Assembly (NCBI GenBank): GCA_903845065.1
Contig: CAIMWH010000152.1
Span: 1-51,297, forward strand
Direction of reading: 5' to 3'
DNA length: 51,297 bases
Origin: an uncultured Rhodospirillales bacterium
Lineage (GTDB): Bacteria; Pseudomonadota; Alphaproteobacteria; Acetobacterales; Acetobacteraceae
Part shown: piece by piece, positions 1 through 51,297 of the stretch
Layout of the letters: each line of letters begins with the position of its first letter
How positions within the stretch are numbered: position 1 is the first letter of the stretch
Notes under the pieces: generated by a model
Databases searched by the model: none
The model's input: only the letters and a program-made list of their open reading frames with translations
Told to the model about the DNA's origin: nothing
Translations under genes and position numbers: made by a program

Positions 1-149
1 CAGTATCGTCGGACATGGCGGGTGTGGCTCGGCGCGTTCGCGTGGAAAGGATGGCTTCGACACCCAGTCCTTAAACGTGATCAACGCCTTACGCGACGCC
101 CGCCAGCGAATCCCTGCCACGCCGTGAATAAGATGGGCTAAAACGGCCT

Positions 150-371
150 GTGTCACGAAATATCAACTGGCGTCTTCGCGCCCAGGTTTTGATGCGCGAC
201 AGTGCAACCTGCGCTCTCTGCGGCAGAAGCCCCAAAGATGGTGTTCGTCTGCACATCGACCACGTTGTTCCATGGAGCAAGGGCGGAGAGACAACACTTT
301 CTAATCTAAGAGTCCTATGCGAGCAATGCAATATAGGCAAAAGCGACCTTTCCGAAGCCAATTCACTATGA
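150..371 (+). CDS. HNH endonuclease domain protein, short, possibly a remnant
   Basis: This 73-residue frame is almost entirely an HNH nuclease zinc-finger domain. CxxC knuckles (CALC near residue 21 and CEQC near residue 58) surround HIDHVVPWSKGG and NLRVLC, the betabeta-alpha metal core. The start is GTG. In frame, the codons before it still read like the lead-in of longer HNH proteins (KRPVSRN), but a TAA at 129-131 closes the frame. The gene is therefore either a stand-alone domain or the 3' end of a longer gene broken by a stop or frameshift. No good ribosome binding site is seen before the GTG. Another open frame (2-126) ends just upstream and is not recognisable. The surrounding DNA is clearly AT-richer than the rest of the window, which suggests transfer. 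Confidence 0.6.
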   Translation: MSRNINWRLRAQVLMRDSATCALCGRSPKDGVRLHIDHVVPWSKGGETTLSNLRVLCEQCNIGKSDLSEANSL

Positions 372-569
372 TTTTTTATGATAGTTCGGTTATATAGGGT
401 GACATTTGGCAAATTATTTATGATAGAGAATATTTATCTGGTGATGTGTCGCGACATCCATACGTCACTTGTAGGTCAGACTCTCCACGTTGGTGCCTCC
501 GGAGTCAGGCGGCGACATGCGCGCCCCATCGTGGGATGAAGGCGCCAATGCCACCCTGGAGCCCCTGAC
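372..569. other. AT-rich intergenic region
   Basis: This gap is unusually AT-rich for the window up to about 470. The nonamer TTATGATAG occurs twice (near 376 and 418), and TGTCGCGACA at 447-456 is a perfect 10-bp palindrome. No gene is seen. It probably carries the promoter of the DUF1028 gene and marks the edge of foreign DNA. Confidence 0.4.
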
Positions 570-1247
570 ATGACCTTCTCGCTGCTCGGCCGCTGCGCCC
601 GCACCGGCCAGTTCGGCGCCATCGTCACCACGTCGTCCATCGGCGTCGGTGCCCGCTGCGCTTTCGCCCGCGCCGGGGTGGGCGCCGCCCTCACCCAGCA
701 CCGCACCGATCCGCGGCTGGGTCCGGTGATGCTGGACCTGATGGCGAGCGGCCTCACTGGCCCCGAGGCGCTGGCCGGCACCGTCGCTGCCACGCCGCAC
801 CGCGACTGGCGCCAACTCGCCATCATCGACGCCGCCGGCCGCACCGCCGCTTTCACTGGCGCCCATGTCCGCCCGGCCCATGGCGAGGCGCACGGCACCG
901 ATTGCGTGGCCATCGGCAACATCATTCGCGACGGCGCCATGCCCGCCGTGATGGTGCGCGCCTTCGAGGCCGATCCGGCACTGCCCCTCGCCGCCCGCCT
1001 CGTCGCCGCCATCCAGGCCGGCGAAGCGGCCGGGGGCGAGATCGCGTCGGTTGCCTCGGCCGCGCTGCTGGTGGTGGATCGCGAGCGCTTCCCCTACGTC
1101 GATCTGCGAGTCGACGAACACGCGCGTCCGCTCGACGAACTGGCGCGGCTTTGGTCGGCGTATGCTCCGCAGGCTGATGACTACGTGCGGCGCGCAGTCG
1201 ATCCGGATGGTGCGGCGCTTTATGTCGCTCCGCCGGCGAAGGAATAA
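570..1247 (+). CDS. DUF1028 family protein (Ntn-hydrolase-like fold)
   Basis: 225 residues matching the DUF1028 family from its start: MTFSLLGRCARTGQFG, then a TSSIGVGARC stretch and a conserved GVGAALTQ block. Family members have an Ntn-hydrolase-like fold and often sit beside amidohydrolases or peptide and amide uptake genes; the exact reaction is unknown. The start is the ATG after TGGAG (about 555-559). There is no signal peptide, so it should be cytoplasmic. The gene stands alone, with AT-rich DNA upstream and a palindromic repeat immediately after its stop. Confidence 0.8.
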   Translation: MTFSLLGRCARTGQFGAIVTTSSIGVGARCAFARAGVGAALTQHRTDPRLGPVMLDLMASGLTGPEALAGTVAATPHRDWRQLAIIDAAGRTAAFTGAHVRPAHGEAHGTDCVAIGNIIRDGAMPAVMVRAFEADPALPLAARLVAAIQAGEAAGGEIASVASAALLVVDRERFPYVDLRVDEHARPLDELARLWSAYAPQADDYVRRAVDPDGAALYVAPPAKE

Positions 1248-1255
1248 GAGAAGGC

Positions 1256-1379
1256 AAGCGGTTCTTTTTTGCAAAAAAGAACCAAAAAATTTTATCCAAT
1301 GGCTTCGCCCCTCTCTCCGGTGAGAGCGGCGAAGCCATTGGATAAAATTTTTTGCTTCTTTTTTCAAAAAGAAGCGCTT
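1256..1379. repeat. Nested palindromic intergenic repeat with A/T hairpins
   Basis: Two near-identical arms of about 52 nt lie in inverted orientation (1256-1308 and 1329-1379). Between them is a small CTCTC-CGGT-GAGAG hairpin. Each arm holds its own T6/A6 hairpin: the left one (1260-1283) is a perfect 24-nt palindrome and the right one (1354-1375) is nearly perfect. The outer arms share AAAAAATTTTATCCAATGG without mismatch. The element can fold as one long stem with two side hairpins. It sits between the DUF1028 gene and the gcv leader. The A/T-rich hairpins resemble intergenic repeats I associate with Acetobacteraceae, but I have not checked this. Confidence 0.85.
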
Positions 1380-1393
1380 CCCTCCTCCCCCGC

Positions 1394-1422
1394 TTGAACG
1401 CAGCGCCGCGAGCGTCCATGAT
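1394..1422 (+). promoter_or_regulatory. Possible sigma70-type promoter of the gcv operon
   Basis: TTGAAC (1394-1399) and CATGAT (1417-1422) are separated by 17 nt. Each matches the consensus at four of six positions. Transcription would start near 1429, about 15 nt before the first riboswitch helix, which fits the leader architecture. This is inference from sequence only. Confidence 0.35.
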
Positions 1423-1443
1423 GCGCGGGTTCAATCTATCCCA

Positions 1444-1660
1444 GGCGGGAGAGATGTGGTGCGCGCCCCAAGCGGGCACCGCCGCCGAAGGCGCAACCGG
1501 CCCCCGGAAACGCTCAGGCACAAAGGACCGCCACGGGAGTAAGGATCTCTGGAAAGCCGGCCTCCGGGACACCATCCCGATGGGCCGCACCGACGGAGTA
1601 AGGGTGCCCTCCCAGCCGGGATGGCGCGTGAATCTCTCAGGTTCCGTGACAGAGGGGGGT
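1444..1660 (+). ncRNA. Tandem glycine riboswitch
   Basis: The leader of gcvT carries two consecutive glycine aptamers. The first (about 1444-1560) shows GCCGAAGGCGCAACC, then GGAAACGCTCAGGC and AAAGGACCG. The second (about 1561-1660) shows CCGACGGAGTAAGG, then GTGAATCTCTCAGG and GACAGAGGGG. These are the conserved aptamer cores in their usual order, joined by a short linker. Glycine-binding tandem riboswitches are known to control gcv operons, typically switching expression on when glycine is abundant. Between the second aptamer and the gcvT start, a CCTGCCG/CGGCGGG hairpin (about 1666-1689) is a candidate expression platform. Confidence 0.93.
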
Positions 1661-1710
1661 CGCTCCTGCCGGCATTCCGTCGGCGGGCGACCTTCGTGCG
1701 GAGCCTTGCC

Positions 1711-2817
1711 ATGTCCGAAGACACCCTGCTCACCACCCCGCTTGACGCGTTGCATCGCGAACTCGGCGGCAAGATGGTGCCGTTCGCGGGCTACGCCATG
1801 CCGGTGCAATACCCCGCCGGCATCCTCACGGAACATCTGCATTGCCGCGCCCAGGCCGCGCTGTTCGATGTCTCGCATATGGGCCAGGCCAGCCTGCACG
1901 GCGCCGGCGCGGCCGCGGCACTGGAGGCCCTGGTGCCCGGCGACATGGTGGGCCTCAAGCCCGGCCGCCAGCGCTACACCCTGCTGACCACCCCCGCCGG
2001 CACCATCCTCGATGACCTCATGGTGGCCAACGCCGGGGATGAGCGCCTGTTCCTGGTGGTGAACGCCAGCCGCAAGCACGTCGACCTGCCGCATATCGAG
2101 GCGCACTTGCCGGCCGGCGTCACCCTCGAACGCCATGACGACCGCGCGCTGCTGGCCCTACAAGGCCCCGCCGCCGTGACGGTGCTGGCCCGCCTCGCGC
2201 CCGCGGTTGCCGCCATGCCGTTCATGGGCTTTGCCGCCGTCACGCTGCTCGGCGCCGCCTGCTTCGTCTCCCGCTCCGGCTACACCGGGGAGGACGGCTA
2301 CGAAATCTCAGTGCCCGCCGGCCGCGCCGTCGATCTCGCCCGCGCCCTGCTCGCCGAGCCCGAGGTGATGCCCGCCGGCCTCGGCGCGCGCGACAGCCTG
2401 CGCCTGGAAGCCGGGCTGTGCCTCTACGGCAACGATATCGACGAAACCACCAACCCCATCGAGGCCGGCCTCACCTGGGTGATCCAGAAGCGCCACAAGC
2501 TGGCGTGGGATTTCATCGGCGCCGGCCCGATCCGTGACATGCTGGATAACGGCCCGCCCCGCCTGCGCGTCGGCATCCAGCCCGATGGGCGTGCCCCGGC
2601 GCGTGGCCATACCGACATTCTCGGGCCGGACGGCGCCGTGGTCGGCCAGATCACCTCGGGCGGCTTCGGCCCCTCCTGCAATGCCCCGGTCGCCATGGGC
2701 TACGTGCGGCGCGATCTCGCCGCCGATGGCACCGCCGTTTCGCTGATGGTGCGCGGCAAGCCATTGCCCGCCCGCGTCGCCCCCCTGCCGTTTTTCCCCC
2801 ACCGCTACGTTCGCTGA
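1711..2817 (+). CDS. gcvT: Glycine cleavage system T protein (aminomethyltransferase)
   Basis: GcvT takes the aminomethyl group from lipoyl-GcvH, releases ammonia and makes 5,10-methylenetetrahydrofolate. The 368-residue length is normal. Visible family features are the N-terminal [28 protein letters not shown], the folate-site GYTGEDGYE and [16 protein letters not shown] chose ATG 1711 because the longer frame opening at 1621 starts inside the riboswitch aptamer, so those 30 residues would not be real. GGAG lies about 8 nt upstream. It is the first gene of gcvT-gcvH-gcvP, with 13 nt to gcvH. Confidence 0.96.
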
Positions 2818-2830
2818 AGGAAGCCGCCGA

Positions 2831-3204
2831 ATGTCCGATCTCCGTTTCACCAAGGACCATGAATGGGTGCGCCTCGAAGGCGGCGTCGCCACCGTTGGGA
2901 TCACCGACCACGCGCAGGAAGCGCTGGGGGACGTGGTGTTCGTCGAACTGCCCGAACCCGGCCGTGAGGTCGAGGAAGGCGAGGCCTGCGCCGTGGTCGA
3001 AAGCGTCAAGGCGGCGTCGGACGTTTATTCGCCGCTGACCGGACGGGTTACCGAGGTGAACAACGCCATCGTGGACGACCCCGCTTTGGTGAACCGCGCG
3101 CCGGACGGCGAGGGCTGGTTCTTCAAGCTGGCACTGGCCGACGAGGCCGCTTTCGCCGGGCTGATGGATGAAGCGGGCTACAAGGCATTCCTGGAGACCA
3201 ACTG

Positions 3205-3205
<1 letters not shown>
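2831..3205 (+). CDS. gcvH: Glycine cleavage system H protein
   Basis: GcvH is the lipoylated shuttle between the P, T and L proteins. The 124-residue protein has the family start ([15 protein letters not shown]), the [12 protein letters not shown] loop and the lipoylation motif ESVKAASD, with the modified lysine at about residue 60. A GGAAG ribosome binding site lies 8-10 nt upstream. Its TGA overlaps the ATG of gcvP by one base, so the two are translationally coupled. The L protein (lipoamide dehydrogenase) is not in this window and is probably shared with the 2-oxoacid dehydrogenases. Confidence 0.97.
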
Positions 3206-6075
<2,870 letters not shown>

Positions 6076-6079
6076 CGCC

Positions 6080-6265
6080 TCAGGCCGCCGCTTCGTCCTC
6101 GGGATGGAGCGGCGGCAGCACGCGGCGGAGGTATTCCGACCACGCGCCGGTCAACACTTCGCGCGGCGAGCGCAGCATGTGCTCATCATCGGCGAGCAAT
6201 TCGGGCGCCACATCCACATAGATCGGATACGGCTGGACGGTCTGCGGGGCCGGCTGGATCATCAT
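6080..6265 (-). CDS. Small hypothetical protein, 61 residues
   Basis: I do not recognise the family. I regard the gene as real because a perfect AGGAGG (6273-6278, minus strand) lies 7 nt before the ATG and the frame fills the gap after gcvP. The product is acidic and proline-rich at both ends (MMIQPAPQTVQPYPIYVD at the start) with a central ELLADDEHMLRSPRE segment likely to be helical. It has no membrane segment or cysteine. It converges on gcvP and is divergent from the TPR lipoprotein, so it has its own promoter in the 6280-6443 gap. Confidence 0.6.
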   Translation of the reverse strand: MMIQPAPQTVQPYPIYVDVAPELLADDEHMLRSPREVLTGAWSEYLRRVLPPLHPEDEAAA

Positions 6266-6443
6266 CGGAAGGCCTCCTGCTCAGGCTGTGGGCGGTGCAC
6301 GGAGTGTGCCGTCAAGAAGTTTACGAACCATAAAGCGCCCTGGATGTGGCGCGGAGTGATGTTCGTCACCAATTCAGCCTGCATCACGTCGCAATCATGT
6401 CCTTGGCGTGGCACAACCCCGAACGCGCTGATAAGGTCGTGAC

Positions 6444-8126
6444 ATGCACCATCTCCCGTCGCTCCGCCGCTCGATCCTCCTTGCCCTGTCGCTGCTGTCG
6501 GCATGTGCCGCGGCGGACCCGGGGACGAAGGCCGCCACCGCCGGCGAAAGTATCGGCCCTGGCGTTGCCGCGGCTTTCCTCACCGGCCGGTTCGCCGCCT
6601 CGCAGAGCGATAACGATTTCGCCTCGATGCAGTTCCTGCGGGCCCTCGGCGCCGACCCAGGTAACACCGAGTTGCGCCAGCAGGCCTTCATCACCGCTCT
6701 GCTCGCCGGGCGGCCCGAGGCCGTGCGCCTCGCCCAGATGATGCCGGACGACCAGACCGCCCTGCTGCTGCTGGCCGGGGCGGATGCCAAGGCCGGGCGG
6801 TGGGAACAGGTGGAGACCCGCTTCGCCGAACTGCCGCGCCAGGGCCTCGCGCAGATACTGCAACCGCTCCTGGTCGCCTGGGCGCAGGCCGGCGAGGGAC
6901 GCACGGACGTGGCGCTCGCCGGCCTGTCCGCCGCGCCCGATGCCCAGCGCCTGCGCGCCCTCTATGCCCTGCATGGCGCAATGATCGCCGACCTGGGCAA
7001 GAAAACCGCCGAGGCGGCGCGGCTCTACCGCATCGCGGTGCTGGAATACGGCGGCACAGACCTGCAACTCGCCCGCCAGGTGGCATCCTGGCAGATGCGC
7101 CAGGGCCAGGTGGACGAAGCCAAGCAGACCCTCGCCACCCTCGCCACCGCCAGCCCCGACATCAACATCGCGCTCGACGGCTTGCAGGCCAACATGAGCG
7201 AACGGCAGATCCGCAACGCCGCCGATGGCATTGCCGAGACCTACCTCACCCTGGCCGCCGCCCTGCGCGGGCAGGAACGGGCGGCGTTCTCGCTGATCCT
7301 GGTGAAGCTCGCGCTTGACCTGCGGCCGGACATGACCGGCGCCCGCCTGCTCGCGGCCGATCTCTACGAGAACCGCACCAAGCCCGCCCTCGCGCTCGCC
7401 ACGCTCGACGCGGTGCCGTCCTCGGACCCTCTGGCCCCGCTGGTGCGGCTGCGCCAGGTGGGCTTGATGGATCGCCTCGGCAACAGCACCGGCGCGCTCC
7501 AGATGCTCGACCAGCTCGCCCAGGCGATGCCCAACCGGGCGGAAATCGCCACCGCGCAGGGCGACCTGCTGCGCCAGAAGAAGCGCTTCAACGAGGCTGT
7601 GGCAGCCTATGACCGTGCCATCGCCCTGCTCGGCCAGCCGCCGGCGCGCTCGAGCTGGCCGATCTACTACAACCGCGGCATCGCCCTCGATCGCGCCAAG
7701 CTGTGGACCCGCGCCGAGGCCGACTTCCTGCTCGCGCTCGAATTGCAGCCGGAGCAGCCCTTCGTGATGAACTACCTCGGCTATTCCTGGACCGAGCAGG
7801 GCCGCAACCTCGCCCGCGCACGGGACATGATCGAGCGGGCGGTGCAGCTTCGCCCCAATGACGGCGAGATCGCCGACAGCCTCGGGTGGGTGCTGTTCCG
7901 CCAGGGCGATGTGCGTGGTGCGATCAAATACCTCGAACGCGCCGTGGAGATGGAGCCCGAGGACGCGACCATCAACGGGCATCTCGGCGATATCTACTGG
8001 GCCGCCGGGCGCAAGCTCGAAGCCCAGTTCCAGTGGCGCCGGGCGCTGACGCTGAAGCCCGACGAGGAGGAAATCCCCAAGTTCGAGGCCAAGCTGCGCG
8101 ATGCGCGGGGCACGACCGTTCAGTAG
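6444..8126 (+). CDS. TPR-repeat lipoprotein
   Basis: A 560-residue protein with a lipoprotein signal: hydrophobic residues 11-18, then the lipobox LSAC with the lipidated cysteine at about 21. It should sit in the periplasm on a membrane. The rest is alpha-helical. Tetratricopeptide repeats are clearest from about 355 to 545 (for example [20 protein letters not shown], then [20 protein letters not shown] and [15 protein letters not shown]-type units). Such proteins act as assembly scaffolds; the partner is not evident here. It is followed after 20 nt by ispE, an arrangement I believe is common in alphaproteobacteria, so the two are probably cotranscribed. Confidence 0.85.
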
Positions 8127-8146
8127 CGGCGCCCAGTAGACACGTC

Positions 8147-9004
8147 ATGCAGGCCAGCGAGGCGGCGCCCGCCAAGATCAACCTGTTCCTCCACGTCACC
8201 GGGCGGCGGGCGGACGGGTATCATCTGCTCGACAGCCTGGTGGTGTTCGCCGCGCATGGTGACGTGCTGCAGGCGCGTGCCGCGCCCGGGCTGAGCCTGG
8301 AGATCGACGGGCCGTTCGGCGGCGCCCTGCAAGCCGAGGCCGACAACCTGGTGCTGCGCGCGGCGCGCGGGCTGGCAGCCGAGGCCGGCATCGTGCCCAA
8401 CGCGGCGCTGCGGCTGACCAAGAACCTGCCGGTGGCCTCCGGCATCGGCGGCGGCTCGGCCGATGCGGCGGCCGCGTTGCGGCTGCTCGCGCGGCTGTGG
8501 AACGTCGCCCCCGCCTCCCCTGCCCTCGCGCTGGCCCTCGGGGCGGACGTGCCGGTGTGCCTGTCCGGCCGGCCCACCCGCATGCAGGGGATCGGCGAGA
8601 CCTTGCTGCCGGCGCCGGGGCTGCCGGATTTCGGGCTGGTGCTGGTGAACCTCGGCGTGGCGGTGGCGACGCCGGCGGTGTTCCGTGCCCGCGCCGGCGG
8701 CTTCACCCCGCCTGCCGCGTTGCCCGCCGCCTGGCCCGATGCCGCGGCGCTAGCGGCCGGCCTGGCAGCCTGCGTGAATGATCTCGAAGCCCCCGCCATC
8801 GGCCTCGCCCCGGTGATCGGCGAGGTGCTCGCTACCCTGCGGGCAGTGCCCGGCAGCCTGCTCGCCCGCATGAGCGGATCGGGCGCCACCTGCTTCGCTT
8901 TGTTCGCCTCCGGGGCCGAAGCCGCGGCAGCGGCGAAAAATATCCGCCGCCAGGGCTGGTGGACCTGGGGCGGTGGGGTTGCGGACAGCGCCGCCGCGAC
9001 CTAA
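8147..9004 (+). CDS. ispE: 4-diphosphocytidyl-2-C-methyl-D-erythritol kinase
   Basis: IspE phosphorylates CDP-methylerythritol in the MEP route to isoprenoids. It is a GHMP kinase of 285 residues. Visible are the N-terminal [20 protein letters not shown], the ATP-binding [17 protein letters not shown] (about 97-113) and the C-terminal [12 protein letters not shown] loop. The start at ATG 8147 restores the family N-terminus; the longer upstream frame would run into the TPR gene. It ends 12 nt before tRNA-Gln. Confidence 0.95.
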
Positions 9005-9016
9005 TCAGGGCGGGAT

Positions 9017-9091
9017 TGGGGCGTCGCCAAGCGGTAAGGCAGCGGATTTTGATTCCGCCATGCGGAGGTTCGATCCCTCCCGCCCCAGCCA
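9017..9091 (+). tRNA. tRNA-Gln (anticodon TTG)
   Basis: A full cloverleaf is present. The acceptor TGGGGCG pairs with CGCCCCA. The D arm is GCCAAGCGGTAAGGC. The anticodon stem GCGGA/TCCGC has loop TTTTGAT, so the anticodon is TTG. The T arm is GGAGG-TTCGATC-CCTCC. The discriminator G is followed by an encoded CCA. It reads CAA/CAG glutamine codons. Confidence 0.97.
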
Positions 9092-9271
9092 TCCTCCGCA
9101 GACCGCGATTTTCCGCGAAACCCAGGGGCGGCCACGCCCCCGGCGCCCGCGTGGCGAGGCAAATCAATAATTCACGGTTAAAATAACGCACATTTAAGTA
9201 GACGTACTTAATGGAGAAATTACGGAAGTCATGCATTATCAAGCGGTAGATGCAAAAGGAAATCCGCTCCA
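9092..9271. other. AT-richer gap after tRNA-Gln with two dyads
   Basis: The gap holds a GGGGCG-GCCA-CGCCCC hairpin (9125-9140), a possible weak terminator without a T run, then a sharp switch to AT-rich DNA. A perfect dyad TTAAGTA-GACG-TACTTAA (9194-9211) lies about 60 nt before the next gene and looks like an operator. No coding frame is convincing. Confidence 0.45.
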
Positions 9272-9526
9272 ATGCGCCTAGATGATGCAGAGTTGCAACT
9301 CAATCAGGCGTTGCATGTTATCCAGTCGATACAAGAGATGCGGGAAAAACATGCTTCTGCCTACTGGTTGCACGCCAAGAGCGCGGCGTTTGTGATCCGC
9401 CGGCACGAAGTGGAGATGGCACGATATACCACCGACCTCGAGGCGGCCCTCGCCCTGATGACCCTGATCACCTCAGGCGGCGCAACGCTGGAGGAGGCGC
9501 TGGAGCATCGACTGATGGCGTGGTGA
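9272..9526 (+). CDS. Small hypothetical protein, 84 residues
   Basis: Not recognised. The product is helical and amphipathic throughout (MRLDDAELQLNQALHVIQ..., ending ATLEEALEHRLMAW), with no signal, cysteine or membrane segment. AAGGA lies about 9 nt before the ATG. The first codons are less GC-biased than neighbouring genes, in keeping with the AT-rich DNA upstream. It may be a recent arrival beside the tRNA gene. A perfect dyad upstream (9194-9211) could regulate it. Confidence 0.55.
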   Translation: MRLDDAELQLNQALHVIQSIQEMREKHASAYWLHAKSAAFVIRRHEVEMARYTTDLEAALALMTLITSGGATLEEALEHRLMAW

Positions 9527-9547
9527 CAAAATAATCGACGCCGCGCC

Positions 9548-9781
9548 TCACATCCCGGCGCCGTGCGGCACCTTGCGCGCCACCACAACGCCCGATACCG
9601 CAAGCCGGTCCAGCACCGCGGATGCCGCCACCCCGGCCAGATGACATTCGGCGAGACGGCTGAGTTGCCCGCCTCCGGCCTGGAGCGCGGCACGCAGCAC
9701 CGTCAGCGCCTCATCCTCGGACAATGCTTCGAGGTCGGTGCGCGGCAGGTCAGCGAAGGGGAGCAGCGGAGAGTGCGGCAT
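9548..9781 (-). CDS. Small hypothetical protein, 77 residues
   Basis: Not recognised. The minus-strand frame gives a soluble, plausible protein with an acidic helical half (DLEALSEDEALTVLRAAL) and a hydrophobic helical half (HLAGVAASAVLDRLAVSG). The overlapping plus-strand frame is arginine- and histidine-rich and looks like a shadow. The ribosome binding site is weak, so confidence is moderate. It converges on the 9272-9526 gene and diverges from msrA. Confidence 0.5.
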   Translation of the reverse strand: MPHSPLLPFADLPRTDLEALSEDEALTVLRAALQAGGGQLSRLAECHLAGVAASAVLDRLAVSGVVVARKVPHGAGM

Positions 9782-9918
9782 GGCCGCAGCTTAGGAGAAC
9801 ATTAAGGGAACATCAAGCCTGATCGGATACGACGGCCAACGCCGCGCGCATGGCTTCCGTTGCCGCGGTTCGTCCCTATATTCACCCCGCGTGCCTACCA
9901 CTGCCAAGGGAACCGGCC

Positions 9919-10623
9919 ATGACATTGCGCCCATCAAGCACCCGCCGCGCCGCCATCGCCGGCAGCCTGCTGGCCCTCATCGGGCTGGCCCGGCAAGGCC
10001 GCGCGGAGGTCGCCCACGTCATCCCGGCACCGGCGGCCGACGAGGCGCCTGGCGTTGCCGCCCAGGAAGTCGCGGTGTTCGCCGGCGGCTGTTTCTGGGG
10101 CGTCCAGGGGGTCTACCAGCACGTCACCGGGGTGCTCCGCGCGGTGTCCGGCTATGCCGGCGGCGAGGAAAAGACCGCCTATTACAGCGCCGTCGGCCGC
10201 GGCACCACCGGGCACGCCGAATCCGTCGAGGTGACGTTCGATCCGCGCCTGATCAGCCACGGCAGGCTGCTGCAGATCTATTTCTCGGTGGCGCATGACC
10301 CCACCCAGCTCAACCGCCAGGGCCCCGACACCGGCCCGCAGTATCGCTCCACCCTGTTCGTGCGCAACGCCGAGCAGGCCCGGGTGGCGAAGGCCTACAT
10401 CGCCCAGCTTGACGCCGCCAAGGTGTTCCCCACCCGCATCGTCACCACCATCGAGACCGACCGCGCCTTCTATCCCGCCGAGGACTACCATCAGGACTAC
10501 CTGACGATGAACCCGACGAACCCGTACATCGTCTACAATGACCTGCCCAAGATCGACGAACTCAAGCGCCTGTTCGCGACGGTGTATCGCGAGAAGCCGG
10601 TGCTGGTGGCGGCATCCGGCTGA
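9919..10623 (+). CDS. msrA: Exported peptide-methionine (S)-S-oxide reductase MsrA
   Basis: MsrA repairs methionine-S-sulfoxide in proteins. The GGCFWG motif places the nucleophilic cysteine at about residue 58, followed by GYAGG, the TGHAESVEV block and DPTQLNRQGPDTGPQYRS. With the start at ATG 9919 (AAGGGA about 7 nt upstream), the first 29 residues form an export signal with twin arginines (STRRAAIAG) and a hydrophobic run. The enzyme is thus probably periplasmic. No second cysteine exists in the 234 residues, so there is no internal resolving cysteine and an external reductant must regenerate it. A TATATT -10-like box lies at 9877-9882. Confidence 0.9.
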   Translation: MTLRPSSTRRAAIAGSLLALIGLARQGRAEVAHVIPAPAADEAPGVAAQEVAVFAGGCFWGVQGVYQHVTGVLRAVSGYAGGEEKTAYYSAVGRGTTGHAESVEVTFDPRLISHGRLLQIYFSVAHDPTQLNRQGPDTGPQYRSTLFVRNAEQARVAKAYIAQLDAAKVFPTRIVTTIETDRAFYPAEDYHQDYLTMNPTNPYIVYNDLPKIDELKRLFATVYREKPVLVAASG

Positions 10624-10632
10624 CCTTCCGGG

Positions 10633-10656
10633 CGTTATGCTGATTTCAGCATAGCC
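10633..10656. promoter_or_regulatory. ModE-like inverted repeat, site A
   Basis: CGTTAT, 12 nt, then ATAGCC (inverted half-site GGCTAT). The core TATGCTGA-TT-TCAGCATA is a perfect dyad. It lies between msrA and the aldehyde dehydrogenase gene, about 135 nt before the latter. It shares half-sites and spacing with four other sites near the two modA-type genes. It could alternatively be a small terminator hairpin for msrA, although no T run follows. Confidence 0.4.
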
Positions 10657-10791
10657 ATGCGCTGACAACATGGCAAAGTCCGCGAATCCGGGCGGTTGAT
10701 CCGGATCGCGCGGCTTCTCCAATCGTCGTATCCATGTGAACATAACCTATCGCCCGGCTGACGCGTGTGCCGGCAACAGGAGGAATCCACC

Positions 10792-12237
10792 ATGAAACAC
10801 TTCGCCGCCAATCGCGAAAACCAGCATTACGTCAACGGCGCCTGGGTCGAGCCGTTGGAGGCCAAGCGGCTGGATGTCATCAACCCCTCCACCGAGGAAG
10901 CCTTCATCCAGATCGCCGTTGGTGGCGCCGCCGACGTCGATCGTGCCGTGGCCGCCGCGCGCGCCGCATTCCCATCCTTTTCGCACACCTCGCGCCAGGA
11001 GCGGCTCGATCTGCTGCGCGCCATCCTCGCCGAATACAACAAGCGCAAGGCCGACATCGCCGCCACCCTCACCGAGGAAATGGGCGCGCCGGCCAAGATG
11101 TCGCTCGAACGCCAGGCCGCCACCGGCACCGCCCATCTGGCGAAAATGATCGAGACCCTGGAGACCTACGCGTTCGAATACATGCAGGGCCGCACCCTGA
11201 TCGCTCGCGAGCCGATCGGCGTGGTCGGCCAGATCACGCCGTGGAACTGGCCGATCAACCAGATCGTCTGCAAGGTGGCCCCGGCCATCGCGGCGGGCTG
11301 CACCATGGTGCTGAAGCCCTCCGAGGTGGCGCCGCTCAACGCCATCATCTGGTCCGAGGTGATGCATGCCGCGGGCGTGCCGGCCGGCGTCTACAACATG
11401 GTGCAGGGCGAGGGCGGCGTGGTGGGCAATGCGATGTCCTCGCACCCCGATATCGACATGATGTCCTTCACCGGCTCCACCCGGGCGGGCATTCTGGTGG
11501 CGCAGGCCTCGGCCGTCACGGTGAAGCGGGTGTCGCAGGAACTCGGCGGCAAGTCGGCCAATATCCTGCTGCCGGATGTCGATTTCAAATCGGCCGTCAC
11601 CAAGGGCGTTCTTGGGATGATGGGCAACTCCGGCCAGTCCTGCAACGCGCCCACCCGCATGTTCGTCCCCGCCGACCGGCACGACGAGGTGAAGGCCTAC
11701 GCCAAGGCGGCGGCCGAAACGGTGATCGTGGGGGATGTGAACGACCCCGCCACCACCATCGGCCCGGTGGTCAGCGAGGTGCAGTTCAACAAGATCCAGC
11801 GCCTCATCCAGGCCGGCATCGCCGAGGGCGCCGAACTCGTCACCGGCGGCCCGGGCCGGCCGGAGCACCTCAACCGCGGCTACTTCGTGCGCCCCACCGT
11901 GTTCGCCGGGGTGACCAACGAGATGACCATCGCGCGCGAGGAGATCTTCGGGCCGGTGCTGGCGATCCTGCCCTACAAGGATGAAGCCGAAGCGGTGCGG
12001 ATGGCCAATGACACCGTCTATGGCCTCGCCGCCTACGTGCAGTCCGGCGATATCGACCATGCCCGCAAGGTGGCGGCCCAGATGCGGGCCGGCAACGTCT
12101 ACCTGAACTATCCCGTGGGCGACATGGGCGCCCCGTTCGGCGGTTACAAGCAGTCCGGCAACGGGCGGGAATATGCCCATTGGGGCCTCGAGGAATTCCT
12201 CGAAATCAAGGGTGTCGTTGGCTACGAAGCCGCCTGA
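10792..12237 (+). CDS. NAD(P)-dependent aldehyde dehydrogenase
   Basis: Oxidises an aldehyde to the acid with NAD(P). The 481-residue protein has the ALDH order of motifs: ITPWNWPINQ (oxyanion asparagine), KPSEVAPL, FTGSTRAG, the general base in SQELGGKS (about Glu250), the catalytic cysteine in GNSGQSCNAP (about Cys284) and EEIFGPVLAI. The start at ATG 10792 has a strong AGGAGG. The closest relatives are broad-specificity ALDHs, so the substrate is not predictable. It is flanked by sites A and B, and a 16-bp hairpin follows directly. Cytoplasmic. Confidence 0.93.
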   Translation: MKHFAANRENQHYVNGAWVEPLEAKRLDVINPSTEEAFIQIAVGGAADVDRAVAAARAAFPSFSHTSRQERLDLLRAILAEYNKRKADIAATLTEEMGAPAKMSLERQAATGTAHLAKMIETLETYAFEYMQGRTLIAREPIGVVGQITPWNWPINQIVCKVAPAIAAGCTMVLKPSEVAPLNAIIWSEVMHAAGVPAGVYNMVQGEGGVVGNAMSSHPDIDMMSFTGSTRAGILVAQASAVTVKRVSQELGGKSANILLPDVDFKSAVTKGVLGMMGNSGQSCNAPTRMFVPADRHDEVKAYAKAAAETVIVGDVNDPATTIGPVVSEVQFNKIQRLIQAGIAEGAELVTGGPGRPEHLNRGYFVRPTVFAGVTNEMTIAREEIFGPVLAILPYKDEAEAVRMANDTVYGLAAYVQSGDIDHARKVAAQMRAGNVYLNYPVGDMGAPFGGYKQSGNGREYAHWGLEEFLEIKGVVGYEAA

Positions 12238-12247
12238 GTGCGGTCAA

Positions 12248-12285
12248 GGCGTTCGGTTATGCAGAATTGTGCATAACCGAACGCC
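12248..12285. terminator. Perfect 16-bp hairpin after the aldehyde dehydrogenase
   Basis: The arms 12248-12263 and 12270-12285 are perfectly complementary around a GAATTG loop. The position, 11 nt after the stop, suits a terminator. The lack of a T tract, and the fact that its centre is one of the ModE-like boxes (site B), leave open that its main role is as a DNA operator. Confidence 0.5.
12255..12278. promoter_or_regulatory. ModE-like inverted repeat, site B
   Basis: GGTTAT, 12 nt, ATAACC: a perfectly symmetric version of the repeated site, embedded in the longer hairpin. It is centred 60 bp from site C, upstream of the modA gene. Both half-sites carry G instead of C at the first position compared with sites C, D and E. 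Confidence 0.45.
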
Positions 12286-12314
12286 ACCCGGCCTGGACGC
12301 CGCCTGTGGTGCCT

Positions 12315-12338
12315 CGCTATGCTCGACGTAATATATCG
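12315..12338. promoter_or_regulatory. ModE-like inverted repeat, site C, in the modA promoter
   Basis: CGCTAT (12315-12320), 12 nt, ATATCG (12333-12338, inverted half-site CGATAT). It ends 27 nt before the modA start. TAATAT (12329-12334), a good -10 box, lies inside it, so a bound repressor would block the promoter. Confidence 0.55.
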
Positions 12339-12365
12339 ACGACGGGCAACCGAAGGGACTTCCCC

Positions 12366-13115
12366 ATGCGCACGCTGCTGCTTCTGTCCATGCTGCTCGC
12401 ACCGCTGCAGGTGCAGGCCGCCGAACTCACCATGTTCGCCGCCGCCAGCCTCACCGAGGCGATGAAGGACATTTCGGCGCTGTGGGCCAAGGCCGGCCAC
12501 GAGCCGCTGCGGCTCTCCTTCGGCGCCAGTTCCACCCTCGCCCGCCAGGTGGAGCAGGGCGCGCCGGCCAACCTGTTCGCCTCCGCCGACGAGAAATGGG
12601 TGGACTACCTGGCCGAACGCAAGTTGCTCGCCGATGACACCCGCAAATCCCTCCTCGGCAATGACCTCGTGCTGATCGTGCCGGCCGACCGCGCGCGCAA
12701 AATCGCCGTCGACGCCACGCTCGACATCGCGGCCCTGCTCGGCCCCACCGGGCGGCTCGCCACCGGGGACCCGAAGCACGTCCCCGTCGGCCTCTACGCC
12801 GAGCAGGCGCTGCGCAACCTCGGCCTGTGGGACAAGGTACAGCCGCACCTCGCCAGCACCGAGGATGTGCGCGCCGCCCTGCTGCTGGTGGAGCGCGGCG
12901 AGGCGCCGGCCGGCATCGTCTACGCAACGGACGCCGCAGTCTCCAAGGGCGTCAGCATCGCCGGCGCCTTCCCGGAGGCCAGCCACGACCCGATTTCCTA
13001 TCCTTTCGCGGTGACCAAGGTCGGCGACAATGCCGAGGCGCGCGCCTTCATGGCGTTCCTGGCCGGCCAGGACGCGCGCGCGGTGTTCGTGCGGCGCGGC
13101 TTCAGGGTGCGGTAG
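12366..13115 (+). CDS. modA: Molybdate ABC transporter substrate-binding protein ModA
   Basis: Periplasmic oxyanion receptor of 249 residues with a Sec signal (MRTLLLLSMLLAPLQVQA). The ModA pattern is clear: LTMFAAASLTEAM with the first binding serine, LSFGASSTLARQVEQGAPANLFASAD with the second, and GIVYATDA near the C-terminal binding tyrosine. GAAGGGA lies 8-9 nt before the chosen ATG; the longer frame runs through sites B and C. No modB or modC lies in the window, so permease and ATPase must be elsewhere. Its 3' end overlaps the converging DUF2325 gene by 14 nt. Confidence 0.92.
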   Translation: MRTLLLLSMLLAPLQVQAAELTMFAAASLTEAMKDISALWAKAGHEPLRLSFGASSTLARQVEQGAPANLFASADEKWVDYLAERKLLADDTRKSLLGNDLVLIVPADRARKIAVDATLDIAALLGPTGRLATGDPKHVPVGLYAEQALRNLGLWDKVQPHLASTEDVRAALLLVERGEAPAGIVYATDAAVSKGVSIAGAFPEASHDPISYPFAVTKVGDNAEARAFMAFLAGQDARAVFVRRGFRVR

Positions 13116-14370
13116 CGAGCCGCGCCATCCCGGCGAGGAACGCGCTGGCGCTGGCGGACCGCAGGGCGACGAACGGGCGGCCCGATTTCGCGCAGCCACG
13201 TTTGACGGCGCCCACCGCGCGGTGGCTCACGCAGTCCACCGGGAACATCACCACATCGGCCCGCGCGATCAGGCTGGCCAGCAATGTGTCATTGTCCTCG
13301 ATGCCGCCATCATGTTCGAGCAGCACGGCGCCGGCCCGCGCGGAGGTGTGGCGCAGGGCGGCGAGGAGCTGCGGCCGGCCGCCGACGTAGAGAATGGTGG
13401 TGTTGTCCAATCGCGGCAGCCCGGCCGGCGCGGCGGGCGTGGCATCCACGAGCAGGGGCTCGATGGCCGCGAGATCGGCGCGGACCGCCGCGGCGTCCTG
13501 TTCGGCATCCGTCCGCAAGCCGCGCTCGCGCAGCACCTCCGCCCGCAGCGCCGCACGATCCTGCTCGGCCGCCTGGCGGCGCGCGGCCTCGCGGCCGAGG
13601 CGGGCCTCAAGGTCGATCACCAAGGCACGCAGCGCCGCGTCGCCGCCCGATTCGGCTTGGGGTGGTTGATCGGCTATCCGCTGGGCGAGGGCCGCGCGCA
13701 GATCGCGGATGGTCGCGTCGCGGCTGACGATCGCCGCCTGCATCGCCGCCTGCTGGCGGGCCACCTTGTCCTCCAGGACGGTGCGCGCCGCCTCCAGGTC
13801 CCGCAGCCGCCGGATGTCGGCGCGATTGGCCGCCCCCACCAGGTGCGAGAGCATGTGCACGTCGCCGAACGCCTCGCCGAGAAGCGCCCGGCTGCTCGCG
13901 GGATGCGTCATCACCGCCCAGTAGGCGCCCGGGATATCGCCGCCCTCCACCGCCACACGCCAGAACTGCCGCACCTCGTCCTCGCCGCGCGCCCGGGCGA
14001 AATGGTTGATGGTGAGCCGGTGGCGGGTATCGAGAGTCTTGTGCAGCAGCTTGCCCGCGACATCGTGGCGGGCGGCGATGGTGACGCCCATCTTGTGCGC
14101 CGCGTGATCGTCCACATCCGCGGCGGCGAGGCCGAGTTTGACCAGCAGGTGGCGCAAGTCGCCGGTGGCCAGGCAGGTGCCGACGATGGAGCAGTGCATC
14201 CAGGGGGTGATTTCCCACAGCCGGGTGCGGGTCGGCGCCGCTTGATGGGCCGGCGCCTCCCGCGTCACCAGCGGGGCCGGCGGCACGCGTACGCTGAATG
14301 TGCGCGTGAGCGCGGCGGGTGGTGCCGCCAAGTCGCCCCAGGCCGCCGGGCTCCACTGGATCACTGACAT
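13102..14370 (-). CDS. DUF2325 protein with histidine/cysteine-rich N-terminal domain
   Basis: 422 residues in three parts. Residues about 50-180 form a helical domain rich in potential metal ligands (MHCSIVGTC at 58-66, DDHAAH at 87-92, several further histidines to His176). Residues about 185-305 are a charged coiled coil. Residues 325-415 are the DUF2325 domain (ILYVGGRPQLL, EHDGGIEDN, FPVDCVSH, AVKRGC). The family's role is unknown to me. I chose ATG 14370 because AGGA lies 6 nt upstream; the longer frame crosses site D. The gene lies between two ModA-type genes and diverges from the second. Confidence 0.8.
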   Translation of the reverse strand: MSVIQWSPAAWGDLAAPPAALTRTFSVRVPPAPLVTREAPAHQAAPTRTRLWEITPWMHCSIVGTCLATGDLRHLLVKLGLAAADVDDHAAHKMGVTIAARHDVAGKLLHKTLDTRHRLTINHFARARGEDEVRQFWRVAVEGGDIPGAYWAVMTHPASSRALLGEAFGDVHMLSHLVGAANRADIRRLRDLEAARTVLEDKVARQQAAMQAAIVSRDATIRDLRAALAQRIADQPPQAESGGDAALRALVIDLEARLGREAARRQAAEQDRAALRAEVLRERGLRTDAEQDAAAVRADLAAIEPLLVDATPAAPAGLPRLDNTTILYVGGRPQLLAALRHTSARAGAVLLEHDGGIEDNDTLLASLIARADVVMFPVDCVSHRAVGAVKRGCAKSGRPFVALRSASASAFLAGMARLATAP

Positions 14371-14379
14371 GCCGATCCT

Positions 14380-14403
14380 CGCTATGTCATTATTTGCATA
14401 ACG
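14380..14403. promoter_or_regulatory. ModE-like inverted repeat, site D, upstream of the DUF2325 gene
   Basis: CGCTAT (14380-14385), 12 nt, ATAACG (14398-14403, inverted half-site CGTTAT). It abuts the ribosome binding site of the minus-strand DUF2325 gene. On that strand AATAAT (14394-14389), a near-consensus -10 box, sits in its centre, giving a very short leader. Confidence 0.55.
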
Positions 14404-14483
14404 ATCCTGCCCGGCATTGCCCGCATCCGCAAGCCCCGCATCGCCCTCGAATGCGTCGACCACGGCTCTTTCGGTTGCATTAT

Positions 14484-14507
14484 CGCTATGCTAATTCGAA
14501 TATGTCG
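14484..14507. promoter_or_regulatory. ModE-like inverted repeat, site E, upstream of the ModA-like fusion gene
   Basis: CGCTAT (14484-14489), 12 nt, ATGTCG (14502-14507, inverted half-site CGACAT, one deviation). It ends 19 nt before the start codon at 14527. With site D it occupies the divergent promoter region. Confidence 0.45.
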
Positions 14508-14526
14508 ATTCCGACGGAGACCTTCT

Positions 14527-15747
14527 ATGCGACGGATTTTCATCCCCGCCTTCGCCTTCCTGGCCCTGTCTACCGCCGTCGCCAGTGCCGACACCTTCCA
14601 GTTGAGCGGTGCCGGCAGCCTCACTGGCGTGATGTCCGATCTGATACGACGTTTCCCGGCCGGGACGGACACCATCGCCCCACCCGAGTTCGGCCCATCC
14701 GGGCTGATGCGCCAGAAAATCGAGGCCGGCGCCCCGGCTGACCTGTTCACCTCCGCCGACATGGCGCACGCCCGCGCCCTCGTTGCCGGGCGGGCCGAGC
14801 GCATGGTGATCCACTTCACCCGCAACCAGCTTTGCGCCCTCGCCCGCCCCGCCATCGGCCTCACGCCCGCGAACATGCTGGATCGCCTGCTCGATCCCGC
14901 CGTGCGCATCGCCACCTCCACGCCGGGCGCCGATCCGGGCGGCGACTATGCCTGGGCGGTGTTCGCCCGTGCCGAGGCGCTGCACCCCGGCGCCCGCGCC
15001 GCGCTGGAAGCCAAGGCGCAGCCCTTGGTGGGCGGCGGCGCCAAAACCCCGCTGCTGGTGCCCGGCAAGGGTGCGGTCGAGGGCGTGTTCCTCGCCGACC
15101 GGGCCGATGTCATGCTGGGCTATTGCAGCAGCGGCGAGCCGGTGCGGCGCGAAATCCCTGCCCTCGTCAACGTACCGCTGCCGGCCGGGCTCGCCGTCGG
15201 GCCGGCCTACGGCATGGTGCTTCTCAACGCCAAGCCGGTCACCCTGCGCTTTGCCGCCTTCGTGATGTCCGAGACCGGGCAATCCGTGCTGCGCGCCTAT
15301 GGGTTTGATCCGGTGGCCCTCGCCGAGCAGCCTGCCCCGGTGCCCGGCGTTTTCGTGCAGCGGCGCGGCCTGACGGCCCGGCTCCTCGCGCCCGACCGTC
15401 TCGCCGCCCTTCCCCCGTTCACCCAGAAAATCACCCCGAGCCACGGCGACAAGGCCAGCGAACTGACCGGCCCGCTGCTGTGGGATGTGCTGGCCGCCGC
15501 CGGCGCCATCGACCCCGCCAAACCGGCCGAGCAGGTGCGCCTGACCGTCCGCGTCACCGGCGCCGACGGCTACACCGCCGTCATCGCCCTCGCCGAATTG
15601 TCGCCCGAATTCGCCGGCCACCCGGTCCTGCTCGCCACCACCCTCAACGGCACCGCCCTCCCGCCCGGCAGCCTGCGCCTGGTGGTGCCCGGCGAAAAAC
15701 GTGGCGGCCGCTCGGTTCGCGACGTGGTACGCATCGACGTCGACTGA
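14527..15747 (+). CDS. ModA-like substrate-binding protein fused to a molybdopterin-binding-type domain
   Basis: A 406-residue exported protein (signal to about residue 21, ASA). Residues about 24-260 are a ModA-like receptor: [33 protein letters not shown] and TSAD, all in the ModA order. Residues about 280-405 resemble the molybdopterin-binding domain of the sulfite oxidase family, in the short form: [35 protein letters not shown] and [18 protein letters not shown]. That domain has no cysteine, so it lacks the molybdenum-ligating thiolate of true sulfite oxidases. GGAG precedes the ATG by about 7 nt. It is followed after 22 nt by a TrmO-like gene. Confidence 0.82.
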
Positions 15748-15769
15748 ACATCCCCGAAGGACCACCCAC

Positions 15770-16282
15770 ATGGTACGCGAAAGCGAAATCCGCCCCGGCG
15801 AAATCACCGTCGACCCGCCGGCCGCAACCGATGCCGGGCTGGTCTTCATCGGCCGCATCCACACCCCCTGGACATCGCGGATGCACACCCCCCGCCAGGG
15901 CCGGCATGATGGCCCGGTGTGCCGTATCGAGGTTTTCGAACCCTGGGTGCCGGCGCTGGACGGGGTCAGCCGGCACGAGCGTCTGGAGGTGATCTACTGG
16001 CTCCACCTGTCGCGCCGCGACCTGGTGCACCAGAGCCCGGCCAATGACGGCACCACCCGCGGCACCTTCTCCATCCGCTCGCCGGTGCGGCCGAACCCGC
16101 TCGGCACCTCCATCGTCAAGCTGCTGCGCATCGAGGGCGGCAGCCTGTTCATCCAGGGGATCGACTGCCTCGACGGCACGCCATTGCTCGACCTCAAGCC
16201 CGATCGCACCCTGTTCACCCCAATCGCGCCGCCGCAGGAGGGTGACTTCCAGGTGGCCGCGGCCGCCCACAAACCAGCGTAG
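15770..16282 (+). CDS. TrmO-like tRNA methyltransferase (TsaA/UPF0066 family)
   Basis: Family members such as TrmO methylate N6-threonylcarbamoyladenosine at position 37 of tRNA with SAM. Shown here: [12 protein letters not shown] at the N-terminus, [13 protein letters not shown] (typical RSPxRPNPIG) and [15 protein letters not shown]. At 170 residues it is a short form without the C-terminal domain of the E. coli protein. ATG 15770 is preceded by GAAGGA at 8 nt. It is probably cotranscribed with the ModA-like fusion gene, which could put it under the same control; whether its substrate is tRNA is not certain. Confidence 0.75.
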
Positions 16283-16316
16283 CGCCTGCCGCCGCGCCGA
16301 TATTGCGGATTGCCAA

Positions 16317-16352
16317 GCCGGCCGAAATTCACGAACGTGACGAACGGCCGGC
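16317..16352. terminator. Hairpin between the trmO-like and amidase genes
   Basis: GCCGGCCG (16317-16324) pairs perfectly with CGGCCGGC (16345-16352). Inside the loop, TCACG-AA-CGTGA forms a second small dyad. No T run follows, so this is a possible factor-dependent terminator or an operator for the amidase gene. Confidence 0.35.
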
Positions 16353-16395
16353 AAGAGCCGAATCAATCCTCAATGCAATCGGTGGTACTCTTACG

Positions 16396-17811
16396 ATGGA
16401 TACCGATGAACTCGGCTACCTCGGCGTGGCGGAACTCGCCGCGCTGTATCGGGCCAAACACCTGTCACCCGTGGAGGTGGCCAAAGCGGTGCTGGCGCAT
16501 ATCGAGCGCGTGGAGCCCGCCGTCAACGCCATGATGCGGTTGACCCCGGAGCACGCGCTGGCCGCCGCCCGGCGCTCGGAGGAGATTTTCCAGCGCGGCG
16601 AAACGCCCCGGCTGCTGGAAGGCGTGCCGGTCACCATCAAGGACCTGCAACACACCAAGGGCGTGCAAACCGATTTCGCCAGCGCGGTGATGCAGGGCAC
16701 CATTCCCGATGTGGACGCACCCTGCGTGTCCCGCCTGCTCGATGCTGGCGGCATGATGATGGGCAAGACCACTTCGGCGGCCGAATGGGGTTGGAAGGGG
16801 GTCAGCCAGGCGCCGATCTCGGGCATCACCCACAACCCGTGGGGCCGGGGTCTCAACGCCGGCGCCTCCTCGGCTGGCGCCGGCGTGGCGGCCGCCTGCG
16901 GCTACGGCCCGCTGCACCAGGGCGGCGATGGCGCGGGCTCCATCCGCATGCCGGCCCATTTCTCCGGCGTGTATGGCTTCAAGCCCACCCATGGCCGGGT
17001 GCCGAACTGGCCGATGTCCAACAACGACCTCGCCACCCATATCGGCCCCCTCACCCGCACCGTGCTCGATGCCGCGCTGATGACCCAGGCGATGGCCGGC
17101 CCGCATGTGTGGGACTACACCTCGCTGGAAGCCCCACCGCAGGACTATGCGTCCCACCTGCACGCCGACATGAAGGGCAAGCGCATCGGCTACTCGCGGG
17201 ACCTCGGGCACGCCCGCGTCGATCCCGAAGTGGCCGCCGCCGTGGACATCGCGGTGAAGGCGTTCGAGGACATGGGCGCAATCGTCGAGGAAGTCACCCC
17301 GGCCTGGGGCAAACTCGGCCCCGAACTGGTGCGCTTCTTCTGGCCCGCTACCTTCACCGGCCGGCTGCGCCATCTGCCGGAGTTCGAAAGCCGGATGGAC
17401 CCCGGTTTTGTCGCCATGATCAAGTATGCGTCCGGCTTCACCACCTCGCAGTTCATGCAGATGCGCGAACGCCGCTTCGCCTACGTGCAGGCGATCCACG
17501 AATACATGGAGGGCTTCGATTTCCTGCTCTCGCCCGCCGTCAGCGTCGCCGCCTTCCCGGCCGACAAGCTGCAACCGGCGCACTGGCCGCAGCACGAATG
17601 GGATTGGCTGATGTGGGCCGAGTTCTCCTACCCGTTCAACTGGTCCGGCAGCCCGGCCGCCAGCGTGCCGTGCGGCTTCACCCCCGCCGGCTTGCCGGTG
17701 GGCCTGCAAATCGTCGGCCGCCGGTTTGACGATCTCGGCGTGCTGCAAGCCAGCGCCGCCTTCGAGGCCGCCCGCCCGTGGGCACAGCACCGCCCGCCAC
17801 TCGCCGCCTGA
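16396..17811 (+). CDS. Amidase signature family hydrolase
   Basis: Hydrolyses a carbon-nitrogen amide bond with the Ser-cisSer-Lys triad. The lysine is in VTIKDL, the cis-serine in GASSAGAG and the nucleophile in DGAGSIRMPA, with FSGVYGFKPT after it. The usual GGSSGG loop is altered (GASSAG). The 471-residue length is typical. ATG 16396 matches the family start (DELGYLGVAELAALYRAK); the frame upstream has no such match. The binding-protein gene follows after 30 nt, so the pair may take up and hydrolyse an amide or short peptide. Not part of a GatCAB cluster. Confidence 0.88.
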   Translation: MDTDELGYLGVAELAALYRAKHLSPVEVAKAVLAHIERVEPAVNAMMRLTPEHALAAARRSEEIFQRGETPRLLEGVPVTIKDLQHTKGVQTDFASAVMQGTIPDVDAPCVSRLLDAGGMMMGKTTSAAEWGWKGVSQAPISGITHNPWGRGLNAGASSAGAGVAAACGYGPLHQGGDGAGSIRMPAHFSGVYGFKPTHGRVPNWPMSNNDLATHIGPLTRTVLDAALMTQAMAGPHVWDYTSLEAPPQDYASHLHADMKGKRIGYSRDLGHARVDPEVAAAVDIAVKAFEDMGAIVEEVTPAWGKLGPELVRFFWPATFTGRLRHLPEFESRMDPGFVAMIKYASGFTTSQFMQMRERRFAYVQAIHEYMEGFDFLLSPAVSVAAFPADKLQPAHWPQHEWDWLMWAEFSYPFNWSGSPAASVPCGFTPAGLPVGLQIVGRRFDDLGVLQASAAFEAARPWAQHRPPLAA

Positions 17812-17841
17812 GGACTTCTTACTGCAAGGAAAGAGACCGCC

Positions 17842-19413
17842 ATGAAGCGCCGTGACTTCCTCGCCACCTCCGCCGCCGCCACCCTCGCCGCCCCCGCCGT
17901 CGCGCAGCCGCGCACCACGGTGAAGTTCGTCCCCCAGGCCGACCTTGCGCTGCTCGATCCGGTGTTCACCACCGGCCTCGTCACCCGCAACCATGGCTTC
18001 CTGGTCTATGACCAGCTCTACGGGCTCGACGACAACTTCGCCCCGCAGCCGCAGATGGTCGAAGGCCACACCATCGAGAATGACGGCAAGACCTGGAAAC
18101 TCACCCTGCGCGAGGGGATGAAGTTCCATGACGGCACCCCCGTGCTGGCGCGCGATGCGGTGGCCAGCGTGGATCGCTGGATGAAGATCGACGCCTTCGG
18201 CCAGACCCTGCGCGGCGTGACCGAGGAAATGAGCGCCACGTCGGACCGGGTGATCCAGTTCCGCCTGAAAAAGCCGTTTCCGCTGCTGCCCACCGCACTC
18301 GCCAAGCCCTCGGCGTTCTGCCCGGTACTGCCCGAGCGCCTGGCGCAGACGCCGGTGAATGTGCAGATCACCGACATGACCGGCAGCGGCCCGTTCCGCT
18401 ACATCGCCGGCGAACGCGTCGCCGGTTCGCGCAACGTCTACGAGAAATTCGCCGGCTACCTGCCCCGCTCCAGCGGCACCCCGAGTTTCGCCGCCGGCCC
18501 CAAGGTGGCCTATGTCGATCGCGTCGAATGGGTGACCATCCCCGATGCCTCCACCGCCGCCGCCGCCCTGCAATCGGGCGAGATCGACTGGTGGGAGCAG
18601 CCCCAGCCGGACCTGCTGCCGCTGCTGCGCAAGCACAAGGACATCCTGGTGGAGGCCAAGGAGCGCGGCGGCCTGATGGGCATGATCCGCTTCAACCACC
18701 TAGTGCCGCCGTTCGACAATCCGGCCATCCGCCGCGCCTTCCTCGCCGGCGTCAACCAGACCGAATACATGACCGCGGTGATGGGCGAGGAGAAGTCGCT
18801 GTGGAACGATCGCTGCGGCTTCTTCCTGCCGGGCAGTTCGATCGCCACCGAAGCCGGGCTTGAGGTAATGACCGGGCCGCGCAGCTTCGACAAGGTGAAG
18901 CGCGACCTGGAAGCCGCCGGCTACAAGGGCGAGCGCGTAGTGTTCCTGGTGCCGACCGACCTGCCGTCGCTGAACGCCATGAGCCAGATCGCGGCGGACA
19001 TGTTCCGCAAGGTGGGCATCAACCTCGACTACCAGACGCTGGACTGGGGCACCGTGCTGCCGCGCCTGGCCAACAAGGAGGGGCTGGACAAGGGCGGCTG
19101 GAGCGTGTGGTGCAACTACATCCCGGGCATCATTGCCGCGACGCCCGCCACCCAGTCCTACGTGCGCGGGCTCGGCCGCAGCGGGCCGTTCGGCTGGCCG
19201 GAGTCGCCCAAGATCGAGGCGCTGCGGGATGCCTTCATGGATGCCACCACCCTGGCCGAGCAGCAGCGCATCTGCAGCGATCTTCAGCTCCAGGCGTGGC
19301 AGGACGTGCCCTACATCCCCACCGGCGCCTGGATGCAGCCGTTCGCTTTTCGCAAGAACATCACGGGCATGCTCAACGGCTTCCCGCTGTTCCACAACAT
19401 CCGCAAGGGCTGA
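17842..19413 (+). CDS. ABC transporter substrate-binding protein, peptide/nickel type (family 5), Tat-exported
   Basis: A 523-residue periplasmic receptor of the DppA/OppA class. A twin-arginine signal (MKRRDFLATSAAATLAAP) precedes the domain. Family features include WKLTLREGMKFHDGTPV, SGPFRYIAGERV, the hinge FNHLVPPFDNPAIRRAFLAGV and a typical C-terminal lobe. An AAGGA lies upstream. No permease or ATPase genes adjoin it; it follows the amidase, so the transported solute may be the amidase substrate. It ends 2 nt from the stop of the converging PIG-L deacetylase. Confidence 0.92.
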   Translation: MKRRDFLATSAAATLAAPAVAQPRTTVKFVPQADLALLDPVFTTGLVTRNHGFLVYDQLYGLDDNFAPQPQMVEGHTIENDGKTWKLTLREGMKFHDGTPVLARDAVASVDRWMKIDAFGQTLRGVTEEMSATSDRVIQFRLKKPFPLLPTALAKPSAFCPVLPERLAQTPVNVQITDMTGSGPFRYIAGERVAGSRNVYEKFAGYLPRSSGTPSFAAGPKVAYVDRVEWVTIPDASTAAAALQSGEIDWWEQPQPDLLPLLRKHKDILVEAKERGGLMGMIRFNHLVPPFDNPAIRRAFLAGVNQTEYMTAVMGEEKSLWNDRCGFFLPGSSIATEAGLEVMTGPRSFDKVKRDLEAAGYKGERVVFLVPTDLPSLNAMSQIAADMFRKVGINLDYQTLDWGTVLPRLANKEGLDKGGWSVWCNYIPGIIAATPATQSYVRGLGRSGPFGWPESPKIEALRDAFMDATTLAEQQRICSDLQLQAWQDVPYIPTGAWMQPFAFRKNITGMLNGFPLFHNIRKG

Positions 19414-19415
19414 CC

Positions 19416-21671
19416 TCAGGCCCCTGGTGGCGCGGCCGCGGGCCGTGCCACCAGGTTGGCAAGCAGCCGGAAGGCGCCCGGCACCAGCGCGCTGAACTGA
19501 TGGTGCAACGCCAGGGCGACATGCACATGCCGCCCCTTCCCCACCGCCGCCGCCAGCAGTGCGCCTTGCATCGGCGCCTCGCCGGGGTCGGACAGTTCGA
19601 GCAGCGCGGCATAGGCCGGGTCCCACGAACGGGCGAAATACAAGCCGCGTTCGCGCACCCAGCCCTCCCAGTCCGCCGCGCCGATGGTGTTGGGATGGTT
19701 CAGCAGCGGATGGCCGGGGAGGAGCACGCCCACCGGCGCCGACGGATCGGTCACCCGCCAGCGCAATGACGGGCTGCCGATGGTGATCGGCAGCGGCGGC
19801 GTGCGCCCCTCGTCCCAGCCATCCCCGGGCCGGTGATACAGCGTCACCAGCGAACCGCCCGCCGCCACCCACGCCATCAGCCGGTCAGGCTGGACACGCC
19901 GCTGCCCGAAGCCGAATACCCCCACCAGTAGCACGTCGAACCGCCCCAGATCGCCGCCCGCCAGCGTGGCGTCATCCACCGCCACGGCATTGATATCGAG
20001 TTGCCGCAACCACCCCAGCGTCTCATCCGCCTCCCCCGCGATCACCCCCACGCGCGCCGCGCCATCGATGGCAACCGGCACCCGCAACACCCGCGCCACC
20101 GCCGGCTCGACGATGGCCACCTCCCCCGCCGGCGCCCCGCGCAGCCACGCCAGCCGCACCCCGCCCGCCGCCAGATCATGCCGGCCGGGCGAAACGGCGA
20201 GTTCGTACCCCGCCGCGTCACGTCGCAGCACCGGCCACCCATCCGGCGGCGCCACCCCGTCCAGCGCCACCACCACCGGCGCCGCGCTGTCCACCCGCCG
20301 CACCACCGCGCCCGGTGCCACCGCGACATCCACCAGCGGCGCCACGGTCAACCGCCCCGGCGGATCGCACGCCAGTACCCACGCGCTGCCTTGATGCGTC
20401 CAAAGTAGCGCCGCCCCGACCGGCTCATTGCCCCCCAGCGGATCGAACCCGTCGCGCAGCGTGCCCATCGGCGCCGCATCGCGCGGCACCTCGATTGCGA
20501 ACCTCTCGCCATCCAGCCGCTGCGCCCGCCACCCCGCCGGCACGCGCGGTTCCACCACCGCGCCCCCAACCGCCCGGATCGACAGCACCGCCCGCTCCCC
20601 GGCCCGCACCTGTGGCGGCGACAGCACCACCTCGGCGCCGATCCGCAACGCCACCGTCACCGCGGCCGATAGCTGCCGCCGCTTCAGCGCGATGCGCGGC
20701 GCGATCTCCGCCCGCACCACCGCGCCCTGCAACGCCGCCAACGCCCGATGCAGCGCCTCTGCTACCCCGCCCCGGTCCGGAAACGCCGCCAAGGCCGCCG
20801 CAATCGCCGCGTCCGCCACGCGCAACGCCGGCACGTCGGCCAGGTCGCCCAGTCGATGCGCCACCCCATCCAGCGGCGCCGCCGCATCCGGCACGCCGCG
20901 CAGCAGATGCAACGGGAATGGCCGCGACCCATCGGCGAGATCCCGCCCCATTCCCTGGCTCGCGTGCCACCGCCGGCTGCGCTCGCCCACCTGCGCCCAA
21001 CTCGCCCCCAGCGCGTCGCAACGCGCGCCAAGGTCCACCCGAACCGTCTCCGGCGGCGGCGGCACCTCGTCGTCATACGAGCCGCCCGCCCCGGAAAACG
21101 CCGGCAGATACAGCTTCGCCACCCGCCACGCCGGTAACCCGCCCCCGGCAAACCCCGCATCCGCCGCCAGTTCCACCGCCTCCAAGGTCGCCGCCGTCAT
21201 GGCGCGGTGATGCCCGTGCTGGCCGGGCACATCGAGGAACGTCGGTGACACTGCATCCGGCCGTTCGGTCCGGATCAACCGCACCAGGCGCTCCCGCAAA
21301 CGCTCCGCGCCCCAGCGCCGCAGCGTATCCTCGCCCGACTTGGAGAAACCAAAATCGAACACCGGATCATCCGCGCCATGCTCCGGCCCCGCCCCGATCC
21401 AGCGCAGCGCCAGCCCGATTTCGCCGGCCGCCCGCTCCATCTCCCGGCTGCGCAGCGCCGCCAGCAACCGCCCGCGCTCCGGCCCCAGCGCGTTCTGCCC
21501 GCCCTCGCCCCGCGTCGAGCACGCATAGACCGTGCGCACCCCGCGCCCGAGCGCCAGCCACGCGAGGAACCCGCTCCACTCGTCATCCGGATGCGCCCCG
21601 GTCATCAGCCAGCACGCCACCGAACGCAGCGGCTGCAGCGCCCGCCACAGGGCCTCATTGTTGCCGGTCAT
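19416..21671 (-). CDS. Large PIG-L (LmbE-like) family deacetylase
   Basis: Zinc-dependent N-deacetylases of this family act on N-acetylglucosaminyl and related conjugates. The N-terminal domain has TGAHPDDE with ligands at about His27 and Asp30, and the third ligand in GQHGHHRAMT near residue 150. Residues about 350-751 form a long beta-rich extension ending in a flavodoxin/ThuA-like stretch (RFDVLLVGVFGFGQ, GGSLVTLYHRP). The 751-residue length is far above the ~250 of simple PIG-L enzymes. ATG 21671 is preceded by GGAG at about 7 nt; the longer frame overlaps the divergent ABC operon. No export signal is seen. Confidence 0.85.
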   Translation of the reverse strand: MTGNNEALWRALQPLRSVACWLMTGAHPDDEWSGFLAWLALGRGVRTVYACSTRGEGGQNALGPERGRLLAALRSREMERAAGEIGLALRWIGAGPEHGADDPVFDFGFSKSGEDTLRRWGAERLRERLVRLIRTERPDAVSPTFLDVPGQHGHHRAMTAATLEAVELAADAGFAGGGLPAWRVAKLYLPAFSGAGGSYDDEVPPPPETVRVDLGARCDALGASWAQVGERSRRWHASQGMGRDLADGSRPFPLHLLRGVPDAAAPLDGVAHRLGDLADVPALRVADAAIAAALAAFPDRGGVAEALHRALAALQGAVVRAEIAPRIALKRRQLSAAVTVALRIGAEVVLSPPQVRAGERAVLSIRAVGGAVVEPRVPAGWRAQRLDGERFAIEVPRDAAPMGTLRDGFDPLGGNEPVGAALLWTHQGSAWVLACDPPGRLTVAPLVDVAVAPGAVVRRVDSAAPVVVALDGVAPPDGWPVLRRDAAGYELAVSPGRHDLAAGGVRLAWLRGAPAGEVAIVEPAVARVLRVPVAIDGAARVGVIAGEADETLGWLRQLDINAVAVDDATLAGGDLGRFDVLLVGVFGFGQRRVQPDRLMAWVAAGGSLVTLYHRPGDGWDEGRTPPLPITIGSPSLRWRVTDPSAPVGVLLPGHPLLNHPNTIGAADWEGWVRERGLYFARSWDPAYAALLELSDPGEAPMQGALLAAAVGKGRHVHVALALHHQFSALVPGAFRLLANLVARPAAAPPGA
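19423..19455. terminator. Long hairpin at convergent gene ends
   Basis: CCTGGTGGC (19423-19431) pairs with GCCACCAGG (19447-19455), and CGGCC/GGCCG extends the stem inside. It lies just past the plus-strand binding-protein stop, within the 3' end of the deacetylase gene. It could end transcription from the left. No T run. Confidence 0.4.
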
Positions 21672-21768
21672 CACATTCTCCGCCCGCTCACGTTGACTTC
21701 GCTCGTGGCATTTCCGACCCTGCCGTGCAATCTGCGACATCGGCCACCCCGGCCAGGAGGAAACCCGC

Positions 21769-23043
21769 ATGCCCAAGCTGTCCCGAAGCGCGTCCCTGCT
21801 GCGCGGCCTCTGCGGTCTCGCCTGCGGCGTGGCCCTCACCGTCGGCATGGCCCGCCACGCCGCCGCCGTCGAGATCGAATACTGGCAATACACCTTCAAG
21901 CAGCGCGTCGAGGCGATGGATGCCCTGATTGCCCAGTTCCAGAAGGCCAATCCGGACATCACGGTCAAGCACGTCAACGTGCCCTACGACAACTACCGCA
22001 CCCGCATCGCCGCCGCCATTCCGGCCGGCGAGGGCCCGGACGTGACGCAGCTGTTCTACGGCTGGCTCGATGACTACATCGGCGCCAATCTGCTGCAACC
22101 GCTCCCCCCCGCCAGCTTCGACACCGCCGCCATCGACCGGGACTTCTTCCCCTTCGTGCAGGGCATGAAGGTGGAGGGCAAGTACTATGCGCTGCCCACC
22201 GCCGTGCGCTCGCTCGCCCTGTTCTGGAACCGCAAGGTGTTCAAGGACGCCGGGCTCGACCCCGAGAAGCCCCCCGCCACCCTGGCCGAACTGGTCGACA
22301 TCGCCAAGAAAACCACCAAGCGCGATGCGTCGGGCAACCTGCTCACCGCCGGTATCGCGCTCGATACCGCAGGGCAGGATGTGCAGTGGATCCGCCAGGT
22401 GCTGGTCAATGAATTCGGCGGCGCCCCCTACAGCGCCGATCGCCGCAAGGTCACCTACAACAGCCCCGCCGGCATCGCCGCCGTGCAGTGGTATGTCGAC
22501 CTGATCACCAAGGAGAAGGTGAGCGAACTCGGCTTCCTCACCGATGGCGTCACCGCCTTCCGCTCCGGCCGCGCCGCGATGACCATCGACGGCTCCTTCC
22601 GCCTCGGCGCCTTCGATGGCCAGAAGGGCCTCGACTACGGCGTGACCGAACTGCCCGGCCGTGACGGCGTGCGCTCGAACTTCGCCTCCTACTGGGTGAA
22701 CGGCATCACCGCGAAGGCCAAGGGCGAGAAGCTGGCGGCGGCGGCGAAATTCCTCGCCTTCATCACCACCCCCGCCGCGATGCAACTCTGGATGGAAACC
22801 GTGGGCGAACTCCCCGCCCGCGTGGCCATCGCGCAGACCGACGCGGTGAAGAACCACCCGAAATACGGACCCTTCGTGCGCGGCCTGTCCTACGCGGTAG
22901 CCACCGACTTCGTGGACGAAACCATCCAGCGCAAGGTGATGATGGACCTCATCGACACCGTGCTGCTCAAGAAAACCCCGGTGGCCGAAGCCGTGGCCGC
23001 CGCCGCCAGCGAGGAGCAGAAGGTGCTGGATACCCGCAAGTAG
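21769..23043 (+). CDS. ABC transporter substrate-binding protein, sugar type (family 1)
   Basis: A 424-residue receptor with a Sec signal (cleavage probably near AAA-VEIEYWQY). Family 1 features: IEYWQYTFKQRVEAMDALIAQF-type start, AIPAGEGPDVTQLFYG, YYALPTAVRSLALFWN and KFLAFITTPAAMQLW. Strong AGGAGG before the ATG. It opens the operon with two permeases, a lyase and an ATPase. It is clearly paralogous to the receptor at 28174-29439 (both start IEYWQY and share the AVPAGEGPDV, ALPTAVRS, NYASYWVN and YATDFVDE blocks). Confidence 0.93.
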   Translation: MPKLSRSASLLRGLCGLACGVALTVGMARHAAAVEIEYWQYTFKQRVEAMDALIAQFQKANPDITVKHVNVPYDNYRTRIAAAIPAGEGPDVTQLFYGWLDDYIGANLLQPLPPASFDTAAIDRDFFPFVQGMKVEGKYYALPTAVRSLALFWNRKVFKDAGLDPEKPPATLAELVDIAKKTTKRDASGNLLTAGIALDTAGQDVQWIRQVLVNEFGGAPYSADRRKVTYNSPAGIAAVQWYVDLITKEKVSELGFLTDGVTAFRSGRAAMTIDGSFRLGAFDGQKGLDYGVTELPGRDGVRSNFASYWVNGITAKAKGEKLAAAAKFLAFITTPAAMQLWMETVGELPARVAIAQTDAVKNHPKYGPFVRGLSYAVATDFVDETIQRKVMMDLIDTVLLKKTPVAEAVAAAASEEQKVLDTRK

Positions 23044-23044
23044 C

Positions 23045-23944
23045 ATGCAAGGCTGGTTTAGCGGCCTGACCCTCGCCAGAAAGCAGGCCGTCTGGGCCTG
23101 GGTCTTCCTGGCGGTGCCGCTGGCCTTCTTCACGCTGGTGCGATTCTGGCCGGCGCTGGATGCCTTCGCGCTGTCGCTCTCGCGTTGGAACCTGGTCGGC
23201 CCGCGCAAATACGTCGGGCTGGCCAACTACGAGCGCATGGCGGCCGATCCGGTGTTCTGGCAGGTGTTGGGCAACACCTTCGAATATCTTCTGCTCGGCC
23301 TGCCCGCGAGCCTGCTGCTCGCCTTCCTGGTTGCCTTCCATCTCGATCGTATCCAGACCGGCCAGGGCCTGCTCCGCGCGCTGTATTTCCTGCCGCATTT
23401 GACCACCGCCACCGCGATGGCCTGGGTGTGGCGCTGGTTCTACCAGCCGCCGCCGGTGGGGCTGCTGAATGCCTGGCTCACCGCCCTCGGCTTCGCCCAG
23501 CAGCCGTTCCTGCGCTCCACCACCCAGGCGCTGCCCGCCGTGCTGGTGCCGGCGATCTGGGCGGCGCTCGGCTTCCAGGTGGTGATCTTCATGGCCGGCC
23601 TCAAAGCCATCCCGCGCAGCTACTACGAAGCCGCCGAGATCGACGGCGCCGGGTCCTGGCAGATCCTGCGCGAAATCACCCTGCCGCTGTTGCTGCCCAG
23701 CCTGGTGTTCCTCTTCATCACCACCTCCATCGGCCTGCTGCGCATATTCGATCTCGTCTACAACATCACTGCCGGCGGCGAGGGCGGCCCGCTGAACGCG
23801 ACGAAGCCGCTGGTGCTCTCGATCTATCAGAGCGCCTTCGGCCGGATGGACATGGGCTATGCCTCCGCCCAAACGGTAGTGCTGTTCGTCATCCTGCTGG
23901 CCCTCTCGCTGCTGCAAATGCGCCTGCTGCGGTCCCGCCCATGA
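23045..23944 (+). CDS. ABC transporter permease, MalF/UgpA type
   Basis: A 299-residue inner-membrane protein with about six helices. The EAA loop reads YEAAEIDGAGSWQILREITLPLL. It begins 1 nt after the receptor stop, and its TGA overlaps the ATG of the next permease, so the operon is tightly coupled. It would form a heterodimer channel with the next gene. Confidence 0.93.
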   Translation: MQGWFSGLTLARKQAVWAWVFLAVPLAFFTLVRFWPALDAFALSLSRWNLVGPRKYVGLANYERMAADPVFWQVLGNTFEYLLLGLPASLLLAFLVAFHLDRIQTGQGLLRALYFLPHLTTATAMAWVWRWFYQPPPVGLLNAWLTALGFAQQPFLRSTTQALPAVLVPAIWAALGFQVVIFMAGLKAIPRSYYEAAEIDGAGSWQILREITLPLLLPSLVFLFITTSIGLLRIFDLVYNITAGGEGGPLNATKPLVLSIYQSAFGRMDMGYASAQTVVLFVILLALSLLQMRLLRSRP

Positions 23945-24759
23945 AGATCATCCGCCCCGGCCGAATCGCCGCCTTCACCGTGCTGTTCCTCGGCGGGCTC
24001 GTCATGATCACGCCGCTGCTGTTCATGCTCGCCACCTCGCTCAAAACCGGCGGCGAGGTCTACGAACTCGCCTTCCTGCCGCGCGAACCGACGCTGGACA
24101 ACTACCTCGAAATCCTTACCCACTCCCGCTTCGGCCGCTGGTTCGCCGTCTCCCTCACGGTCGCCACCATCTCCACCCTCTCGGTGCTCTTTTTTGACAG
24201 CCTGATCGGCTACACCCTGGCGAAATTCCGCTTCCGCGGCCGCGGCATCGTGTTCGTTGCCATCCTCTCCACCCTGATGATCCCCACCGAGATGCTGGTC
24301 ATCCCCTGGTATGTGATGGCGAAATCCATGGGCTGGCTCGATACCATGTGGGGCATCATGTTCCCCGGCATGATGAGCGGCTTCGGCGTGTTCCTGATGC
24401 GCCAGTTCTTCCTCGGCGTGCCCGACGAACTGATCGACGCCGCCCGCATCGACGGCCTCAACGAATTCCAGATCTTCTGGCAGGTGGCCCTCCCATTGGT
24501 CGCCCCCGCCCTCTCGGCGCTCGCCATCTTCGCCTTCCTCGGCAACTGGACCGCCTTCCTCTGGCCACTCATCGTCACCACCAGCCCGGGCCTCTACACC
24601 GTGCCGGTGGGCCTGGCCTCGCTGTCCGGCGAGTTCCAGACGGACTGGGAGATGATCATGACCGGCGCCAGCATCGCCACCATCCCCACGCTGCTGGTCT
24701 TCATCGTCCTGCAACGCAACATCATCAACGGCATCATGCTGACCGGCTTGAAGGGCTGA
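23941..24759 (+). CDS. ABC transporter permease, MalG/UgpE type
   Basis: 272 residues, about six membrane helices. The EAA motif is in DELIDAARIDGLNEFQIFWQ. The start ATG overlaps the previous TGA; the longer frame is not needed. It is the second half of the import channel and is followed after 2 nt by the lyase gene. Confidence 0.93.
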   Translation: MKIIRPGRIAAFTVLFLGGLVMITPLLFMLATSLKTGGEVYELAFLPREPTLDNYLEILTHSRFGRWFAVSLTVATISTLSVLFFDSLIGYTLAKFRFRGRGIVFVAILSTLMIPTEMLVIPWYVMAKSMGWLDTMWGIMFPGMMSGFGVFLMRQFFLGVPDELIDAARIDGLNEFQIFWQVALPLVAPALSALAIFAFLGNWTAFLWPLIVTTSPGLYTVPVGLASLSGEFQTDWEMIMTGASIATIPTLLVFIVLQRNIINGIMLTGLKG

Positions 24760-24761
24760 CC

Positions 24762-26243
24762 ATGCGCGATTTCTCCACATTCCCCGCGCCCGAATACAAG
24801 GACACCGTGCTCGCGCCGCTGTTCGAGGGCTTCAAGCGCCACCATCGGGACCACCTGATGGCCATCCACCACGCCCACGGCGTCATGCTCGCCGAGCGCG
24901 GCCTGCTCAAGCCCGACGAACTGCGCGCCATTCTCGCCGCCCTGCATGACGCCACCGCTACCCTTGATCCCGCCACCCTCACCTACACCGGCGAGCATGA
25001 GGACTATTTCTTCTGGCTCGAATCCCAACTCCGCGCCCGCCTCGGCCCCGACCTCGCGGGCCGCCTGCACACCGGGCGTAGCCGCAACGATATCGACCAC
25101 ACCATCTTCAAGATGTCGCTGCGCACCCGCCTGCTCGCGCTCATCGCCCGCCTCGAAACCCTGCTCGCCACCCTCCTCGCCCGCGCAACCGAGGGCGCCG
25201 CCACCCTCGTCGTCGCCTACACCCACGGCCAACCGGCCCAGCCCACCACCTTCGGCCATTATTTGGGCGCGCTGATCGAGATGCTCCTGCGCGATGCCAC
25301 GCGCCTGCTCAACGCCATCCTCACCGTCGATCGCTGCAGTATGGGGGCGGCGGCCATCACCACTTCCGGCTTCGGGCTCGATCGTGCCCGAGTAGCCGAT
25401 CTGCTCGGTTTCGCCGCCGTGCAGGAGAACGCCTACGGCTGCATCGCCGCCGTGGACTACCTCGCCGAACCCTACGCCGCCCTCAAGCTGCTCTGCCTCG
25501 GCCTCGGCCGCTTCGTGCAGGACCTCAATATCTGGACCGGCTTCGAGACCGCCCACCTCCAGGTGCCCGACGCCTTTGTGCAGATCAGCTCCATCATGCC
25601 GCAGAAGCGCAACCCGGTGCCGGTGGAGCATCTCCGCCTGCTCCTCTCGCTGGCCGCCGGCCGCGCCGACGCCATCCTGCTCACCCTGCACAACACCCCG
25701 TTCACCGACATGAATGACGCCGAGGGCGAGGTGCAATCCGCCGGCTACGAGGCGTTCGACACCGCCGAGCGCGCCCTCGTCCTGCTTGAAGCCTTCATGG
25801 CCGCCATCCAGGTCGACGAAACCAAGGTACGCCAGCACATCGCCGAAAGCTGCATCACCATCACCGAAGTGGCTGACTCGCTGGTGCGCGAGGAAGACAT
25901 TTCCTTCCGCCAGGCCCACGAAGTCGCCAGCCACCTCGCGCGCCGCATGATCGCCAATCGCGAAACCCTCGCCACCCTGCCGATCACAGCCTTCACCGCC
26001 GCCTTCGCCGAAGCCATCGGCCGCCCCCCCGCCATGGACGAAGCGCGCTTCCGCACCATCGGCACCCCCGAATACTTCGTCGCCGTGCGCACCATGACGG
26101 GCGGCCCCGCGGCCTCCGCCATGGCCGCCAGCCTCGCGCGCTACACCGCCGACCTCGCCGCCGTCAGCGCCACCCGCCGCGCCCACGAAGCCCGCGTGGC
26201 CGCCGCCGCCGCCGAACGCACCCGTCTCGTGACGCCCGCCTGA
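24762..26243 (+). CDS. Argininosuccinate lyase family enzyme encoded inside the ABC importer operon
   Basis: A 493-residue member of the fumarase/aspartase superfamily, ArgH branch. It shows HTGRSRNDID, the THGQPAQPTTFGHYL block and the mobile loop ISSIMPQKRNPVP, with the catalytic serine. These enzymes split a C-N bond with release of fumarate. Because it lies between permease and ATPase genes (2 nt after one, sharing one base with the other), it probably cleaves the imported solute rather than making arginine. Other ArgH-family enzymes act on aminopolycarboxylates such as EDDS, which is one possibility. A biosynthetic argH is expected elsewhere. Confidence 0.85.
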   Translation: MRDFSTFPAPEYKDTVLAPLFEGFKRHHRDHLMAIHHAHGVMLAERGLLKPDELRAILAALHDATATLDPATLTYTGEHEDYFFWLESQLRARLGPDLAGRLHTGRSRNDIDHTIFKMSLRTRLLALIARLETLLATLLARATEGAATLVVAYTHGQPAQPTTFGHYLGALIEMLLRDATRLLNAILTVDRCSMGAAAITTSGFGLDRARVADLLGFAAVQENAYGCIAAVDYLAEPYAALKLLCLGLGRFVQDLNIWTGFETAHLQVPDAFVQISSIMPQKRNPVPVEHLRLLLSLAAGRADAILLTLHNTPFTDMNDAEGEVQSAGYEAFDTAERALVLLEAFMAAIQVDETKVRQHIAESCITITEVADSLVREEDISFRQAHEVASHLARRMIANRETLATLPITAFTAAFAEAIGRPPAMDEARFRTIGTPEYFVAVRTMTGGPAASAMAASLARYTADLAAVSATRRAHEARVAAAAAERTRLVTPA

Positions 26244-27322
26244 TGGCAAGCGTCACGCTCCGCGGCATCCGCAAGGATTTCGGCCGCACCCAGGTCATCA
26301 AGGGGATCGACCTCGCCATCGAGGACAAGGAATTCGTCGTCTTCGTCGGCCCCTCCGGCTGCGGCAAGTCCACCCTGCTGCGCCTCATCGCCGGCCTGGA
26401 GGACGCCACCGCCGGCGACATCCTGATCGGCGGCCGCACGGTGAACACCGTAGCGCCGAAAGACCGCAACATCGCCATGGTGTTCCAGAACTACGCCCTC
26501 TACCCGCCCATGACGGTGGCGCGGAACTTGGGTTTCGGCCTGCGCGCCGCCCGCCTCCCCGCCGCCGAGATCGACCGCCGGGTGAACGAAGCCGCCGCCA
26601 TGCTCGGCCTCGAAACCCTCCTCGCCCGCCGCCCCGGCGAACTCTCCGGCGGCCAGCGCCAGCGCGTCGCCATGGGCCGCGCCTTGGTGCGCGATCCCCA
26701 GGTGTTCCTGTTCGACGAACCTCTCTCCAACCTCGATGCCCAGCTGCGCAACCAGGTCCGCACCGAAATCAAGAAGCTGCACCAGCAGATCCGCACCACC
26801 GCAATCTACGTCACCCACGACCAGGTGGAGGCGATGACGCTGGCCGACCGCATCGTCCTCCTGCGCGACGGGCGGATCGAACAGGTCGGCACGCCGACGG
26901 ACCTGTTCGAGCGCCCCGCCAACCGCTTCGTCGCCGGCTTCATCGGCTCGCCCGCGATGAATTTTTTCCCCGCCCGCCTCGATGGCGCCGAAATCGTGCT
27001 CCCCTGGATGCGCCTGCCCTGCCCGCCTTTCGCCACCGCCCCCACCGACGGCCGCATCACGCTCGGCATCCGCCCGGAGGACTTCCTCGCCGGCACCGAT
27101 ACCCACGCCGTCCCCGAGGCCTGCCGCTTCGAGGCGCAGGTCGGCGTGGTGGAACCGATGGGCTCCGAATCGCTGCTGGTCATCAACGCCGCCGGCACCG
27201 ACATCCAGGTCCGCCTCATCGGCCGCGCCTTCCCCCAGACCGGCAGCACCCTCGGTTTCGCCGTCAACCCCGCCGAACTGCACGTGTTTGACGCCGCCAC
27301 CGGAAATACCCTCAGGCGCTGA
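26243..27322 (+). CDS. ABC transporter ATP-binding protein, MalK/UgpC type
   Basis: 359 residues. Walker A GPSGCGKST (about 36-44), Q-loop VFQNYALYP, signature LSGGQRQRVAMGRAL, Walker B VFLFDEPLSNLD and switch THDQVEAM. The C-terminal part is a MalK-type regulatory (TOBE/OB) domain with ITLGIRPEDF. The ATG overlaps the lyase stop by one base. The 3' end overlaps the converging metallo-hydrolase gene by 11 nt. Confidence 0.95.
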   Translation: MASVTLRGIRKDFGRTQVIKGIDLAIEDKEFVVFVGPSGCGKSTLLRLIAGLEDATAGDILIGGRTVNTVAPKDRNIAMVFQNYALYPPMTVARNLGFGLRAARLPAAEIDRRVNEAAAMLGLETLLARRPGELSGGQRQRVAMGRALVRDPQVFLFDEPLSNLDAQLRNQVRTEIKKLHQQIRTTAIYVTHDQVEAMTLADRIVLLRDGRIEQVGTPTDLFERPANRFVAGFIGSPAMNFFPARLDGAEIVLPWMRLPCPPFATAPTDGRITLGIRPEDFLAGTDTHAVPEACRFEAQVGVVEPMGSESLLVINAAGTDIQVRLIGRAFPQTGSTLGFAVNPAELHVFDAATGNTLRR

Positions 27323-28100
27323 GCGGCTCGAACCCAGCCCCGATCCGCCCGAACACGTTCTCCGCGGTGAAGTGCCCGGCCGCCACCAGCCAGCCGTTCT
27401 CCCGCGCCAGCGCCGCGATCCGCCCCCGCGTCACCACCGCCGCCGCCTTGTCCATATCCGCGCGATGGCACCACTGCGGCACCGCGATCTGCGCCGGATT
27501 GTGCCAGGTATCCCCGGCGATCAGCAGCCCCTCCCCCACCAGCACCGCCTGGTGCCCCGGCGTATGGCCTGGCGCCGCGATCAACCGCACCCCCGGCAAA
27601 ACCTCCCTTTCCGCCATCACCAGCCGCCCCGCCGTCGCCAGCGGCGCGATGCACCGCCCGACCGCCTCGACATGATGCGCCAGCCCCGCCCCCGGCCCCG
27701 CCCAATGCGCCCACTCCGCCGCCGCCACATGAAACAGCGCATTGGGCAAATACGGCGCCCAGCCGACGTGATCGACATGCAGATGGGTAAACACCACCTC
27801 CGTCACCCGATCCAGCGACGACCCGGCCCGCGCCAACTCCCCCGGCAGATCGCCGAGCAAGCCAGGAAAGTACCCCACCTCCGGCCCCATCCCGCAATCC
27901 ACCAGCACATCGCCATTGCCGCCCCGCAGCAGGAACGGCCCGAACCTGGTGCGAAACTCCCCCCCGGAAAACCACCGCGCCGCCACCTCCGGATGCGCCG
28001 CCAAATCCGCCTCGGGAAACGAATACCCGCACGCCGCCGGTGCCGGCGCACAATCCGTCAGCGCCACCACCCGTATCCCCGCCACCTCGACCGATCGCAT
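27312..28100 (-). CDS. Metallo-beta-lactamase fold hydrolase
   Basis: 262 residues with the binuclear zinc motif FTHLHVDHVG, the third histidine in APGHTPGHQAV, and GLLIAGDTWHN. N-terminal MRSVEVAGIRVVALTD is a family-like start; the long upstream frame would overlap the divergent receptor gene and is rejected. AAGGG lies close before the ATG. It could be a lactonase or related hydrolase. It is encoded within the importer locus, opposite in strand, so a role in processing the imported compound is plausible but unproven. Confidence 0.88.
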   Translation of the reverse strand: MRSVEVAGIRVVALTDCAPAPAACGYSFPEADLAAHPEVAARWFSGGEFRTRFGPFLLRGGNGDVLVDCGMGPEVGYFPGLLGDLPGELARAGSSLDRVTEVVFTHLHVDHVGWAPYLPNALFHVAAAEWAHWAGPGAGLAHHVEAVGRCIAPLATAGRLVMAEREVLPGVRLIAAPGHTPGHQAVLVGEGLLIAGDTWHNPAQIAVPQWCHRADMDKAAAVVTRGRIAALARENGWLVAAGHFTAENVFGRIGAGFEPLSA

Positions 28101-28173
28101 TCCGCCCTTGCCCCGCCCGCCACTCCGACGCAGCATCCCCCCGCCACGCCGATCCGGGAAGAGAGAACCTGCC

Positions 28174-29439
28174 ATGGCCCACCCCATCACCCGCCGCGCC
28201 GCCCTCGCCACCGCCACGCTCGCCGCCCTCCCCGGCCGCGCCCGCGCCGAACCGGTGCAGATCGAATACTGGCAGTATTTCTTCAAGGAACGCGTCACCG
28301 CGATGGACGAACTCATCCGGCGCTTCCAGGCCGCCAACCCCGGCATCACCGTCAAGCACACCACCTTCCCCTACACCCAGTACCGCACCAAGATCAGCGC
28401 CGCCGTCCCGGCCGGGGAAGGCCCGGACGTGCTGCAACTCTACTACGGCTGGCTGCGCGATTTCCGCCGCGGCAACCTCATCAGCCCCCTGCCGGCCGAC
28501 CTGTTCCCCCCCGCCGACATCGAGCGCGACTTCTACCCGATGGTGCGCCAGATGCGGGTCGGTGATGCCTACTACGCCCTGCCCACCGCCGTGCGCAGCA
28601 TGGGCCTGTTCACCAACCGCCGCCTGCTCCGCGAAGCCGGGCTCGACCCCGATACCACGCCCGCCACCCTGGATGACCACGTCGCCATCGCCCAAAAACT
28701 CACCCGCCGCGACGCCGCCGGCAACCTCACCACCGCCGGCACCACCATCGGCCTACCCTCGCAGGACTCGCACTGGTGGCGCGAAGTCCTGGTGCGCCAG
28801 TTCGGCGGCACCCCCTTCAGTGAGGACTACCGCGAGGTCCGCTACGGCACCGAAGCTGGCGCCGCCGCCCTGCAATGGTACGCCGATCTCCAACTCAAAC
28901 ACCGCGTCGCCGAAGCCGGCTTCATGACCGAACCCGCCCCCGCCTTCCGCGCCGGCCGCGTCGGCCTGCTGGTCAACGCCTCCTTCCTCGTCGGCGCCCT
29001 GCAAGGCACCAAAAACCTCGATTTCGCCGCCGCCGAACTGCCCGCCCACCACGGCATCCGCGCCAACTACGCGTCCTACTGGGTCAACGCCCTGGTCGGC
29101 GGCCGCAACACCGCCAAACGCGACGCCGCCGCGAAATTCATCGCCTTCATCACCACGCCCGAAGCCATGGCCCTCTGGACCGCCACCACCGGCGAACTCC
29201 CCGCCCGCCCCGCCGCCGCCAACCTCCCCGCCATCCAGGCCGACAAAACCCTCGCCCCCTTCGCGCGCGGCCTGACCAACGCTTACGCCACCGACTTCGT
29301 CGACGAAGACGCCCAACGCGCGGTGTTCGTAGCCATGCTGGATCGGGTGCTGCTCAAGGGGCAGTCGCCGCTCGAGTCCGTGCGAGAGGCGGCGGCGGCC
29401 GAGCAGGCCATCATCAGCGACTACTATAAGAACCTTTAG
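28174..29439 (+). CDS. Second paralogous substrate-binding protein, sugar type, Tat-like signal
   Basis: 421 residues, close paralogue of the receptor at 21769-23043. The signal carries twin arginines (ITRRAALATATLAALPGRARA), unlike the Sec-type signal of its paralogue. The mature part begins EPVQIEYWQYFFKERV. Conserved blocks run to the end (ANYASYWVNALV, YATDFVDEDAQ). It lies after the MBL gene and has no permeases of its own, so it probably shares the upstream channel with a different ligand range. The repeat element 29444-29714 follows the stop by 4 nt. Confidence 0.92.
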   Translation: MAHPITRRAALATATLAALPGRARAEPVQIEYWQYFFKERVTAMDELIRRFQAANPGITVKHTTFPYTQYRTKISAAVPAGEGPDVLQLYYGWLRDFRRGNLISPLPADLFPPADIERDFYPMVRQMRVGDAYYALPTAVRSMGLFTNRRLLREAGLDPDTTPATLDDHVAIAQKLTRRDAAGNLTTAGTTIGLPSQDSHWWREVLVRQFGGTPFSEDYREVRYGTEAGAAALQWYADLQLKHRVAEAGFMTEPAPAFRAGRVGLLVNASFLVGALQGTKNLDFAAAELPAHHGIRANYASYWVNALVGGRNTAKRDAAAKFIAFITTPEAMALWTATTGELPARPAAANLPAIQADKTLAPFARGLTNAYATDFVDEDAQRAVFVAMLDRVLLKGQSPLESVREAAAAEQAIISDYYKNL

Positions 29440-29443
29440 GGCA

Positions 29444-29714
29444 AGCAAGGCTCCGCCGGCAAAGGGCCGCAGGCCCTTTGATCCCGTTACTGCTCGCGGC
29501 TGAAACAGCAGCCTTCAGGTGATCACGCGGTCCTTGCTTGCGCCGCAGGCATTCAAATCTGCGAAAACGCCGCACTTCGCTCGGGTGATACCGATTTGAT
29601 GGGCTTCGCCAGTCTCCGCACGCGAGTTCTCGCCCTCAACTGAAGGCCATCGCCCCAGCCGCGAGCAGTATCGGGTTCTAAGGGCCTGCGGCCCTTAGCC
29701 GGCGGAGCCTTGCT
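29444..29714. repeat. 271-bp element with 59-nt terminal inverted repeats
   Basis: The arms 29444-29502 and 29656-29714 match as inverted repeats at 55 of 59 positions. Each arm contains an 8-bp hairpin (AAAGGGCC-GCA-GGCCCTTT on the left, TAAGGGCC-TGC-GGCCCTTA on the right), and changes in the hairpin stems preserve pairing. The 153-nt centre continues imperfect symmetry (GCCTTCAG with CTGAAGGC; CAAATC with GATTTG). No protein frame is convincing. It fills the whole gap between two convergent genes, so it may serve as a two-way terminator, and its form resembles a miniature mobile element. Confidence 0.85.
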
Positions 29715-29717
29715 CCC

Positions 29718-30227
29718 CTACTGCTGCAAATCGATATCAAACGTCTCCAAAACCCGGCAAGCCGTCAGATACATCCCGATCGACAGCACCAACTCCACCA
29801 TCTCGCCGGGCGAAAACATTGCCGCCGCCGGCTGGAACGTCGCGTCCGAGGCCCGCACGTTGACGATCAGGTCATCGGTGAACCGCAGCACCACACGTTC
29901 GCGCTCCGAGTAAGGCCCGGCCTCGATATCCCCCGCCAGTCCGGCGATCTTGTCGTCCGGCACCCCCACACGGCGCGCGATGATGGTATGCGCCCGCACC
30001 TCGTATTCGCTCTTCAGCGTCATCCCGATCCGCAACATCACCAGTTCGCGCAGCACCGGATCGAGCGATCCTTCCCACCGCAGCGCGTCGGCCATCCGGG
30101 TAAACGCGTCCCCCACCCGCGGCGCGTGGGCCAGCATGCGATGCAGGTTGCGCCCGGGCCGGCGCAGCATCATGTCGCGCGCCAGCCAGTGCGCGGTTTC
30201 GGTATCGACGTAGGGAATGCGGGCCAT
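29718..30227 (-). CDS. Carboxymuconolactone decarboxylase / AhpD-like protein
   Basis: A 169-residue all-helical protein of the CMD family. The core is LRELVMLRIGMTLKSEYEVRAHTIIARRVGVPDDKI. Here the cysteine found in many members before EYE is serine, and no CxxC exists, so it is not an AhpD-type disulfide reductase. It may be a decarboxylase-like or uncharacterised enzyme. It lies 6 nt after the peptide-binding protein gene on the same strand, so they probably form an operon. Confidence 0.85.
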   Translation of the reverse strand: MARIPYVDTETAHWLARDMMLRRPGRNLHRMLAHAPRVGDAFTRMADALRWEGSLDPVLRELVMLRIGMTLKSEYEVRAHTIIARRVGVPDDKIAGLAGDIEAGPYSERERVVLRFTDDLIVNVRASDATFQPAAAMFSPGEMVELVLSIGMYLTACRVLETFDIDLQQ

Positions 30228-30233
30228 CCGGTT

Positions 30234-31787
30234 CTACTCCACGGTCAGTTCATGCGGCGTGTACATGCCATCCTCGCGCGGCGTGATGCGCAGGCCCTTG
30301 CGGGTGGCGAAGATGGAGAGTTGGCGGTGGGTGGCAATCACGCCCACGTCGTCGCGCACCCAGTGCTCCATTGCCTCCGCCTCCATCGCCCAGCGCTTGT
30401 GATCATCCATGGTCAGGATGGCGGCCTTGATGAGCCGGTCCACCTCGGGGTTGGAGTAGTGCTGGTTGTTGGACGGGCCGAGCCCGGCGGCGGGATCGGG
30501 CGTGGGCGCGACGGCGGCGAAGGAGGGCAGGATCTCGCCCATCCCGGTGCCGGCGCTTTGCAGGTAGAACGGCCAGATGCCCTTGAGGCGCTCTGTGTTG
30601 AATTGCGAACCAGGCACCAGCACGATCGACACCTTCACCCCCACCCGCGCCAGCATTCCCGCCACCGCCTCGCAGGTTTCACGATCGCGCAGGAACAGCT
30701 TGTTCGGGCAATGCAGGGTGGTGCCGAAGCCACGCGGATACCCCGCCTCGGCAAGCAGTTTCCTGGCGCCGTCGGCATCGAACGCCACCGGCTTGAGATT
30801 GGGGCTGGAGCCCAGGTAGTGGTCGGGGAACGCCTGCGCGGCCGGTTCGGCCAGCCCGTCCAGCACGCGGGCGATCAGCGCCTTGCGGTCGATCGCCATC
30901 GAGACGGCCTTGCGCACCCGGATATCGGCGAACGGGTTCTTCTCGGTCGGCTGCCCGGCCGCGTCGGTAATGCCGGCCGCGGTGGGCGCGAAGCTCGGCA
31001 GGAACATGATCACCCGGTCCTGCGCGCCGACGAACACGTTGATGTTGCCGCGCCGCTTGAGCTGCTCCACATCCGCCGGCGGCACGTTGATGATTACGTC
31101 CACATCGCCCGCCAGCATCGCCGCCACCCGCGCCCCTTCGTCGGGGATGGGCCGCAGCAGCACGGTATCGAACGCCGGCTTGCCGCCCCAGTAGCCATCG
31201 AAGCGGGACACCACGGTGCGGGTGTTCGGCACCCGCTCGACGAAGCGATACGGCCCGGTGCCGATCATCGCACTGCCCTGGTTGAACGGCTCGCTCGGCA
31301 GGTCCACCGCCTCCTTCTTGGTCATGAACAGGAAGGAGATCTCGGCCGGCAATATCGGGTCCGGCCCGCGGGTGCGGATTTGCAGCCGCAGCGGATCGAG
31401 CACGCGAACTTCGGCGATGGAGCGGGTATAGCGCTTGAAGCCGTAGGGCACATTCAGCCGCTCGATCCGGTCGAGGCTGGCCTTGGCGTCCTCGGCGGTG
31501 AACGGCGCCCCGTCATGCCAGGTCACGCGGGGGCGCAGCACGAACTCCCAGGTATCATCCGCCACCGTTTTCCATGACAGCGCCAGGCCCGGTTGCAGGC
31601 TCATGTCCGCCCCGCGCCGGATCAGCCCGTCGAACATGTGGTGGCTGACGGTGGCGTTGAAGGTGCTCAGGAACCCGTGCGGATCGAGCGTGGTGGCTTC
31701 CTGGAACTGGGCGAAGCGCAGCGTTTCGGCCCGTGCCGGCACCACCGCCAGCAGCAACAGCAGGACAAGCCGTGTCATGGCGTTCAT
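30234..31787 (-). CDS. ABC transporter substrate-binding protein, peptide type (family 5)
   Basis: 517 residues with a Sec signal (MNAMTRLVLLLLLAVVPARA). Family 5 features: TLDPHGFLSTFN, FVLRPRVTWHDGAPFTAEDA, GTGPYRFVERVPNTRTV and IRVRKAVSMAIDR. ATG 31787 has GGAGAAG at about 7 nt. No permease genes adjoin. The dipeptide-type permeases at the right edge of the window are 18 kb away and on the same strand, but a functional link is only a guess. Confidence 0.92.
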   Translation of the reverse strand: MNAMTRLVLLLLLAVVPARAETLRFAQFQEATTLDPHGFLSTFNATVSHHMFDGLIRRGADMSLQPGLALSWKTVADDTWEFVLRPRVTWHDGAPFTAEDAKASLDRIERLNVPYGFKRYTRSIAEVRVLDPLRLQIRTRGPDPILPAEISFLFMTKKEAVDLPSEPFNQGSAMIGTGPYRFVERVPNTRTVVSRFDGYWGGKPAFDTVLLRPIPDEGARVAAMLAGDVDVIINVPPADVEQLKRRGNINVFVGAQDRVIMFLPSFAPTAAGITDAAGQPTEKNPFADIRVRKAVSMAIDRKALIARVLDGLAEPAAQAFPDHYLGSSPNLKPVAFDADGARKLLAEAGYPRGFGTTLHCPNKLFLRDRETCEAVAGMLARVGVKVSIVLVPGSQFNTERLKGIWPFYLQSAGTGMGEILPSFAAVAPTPDPAAGLGPSNNQHYSNPEVDRLIKAAILTMDDHKRWAMEAEAMEHWVRDDVGVIATHRQLSIFATRKGLRITPREDGMYTPHELTVE

Positions 31788-31894
31788 CGCGTTTCTTCTC
31801 CCTCGGCAGTCTTGCCACGACATTGAACAAGACGGGTTGGAATTTCCAGCCCCGTCCTCCAATGATGCGCCAATACTGCAACCGGGGAGACCGC

Positions 31895-32368
31895 ATGGCC
31901 AAACCAGCAAGCGTGGTGCGCGGCCAGTGCGTCTGTGCCGCCGTGCGGATCGAAGTCGGCTTCCCCGCCGTGTGGGCCTGGCATGACCACTCCAAAACCA
32001 CCCAGCACGCCCACGGCGCCGCCTGCGCCACCTATATCGGCTGCTGGCGCAGCAAGATCAGCATCACCGAGGGCGCCGACGTCATCACCCGCTTCGAGGA
32101 CCCCGCCACCAACACCGCCCGCAGCTTCTGCGCCCGCTGCGGCACCCCGGTGTTCTACGAACGCGGCCACAGCCCGCAGATGGTCAACCTGCCGCGCGCC
32201 CTGTTCGCCAGCCGCACCGGCCGCGAACCGCGCTATCACGTCCGCTTCGAGGAACGGCCGGACTGGGCCTATGCCGGCGAACCGCTCTCCCCCCTCAAGG
32301 GCTACCCCGGCGTGCTGCGCACCCGCGCCAGCAAGCGCAAGCCGCCGGATTTCTCCGATCCCGCTTGA
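31895..32368 (+). CDS. GFA (glutathione-dependent formaldehyde-activating enzyme) family-like protein
   Basis: 157 residues with the zinc patterns GQCVC (near 11-14) and FCARCGTPVFYE, and the C-terminal family tail. The middle cysteine pair, normally CHCxxCR, is changed here to HAHGAACATYIGC, so zinc binding may differ. The start at ATG 31895 has GGGGAGA upstream. The reaction for most family members is unknown. It is divergent from the peptide-binding protein gene. Confidence 0.75.
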   Translation: MAKPASVVRGQCVCAAVRIEVGFPAVWAWHDHSKTTQHAHGAACATYIGCWRSKISITEGADVITRFEDPATNTARSFCARCGTPVFYERGHSPQMVNLPRALFASRTGREPRYHVRFEERPDWAYAGEPLSPLKGYPGVLRTRASKRKPPDFSDPA

Positions 32369-32436
32369 CCCGCCCCCCGCGCCGCCGCATGCCGTGCTGG
32401 ACACGCTGATCGAAACCTCCACGGGAGCCGACTGAT

Positions 32437-33198
32437 ATGGACATCAACGGACAAGCCGCCCTCGTCACCGGCGGCGCCTCGGGCCTCGGCGCCGCCACCG
32501 CCGCCGCCCTGCAAGCCGCCGGCGCCCGCGTCACCCTGCTCGACATCAACCCCGCCGCCGTCGAAGCCGCCGCCGCCCGCACCGGCGCGCTCGGCCTCGT
32601 GTGTGACGTGGCGGACGCTGACTCCGCCGAAGCCGCCATCGCCCAGGCCGCCGCCGCCCACGGCCCGGCCCGCGTGCTGGTCAACTGCGCCGGCATCGGC
32701 ACCGCCGGGCGCATCGTCGGCCGCGACGGCCCGCTCGGCCTGCCCGCCTACGAGAAGGTCATCCGCGTCAACCTCATCGGCACCTTCAACATGCTGCGCA
32801 TCGCGTCGCACGCCATGAGCACCCTGGAACCGATGGCCGACGGCGAGCGCGGCGTCATCATCAACACCGCCTCGGTGGCCGCCTATGACGGGCAGATCGG
32901 CCAGGCCGCCTATGCCTCATCCAAGGCCGGCGTGGTCGGCCTCACCTTGCCGGCCGCCCGCGAATTGGCCCGCTTCGGCGTGCGGGTGATGACCATCGCC
33001 CCCGGCCTGTTCCTCACCCCGATGCTGCGCAGCCTGCCCGAGGAAATCCAGAAAAGCCTCGGCGACTCCGTCCCCTTCCCGCAGCGCCTCGGCGCGCCGG
33101 AGGAATACGCCGCACTCGCCATGCACATCGTCGCCAATCGCATGCTCAACGGCGAAACCATCCGCCTCGACGGCGCGCTCAGGATGGCCCCCCGGTGA
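32437..33198 (+). CDS. Short-chain dehydrogenase/reductase, 3-hydroxyacyl-CoA dehydrogenase-like
   Basis: 253 residues. The NAD-binding TGGASGLGAAT, LVNCAGI, catalytic serine region NTASVAAYDGQIGQ and YASSK are all present. It resembles the HSD17B10-type 3-hydroxyacyl-CoA dehydrogenases (QAAYASSKAGVVGLTLPAARELA), which suggests short- or branched-chain acyl-CoA oxidation. Its stop overlaps the GTG start of the thioesterase gene, so the pair is coupled and probably acts on acyl-CoA substrates. Confidence 0.88.
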   Translation: MDINGQAALVTGGASGLGAATAAALQAAGARVTLLDINPAAVEAAAARTGALGLVCDVADADSAEAAIAQAAAAHGPARVLVNCAGIGTAGRIVGRDGPLGLPAYEKVIRVNLIGTFNMLRIASHAMSTLEPMADGERGVIINTASVAAYDGQIGQAAYASSKAGVVGLTLPAARELARFGVRVMTIAPGLFLTPMLRSLPEEIQKSLGDSVPFPQRLGAPEEYAALAMHIVANRMLNGETIRLDGALRMAPR

Positions 33199-33614
33199 GC
33201 TTCACCACACGTCGCCCCGTTCTGATCGAATGGGGCGACTGCGACGCGGCCCAAATCGTGTTCTACCCGCGCTACTTCGCGATGTTCGACGCTGCCACCC
33301 AGTTCCTGTTCGCGCAGGCCCTGGGCTACCGCAAACCGGCCATGATCGCCCGCTTCGGCATCATGGGCATCCCGATGGTGGACACGCGGGCGAAATTCCA
33401 CGCCCCGTGCAGCTTCGGGGATGATGTGGTGATCGAAAGCCAGGCCGTCCGCTTCGGCCGCTCCAGCTTCGATGTGCAGCACCGCCTGCTGCGCGGCGAC
33501 ACTCTCTGCGTCGAGGCCTGGGAAACCCGCGTCTGGGCCGCGGCCGACCCCGCCGACCCGCGCCGCATCCGTGGCGTGCCCCTTCCCGCGGAAGTCATTG
33601 CCGCGCTCTCCTGA
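33195..33614 (+). CDS. Hotdog-fold acyl-CoA thioesterase (4-hydroxybenzoyl-CoA thioesterase type)
   Basis: 139 residues. The active-site strand and helix read EWGDCDAAQIVFYPRYFAMFD, with the catalytic aspartate typical of the 4HBT/YbgC class. The GTG start overlaps the stop of the dehydrogenase gene by 4 nt. It would release free acids from acyl- or aroyl-CoA in the cytoplasm; the exact substrate is not visible. Confidence 0.88.
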   Translation: MSFTTRRPVLIEWGDCDAAQIVFYPRYFAMFDAATQFLFAQALGYRKPAMIARFGIMGIPMVDTRAKFHAPCSFGDDVVIESQAVRFGRSSFDVQHRLLRGDTLCVEAWETRVWAAADPADPRRIRGVPLPAEVIAALS

Positions 33615-33625
33615 CACGCTGGCAG

Positions 33626-34606
33626 ATGGCGCCCGCCTGTGATGATATCGCCGCCATGACCCACAACCCCTACGCCCCCGGCACCACCGCCTACCCGCGC
33701 GACATGGTCGGCTACGGCCGCAACCCGCCCGATCCGCGCTGGCCCGGCGGCGCCCGCCTCGCGCTGAACATCGTCGTCAACTACGAGGAAGGTGGCGAAA
33801 GCAACGTCCTGCACGGGGACCCGGGCAGCGTCAGTTTCCTCACCGAGCACATCACCACCCCCAAAATGGGCGAGCGCAACCTCACCGCGGACAGCCTGTG
33901 GGAATTCGGCAGTCGCGTCGGCTTCTGGCGGCTGTGGCGCCTGCTATCCGGCCGCAAACTCCCCGTCACCTGCTTCGCCGTCACCATGGCGATGGGCCGC
34001 AACCCCGAGGCGGTAGCGGCGATGCGCGAGGCCGGCTGGGAAATGGCCACCCACGGCCTGCGCTGGAACATCGACCCGCCGGCCGACGAAGCCGGCGAGC
34101 GTGCCGAAATCCTCCATACCCTGGCACTCCACGAGTCCCTCTGCGGCGAAAAGGCGGTCGGCTGGTACAACCGCTCCAGCGCCCGCACCTACCGGCTGCT
34201 GAGCGATATCGGGGCCATGCTCTACTTCGCCGACAACTACGCCGACGAACTGCCGTTCTGGGCCGATGTGGCGGGCAAACCCGAACTCTTCGTGCCCTAC
34301 ACGCTGGAAGCCAACGACATGCGCTTCGCCACGCCGATGGGCTTCGGCGACGGCGACGAATTCTTCACCTACCTGCGTGACACCTTTGATGTGCTTTACC
34401 GTGACGGCGTGGAAGGCCGCCCCCGCATGATGAGCCTCGGCCTGCACGGCCGGATCACCGGCCGCCCCGGCCGCACCGCGGCGCTGGAACGCTTCCTCGA
34501 CCACGTCGCCGCCCATAGCGGCGTGTGGGTGGCCACCCGCGCCGATATCGCGCGGCACTGGCGGGCCAACTTCCCGCCATCCGGCCCACTCCTCACCACG
34601 TGGTAA
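33626..34606 (+). CDS. Polysaccharide deacetylase-fold protein, PuuE allantoinase-like
   Basis: 326 residues, NodB-homology fold. It resembles the uric-acid-pathway PuuE protein over its whole length: YPRDMVGYG, NIVVNYEEGGE, SRVGFWRLWRLL, TCFAVTMAMGRNPE, WEMATHGLRW, FVPYTLEANDMRF, ARHW. PuuE hydrolyses allantoin. The family GWYTGRTGPNTR segment is GWYNRSSARTY here, so the substrate may differ. No other purine genes are nearby. The start could also be ATG 33656; neither has a clear ribosome binding site. It is coupled to the next gene by overlap. Confidence 0.78.
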   Translation: MAPACDDIAAMTHNPYAPGTTAYPRDMVGYGRNPPDPRWPGGARLALNIVVNYEEGGESNVLHGDPGSVSFLTEHITTPKMGERNLTADSLWEFGSRVGFWRLWRLLSGRKLPVTCFAVTMAMGRNPEAVAAMREAGWEMATHGLRWNIDPPADEAGERAEILHTLALHESLCGEKAVGWYNRSSARTYRLLSDIGAMLYFADNYADELPFWADVAGKPELFVPYTLEANDMRFATPMGFGDGDEFFTYLRDTFDVLYRDGVEGRPRMMSLGLHGRITGRPGRTAALERFLDHVAAHSGVWVATRADIARHWRANFPPSGPLLTTW

Positions 34607-36204
34607 GCCGCCTGCCCTTCATCGCCCTCCTGCTGGCGACCACCGCCGGCATGGAGGCGCTGTTGTGGCAGGCCCTGGGCAGCGAGATCTGGCTCGCCGC
34701 GCGCCTCGCGATGGCGCTGCTGTTCCTGCCCATCGCCATCTGGCTCGGCATCTGCGTCGGCAATGCCATCCCGGGCTTCCTCATCCTCGTCCTCGCCCGC
34801 CGCGCCGCCCGCATCGTGCTCCCGGTGACGGGGGACATCGAGCACGCCCCCCTCACCCTGCGCACCGCTATCGCGGTCACCGTGCGCAACGAGGATATCG
34901 CTGCCGTCATTGACAACCTCACCGCCCTGCTCGCCGGCCTCGATGACCCCGCCCATTTCGCCGGCTTCATCCTATCCGACACCCAGGACCCCGCGCTCGC
35001 CAGCGCCGAGGCCCTCGCCGCGCAAGGCCGCCCCGTCACCTATCGCCGCCGCAGCCGCAACACCGGCTTCAAGGCCGGCAACGTGATGGAATTCCTCGAT
35101 CATCACGCCGAAGGCTTCGACGTCACCCTCATGCTGGACGCCGACAGCACCATGGCGCCTGCCTCCGTGCGCCGCCTCGTCCGCATCATGCAGGCCGATC
35201 CACGCATGGGCCTGGTGCAGCACCTCACCGCCGGCCGCCCCGCCGAGGCCGCCTTCGCGCGGCTGTTCCAGTTCGGCATGCGCTCCGGCATGCGGGTCTG
35301 GTCGGTCGGCCAGGCGCTGTGGCAGGGCCGGGCGGGACCGTACTGGGGCCACAACGCCATTTTCCGCAACGCCCCGTTCCGCGAACTCTGCCGCCTCGAC
35401 CCATTGCCCGACGGCAGCGTGATCCTCTCGCATGACCAGGTGGAGGCCGCCCGCCTCGCCGCGGCCGGCTGGGGCGTCGCGGTGTGGGCCGAGGATGCCG
35501 GCTCCTATGAGGCCAACCCGCCGGCGATGCCCGAATTCCTCCACCGTGACGGCCGCTGGCTCGCCGGCAACATGCAGTACCGCCACCTCATCGTGCTACC
35601 CGGCTTCACCGTGATGGGGCGCTGGCAACTGCTCCAGGCCATGCTGCTGTTCGCCGGCGCGCCGCTCTACGCGCTGATGTTCCTCCTCGCCGTCGCCCTC
35701 GCCGGCCACGGCGGATCGCGCGGCGCCCTCGTCAGCTTCGCCCTCGCCTGGGCGCTCACCCTCTACGCTCCGAAATTGCTTGGCTACCTCGAAACCCTGC
35801 TGTTCCCCACACGCCGCGCCGCCTATGGCGGGGGATGGCGGTTCCTGGCCGGTGCCTTGGCCGAGACCCTGTTCACCCTGCTGCTCGACGCCCCCTCCTA
35901 CATCAGCAAATCCCTCGCCCTCTTGCGGCTCATCCTCGGCGCCAAACCCGGCTGGCTGCCGCAGAACCGCAGCGCCCGCGGCGTGGCCTGGGGCGAGGCG
36001 GCCCGCCTGTTCTGGCCCCACACCCTAATCGGCGTGGTAACTTTCGCCGCCCTGCTGCGCGCCGATCCCGGCCTCGCGTTCCTCGCCTTCCCCTTCGCCG
36101 GCGGCCTGCTGCTGGTGATCCCGTTCTGCGTGCTGACCGCCTCCCCCCGCGTGTCCGCCTGGCTGCGCGCCCGCGGTGTGTGCGCCATGCCCGAGGAAGT
36201 GTAG
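34600..36204 (+). CDS. OpgH/MdoH-like membrane glycosyltransferase (GT2)
   Basis: 534 residues. Two N-terminal membrane helices, a GT2 catalytic domain (TVRNED, RRRSRNTGFKAGN, LDADSTM as DxD, GHNAIFR, LSHDQVEA and GRWLAGNMQY in place of QxxRW), then several C-terminal helices. OpgH makes the glucan backbone of periplasmic glucans. It is shorter than E. coli OpgH (about 850 residues) and no opgG is adjacent. I chose GTG 34600, which overlaps the stop of the deacetylase gene and leads directly to the first membrane helix. Confidence 0.82.
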   Translation: MVSRLPFIALLLATTAGMEALLWQALGSEIWLAARLAMALLFLPIAIWLGICVGNAIPGFLILVLARRAARIVLPVTGDIEHAPLTLRTAIAVTVRNEDIAAVIDNLTALLAGLDDPAHFAGFILSDTQDPALASAEALAAQGRPVTYRRRSRNTGFKAGNVMEFLDHHAEGFDVTLMLDADSTMAPASVRRLVRIMQADPRMGLVQHLTAGRPAEAAFARLFQFGMRSGMRVWSVGQALWQGRAGPYWGHNAIFRNAPFRELCRLDPLPDGSVILSHDQVEAARLAAAGWGVAVWAEDAGSYEANPPAMPEFLHRDGRWLAGNMQYRHLIVLPGFTVMGRWQLLQAMLLFAGAPLYALMFLLAVALAGHGGSRGALVSFALAWALTLYAPKLLGYLETLLFPTRRAAYGGGWRFLAGALAETLFTLLLDAPSYISKSLALLRLILGAKPGWLPQNRSARGVAWGEAARLFWPHTLIGVVTFAALLRADPGLAFLAFPFAGGLLLVIPFCVLTASPRVSAWLRARGVCAMPEEV

Positions 36205-36241
36205 GCTGCGGGCCGCAAACCCCCAGGCCAGGACGACCGCC

Positions 36242-37519
36242 GTGCAGCAACCCAACCCTCCTGTCATCATCGCCGGCGCCGGCATCGGCGGCCTCACCCT
36301 GGCGTTGAGCCTGCACCAGATCGGCGTCCCCGTCCGCGTATTCGAGAGCGTCGCCGCCATCCGCCCCCTCGGCGTCGGCATCAACCTGCTGCCCCACGCG
36401 GTGCGCGAACTCTGCGAACTCGGCCTGGAGGACCGCCTGGCCGCCATCGCCATCCCCACCCAGGAACTCGCCTACTACTCCCGGCACGGCAGCCCCATCT
36501 GGCGCGAACCGCGCGGCCGGGCAGCCGGCTACCGCTGGCCGCAATTCTCCATCCACCGCGGCGAGTTGCAAATGCTCCTGCTGGAAGCCGCCATCGCCCG
36601 CCTTGGCGAAGGCGCCGTGCGCCTCGGCCACCACCTCGACGGCTTCGAGCAGACCGAAACCGGCATCACCGCCCATTTCGCCGAACGCGCCGGTGGCCCG
36701 CGCCGCCACACCGAAACCGGCAGCCTGCTGGTCGGCGCCGACGGCATCCACTCCGCCCTGCGCGCCACCTTCAATCCCAACGAGGGCGCGCCGATCTGGA
36801 ACGGCGCCATCCTGTGGCGCGGCGTCACCGAGGCCGCCCCCTTCCTCACCGGCCGCTCGATGATCATGGCCGGCCACGAATTCCAGAAATTCGTCGCCTA
36901 CCCGATCTCCCGCCCCGCCTTCGACCAGGGCCGCGCCGTCATCAACTGGATCGCCGAACGCAAATTCGCCCCCGACCACGCCTGGCGCCGCGAGGACTGG
37001 AACCGGCCGGGCCAACGCGCCGATTTCCTGCCCCAGTTCGAGGACTGGCGGTTCGACTGGCTGGACGTGCCGGCCGTCATTCGCGCCGCCCGCTACATCT
37101 ACGAATTCCCCATGGTCGACCGCGATCCGCTGCCGCGCTGGACCCACGGCCGCACCACCCTGCTCGGCGATGCCGCCCACCCGATGTACCCGATCGGCTC
37201 CAACGGCGCCTCCCAGGCCATCATCGACGCCCGCGTGCTCGCCCGCGAAATCCAGTCGCGCGGGCAAACCCCGGCCGCACTCGACAGCTACGAGGCCGAA
37301 CGCAACCCCGCCACCGCCCGCATCGTGCTGGCCAACCGCGCCAACGGCCCGGAGAAGGTGATGCAGATGGTGCAGGAACGCGCGCCAGACGGGTTCGCCG
37401 CCATCGAGGATGTGCTGAGCGCCGCCGAACTGGAGGAAGCCGCCGCCGGCTACAAACGCCTCGCCGGCTTCGACAAGGACGCGCTGAACACCCGCCCGCC
37501 GCTGATCAGCGTGGGCTGA
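36242..37519 (+). CDS. FAD-dependent aromatic monooxygenase-type protein
   Basis: 425 residues of the group A flavin hydroxylase family. FAD motifs: GAGIGGLTLALSL at the N-terminus, LLVGADGIHSALR (DG motif) and TTLLGDAAHPMYPIGSNGASQAI (GD motif). Relatives hydroxylate aromatic acids such as salicylate using NAD(P)H and O2. GTG 36242 has AGGA upstream and gives the expected N-terminus. It overlaps the converging glyoxalase-like gene by 14 nt. Confidence 0.88.
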   Translation: MQQPNPPVIIAGAGIGGLTLALSLHQIGVPVRVFESVAAIRPLGVGINLLPHAVRELCELGLEDRLAAIAIPTQELAYYSRHGSPIWREPRGRAAGYRWPQFSIHRGELQMLLLEAAIARLGEGAVRLGHHLDGFEQTETGITAHFAERAGGPRRHTETGSLLVGADGIHSALRATFNPNEGAPIWNGAILWRGVTEAAPFLTGRSMIMAGHEFQKFVAYPISRPAFDQGRAVINWIAERKFAPDHAWRREDWNRPGQRADFLPQFEDWRFDWLDVPAVIRAARYIYEFPMVDRDPLPRWTHGRTTLLGDAAHPMYPIGSNGASQAIIDARVLAREIQSRGQTPAALDSYEAERNPATARIVLANRANGPEKVMQMVQERAPDGFAAIEDVLSAAELEEAAAGYKRLAGFDKDALNTRPPLISVG

Positions 37520-38309
37520 ACAGCACCGCCGCCCCCGCCGCCTCGGCCAGCCGCCCGCCCGGCACGGCGCGGCCGATCCCGCGCGCCTCGACCGCCGCAT
37601 TGCCGTCATCGGTACGGATCACCACCCCCGCGATGCAGGGCAGGCTGGAGCAAGCCATACCCGGGAACACCGCATCGAGCGCATCGGGCGGCAGGATGCG
37701 CACCTTCCCCGCCGGCAAGCCGAGCGCATAGCCTCCGACCGGATCGGGCGTCACCGGCCGCCCGGCCACCCGCGACAGCAACGCCGCCAGCACCGCCGGC
37801 TCCTCGGCCACCAGCACCACCGCCTCCAAAGCGACGGCATGGTTGGGATGCACCATCTCGGACGCCCGCCATACCAGGTCCGGCGTGAGGTGGCGGATCA
37901 ACTGCAACCGCGGCACCGCATCCGGGAACGGCAATCGCTCGAACCGCGCCAGCCCGCCATCGGTCGGCCGCGAGGTCTCAGCCACCGCCACCTCCAGCCC
38001 CGCTCGCGCCAGCCGCGCCTGCGCCGCCATTGCGTCATCCATCGCGAGGCTCAGGATATGCGCCCCCTCGTACCGCGCGATGAACCCCTGCAACGTCCGG
38101 CTCGGCTTGGCCGCATCGATCACCGCGAGCAGTTCGACATAGCCCTGCCCCAGCATCGCGCACCGATTGCCCGTCCCGGTCGGCACGCCCGCGCCATCCG
38201 CGTGGCGGGCCAGCGGAGTGATCTGGAACCCCAACGCCTCCCACGTCGCCGCCGCCGCATCGAGATCAAGCACGGCGAGGGCAACGTGGTCGAGTCCCGT
38301 GGTGCTCAC
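37506..38309 (-). CDS. VOC superfamily (glyoxalase-like domain) protein
   Basis: 267 residues with an N-terminal VOC module (GLDHVALAVLDLDAAAATWEALGFQ) and a second, weaker repeat in the C-terminal half, in the style of Glyoxalase_3 proteins. It may be a dioxygenase, lyase or isomerase; the function is unknown. The start is GTG and overlaps the stop of the upstream GST gene (GTGA), so the two are translationally coupled. Confidence 0.82.
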   Translation of the reverse strand: MSTTGLDHVALAVLDLDAAAATWEALGFQITPLARHADGAGVPTGTGNRCAMLGQGYVELLAVIDAAKPSRTLQGFIARYEGAHILSLAMDDAMAAQARLARAGLEVAVAETSRPTDGGLARFERLPFPDAVPRLQLIRHLTPDLVWRASEMVHPNHAVALEAVVLVAEEPAVLAALLSRVAGRPVTPDPVGGYALGLPAGKVRILPPDALDAVFPGMACSSLPCIAGVVIRTDDGNAAVEARGIGRAVPGGRLAEAAGAAVLFSPR

Positions 38310-38968
38310 GGAGCGGTTTCGTAGCGCGCGATGAACCAGTCCGTGGGTTCGGCGGCGGCATCGTCATACCACTGGGCCACCAGCGGGCTGTGGCGCACCG
38401 CATCGCAATAGGCGCGGGACGCCGCACTCAGATCCGGCGCATAGGTCAGGAACCGCGCCACCACCGGGGCATACATCGCATCGGCCAGATTGAACGTCGC
38501 GCCGAACAGATACGGCCCGCTGGCGCCGAAGCGCTCCCGGGTCTCGGCCCAGATCGCCTCGATCCGCGCGACATCGGCCAGCACCCCGTCATTGCGGCAG
38601 GTGCCGGCGGCGCCGGGGCGGAACAGGCTCATCGGCATCGCCATGCGCAACTCGCGGAACCCGGCATGCATCTCGGCGCTGATCACGCGGGCATGGGCCC
38701 GCCCGGCGGGATTGTCCGGCCAAAGCCCGGGGGCCTGCTCGGCGCAGTATTCCGCGATGGCGATGCTGTCCCATACCCGGTTGCCGGCGTGTTCAAGGTA
38801 GGGAACCGTGCCCCCCGGCGAAACCGCGCGCACCGCCGCCGTGGTGCCGCCGGCGAGCGGAATGCAGATTTCCTCGACGTTCAACCGCGCCAAGCGGACG
38901 GCCAGCCAGCCGCGCAGCGACCACGAGGAATACCGCCGTGTGCCAATGTAAAGCCGATCCGCGGACAT
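38306..38968 (-). CDS. Glutathione S-transferase family protein
   Basis: 220 residues. N-terminal thioredoxin-like domain (LYIGTRRYSSWSLRGWLAVRLA, SPGGTVPYLEHAG with the cis-proline, VWDSIAIAEYCAE with the glutathione-contacting D-S) and a helical C-terminal domain. ATG 38968 has GGGAG upstream; the longer frame is unlikely. Coupled to the VOC gene, it fits detoxification or ring-opening chemistry of compounds made by the neighbouring monooxygenase, but this is inference. Confidence 0.88.
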   Translation of the reverse strand: MSADRLYIGTRRYSSWSLRGWLAVRLARLNVEEICIPLAGGTTAAVRAVSPGGTVPYLEHAGNRVWDSIAIAEYCAEQAPGLWPDNPAGRAHARVISAEMHAGFRELRMAMPMSLFRPGAAGTCRNDGVLADVARIEAIWAETRERFGASGPYLFGATFNLADAMYAPVVARFLTYAPDLSAASRAYCDAVRHSPLVAQWYDDAAAEPTDWFIARYETAP

Positions 38969-38988
38969 GCCGGTCTCCCAGAAAAAAT

Positions 38989-39002
38989 ACGTAGAACTAC
39001 GT
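38989..39002. promoter_or_regulatory. Perfect dyad in the divergent GST/chemoreceptor promoter region
   Basis: ACGTAG-AA-CTACGT is a 14-nt perfect inverted repeat, 21 nt upstream of the GST start codon. It is a candidate operator for the GST-VOC pair or the chemoreceptor. No regulator gene is adjacent. Confidence 0.35.
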
Positions 39003-39093
39003 GGCTTGCGGCTCCAGCACACCGTCCTGTTAGGCCGCCGTCAACCCATGGCGCGTATCCAGGCAAGGTGTTGCCGCGCAAGGAGCCGCTCCG

Positions 39094-41331
39094 ATGTTAC
39101 GATCCCTCCGTCTGACCGCCAAGCTGGGCCTTTGTGCCAGTGCCTTCATCATCCCGATCGCCTATCTGCTGTTCCTGCTGGTATCGGCGCAGAATACCGT
39201 GATCCGCTTCGCCGGGGCGGAACTGGCGGGCGCGCGCTACCTCAAGGTGCTCGGGCACACCCAGGTGGAACTGGCGCGGGCGGCCCTCGGCGGCGCGGGG
39301 CAGGGTCCGGCGCTGACTTCTGCGGTGGTGGGCGCGGATGCCGCCTATGCCGACGCCACCGGCACCGAGGGGCTGGCAAGGGGCACCGTGGTCGCCCTTG
39401 AAGGCGCGGTCGGCGCCACCCAAGTCACCGCCGCGCGTGGGCAGTTGCACAAGCTGATCGGCCGGGTGGGTGATACCTCCAACCTGATCCTCGATAACGT
39501 GCTGGAGAGCTACTACCTCACCGACGCGGTGCTGAACCGCATGCCTGACCTGGTGGACCAGGTGGCCGATCTCGCGCTGCTGCTGCGGGTGGCGGGGAGC
39601 GACCCCGGGGCGCGCCAGCAACTCGATGTCGCGGTCGGGCGGCTCGACAGCGTGCTGGAAGGCCTCACGGAATCGTTTGCCTCGGCAATCGGCGCAAATC
39701 ATGACGGCACGCTGCGGGTGGCGCTGGAAGCCCGGGCGGCCGGGCTGAAGACGGTGGTGTCCGAACAACTCGCCACCTTGCAAAAGGGCAACCACGCCAC
39801 CTTCGATGCCGCCGGGCTGCTCGGCCAGATCGAGTCGGTGCAGGTACGCGGCGGGGTGGAACTGGAACGCCTGCTGGCCGACCGCACGGCGGCGGAAATT
39901 CGCGCGCAACTCACCGAAACCGGGGTTACCGCGCTGCTGTTCCTGCTGGTGGTCGGCATGGTGGTATGGATCACCGTGCGGCAGGTGACCTCGCCGCTGA
40001 ACGCCCTGGCCGGGGCGACGCAACTAATGGCGGCCGGTGATCTGGACGCCACATTGCCGACGCCGCGCGGCCGGGATGAGGTGGGCCGGTTGGTTATCTC
40101 GATCAGTGCCTTTCGCGATGCCTTGCGGCGCAGCCGGGCGCTGGAGGCCGAGTCGGCCACCGCGCACCAGATCCAGCTGGTGCGCTACGAGGCGACCACC
40201 ACCTTGGCGCGAGATTTCAACAACGTGATCAGCGGCCAACTCGCCGAGGTGGCCGCCGCCGCCGATATGCTGCGCGATACCGCCACCGGCATGACCGATC
40301 GCGCCGGGCGCGCCAGCACCCGGGCGGCCGAGGTGCAGGAGCAGGCCGATACCGCGACCCAGAACGCCAGCCTCGTCGCCGCCGCTGCCGAACAACTGGC
40401 GGCATCGAGCCAGGAAATCGCTGCCCAGGTGGAGCGCTCTGCCACGGCAACGCGCAACGTCGCCAGCCAGTCGGCGGTGGCGCGCGGGCTGGTCGACGAA
40501 CTCACCCAGGTGGTGATCGGTACCTCCCAGGTGGTTGATTTCATTGCCGGGATCGCCGGGCAGACCAACCTCCTCGCACTGAACGCCACCATCGAGGCGG
40601 CGCGCGCTGGCGATGCCGGCAAGGGCTTCGCGGTGGTGGCGCAGGAGGTAAAAACTCTCGCCACCCAAACCGCGCGGGCCACCGGGGATATCGCGGCGCG
40701 CATCGAGGCGGTGCGGCAATCCGCCGGACGGGCGGCGGAGGTGATCCGCGGCGTGGCCGACATGGTGGGCGAGGTTGACCATTCCGGCGCCGCCATCGCC
40801 GCCGCGGTGACGCAGCAGGGCGCAGCGACCGACGAGATCAGCCGCAACGTGCAGCAATCCGCCCAGTGCACCGGCGCGGTGTCGGACAGCCTGGGCGCCG
40901 TGCGGATGGATGCCGATGACACGCGCGGCACCGCCGAGGGGCTGCTTGGGTCCGCCACCGAGCTTTCCGGCAAGGCGGCGCTGCTGCGCGGCGAGATCGA
41001 GGAATTCCTCACCGCCATGGGCGAAGCGTCCGATCGGCGGCTGTATCCGCGGCGCGAGATCACCCTGGCGGTAACCCTGGAACGCCCCGGCATGCCGGCG
41101 GTGAACGCGCGGCTGATCAATTTGTCCGCCGCGGGGGCTGCGCTGCACACCACGTTGGCCGCCCCGGCGGACACCATGTTGACACTGAGTGGACTGATGC
41201 CGGCGCCCATCGCCGCCCGGGTGGTGACCCAGGCGAACGGCATGCTGCATCTGCAGTTCCGCCAGGATGCGGCGGGGCGGGGGGAGCTTGAACGCTATCT
41301 GCACAGCCTCGGCCACGCCAAAGCGGCATGA
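39094..41331 (+). CDS. Methyl-accepting chemotaxis protein with C-terminal PilZ-like domain
   Basis: 745 residues. A membrane helix at about 11-31, a ~240-residue periplasmic helical sensor domain, a second helix at about 275-292, HAMP to about 345, and the signalling hairpin with [23 protein letters not shown]. After about residue 640 comes [14 protein letters not shown] and LINLSAAG: the RxxxR and (D/N)xSxxG signatures of PilZ, the c-di-GMP receptor. A strong AAGGAG lies before the ATG. The protein may join ligand sensing with c-di-GMP level in controlling motility. No che genes are nearby. Confidence 0.9.
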
Positions 41332-41339
41332 TGCCGCCG

Positions 41340-41367
41340 GGCGCCTGGCTCAGCGCAGCCAGGCGCC
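41340..41367. terminator. Bidirectional hairpin between chemoreceptor and DedA-like genes
   Basis: GGCGCCTGGCT (41340-41350) and AGCCAGGCGCC (41357-41367) form a perfect 11-bp stem with a 6-nt loop, 8 nt after the chemoreceptor stop. The right arm encodes the last residues of the converging DedA-like protein. No T run. Confidence 0.5.
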
Positions 41368-41865
41368 GACGAAGGAGGCGGGCGCCAGGAGCAGCCACGC
41401 CCAGATGAACGCCGAGACCCAGTTGGCGAACTGGAATACCAGGATCGGCATCTCGAAAATGCCGCACAGCAAAGGGATGGTGGCGCGCAACGGGCTGAAG
41501 AAGCGGCACAATGCCACACTCATCGCGCCCCAGCGGCGGAAGAACCGCTCGCCACGCGGCAGCCACTCCGGATGGCGGGAGAGCGGCCAGACATGGCGGG
41601 CGCGATCCTTCATCCGGTAGCCGATGGCGTAGGACACCCAGTCCCCCAACCCGGCGCCAAGGCTGACGGCGAGCCAGATCGGCATGAACTCGATACCGCT
41701 GGCGCCGATCAGGGTGCCCATCGCCAGCATAATGGTGATGCCGGGCACCACCATGCAGACGAAGGCGAGGGCCTTGAGGAACCCCAGAATGAAGGCGATC
41801 GGCACCGCGTAGGCGGCATGATCCTGGAGGAAGGCGATGACCGCGTTGGCGGCGTCCTGTATCAC
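41350..41865 (-). CDS. DedA/VTT-family membrane protein
   Basis: 171 residues with several membrane segments and the DedA/VTT pattern: PGITIMLAMGTLIGA, GAGLGDWVSYAIGYRMKD, RFFRRWGAMSVALCRFFSPLRATIPLLCGI. DedA proteins act in membrane lipid (undecaprenyl phosphate or phospholipid) translocation and pH homeostasis. I chose GTG 41865; the upstream residues of the frame are proline-rich and overlap the acylphosphatase gene. It ends the minus-strand run of AsmA, ATP12 and acylphosphatase genes. Confidence 0.85.
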   Translation of the reverse strand: MIQDAANAVIAFLQDHAAYAVPIAFILGFLKALAFVCMVVPGITIMLAMGTLIGASGIEFMPIWLAVSLGAGLGDWVSYAIGYRMKDRARHVWPLSRHPEWLPRGERFFRRWGAMSVALCRFFSPLRATIPLLCGIFEMPILVFQFANWVSAFIWAWLLLAPASFVGAWLR

Positions 41866-41869
41866 CGGA

Positions 41870-42145
41870 TCAGGCGTCGGCGATGCGGAGGAAACCCCCG
41901 GTGGCGGGCGGATCGGCGGGTGCGGCCTCGATCCCGCTGACGCGGGCATGTTGCGGACCGGTGTGGCAGGCGGCGACGAGTTGGTCGACAGCGGCCGCCT
42001 CGCCCGAAACCAGCGCCTCCACCCGGCCATCGGCGCGGTTGCGCACCCAGCCGGTGACGCCCAGCGCGGTGGCCTCGGCCATCATCCAATCGCGGTACCA
42101 CACCCGCTGCACCCGGCCGGAAATGAAAAGATGCAGTGTTTTCAT
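41870..42145 (-). CDS. acyP: Acylphosphatase
   Basis: 91 residues. Acylphosphatases hydrolyse acyl phosphates. The active-site loop FISGRVQRVWYRDW has the catalytic arginine, and TGWVRNRADGRVEA carries the catalytic asparagine. FISG replaces the more usual VxG start, and VWYR replaces VxFR/VGYR, both tolerated. ATG 42145 overlaps the stop of the ATP12 gene; a GTG one codon earlier is less likely. Confidence 0.9.
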   Translation of the reverse strand: MKTLHLFISGRVQRVWYRDWMMAEATALGVTGWVRNRADGRVEALVSGEAAAVDQLVAACHTGPQHARVSGIEAAPADPPATGGFLRIADA

Positions 42146-42852
42146 CACGCGGCGGTCAAGGACAGGAACCGGCCGGCAACCACGATATCGGAGCGAACGC
42201 GGGCGCGGCGGATCACCGCCTCGTCATCGGCGCCCCAGAGTTCCTCCTGGAACAGCTCGTCCAGCGCCGCAATATCATGCGCCGCCCCGGCATCGAGCGC
42301 GCCGTCCGCCACCGCGAGCGCGAGCACGAGGCTGCCGAGAGCCGGCACCGCGATGCCGAGGCCGGCGAGCCGCAGCGGCCCCTGGGCGGCAACCGCACCG
42401 GCGAGCTCGGCCAGCGCATCGGGGTTCTGCGGGATATGGACGATGCCGGCGGTGACGGCGAGGCGGGCGCCATAACGGGTCTCCGCCCAGTCGAGCCATG
42501 GCTGCCAGCAGATCGCCTGCCGCGCCGCCAGCCCCTCCGGCCCGTCAGCGCGGTAGCACAGCAAGTCACTCTCGGCGTAGCGCACGAGTTCGAGGATGAC
42601 GGGCTCGGGGTCGGGCGCGATACGCTCCTGTGCGGTGCCGGCGAGGCGGGTGAGCGGCACGTCGGCGTAGCTCATCTCGCCGCCCTTGGCGCCGCCGGCA
42701 GCCTGCCATTCGGCCGCGATGGCCTCGGCGAGCGGGCGCGACCCCACCAGCAGCGGGGCGCCTCCGGGGACGCGCAACGGGCGGCCGTCAAGCTGAACCC
42801 CCCAGCCGGTGGTCTCCGGTGCGATGGCGGCGGTATCCCAGAAGCGTTTCAT
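42145..42852 (-). CDS. ATP12-type F1-ATPase assembly chaperone
   Basis: 235 residues with the ATP12 pattern: RFWDTAAI, GWGVQLDGRPLRVPG, LAEAIAAEWQAAGG, MSYADVPLTRLAGTA, ILELVRYAESDLLCYRA and GIVHIPQNP. ATP12 binds the F1 alpha subunit during assembly in mitochondria; alphaproteobacteria carry homologues. Start ATG 42852 has AGGA at about 7 nt. It lies 7 nt from the stop of the AsmA-like gene. Confidence 0.88.
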   Translation of the reverse strand: MKRFWDTAAIAPETTGWGVQLDGRPLRVPGGAPLLVGSRPLAEAIAAEWQAAGGAKGGEMSYADVPLTRLAGTAQERIAPDPEPVILELVRYAESDLLCYRADGPEGLAARQAICWQPWLDWAETRYGARLAVTAGIVHIPQNPDALAELAGAVAAQGPLRLAGLGIAVPALGSLVLALAVADGALDAGAAHDIAALDELFQEELWGADDEAVIRRARVRSDIVVAGRFLSLTAA

Positions 42853-42859
42853 CGTATTC

Positions 42860-45265
42860 CTAAGGTGAGCGGCGCAAGAGCGGCGAGGGCGCACAGGCAT
42901 CGGTGGCGGTGATCAAGGCGGGGCGCCCGGTGGCGGGCGGGTCGGCGCTCACTTTGGGATCCTGCCAGGTTCCTTCAAGCTTCAGTGGCACCGCGGTGAC
43001 GCCCTGCGGGTTGGCCCCGGCGCCAGTGCGCAGGTAGCTGCGGACCTGAAGCTGCATGGTTTCCTCGGTGAGGTTCACGCGGCCGGCCAGGGTGCCGAAC
43101 AGGCGGGCACTGTCGAGCCCGGCCTGGGTGACGGTGACCGCGCCCTTGGCGGCTTCGAGCGCCAGGGTGAGGCAGCGCAGCCGGGTGCGCGCGCCCTCCA
43201 CCCGATCATTGCCCGAACGCATGGCGCGCAGCACATCCAGCATGGTGCCGTGGGCGAGGCGGGTGTCCAGTTCGCCATCGGTGAGCGACAACGCGAGGCG
43301 CCCGCCGGTGGCGCCGGCGAGTTCGTGCCAACTCGCCCCGCTGGCCTGGAAGTCTCCGTCGAGGTCGATCTTGCCAACCGCCACGCCGGGCACGCCCCAG
43401 GCCGCCAGCGGGGCGCGGATATCGACCCCCTGCGCCTTGGCGGCAACGACGACGGTGGCGACCGGCTGGCGCGCATCGAGCGCCAGCCGCAGTTCGGCGC
43501 GCCCGCCGCCGAGTTCGGCGGAAATCGGGTTGGCCACCAGCCGGCCATCACTCAGCACCACCGAGGCCGCGACGTCCCGATAGGCGGCGCCACCGGCGCG
43601 CAGGGTATCGACGCTGGCGCGGAAATCGGCGTCGATCAGCTTCAGGCCGTCGAACGGCACCGGGGTATCGGGCAGCATGGTCTCGCTGCGGCGTGGCACA
43701 GTGGGCGCGACGGTAACATCGGTGCGCGGGCGCGGCTGGCGGCGGATGGACGGCGCCTCCTGCGGCTTGGACTCGTCCCAGGCGGCGAGGATGCTGTCGA
43801 GATCGAGCAGGCTCGATTTCAGCATGGTGCGCACGCGGGGACGCTCGCGCAGGGCAACGGCGATGTCCCCGGATACATCCCCCTGCGGCAAAGTCAGCAC
43901 GATGTTGCGCAGGGCGGTTTCCTTGAGATAGCCGCCCTCCCCGTCCGTCAGTTGGCCGGCGAAGGCGATGGTGCGCAGCAGCGGTAGGCGGACCCCGATC
44001 AGCGTGGAGAGCAGGCCGAGATCGGGAATGCGGGCGCCAACGGCGATATCCATGCCCTTGGCCGCCACCGGATCGGCGATGGCGCCGCGCACCGCGAAGC
44101 TTGCACCGGCGGCTTCTATCGCGATATCAACGTTGTAGCCCTGCCCGGTGGGCGCGTTGGGCAGCAGCAGGATGGGCGGGCCGAGGGTGGCGCTGACGCG
44201 CAGCGGGCTGGAGGCGAAGGCGCCCTCGGCGGTGATCACCATGGGTTCGCTGAGGCGCGGCATTTCCATGCGCAGCGAATCGAGTGTCAGGCCGGGCGCG
44301 GTCTTCTCCAGGTTGGTGAACCCGCTCTGCACCAGCACGCCGGAAATATCAGGGTAGTCGCCACCGGTATCGAGCAGGCGGGCACTGGCGGTGAACCCAT
44401 GCAGCGGCGGCACCCGCCACGGCAGCGCCCACGCAATCGCCCCCAAATCCGGCACGGCGGCATCGAGGCGCAGGGAGTAGCCCTTGAGTTCATTGGGGCG
44501 GGTGAGCGCCCCGGTGATGGTCAGCTTGGCGCCGCCGCTCTCGAAATTGGCGAACAGGCCCCAGGGCGTGCGGGCACTGGCGTCGATCAGGCGGGCCCAG
44601 GGGCCGGTCTGGGCGGCCATGTTGATGCGCTGCTTGCCGTAGAGGATTTCGGCGCTGGCGATCACCGGAGCATCGATCGCCGACGAGGTGAGGGACAGCC
44701 GGCGCAGTTCGGCGGTGGTAGCGCTGCCGGTCGCGCCGTCCCGCCAGGTGATGCGGCCATCGCGCACATGCACGGTGAGCAGCGCGAGGTTGGGGCTCTC
44801 GAAGGTGCCGGTGGGCCTGGGCGGCGCGGCCTGGGGCTGGTAGCGCCAGTTGGCGGCGCCGGCGGCATCGGTCTCGAACAGGATATCGGGCTTGATCAAC
44901 GCGATACGGGCGATCACCAGGTGCCCGGTCAGCAGCGCCTGGGTGGCGAGTTCCACCGTCATCCGCTCGATGCGCACCATGTCCCCGCGCGAACCGCTGG
45001 GCATGTTGGGCAGCGTGACGTCATCGGCCTGCAAGGTGGGGGTGAGCGAGGCGGAAACCGTCAGCGGGCCACGGATACGCAGGTCCCGCCCCAGCACCTG
45101 ACGCAGCGAGGTTTCGAGCTGCGCCTTGTAGCTGTTGGGATCGATCATCGCGATCAGCCCCACCACCGCCAGCACCGGCAGCAGAATGAACACGGCCGCG
45201 ACCCCGCCGATCCAGATCAGCAGCTTGCGACTGACGCGATGGCGACGACGGCGACGAGACGACAT
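42860..45265 (-). CDS. AsmA family protein
   Basis: 801 residues. A basic start (MSSRRRRRHRVSRK) leads into one membrane helix (about 15-40), followed by MIDPNSYKAQLETSLRQVLGRDLRIRG, the AsmA signature. The large remainder is beta-rich and periplasmic. At the C-terminal end, LDSARLFGTLAGRVNLTEETMQL is typical. AsmA-like proteins act in outer-membrane biogenesis, probably as lipid-transfer bridges. Confidence 0.88.
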   Translation of the reverse strand: MSSRRRRRHRVSRKLLIWIGGVAAVFILLPVLAVVGLIAMIDPNSYKAQLETSLRQVLGRDLRIRGPLTVSASLTPTLQADDVTLPNMPSGSRGDMVRIERMTVELATQALLTGHLVIARIALIKPDILFETDAAGAANWRYQPQAAPPRPTGTFESPNLALLTVHVRDGRITWRDGATGSATTAELRRLSLTSSAIDAPVIASAEILYGKQRINMAAQTGPWARLIDASARTPWGLFANFESGGAKLTITGALTRPNELKGYSLRLDAAVPDLGAIAWALPWRVPPLHGFTASARLLDTGGDYPDISGVLVQSGFTNLEKTAPGLTLDSLRMEMPRLSEPMVITAEGAFASSPLRVSATLGPPILLLPNAPTGQGYNVDIAIEAAGASFAVRGAIADPVAAKGMDIAVGARIPDLGLLSTLIGVRLPLLRTIAFAGQLTDGEGGYLKETALRNIVLTLPQGDVSGDIAVALRERPRVRTMLKSSLLDLDSILAAWDESKPQEAPSIRRQPRPRTDVTVAPTVPRRSETMLPDTPVPFDGLKLIDADFRASVDTLRAGGAAYRDVAASVVLSDGRLVANPISAELGGGRAELRLALDARQPVATVVVAAKAQGVDIRAPLAAWGVPGVAVGKIDLDGDFQASGASWHELAGATGGRLALSLTDGELDTRLAHGTMLDVLRAMRSGNDRVEGARTRLRCLTLALEAAKGAVTVTQAGLDSARLFGTLAGRVNLTEETMQLQVRSYLRTGAGANPQGVTAVPLKLEGTWQDPKVSADPPATGRPALITATDACAPSPLLRRSP

Positions 45266-45331
45266 CAGGTTTCCGTTTGAAACGCGGCCGATCTTAGCGC
45301 GGGAACGGCCGCCGCGTCATCCCGCCGTCGT

Positions 45332-46336
45332 TCATGCGCGAAGCGGCGCCTGGGTGGGCGGCTGGGTGAAGCCGAGATCGCGGAAACTCTGCACGATATG
45401 GGGCGGCAGCCGGGCCTCGATCGTCAGCGTACCCCCGGCGGGATGGGGCAGTTCAAGGCGCCTTGCGTGCAGATGAAGCTGGGCCGGGAAGCCGTCCACG
45501 ATGGCGTTGTTGCGGCCGTCCACCTCGGTGCCGTACGGCGCATCGCCGAGGATGGGCGCGCCGAGCGCGGCACAACTCACGCGAAGCTGATGGGTGCGCC
45601 CGGTCAACGGCGAAAGTTCGAGCCAGGCGAGCTTGCGCCCGGCATGGTCCAGCGTGCGGTAATCGGTGATGGCCTTGGCCACATCGGTGTCGTACTCGCC
45701 GGCCACCGCCACGCGTTCGCCGCGGAAACCCTCGATGCGCACGAGATCGACCTCGATGCGCCCCTCGGTGGGCACCGGGCGGCCGACCACGATGGCCCAG
45801 TAGGTTTTCTTCACCGCGCGGGTGCGGAAAGACGCCGCCAGCTTGGCCGCCACACCCGGCGTGCGCGCCAGCAGCAGCACCCCCGAGGTATCGCGATCGA
45901 GCCGATGCACCAGCCGCGGCCGGTGATTGGCGCCAAAGCGGAACGCATCGAGCATGCCATCGAGGTGATGCACGATGTTGGGGCCGCCTTGCGTGGGCAG
46001 TCCGGGGGGCTTGTCGATGACGATGACGTGCTCGTCGCGGTAGAGCACCATCCGCTCGGCTTCCTTGATGCCGCGCTCGTCGATCACCGGCACCGGCTTG
46101 GGCGCCGGCGTGGCGACCAGCGGCAGCGGCGGAATGCGCAGCGTCTCGCCTGGTTGCAGCCTTGTATCGGCATCGACGCGCTTGCCCTCCACCCGGATCT
46201 GCCCGGTGCGGCACAGCTTCTGCACCGCGCCCTGCGTCAGGCCCGGGAAGTGGCGGCGGAACCAGCGGTCGAGCCGGATATCGGCCTCGTCCTCGGTGAC
46301 GACGGCGGTGGTGACGGAGGTGGTGGCGAGGCTCAT
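45332..46336 (-). CDS. RluC/RluD-type 23S rRNA pseudouridine synthase
   Basis: 334 residues. N-terminal S4 RNA-binding domain (IRLDRWFRRHFPGLTQGAVQKLCRTGQIRV), then the catalytic domain with the aspartate in LVHRLDRDTSGVLL and GRTHQLRV. It most resembles RluC by its extended arginine-rich loops; I do not assign RluC over RluD firmly. The ATG overlaps the stop of rarA by 4 nt. Confidence 0.92.
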   Translation of the reverse strand: MSLATTSVTTAVVTEDEADIRLDRWFRRHFPGLTQGAVQKLCRTGQIRVEGKRVDADTRLQPGETLRIPPLPLVATPAPKPVPVIDERGIKEAERMVLYRDEHVIVIDKPPGLPTQGGPNIVHHLDGMLDAFRFGANHRPRLVHRLDRDTSGVLLLARTPGVAAKLAASFRTRAVKKTYWAIVVGRPVPTEGRIEVDLVRIEGFRGERVAVAGEYDTDVAKAITDYRTLDHAGRKLAWLELSPLTGRTHQLRVSCAALGAPILGDAPYGTEVDGRNNAIVDGFPAQLHLHARRLELPHPAGGTLTIEARLPPHIVQSFRDLGFTQPPTQAPLRA

Positions 46337-47637
46337 GCGCCCTTCTCCTGGCGAAGTTTTGCCCAGTAGGCCAGCCGCTTGGACACCTCGCGCTCGAAGC
46401 CGCGCTCGCGCGGGCGGTAATAGGTGCCGCGCGCCATGCCATCGGGGAAGTAGTTCTGGCCGGAGAAACCATCCTCCGCGTCATGGTCGTAGGCGTAGCC
46501 GGACCCGTAGCCGAGGTCCTTCATCATGCGGGTGGGGGCGTTGAGGATATGCATGGGGGGCGTCAGGCTTCCGGTCGCGCGCGCGGCGCGCGTTGCTTCG
46601 CCGAGTGCGACATAGAGGGCGTTCGATTTGGGGGCGGTGCCAAGATACACCACGGCCTGCGCGATAGCCAGTTCGCCCTCGGGGCTGCCCAGGCGTTCGT
46701 AGGTCTCCCATGCCGCCAGCGCCTGCGTCAGCGCCGCCGGATCGGCCATCCCGATGTCCTCGCTGGCAAACCGCACCAGGCGGCGGGCGATGAAGCGGGG
46801 GTCCTCGCCACCAGTGAGCATGCGGGCGAGCCAGTAGAGGGCGCCGTCGGCATCGGAGCCACGCAGGGATTTATGCAACGCGGAGATGAGGTTGTAGTGC
46901 TCCTCGCGATCCTTATCGTAGAGCGCGGCGCGGCGGGCCAGCAGGTCCGCCAGTTGCATCGGGTCGAGCGGTTCGGTGTCCGCCGGGAGAGCCGCGAGTT
47001 GCTCCACCATGTTGAGCACATAGCGGCCATCGCCATCCGCCATGGCCCGCAACGCCGCGCGAGCCTCTTGTTGCAGCGGCAGCGCCCGGCCGATCTCGGC
47101 CTCCGCACGAACCAGCAGGCGCTCCAGCGCCTCGTCATCCAGCCGCCGCAACACCAGCACCTGGCAGCGCGACAGCAGCGCACCATTCAACGCGAAGGAA
47201 GGGTTCTCGGTGGTGGCGCCCACCAGCGTCACGGTGCCATCCTCCACCACCGGCAGGAACCCATCCTGCTGCGCCCGGTTGAATCGATGGATTTCATCGA
47301 CGAACAGCATGGTGCCCTGGCGCGGCTGGCCGAGGATGCCCTGGCCGCCGTTGCGCCGGTTGCGTGCCTCCTCGAACGCCTTCTTGAGATCGGCCACGCC
47401 CGAGAAAACTGCAGACAACTGGGTGAAATGCAGCCCAGCGCGCGCCGCCAGCAGCCGCGCGATGGTGGTTTTGCCGACGCCCGGCGGCCCCCACAAAATG
47501 AGCGAGGCAAGCGACCCGCGGTCAAGCATGCGGGTCAGCGAACCTTGCGGGCCGACGAGATGATCCTGGCCGACGACTTCGTCCAGCGCCTGCGGGCGAA
47601 GCCGGTCGGCGAGCGGCTTGGGCGCGTCCGTTTGCAT
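46333..47637 (-). CDS. rarA: Replication-associated recombination protein A (AAA+ ATPase)
   Basis: 434 residues. It starts LADRLRPQALDEVVGQDHLVG; Walker A GPPGVGKTT; Walker B LFVDEIHRFNRAQQD; GATTENPSF sensor 1; and the RarA/WRNIP1 C-terminal domain with YDHDAEDGFSGQNYFPD. RarA helps restart blocked replication forks, and is homologous to the clamp loader. Coupled to the pseudouridine synthase gene. Confidence 0.95.
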   Translation of the reverse strand: MQTDAPKPLADRLRPQALDEVVGQDHLVGPQGSLTRMLDRGSLASLILWGPPGVGKTTIARLLAARAGLHFTQLSAVFSGVADLKKAFEEARNRRNGGQGILGQPRQGTMLFVDEIHRFNRAQQDGFLPVVEDGTVTLVGATTENPSFALNGALLSRCQVLVLRRLDDEALERLLVRAEAEIGRALPLQQEARAALRAMADGDGRYVLNMVEQLAALPADTEPLDPMQLADLLARRAALYDKDREEHYNLISALHKSLRGSDADGALYWLARMLTGGEDPRFIARRLVRFASEDIGMADPAALTQALAAWETYERLGSPEGELAIAQAVVYLGTAPKSNALYVALGEATRAARATGSLTPPMHILNAPTRMMKDLGYGSGYAYDHDAEDGFSGQNYFPDGMARGTYYRPRERGFEREVSKRLAYWAKLRQEKGA

Positions 47638-47669
47638 GGCGCTGGTATAGGCGGTGAGGCGCGGGCGGA

Positions 47670-49196
47670 CTAGTCGGCGGCGGCGGCGATCGCGGCCGGC
47701 CGCACATGCGGGCGCATGACGAACAGCAGCAGCAACGGCGGGATGACGACGAAGGTCATCATGCGGAAGTCATTGTTGTAGGCGATGATTTGCGCCTGCC
47801 GGTTGATCATCGTGTCGAGCAAGGCGGCACCATGCGCGGTGGTGGGATCGAGCAGATGGGACACCGCGTCATGCCCCTGGAGCATGCGATCGAACGGGGT
47901 GATGTTGGCGCCGATATCGGCATGCGAGGCCTGTGTGTTGCGCACCAGCATGAGCGAGGTGATCGACACGCCGACCGCCTGGCCGATGCTGCGGCAGAGC
48001 GACTGCAGCGAGGTGGAGTACGGCCGCAACGCCGCCGGCAAAGTGGTGAAGGCCATCACCGTCATCGGGTTGAACACGAAGCCGATGGCGAAGCCCTGCG
48101 CCATCAGGGTGAGCATCATCTGGGTTTGCGAGACGTCCGGCGTCCAGTAGCTCATGGAATTGAAGGCAGTGCCGAGGATGAGCAGCCCGACCGCCATCAA
48201 CTTGCGGTGGTCGATGACATTGGCGAGGCGGCTGGCCATCTGCATGCCGATGATGGTGCCGAGGCCGCGCGGTGCCATCGACATGCCGGCGGTTTCAACC
48301 GGGTAGCCGGCGAGGGTTTCCAGGTAGGGCGCCATCAGCGACGAACTTGCGAGGAGGAGGGTGGCGGTGAAGAACACCATCGTCACCCCGCAGACGAAAT
48401 TGCGGTCCTTGAACAGTCCGGGCGGCAGGAATGGTCGTTCGGCGGTGAACATGTGGATGATGAAAAGATAGAGCCCGAGGCCCGCCAGCACGGCCTCCAC
48501 CATGATTTCGCGCGACGAGAACCAGTCCTGGTTCTGCCCACGATCCAGCATGAGTTGCAGCGCCGCGACACCGGTGGCCAGCACGGCGAACCCGGTCCAG
48601 TCGAAGCGCATTTCGGCGCGGGGCGCGGCTTTGGGCAGGAATATCAACAGGCCGGCGACGGCGAGGATGCCGAACGGCAGGTTCACATAGAACACGTAGC
48701 GCCAGTTGAACCACTCGGTGAGATAGCCGCCGAGAGTGGGGCCGGTGATGGGGCCCACCATCACCCCCATGCCGAAAATCGCCATCGCCTGGGCGCGCTT
48801 CTCGAACGGGTAGATGTCCAGCATGGTGGCCTGCGACAGCGGCACCAAGGCGGCGCCGCACATGCCCTGGAGAAAGCGGAAACACACCATTTCCTCCAGC
48901 GTATCCGCCATTCCGCACAGCAGCGAGGCCAGCACGAAACCCGCCATGCAGACAACATGGAGGTTCTTGCGGCCAAAACGCTGCGCCATCCAGCCCACCG
49001 GGGCCGTCATGATGGCGGCGGCGATGACGTAGGAGGTCAACACCCAGGTGATCTCGTCGGCGCTGGTGGAGAGCGAGCCCTGCATATAGGGCAGCGAGAC
49101 GTTGGCCACCGAGGTATCGAGCGCCTGCATGAGGTTGCCCATCATGACGCAGACGGTGATCAGCGTGCGGTTGGAGACCTTGGGGGCGATGGACAT
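47670..49196 (-). CDS. DHA2-family multidrug efflux MFS transporter (EmrB-like)
   Basis: 508 residues, about 14 membrane helices. MQALDTSVANVSLPYMQGSL in helix 1 and GPTLGGYLTEWFNWRYVFYVNLPFG (motif C region) are diagnostic of DHA2 drug:H+ antiporters such as EmrB. No emrA-type membrane-fusion gene and no regulator is adjacent, so it may work alone or with a distant partner. Confidence 0.92.
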   Translation of the reverse strand: MSIAPKVSNRTLITVCVMMGNLMQALDTSVANVSLPYMQGSLSTSADEITWVLTSYVIAAAIMTAPVGWMAQRFGRKNLHVVCMAGFVLASLLCGMADTLEEMVCFRFLQGMCGAALVPLSQATMLDIYPFEKRAQAMAIFGMGVMVGPITGPTLGGYLTEWFNWRYVFYVNLPFGILAVAGLLIFLPKAAPRAEMRFDWTGFAVLATGVAALQLMLDRGQNQDWFSSREIMVEAVLAGLGLYLFIIHMFTAERPFLPPGLFKDRNFVCGVTMVFFTATLLLASSSLMAPYLETLAGYPVETAGMSMAPRGLGTIIGMQMASRLANVIDHRKLMAVGLLILGTAFNSMSYWTPDVSQTQMMLTLMAQGFAIGFVFNPMTVMAFTTLPAALRPYSTSLQSLCRSIGQAVGVSITSLMLVRNTQASHADIGANITPFDRMLQGHDAVSHLLDPTTAHGAALLDTMINRQAQIIAYNNDFRMMTFVVIPPLLLLFVMRPHVRPAAIAAAAD

Positions 49197-49237
49197 TCCC
49201 TGGCGACGATTCTCGCGATCGTTGAGTGCCCGGTTAG

Positions 49238-49274
49238 TGTGACGCGCCGGTGACAGCGCGTGAAGTGCGTCACA
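49238..49274. terminator. Hairpin between the crotonase and MFS genes
   Basis: TGTGACGC (49238-49245) pairs perfectly with GCGTCACA (49267-49274), which overlaps the crotonase stop codon. An inner GCGC/GCGC extends it. It could be a terminator for the crotonase or an operator for the MFS gene 41 nt downstream. Confidence 0.35.
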
Positions 49275-49932
49275 CGGTGGGCATCACCGCGTCCAGCGTA
49301 TGCTGCCGCATCAGGCGCTTGGTGGTGGCAAGCGCGGTGCCGGGGAGTGCTGCCAGTTCGGTGGCGGTGCGGATGGCGGCCGGCAGCAGAGAATCGGCGT
49401 CCTCGACGCTGTCGAAATAGCCGGCGGTGACCGCGCTTTCGGGGTCGTAGAGATGGGCCAGGATGGCGGCCTTGGTGAGCGCCCGAGGGTCAAGCCGCGC
49501 CTTCAGGAGTTCGACGGCGAACACCGGCAGCGACATGCCGATCGCCGTCTCATTGGCGCCGATCTTGTAGGAGCCACGCGTGCCGATGCGGATGTCGCAG
49601 GCCAGCAGCAGAAACACGCCCATAGCGATGCAATGCCCGGTGCAGGCGGCCACCACCGGCATGGGGAAGCCGTAGAGCCGCATCGCGAGCCGCCCGCCCG
49701 ATTTCACCAGCGCCGTCACCTCCTCCCGCGGGCTGGCGGCCATCATCTTGAGGTCGAACCCGCCCGAAAAACGCTGCGCCCGCCCGGCCAGCACCACCGC
49801 CTTCGCCTCGCGCTCCGCCCGGTCGAGGCAGGCGTTGAGCGCGGCGACTAGTGCCGGATTCACGGCATTTGCCTTGCCGTCATCCATGGTGATCACGGCG
49901 ATGCCGTCGGTAATGGTAATGGTGGCGGGCAT
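49270..49932 (-). CDS. Crotonase/enoyl-CoA hydratase family protein
   Basis: 220 residues, short for the family (about 255). The oxyanion-hole segments are LAGRAQRFSGGFDLKMM and ACTGHCIAMGVFLLLACDIRIG. The glutamates of classical enoyl-CoA hydratases are not clearly placed; NETAIGMSLPVFAVEL resembles the isomerase/crotonase subgroup. The substrate is unknown. It starts 22 nt from the stop of the ABC permease gene on the same strand. Confidence 0.85.
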   Translation of the reverse strand: MPATITITDGIAVITMDDGKANAVNPALVAALNACLDRAEREAKAVVLAGRAQRFSGGFDLKMMAASPREEVTALVKSGGRLAMRLYGFPMPVVAACTGHCIAMGVFLLLACDIRIGTRGSYKIGANETAIGMSLPVFAVELLKARLDPRALTKAAILAHLYDPESAVTAGYFDSVEDADSLLPAAIRTATELAALPGTALATTKRLMRQHTLDAVMPTV

Positions 49933-49954
49933 TTCAGGCTCCGTATGAAAGGGG

Positions 49955-50812
49955 TCAGCGGCTTTCGGCGCGGGGGTCCAGCCAGTCGCGCAATCCGTCG
50001 CCGAGGAAGTTGAAGCCCATCACCACCGAGAGGATGGCAAGGCCCGGGAAGGTGGCGACCCACCATTGCTGCACCAGTTCGCGCCCTTCGGCCACCATCG
50101 CCCCCCATTCGGCGGCCGGCGGCGTGACGCCGAGGCCGAGGAAGGAGAGGCCGGCGAATACCAGGATGGCGTTGCCGAGATCGAGCGTGACCAGCACGAT
50201 CAGCGGCCCGGCGGCATTGGGCAGGATCTGCCGCAGCAGCACCCGCCCCGGCCCGGCGCCGCTGGTTACCGCCGCCTCGACATATTCGAGCGCACGCTGG
50301 GAGATCACCAGGCTGCGGGCGAGGCGGGCGAATTTCGGCCACCACACCACCAGCATCGCGATCATGGTGTTGAGCGTGCCGATGCCGAGCGCGGCGGCGA
50401 TCGCCATCGCCAGGATGATCGGCGGGAAGCAGAAGACGAGGTCGGTCACCCGCATCAGCGCCTCCTCCGCCCAGCCGCGCGCATAGGCGGCAGTGGCGCC
50501 GAGCAGCGTGCCGAAGGCAGCGCCCAGCAGCACCACGCCGAAACCCACCAGCAGCGAGACCCGCGCGCCCCAGATCACCCGCGACAGCACGTCCCGCCCC
50601 AGCGCGTCCGTGCCGAGCCAGTGGGCGGCGGAGGGCGGGCGCAAACGACCGGCGACGTCGACGAAATTCGGGTCATAGGGCGCGACCCAGGGCGCAAGCA
50701 GCGCCAGCAGCAACCAGGCGAGGATCAGGCCGGCACCGGCCACCGCGATCCCGTAGCGCCGGGCGAAGCGGCGCCCCGGGGCCTCTTGCACCAGGATCAG
50801 CGTCTCGCTCAT
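49955..50812 (-). CDS. ABC transporter permease, DppC type
   Basis: 285 residues, about six membrane helices. N-terminal RLRPPSAAHWLGTDALGRDVLSR and the EAA loop YVEAAVTSGAGPGRVLLRQILPNAAGPLIV are typical of dipeptide/oligopeptide/nickel permeases. Its ATG overlaps the stop of the DppB-type gene. Confidence 0.93.
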   Translation of the reverse strand: MSETLILVQEAPGRRFARRYGIAVAGAGLILAWLLLALLAPWVAPYDPNFVDVAGRLRPPSAAHWLGTDALGRDVLSRVIWGARVSLLVGFGVVLLGAAFGTLLGATAAYARGWAEEALMRVTDLVFCFPPIILAMAIAAALGIGTLNTMIAMLVVWWPKFARLARSLVISQRALEYVEAAVTSGAGPGRVLLRQILPNAAGPLIVLVTLDLGNAILVFAGLSFLGLGVTPPAAEWGAMVAEGRELVQQWWVATFPGLAILSVVMGFNFLGDGLRDWLDPRAESR

Positions 50813-51297
50813 CGCTTCACCGTCCGCGGGTCGAGCACCGCGTAGGAGAGATCGACCAGCAGGTTCACCAGCACGAATTGCGCGGCGACGATGACGGTGA
50901 TGGCGAGAATCGCCGGGAAGTCGATCGCCACCGCGGCGCGGAAGGTGTAGCGGCCGAGCCCGGGCCAGGAGAACACCGTCTCCGTCATCACCGCGCCGGC
51001 CAGCAAATTGGCGAAGGCCAGGCCGCCCAAGGTCACCACCGGCAGCATGGCGTTGGGCAGCGCGTGGCCGACGACGACGGCACGGCCCGGCAGCCCCTTG
51101 GCGCGAGCGGTGCGCACGTAATCCTGCCCCAGCGCCTCCAGCATCGCCGCCCGCGTGGTGCGGGTGATCAGCCCGAGCGTGGAACTCGCCAGCACGATGG
51201 CGGGCAGCACGAGATGGGCGGCGGCATCCCAGAAAGTCTCCCAGTCGCCACCCCGCGCGGAGTCGAACAGCAACAGCCCGGTGACGGGGGTGGGCGG
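50809..51297 (-). CDS. ABC transporter permease, DppB type, cut by the window edge
   Basis: Only the C-terminal ~160 residues are in the window; the frame stays open to the last base. HLVLPAIVLASSTLGLITRTTRAAMLEAL, DYVRTARAKGLPGRAVVVGHALPNAMLPVV and the GRYTFRAAVAIDFPAI region are diagnostic. It forms the channel with the DppC-type gene. The receptor and ATPase genes probably lie beyond the window. Confidence 0.92.
   Translation of the reverse strand, partial: PPTPVTGLLLFDSARGGDWETFWDAAAHLVLPAIVLASSTLGLITRTTRAAMLEALGQDYVRTARAKGLPGRAVVVGHALPNAMLPVVTLGGLAFANLLAGAVMTETVFSWPGLGRYTFRAAVAIDFPAILAITVIVAAQFVLVNLLVDLSYAVLDPRTVKR

Follow-up and report, generated by a model that had tools for sequence, protein, structure and literature searches.

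A candidate molybdenum regulon that may include DUF2325 and aldehyde dehydrogenase genes in an uncultured Rhodospirillales bacterium

Introduction

Which regulator, responding to which signal, could join two genes for ModA-type proteins to genes for an aldehyde dehydrogenase (ALDH) and a DUF2325 protein within 4 kb of the DNA of an uncultured Rhodospirillales bacterium? The window, by which we mean the whole stretch of 51,297 nucleotides that was analysed, holds five inverted repeats with half-sites close to CGNTAT and a gap of 12 nt, and a preliminary description had read these as ModE-like operators of a candidate molybdenum regulon with unusual members. All five repeats were verified in the sequence at the coordinates given below, and the proposed regulon is supported by the conservation of its sites, by the presence of a ModE-type protein and by the rarity of the sites in the genome. 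It is highly likely that the sites are operators of a ModE-type regulator with a DNA-binding domain only, and that the DUF2325 and ALDH genes join the molybdate genes as its targets.

The regulon is probably repressed by molybdenum. With ample molybdate, the ModE-type regulator would bind palindromes whose ends lie 9 to 44 nt ahead of the start codons, and would shut off modA, a ModA-like fusion gene (with trmO), the DUF2325 gene and the ALDH gene, which would be expressed together when molybdenum is short. We infer that the ModE-type protein binds the sites and that molybdate is the signal; repression is proposed because of the position of the sites and the behaviour of known ModE proteins.

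Operator sites in the window

With at most one mismatch, SGNTAT-N12-ATANCS is found seven times in the window, five of these being the repeats described earlier, as compared to a mean of 1.20 in 100 dinucleotide shuffles (largest 5; 0 of 100 reach 7). The looser search, CGNTAT-N12-ATANCG with up to two mismatches over the whole window, gave 11 matches versus 8.95 expected, a count reached by 28 of 100 shuffles and not significant alone. Exact CGNTAT-N12-ATANCG sites are few rather than scattered through the genome, with four places in 5.9 Mb, half of them in the window, and one place for the reversed control pattern. A G-extended pattern, picked after the sites were known, occurs with at most one mismatch at 28 distinct places in the genome, four of which lie inside 3.9 kb of the window; with two mismatches allowed its count (394) is near that of the control (361). 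Of the two exact palindromes elsewhere in the genome, the one at C183:744 precedes no clear gene and the one at C274:6654 has long open reading frames next to it on both strands, which makes chance the probable origin.

The sites were also scored with a matrix built from 67 perfect sites in relatives, the window and its sister species being excluded. The top five in the window start at 14484 (28.1), 12315 (28.1), 14380 (25.9), 10724 (16.1) and 10633 (13.2), and the best score in 40 block shuffles of the window was 20.9 (mean best 5.8); only the sites at 14484, 12315 and 14380 exceed every shuffle. Thus, from the five operators claimed originally these three stand as strong sites, 10633-10656 is weak, 12255-12278 is doubtful, and a sixth site at 10724-10747 had been missed. 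The inner bases of the window sites are mostly TATGC, versus the TATATA-N6-TATATA of the published consensus. Among relatives, 68 perfect sites have A at position 7 in a fraction of 0.85 and T at position 8 in 0.84.

The predicted operator of modA (12315-12338; no mismatches, matrix rank 2) lies 27 nt before the ATG of the gene for molybdate-binding protein ModA (12366-13115, + strand; NF007958 277 bits, above the cut-off of 253). On the opposite strand, the gene for the DUF2325 protein (13102-14370, - strand; Pfam DUF2325 1.2e-15) has its predicted ModE-type operator at 14380-14403 (no mismatches, rank 3), 9 nt before the start, and a promoter-like match on the + strand has its -10 box inside this site. 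The third strong site, 14484-14507 (one mismatch, rank 1), overlaps a promoter-like match on the - strand and is the predicted ModE-type operator of the fusion gene that starts 19 nt further on (14527-15747, + strand), which encodes a ModA-like protein with a C-terminal Oxidored_molyb-type domain (SBP_bac_11 9.7e-32, PF00174 2.8e-07). A gene for a TrmO-type tRNA methyltransferase follows (15770-16282, + strand; TIGR00104 99.2 bits, above the cut-off of 93.25), and its co-transcription with the fusion gene is likely because the gap is 22 nt.

The ALDH gene (10792-12237, + strand; Pfam Aldedh 2.6e-152) encodes a member of the NAD(P)-dependent family that reaches no NCBIfam equivalog at its cut-off among the matches listed. 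A site before this gene had been noted at 10633-10656 (one mismatch, 135 nt before the ATG), which ranks fifth, inside the shuffle range; its aligned counterpart in the sister is a weaker site. That there is a site before the ALDH gene holds, but the better candidate by matrix and by sister conservation is 10724-10747, CGTCGTATCCATGTGAACATAACC, 44 nt before the ATG. Although three of its 10 fixed positions are mismatched, it ranks fourth in both the window and the sister, and the block is conserved better than its flanks; its score is within the shuffle range of the window, and that of its sister counterpart exceeds all shuffles of the locus there. It is therefore the probable main ALDH operator. 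That neither ALDH site of the window scores beyond the shuffles counts against the regulon.

The upstream neighbour of the ALDH gene encodes MsrA, a peptide methionine sulfoxide reductase (9919-10623, + strand; Pfam PMSR 1.7e-54) that is putatively exported, its signal peptide having been recognized by eye only. Among the best 80 of 360 loci, 0 of 3 MsrA genes has a site within 350 bp upstream, and the same holds for the MsrA genes in 6 of 113 loci (including two same-genome pairs). General membership of MsrA was thus rejected and is kept as a weak lead because of one relative, G010, where an MsrA gene has a site 79 nt upstream.

Immediately 3' of the ALDH stop codon, the repeat 12255-12278 forms the core of a perfect hairpin. 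A 63-nt fragment around it forms a 16-bp stem, with a folding energy of -37.1 kcal/mol (z -6.2); the repeat was not called in a terminator scan and has no T run. In view of this fold and of its matrix score (2.3, rank 8) it is unlikely to be an operator; taken alone, it is probably a 3' hairpin.

Conservation in the sister species and other relatives

The preliminary description had made conservation of the sites in related genomes a test of the proposal, and the sites are indeed kept. By the independently trained matrix the ALDH, modA, DUF2325 and fusion-gene operators rank first in both window and sister, and all four sister operators score above every one of 40 shuffles. The outer halves of 14380-14403 and 14484-14507 are conserved in the sister, where the fusion protein is 81% identical; the sister modA also has a high-scoring site before it, in a promoter that aligns poorly with that of the window.

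For a wider comparison, the best 80 of 360 DUF2325 loci were used, picked by protein and not by site; 14 of these are titled Methylobacterium. CGNTAT-N12-ATANCG with at most one mismatch lies upstream of DUF2325 in 63 of the 80 (33 exact), and spacers of 11 and 13 gave one of 80 each. A spacer of 10 gave 35 of 80, a count probably produced by the TATAT repeats inside the N12 sites themselves. This spacing-specific operator would tie DUF2325, a conserved protein without known function, to molybdenum supply. The 17 loci without such a site count against the regulon, as does one Azospirillum DUF2325 gene that has neither a site nor mod neighbours. Of 34 plasmid records with DUF2325, 13 were used; 6 of these, L114 excepted, lack annotation in the stretch taken, and the DUF2325 cluster of genes behind sites includes 11 of the 13.

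ALDH genes in the loci have a site with at most one mismatch in 29 of 56 cases (19 exact), and in 0 of 56 with spacers of 11 or 13. The count was made after removal of duplicate loci across collections and of the site-selected loci L225, L228 and L234 (before these removals 40 of 70 genes), and two locus pairs in the set share sequence; the 27 ALDH genes without a site count against the regulon. In the counts for MsrA, TrmO, ModA and ModE-type genes, a match was kept only if it aligned within the query's first quarter, and genes too close to a locus end were removed. Sites precede 9 of 18 ModA genes and, within 350 bp, 8 of 24 TrmO genes (best 80 of 360 loci), and 18 of 36 ModE-type genes have a site of their own. 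Across 93 loci, the sites also precede genes for ModE-type proteins (21 loci), ModA (10) and Glp (7), antisense or unclear-frame clusters being omitted.

In 14 relatives picked for holding DUF2325, a genome-wide scan with the strict pattern (at most one mismatch) found 32 places, 15 of them in the DUF2325 locus, and the reversed control found 3 places; two of the 14 genomes gave none with the strict pattern.

The DUF2325 protein and the ModE-type regulator

An alignment of 48 of 50 chosen DUF2325 proteins (L185 was left out for an in-frame stop, L108 without need) and a model with pLDDT 85 indicate a helical N-terminal domain with conserved His/Cys, long helices and a C-terminal alpha/beta domain. 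The fold gave no PDB match at E<=0.001, and the sequence matched solved structures of coiled-coil type only (best E 0.0011); therefore, no function was derived from structure.

The earlier statement that no ModE gene lies in the window was borne out, none of the genome's eight ModE-model matches (E<=1) being on its contig. Elsewhere in the genome, a search for ModE yielded a DNA-binding protein of 128 aa on contig C361 (TIGR00637 84.3 bits, E 4.8e-24) without a Mop match, which is called ModE-type and not ModE proper because it is below the cut-off of 98.5. For the Mop domain, the genome gave one match at E<=0.01, at C15 near modB, which does not reach the cut-off. Several observations on the regulator count against the regulon: all five ModE-type proteins scored are below the TIGR00637 cut-off and none has a Mop match, no site with up to three mismatches lies within 400 bp upstream of this genome's ModE-type gene, and this gene lies outside the window's contig, in an assembly that is a draft with 4.37% contamination. 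In the sister, a ModE-type homologue lies between ALDH and modA. ModE-type genes occur in 18 of 20 family genomes with DUF2325, which says little because they are common anyway (171 of 249). Annotated neighbours of DUF2325 are modABC, Glp and a winged HTH protein in Methylorubrum, modA, ALDH and a winged HTH protein in Aureimonas, and NifQ and a LysR-type HTH protein in Caballeronia; these HTH proteins reach 81-95 bits with TIGR00637.

Alternative explanations

The sites might merely resemble ModE boxes and serve a different winged-helix regulator, one that responds to a signal other than molybdate, for example oxidative stress or aldehydes. This would suit ModE-type proteins without a molybdate-binding part, the MsrA gene adjoining the ALDH gene of the window, and a universal stress protein gene behind one of 10 strict sites looked at among the 17 outside DUF2325 loci. 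Furthermore, in Campylobacter light-driven oxidative stress is reported to induce strongly a much shorter DUF2325 protein (104 aa), and ModE was inferred not to respond there (PMC9426514). Nevertheless, such a regulator is unlikely, since modA, ModE-type, Glp and further binding-protein genes are also found behind the sites, and the sites fit the layout of the published ModE consensus, ATCGNTATATA-N6-TATATANCGAT (PMC545781).

A part of the set could also be 3' hairpins or terminators, as is suggested by the position of 12255-12278 in its 16-bp stem and by 10633-10656, which begins 9 nt after the MsrA stop codon. For the set as a whole this is very improbable: the sites at 12315, 14380, 14484 and 10724 are close before start codons and highest-scoring, and the terminator scan called neither of the two repeats mentioned. 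Chance palindromes, for which the count with two mismatches in the window would speak, are hardly credible in view of the spacer-specific enrichment in relatives, the ranking by an independent matrix and the conservation in the sister.

Comparison with known systems and possible role in molybdenum sparing

As described in the cited papers, the candidate ModE-type regulon resembles the ModE regulon of E. coli and Geobacter sulfurreducens in its CGNTAT-N12-ATANCG operator and control of mod genes (PMC545781, PMC2700814). It differs in that the regulator lacks the two molybdate-binding domains, the inner bases are often TATGC, and the candidate targets include DUF2325, ALDH and TrmO. A DNA-binding domain alone is also found in the single-domain ModE of Desulfovibrio, whose predicted operator is CGGTCACG-N14-CGTGACCG, whereas the sites studied here have the E. 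coli layout (PMC545781). In Rhodobacter capsulatus, MopA and MopB repress anfA, so that ModE-like control likewise covers molybdate uptake and a molybdenum-free alternative enzyme, which is an Fe-nitrogenase there and would be aldehyde dehydrogenases here (PMC6925177). Isozyme switching, in which a cofactor-free enzyme is predicted to be repressed by the cofactor concerned, was described for B12, nickel and iron, in cases without molybdenum or ALDH (PMC545781).

It is plausible that the ALDH would take the place of molybdenum-dependent aldehyde oxidation and so save molybdenum. In 29 of the 56 cases counted above, a molybdenum-free isozyme gene lies behind a putative molybdenum-regulator site. 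The window genome has nine MoCoBD_1 genes as molybdoenzyme candidates; eight of the nine were scanned and match glyceraldehyde, xanthine or CO dehydrogenase or 4-hydroxybenzoyl-CoA reductase models, none above cut-off. A broader sparing response can be envisaged tentatively, in which a ModE-type repressor without sensing domain, in Alpha- and some Betaproteobacteria, would repress molybdate uptake together with molybdenum-free substitutes and DUF2325. Its targets would include several ALDH groups, an alcohol dehydrogenase and in places methionine sulfoxide reductases. DUF2325, in this view, would be a protein newly assigned to molybdenum homeostasis and might contribute to the sensing step that the repressor lacks.

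The sites, present here and in many relatives, suggest a control by molybdenum supply that goes beyond molybdenum uptake. If so, bacteria short of molybdenum would swap molybdenum-dependent aldehyde oxidation for ALDH, a cofactor economy like that reported for nitrogenase, B12 and nickel (PMC6925177, PMC545781). A regulatory link between ALDH and molybdenum was not found among the matches listed in a literature search, judged by titles and the beginnings of abstracts, and the main text of the DUF2325 literature examined, as far as accessible, has no mention of molybdenum (molybd-). For Pseudomonas putida, a study among those listed links a molybdate transporter to furfural oxidation (PMC7545826).

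Distribution and conservation of the sites

The five inverted repeats (10633-10656, 12255-12278, 12315-12338, 14380-14403 and 14484-14507), for which a preliminary description had claimed half-sites close to CGNTAT and a constant gap of 12 nt, are all present in the window sequence, with the half-sites and the gap as described. The strict pattern is found 7 times in the window against 1.20 expected, which is above chance, and the loose pattern, counted over the entire window, 11 times against 8.95 expected, which is not. The 5.9-Mb draft genome carries exact sites at 4 places, 2 of these in the window, and the reversed control pattern at 1. A genome-wide search of 14 relatives gave strict sites at 32 places versus 3 for the reversed control, with 15 of the 32 in DUF2325 loci.

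Conservation was examined upstream of DUF2325 (13102-14370, reverse strand, in the window) by scanning GTDB contigs with DUF2325 protein patterns, which yielded 360 relatives; the best 80 of these 360 were retained, and the 400 bp upstream of the protein match plus the first 60 of the match were searched. CGNTAT-N12-ATANCG was present exactly at 33 of these 80 loci and with at most one mismatch at 63, the whole-locus background expectation for spacer 12 being 5.2 of 80. Spacers of 11 and 13 gave no exact match and 1 of 80 each with one mismatch allowed; spacer 10 gave 1 exact match and 35 of 80 with one mismatch allowed, most likely owing to TATAT repeats inside these same sites. Titles among the best 80 include Rhodopila, Reyranella, Hyphomicrobium, Inquilinus, Bradyrhizobium, Cupriavidus, Duganella and Paraburkholderia, as well as Methylobacterium (14 of the 80 loci), sites not being found in every one of these. 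One DUF2325 gene from Azospirillum brasilense departs from the pattern of site conservation. One DUF2325 locus with two ModE-like sites (L149) is titled Mycobacterium sp. KBS0706 and is perhaps misnamed; other titles are proteobacterial or unspecific.

Aldehyde dehydrogenase (ALDH) genes were counted after removal of duplicates and of loci selected by their sites, leaving 56 genes in 42 loci. An upstream site with at most one mismatch precedes 29 of the 56 (19 exact), compared with none at spacers 9, 11, 13 and 15, 5 at spacer 14 and 8 at spacer 10. Among ALDH genes that do not diverge from DUF2325, an earlier count found a site at 17 of 31. Sites occur in six ALDH groups with less than 55% identity to one another, which are not six independent cases, since in L123, L174 and L184 one and the same site is shared by a smaller-group ALDH and a divergent main-group ALDH, and further ALDH genes have their promoter in common with DUF2325 or with a ModE-type gene.

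A 28-position matrix was trained on 67 perfect sites found in 79 loci of relatives, excluding the window and the sister species. It ranked the window sites in the order 14484, 12315, 14380, 10724 and 10633; in the sister locus, ranks 1 to 4 went to the sites upstream of DUF2325, modA, the fusion gene and ALDH. All four sister sites beat the best shuffle (10.5). In the window only 14484, 12315 and 14380 scored higher than all 40 block shuffles (best shuffle 20.9; 21.1 with a larger training set), so that both ALDH sites, which had been above the best shuffle (10.7) when 68 sites and 20 shuffles were used in an earlier run, draw their support mainly from conservation and homologous genes. The block at 10724-10747, the additional ALDH site, is more conserved in the sister than its flanking sequence, and the outer halves of the 14380 and 14484 sites are kept. 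The modA promoters of the two species align poorly, yet each has a high-scoring site. The repeat at 12255-12278 scores low and lies inside a 16-bp stem 3' of the ALDH stop codon.

Outside DUF2325 loci, 10 strict sites in the 14 relatives were examined for their neighbours. ALDH genes adjoin two, one of which has ALDH on either side; DUF2325 is absent from both contigs, the single match in each genome being on another contig. A ModA-type protein is found at one site and modA, by similarity only, at another; of the others, one has MsrA on one side and a molybdopterin oxidoreductase on the other, and one each adjoins a Peripla_BP_2 protein, a universal stress protein, a protein with weak SMP-30-like matches and a protein with weak SLBB matches, with one lacking assignment. 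At the msrA site (L234, G010:C65:3650, in a relative's genome), which lies between msrA and the oxidoreductase gene, an ALDH-like start was seen by eye after msrA.

In 93 loci, the families behind sites were DUF2325 (74), ModE-type and ALDH (21 each), class II binding protein, ModA and TrmO (10 each), alcohol dehydrogenase (8) and Glp (7), most cluster names being taken from sequence and annotation of members instead of a profile search. Some redundancy exists: L106 is identical with L170 as a locus, and sequence is shared among L189, L194 and L197. Genes resembling TonB-dependent receptors, a possible outer-membrane route for molybdenum, also follow ModE-like sites (L106:19984, L196:4670; 4 loci in the tally, L106 and L170 both counted).

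A candidate regulator

The window's contig gave no match to the ModE model. Elsewhere in the genome, on contig C361, a gene for a protein of 128 aa has a ModE DNA-binding domain match (84 bits, below the curated cut-off) and no Mop match. Its sister homologue (72% identity; TIGR00637, 87.6 bits) is encoded between ALDH and modA, and the sister genome has two more ModE-type matches. Similar genes adjoin DUF2325 in three annotated plasmid loci. ModE-type genes occur in 18 of 20 DUF2325-holding family genomes (two lists cross-checked), the two without being 73% and 67% complete; this co-occurrence is weak evidence because the base rate is so high (171 of 249 family genomes). The operator layout is shared with the E. 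coli ModE system; the candidate regulator is a divergent ModE-type protein that has no sensing domain.

Proposed regulation

The distance from the end of the site to the start codon is 9 to 44 nt at modA (12366-13115, forward), DUF2325, the fusion gene and, for the stronger ALDH site, ALDH (10792-12237, forward). At both 14380 and 14484 the site overlaps a promoter-like match that is directed at the more distant gene of the divergent pair, and 4 such matches occur in 4 kb against 0.5 expected. This geometry suggests that the predicted operators act by repression, direction and signal both being inferred. In Rhodobacter capsulatus, the ModE-like MopA and MopB repress the activator gene of the molybdenum-free nitrogenase when molybdate is ample (excerpts of PMC6925177), and repression of alternative enzymes by a cofactor is a described theme (excerpts of PMC545781). 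Since such alternatives are known and this genome has 9 molybdenum hydroxylase family genes, it is plausible that ALDH would serve as a molybdenum-free substitute for a molybdoenzyme. A scan of eight of the nine hydroxylase genes gave matches to models of glyceraldehyde, xanthine and CO dehydrogenase and 4-hydroxybenzoyl-CoA reductase, none above cut-off. Apparently new here are ModE-like sites before target genes that were not found described with ModE in the paper listings and excerpts searched.

DUF2325 and other genes

The predicted DUF2325 structure (pLDDT 85, pTM 0.50) shows a helical domain at the N-terminus, a pair of long helices and an alpha/beta domain at the C-terminus, and matched no solved structure at E≤0.001. 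Residues invariant across 48 sequences include H59, C60, C66, H92, H156, H172, H176, H353 and H383, and these histidines and cysteines would be compatible with metal or redox chemistry.

The fusion gene (14527-15747, forward) encodes a ModA-like protein joined to a short Oxidored_molyb-type domain; similar domains form separate small proteins in relatives, some, judged by sequence, behind a ModE-like site. The sole modB to pass its cut-off is on a different contig of this genome (G000:C15:10544-11173, L198), with a nearby Mop-type match that probably belongs to an ABC ATPase, and no modA was seen near it in the stretch read. The window modA may serve a transporter encoded elsewhere. A tRNA-like sequence was seen by eye at 9020-9090.
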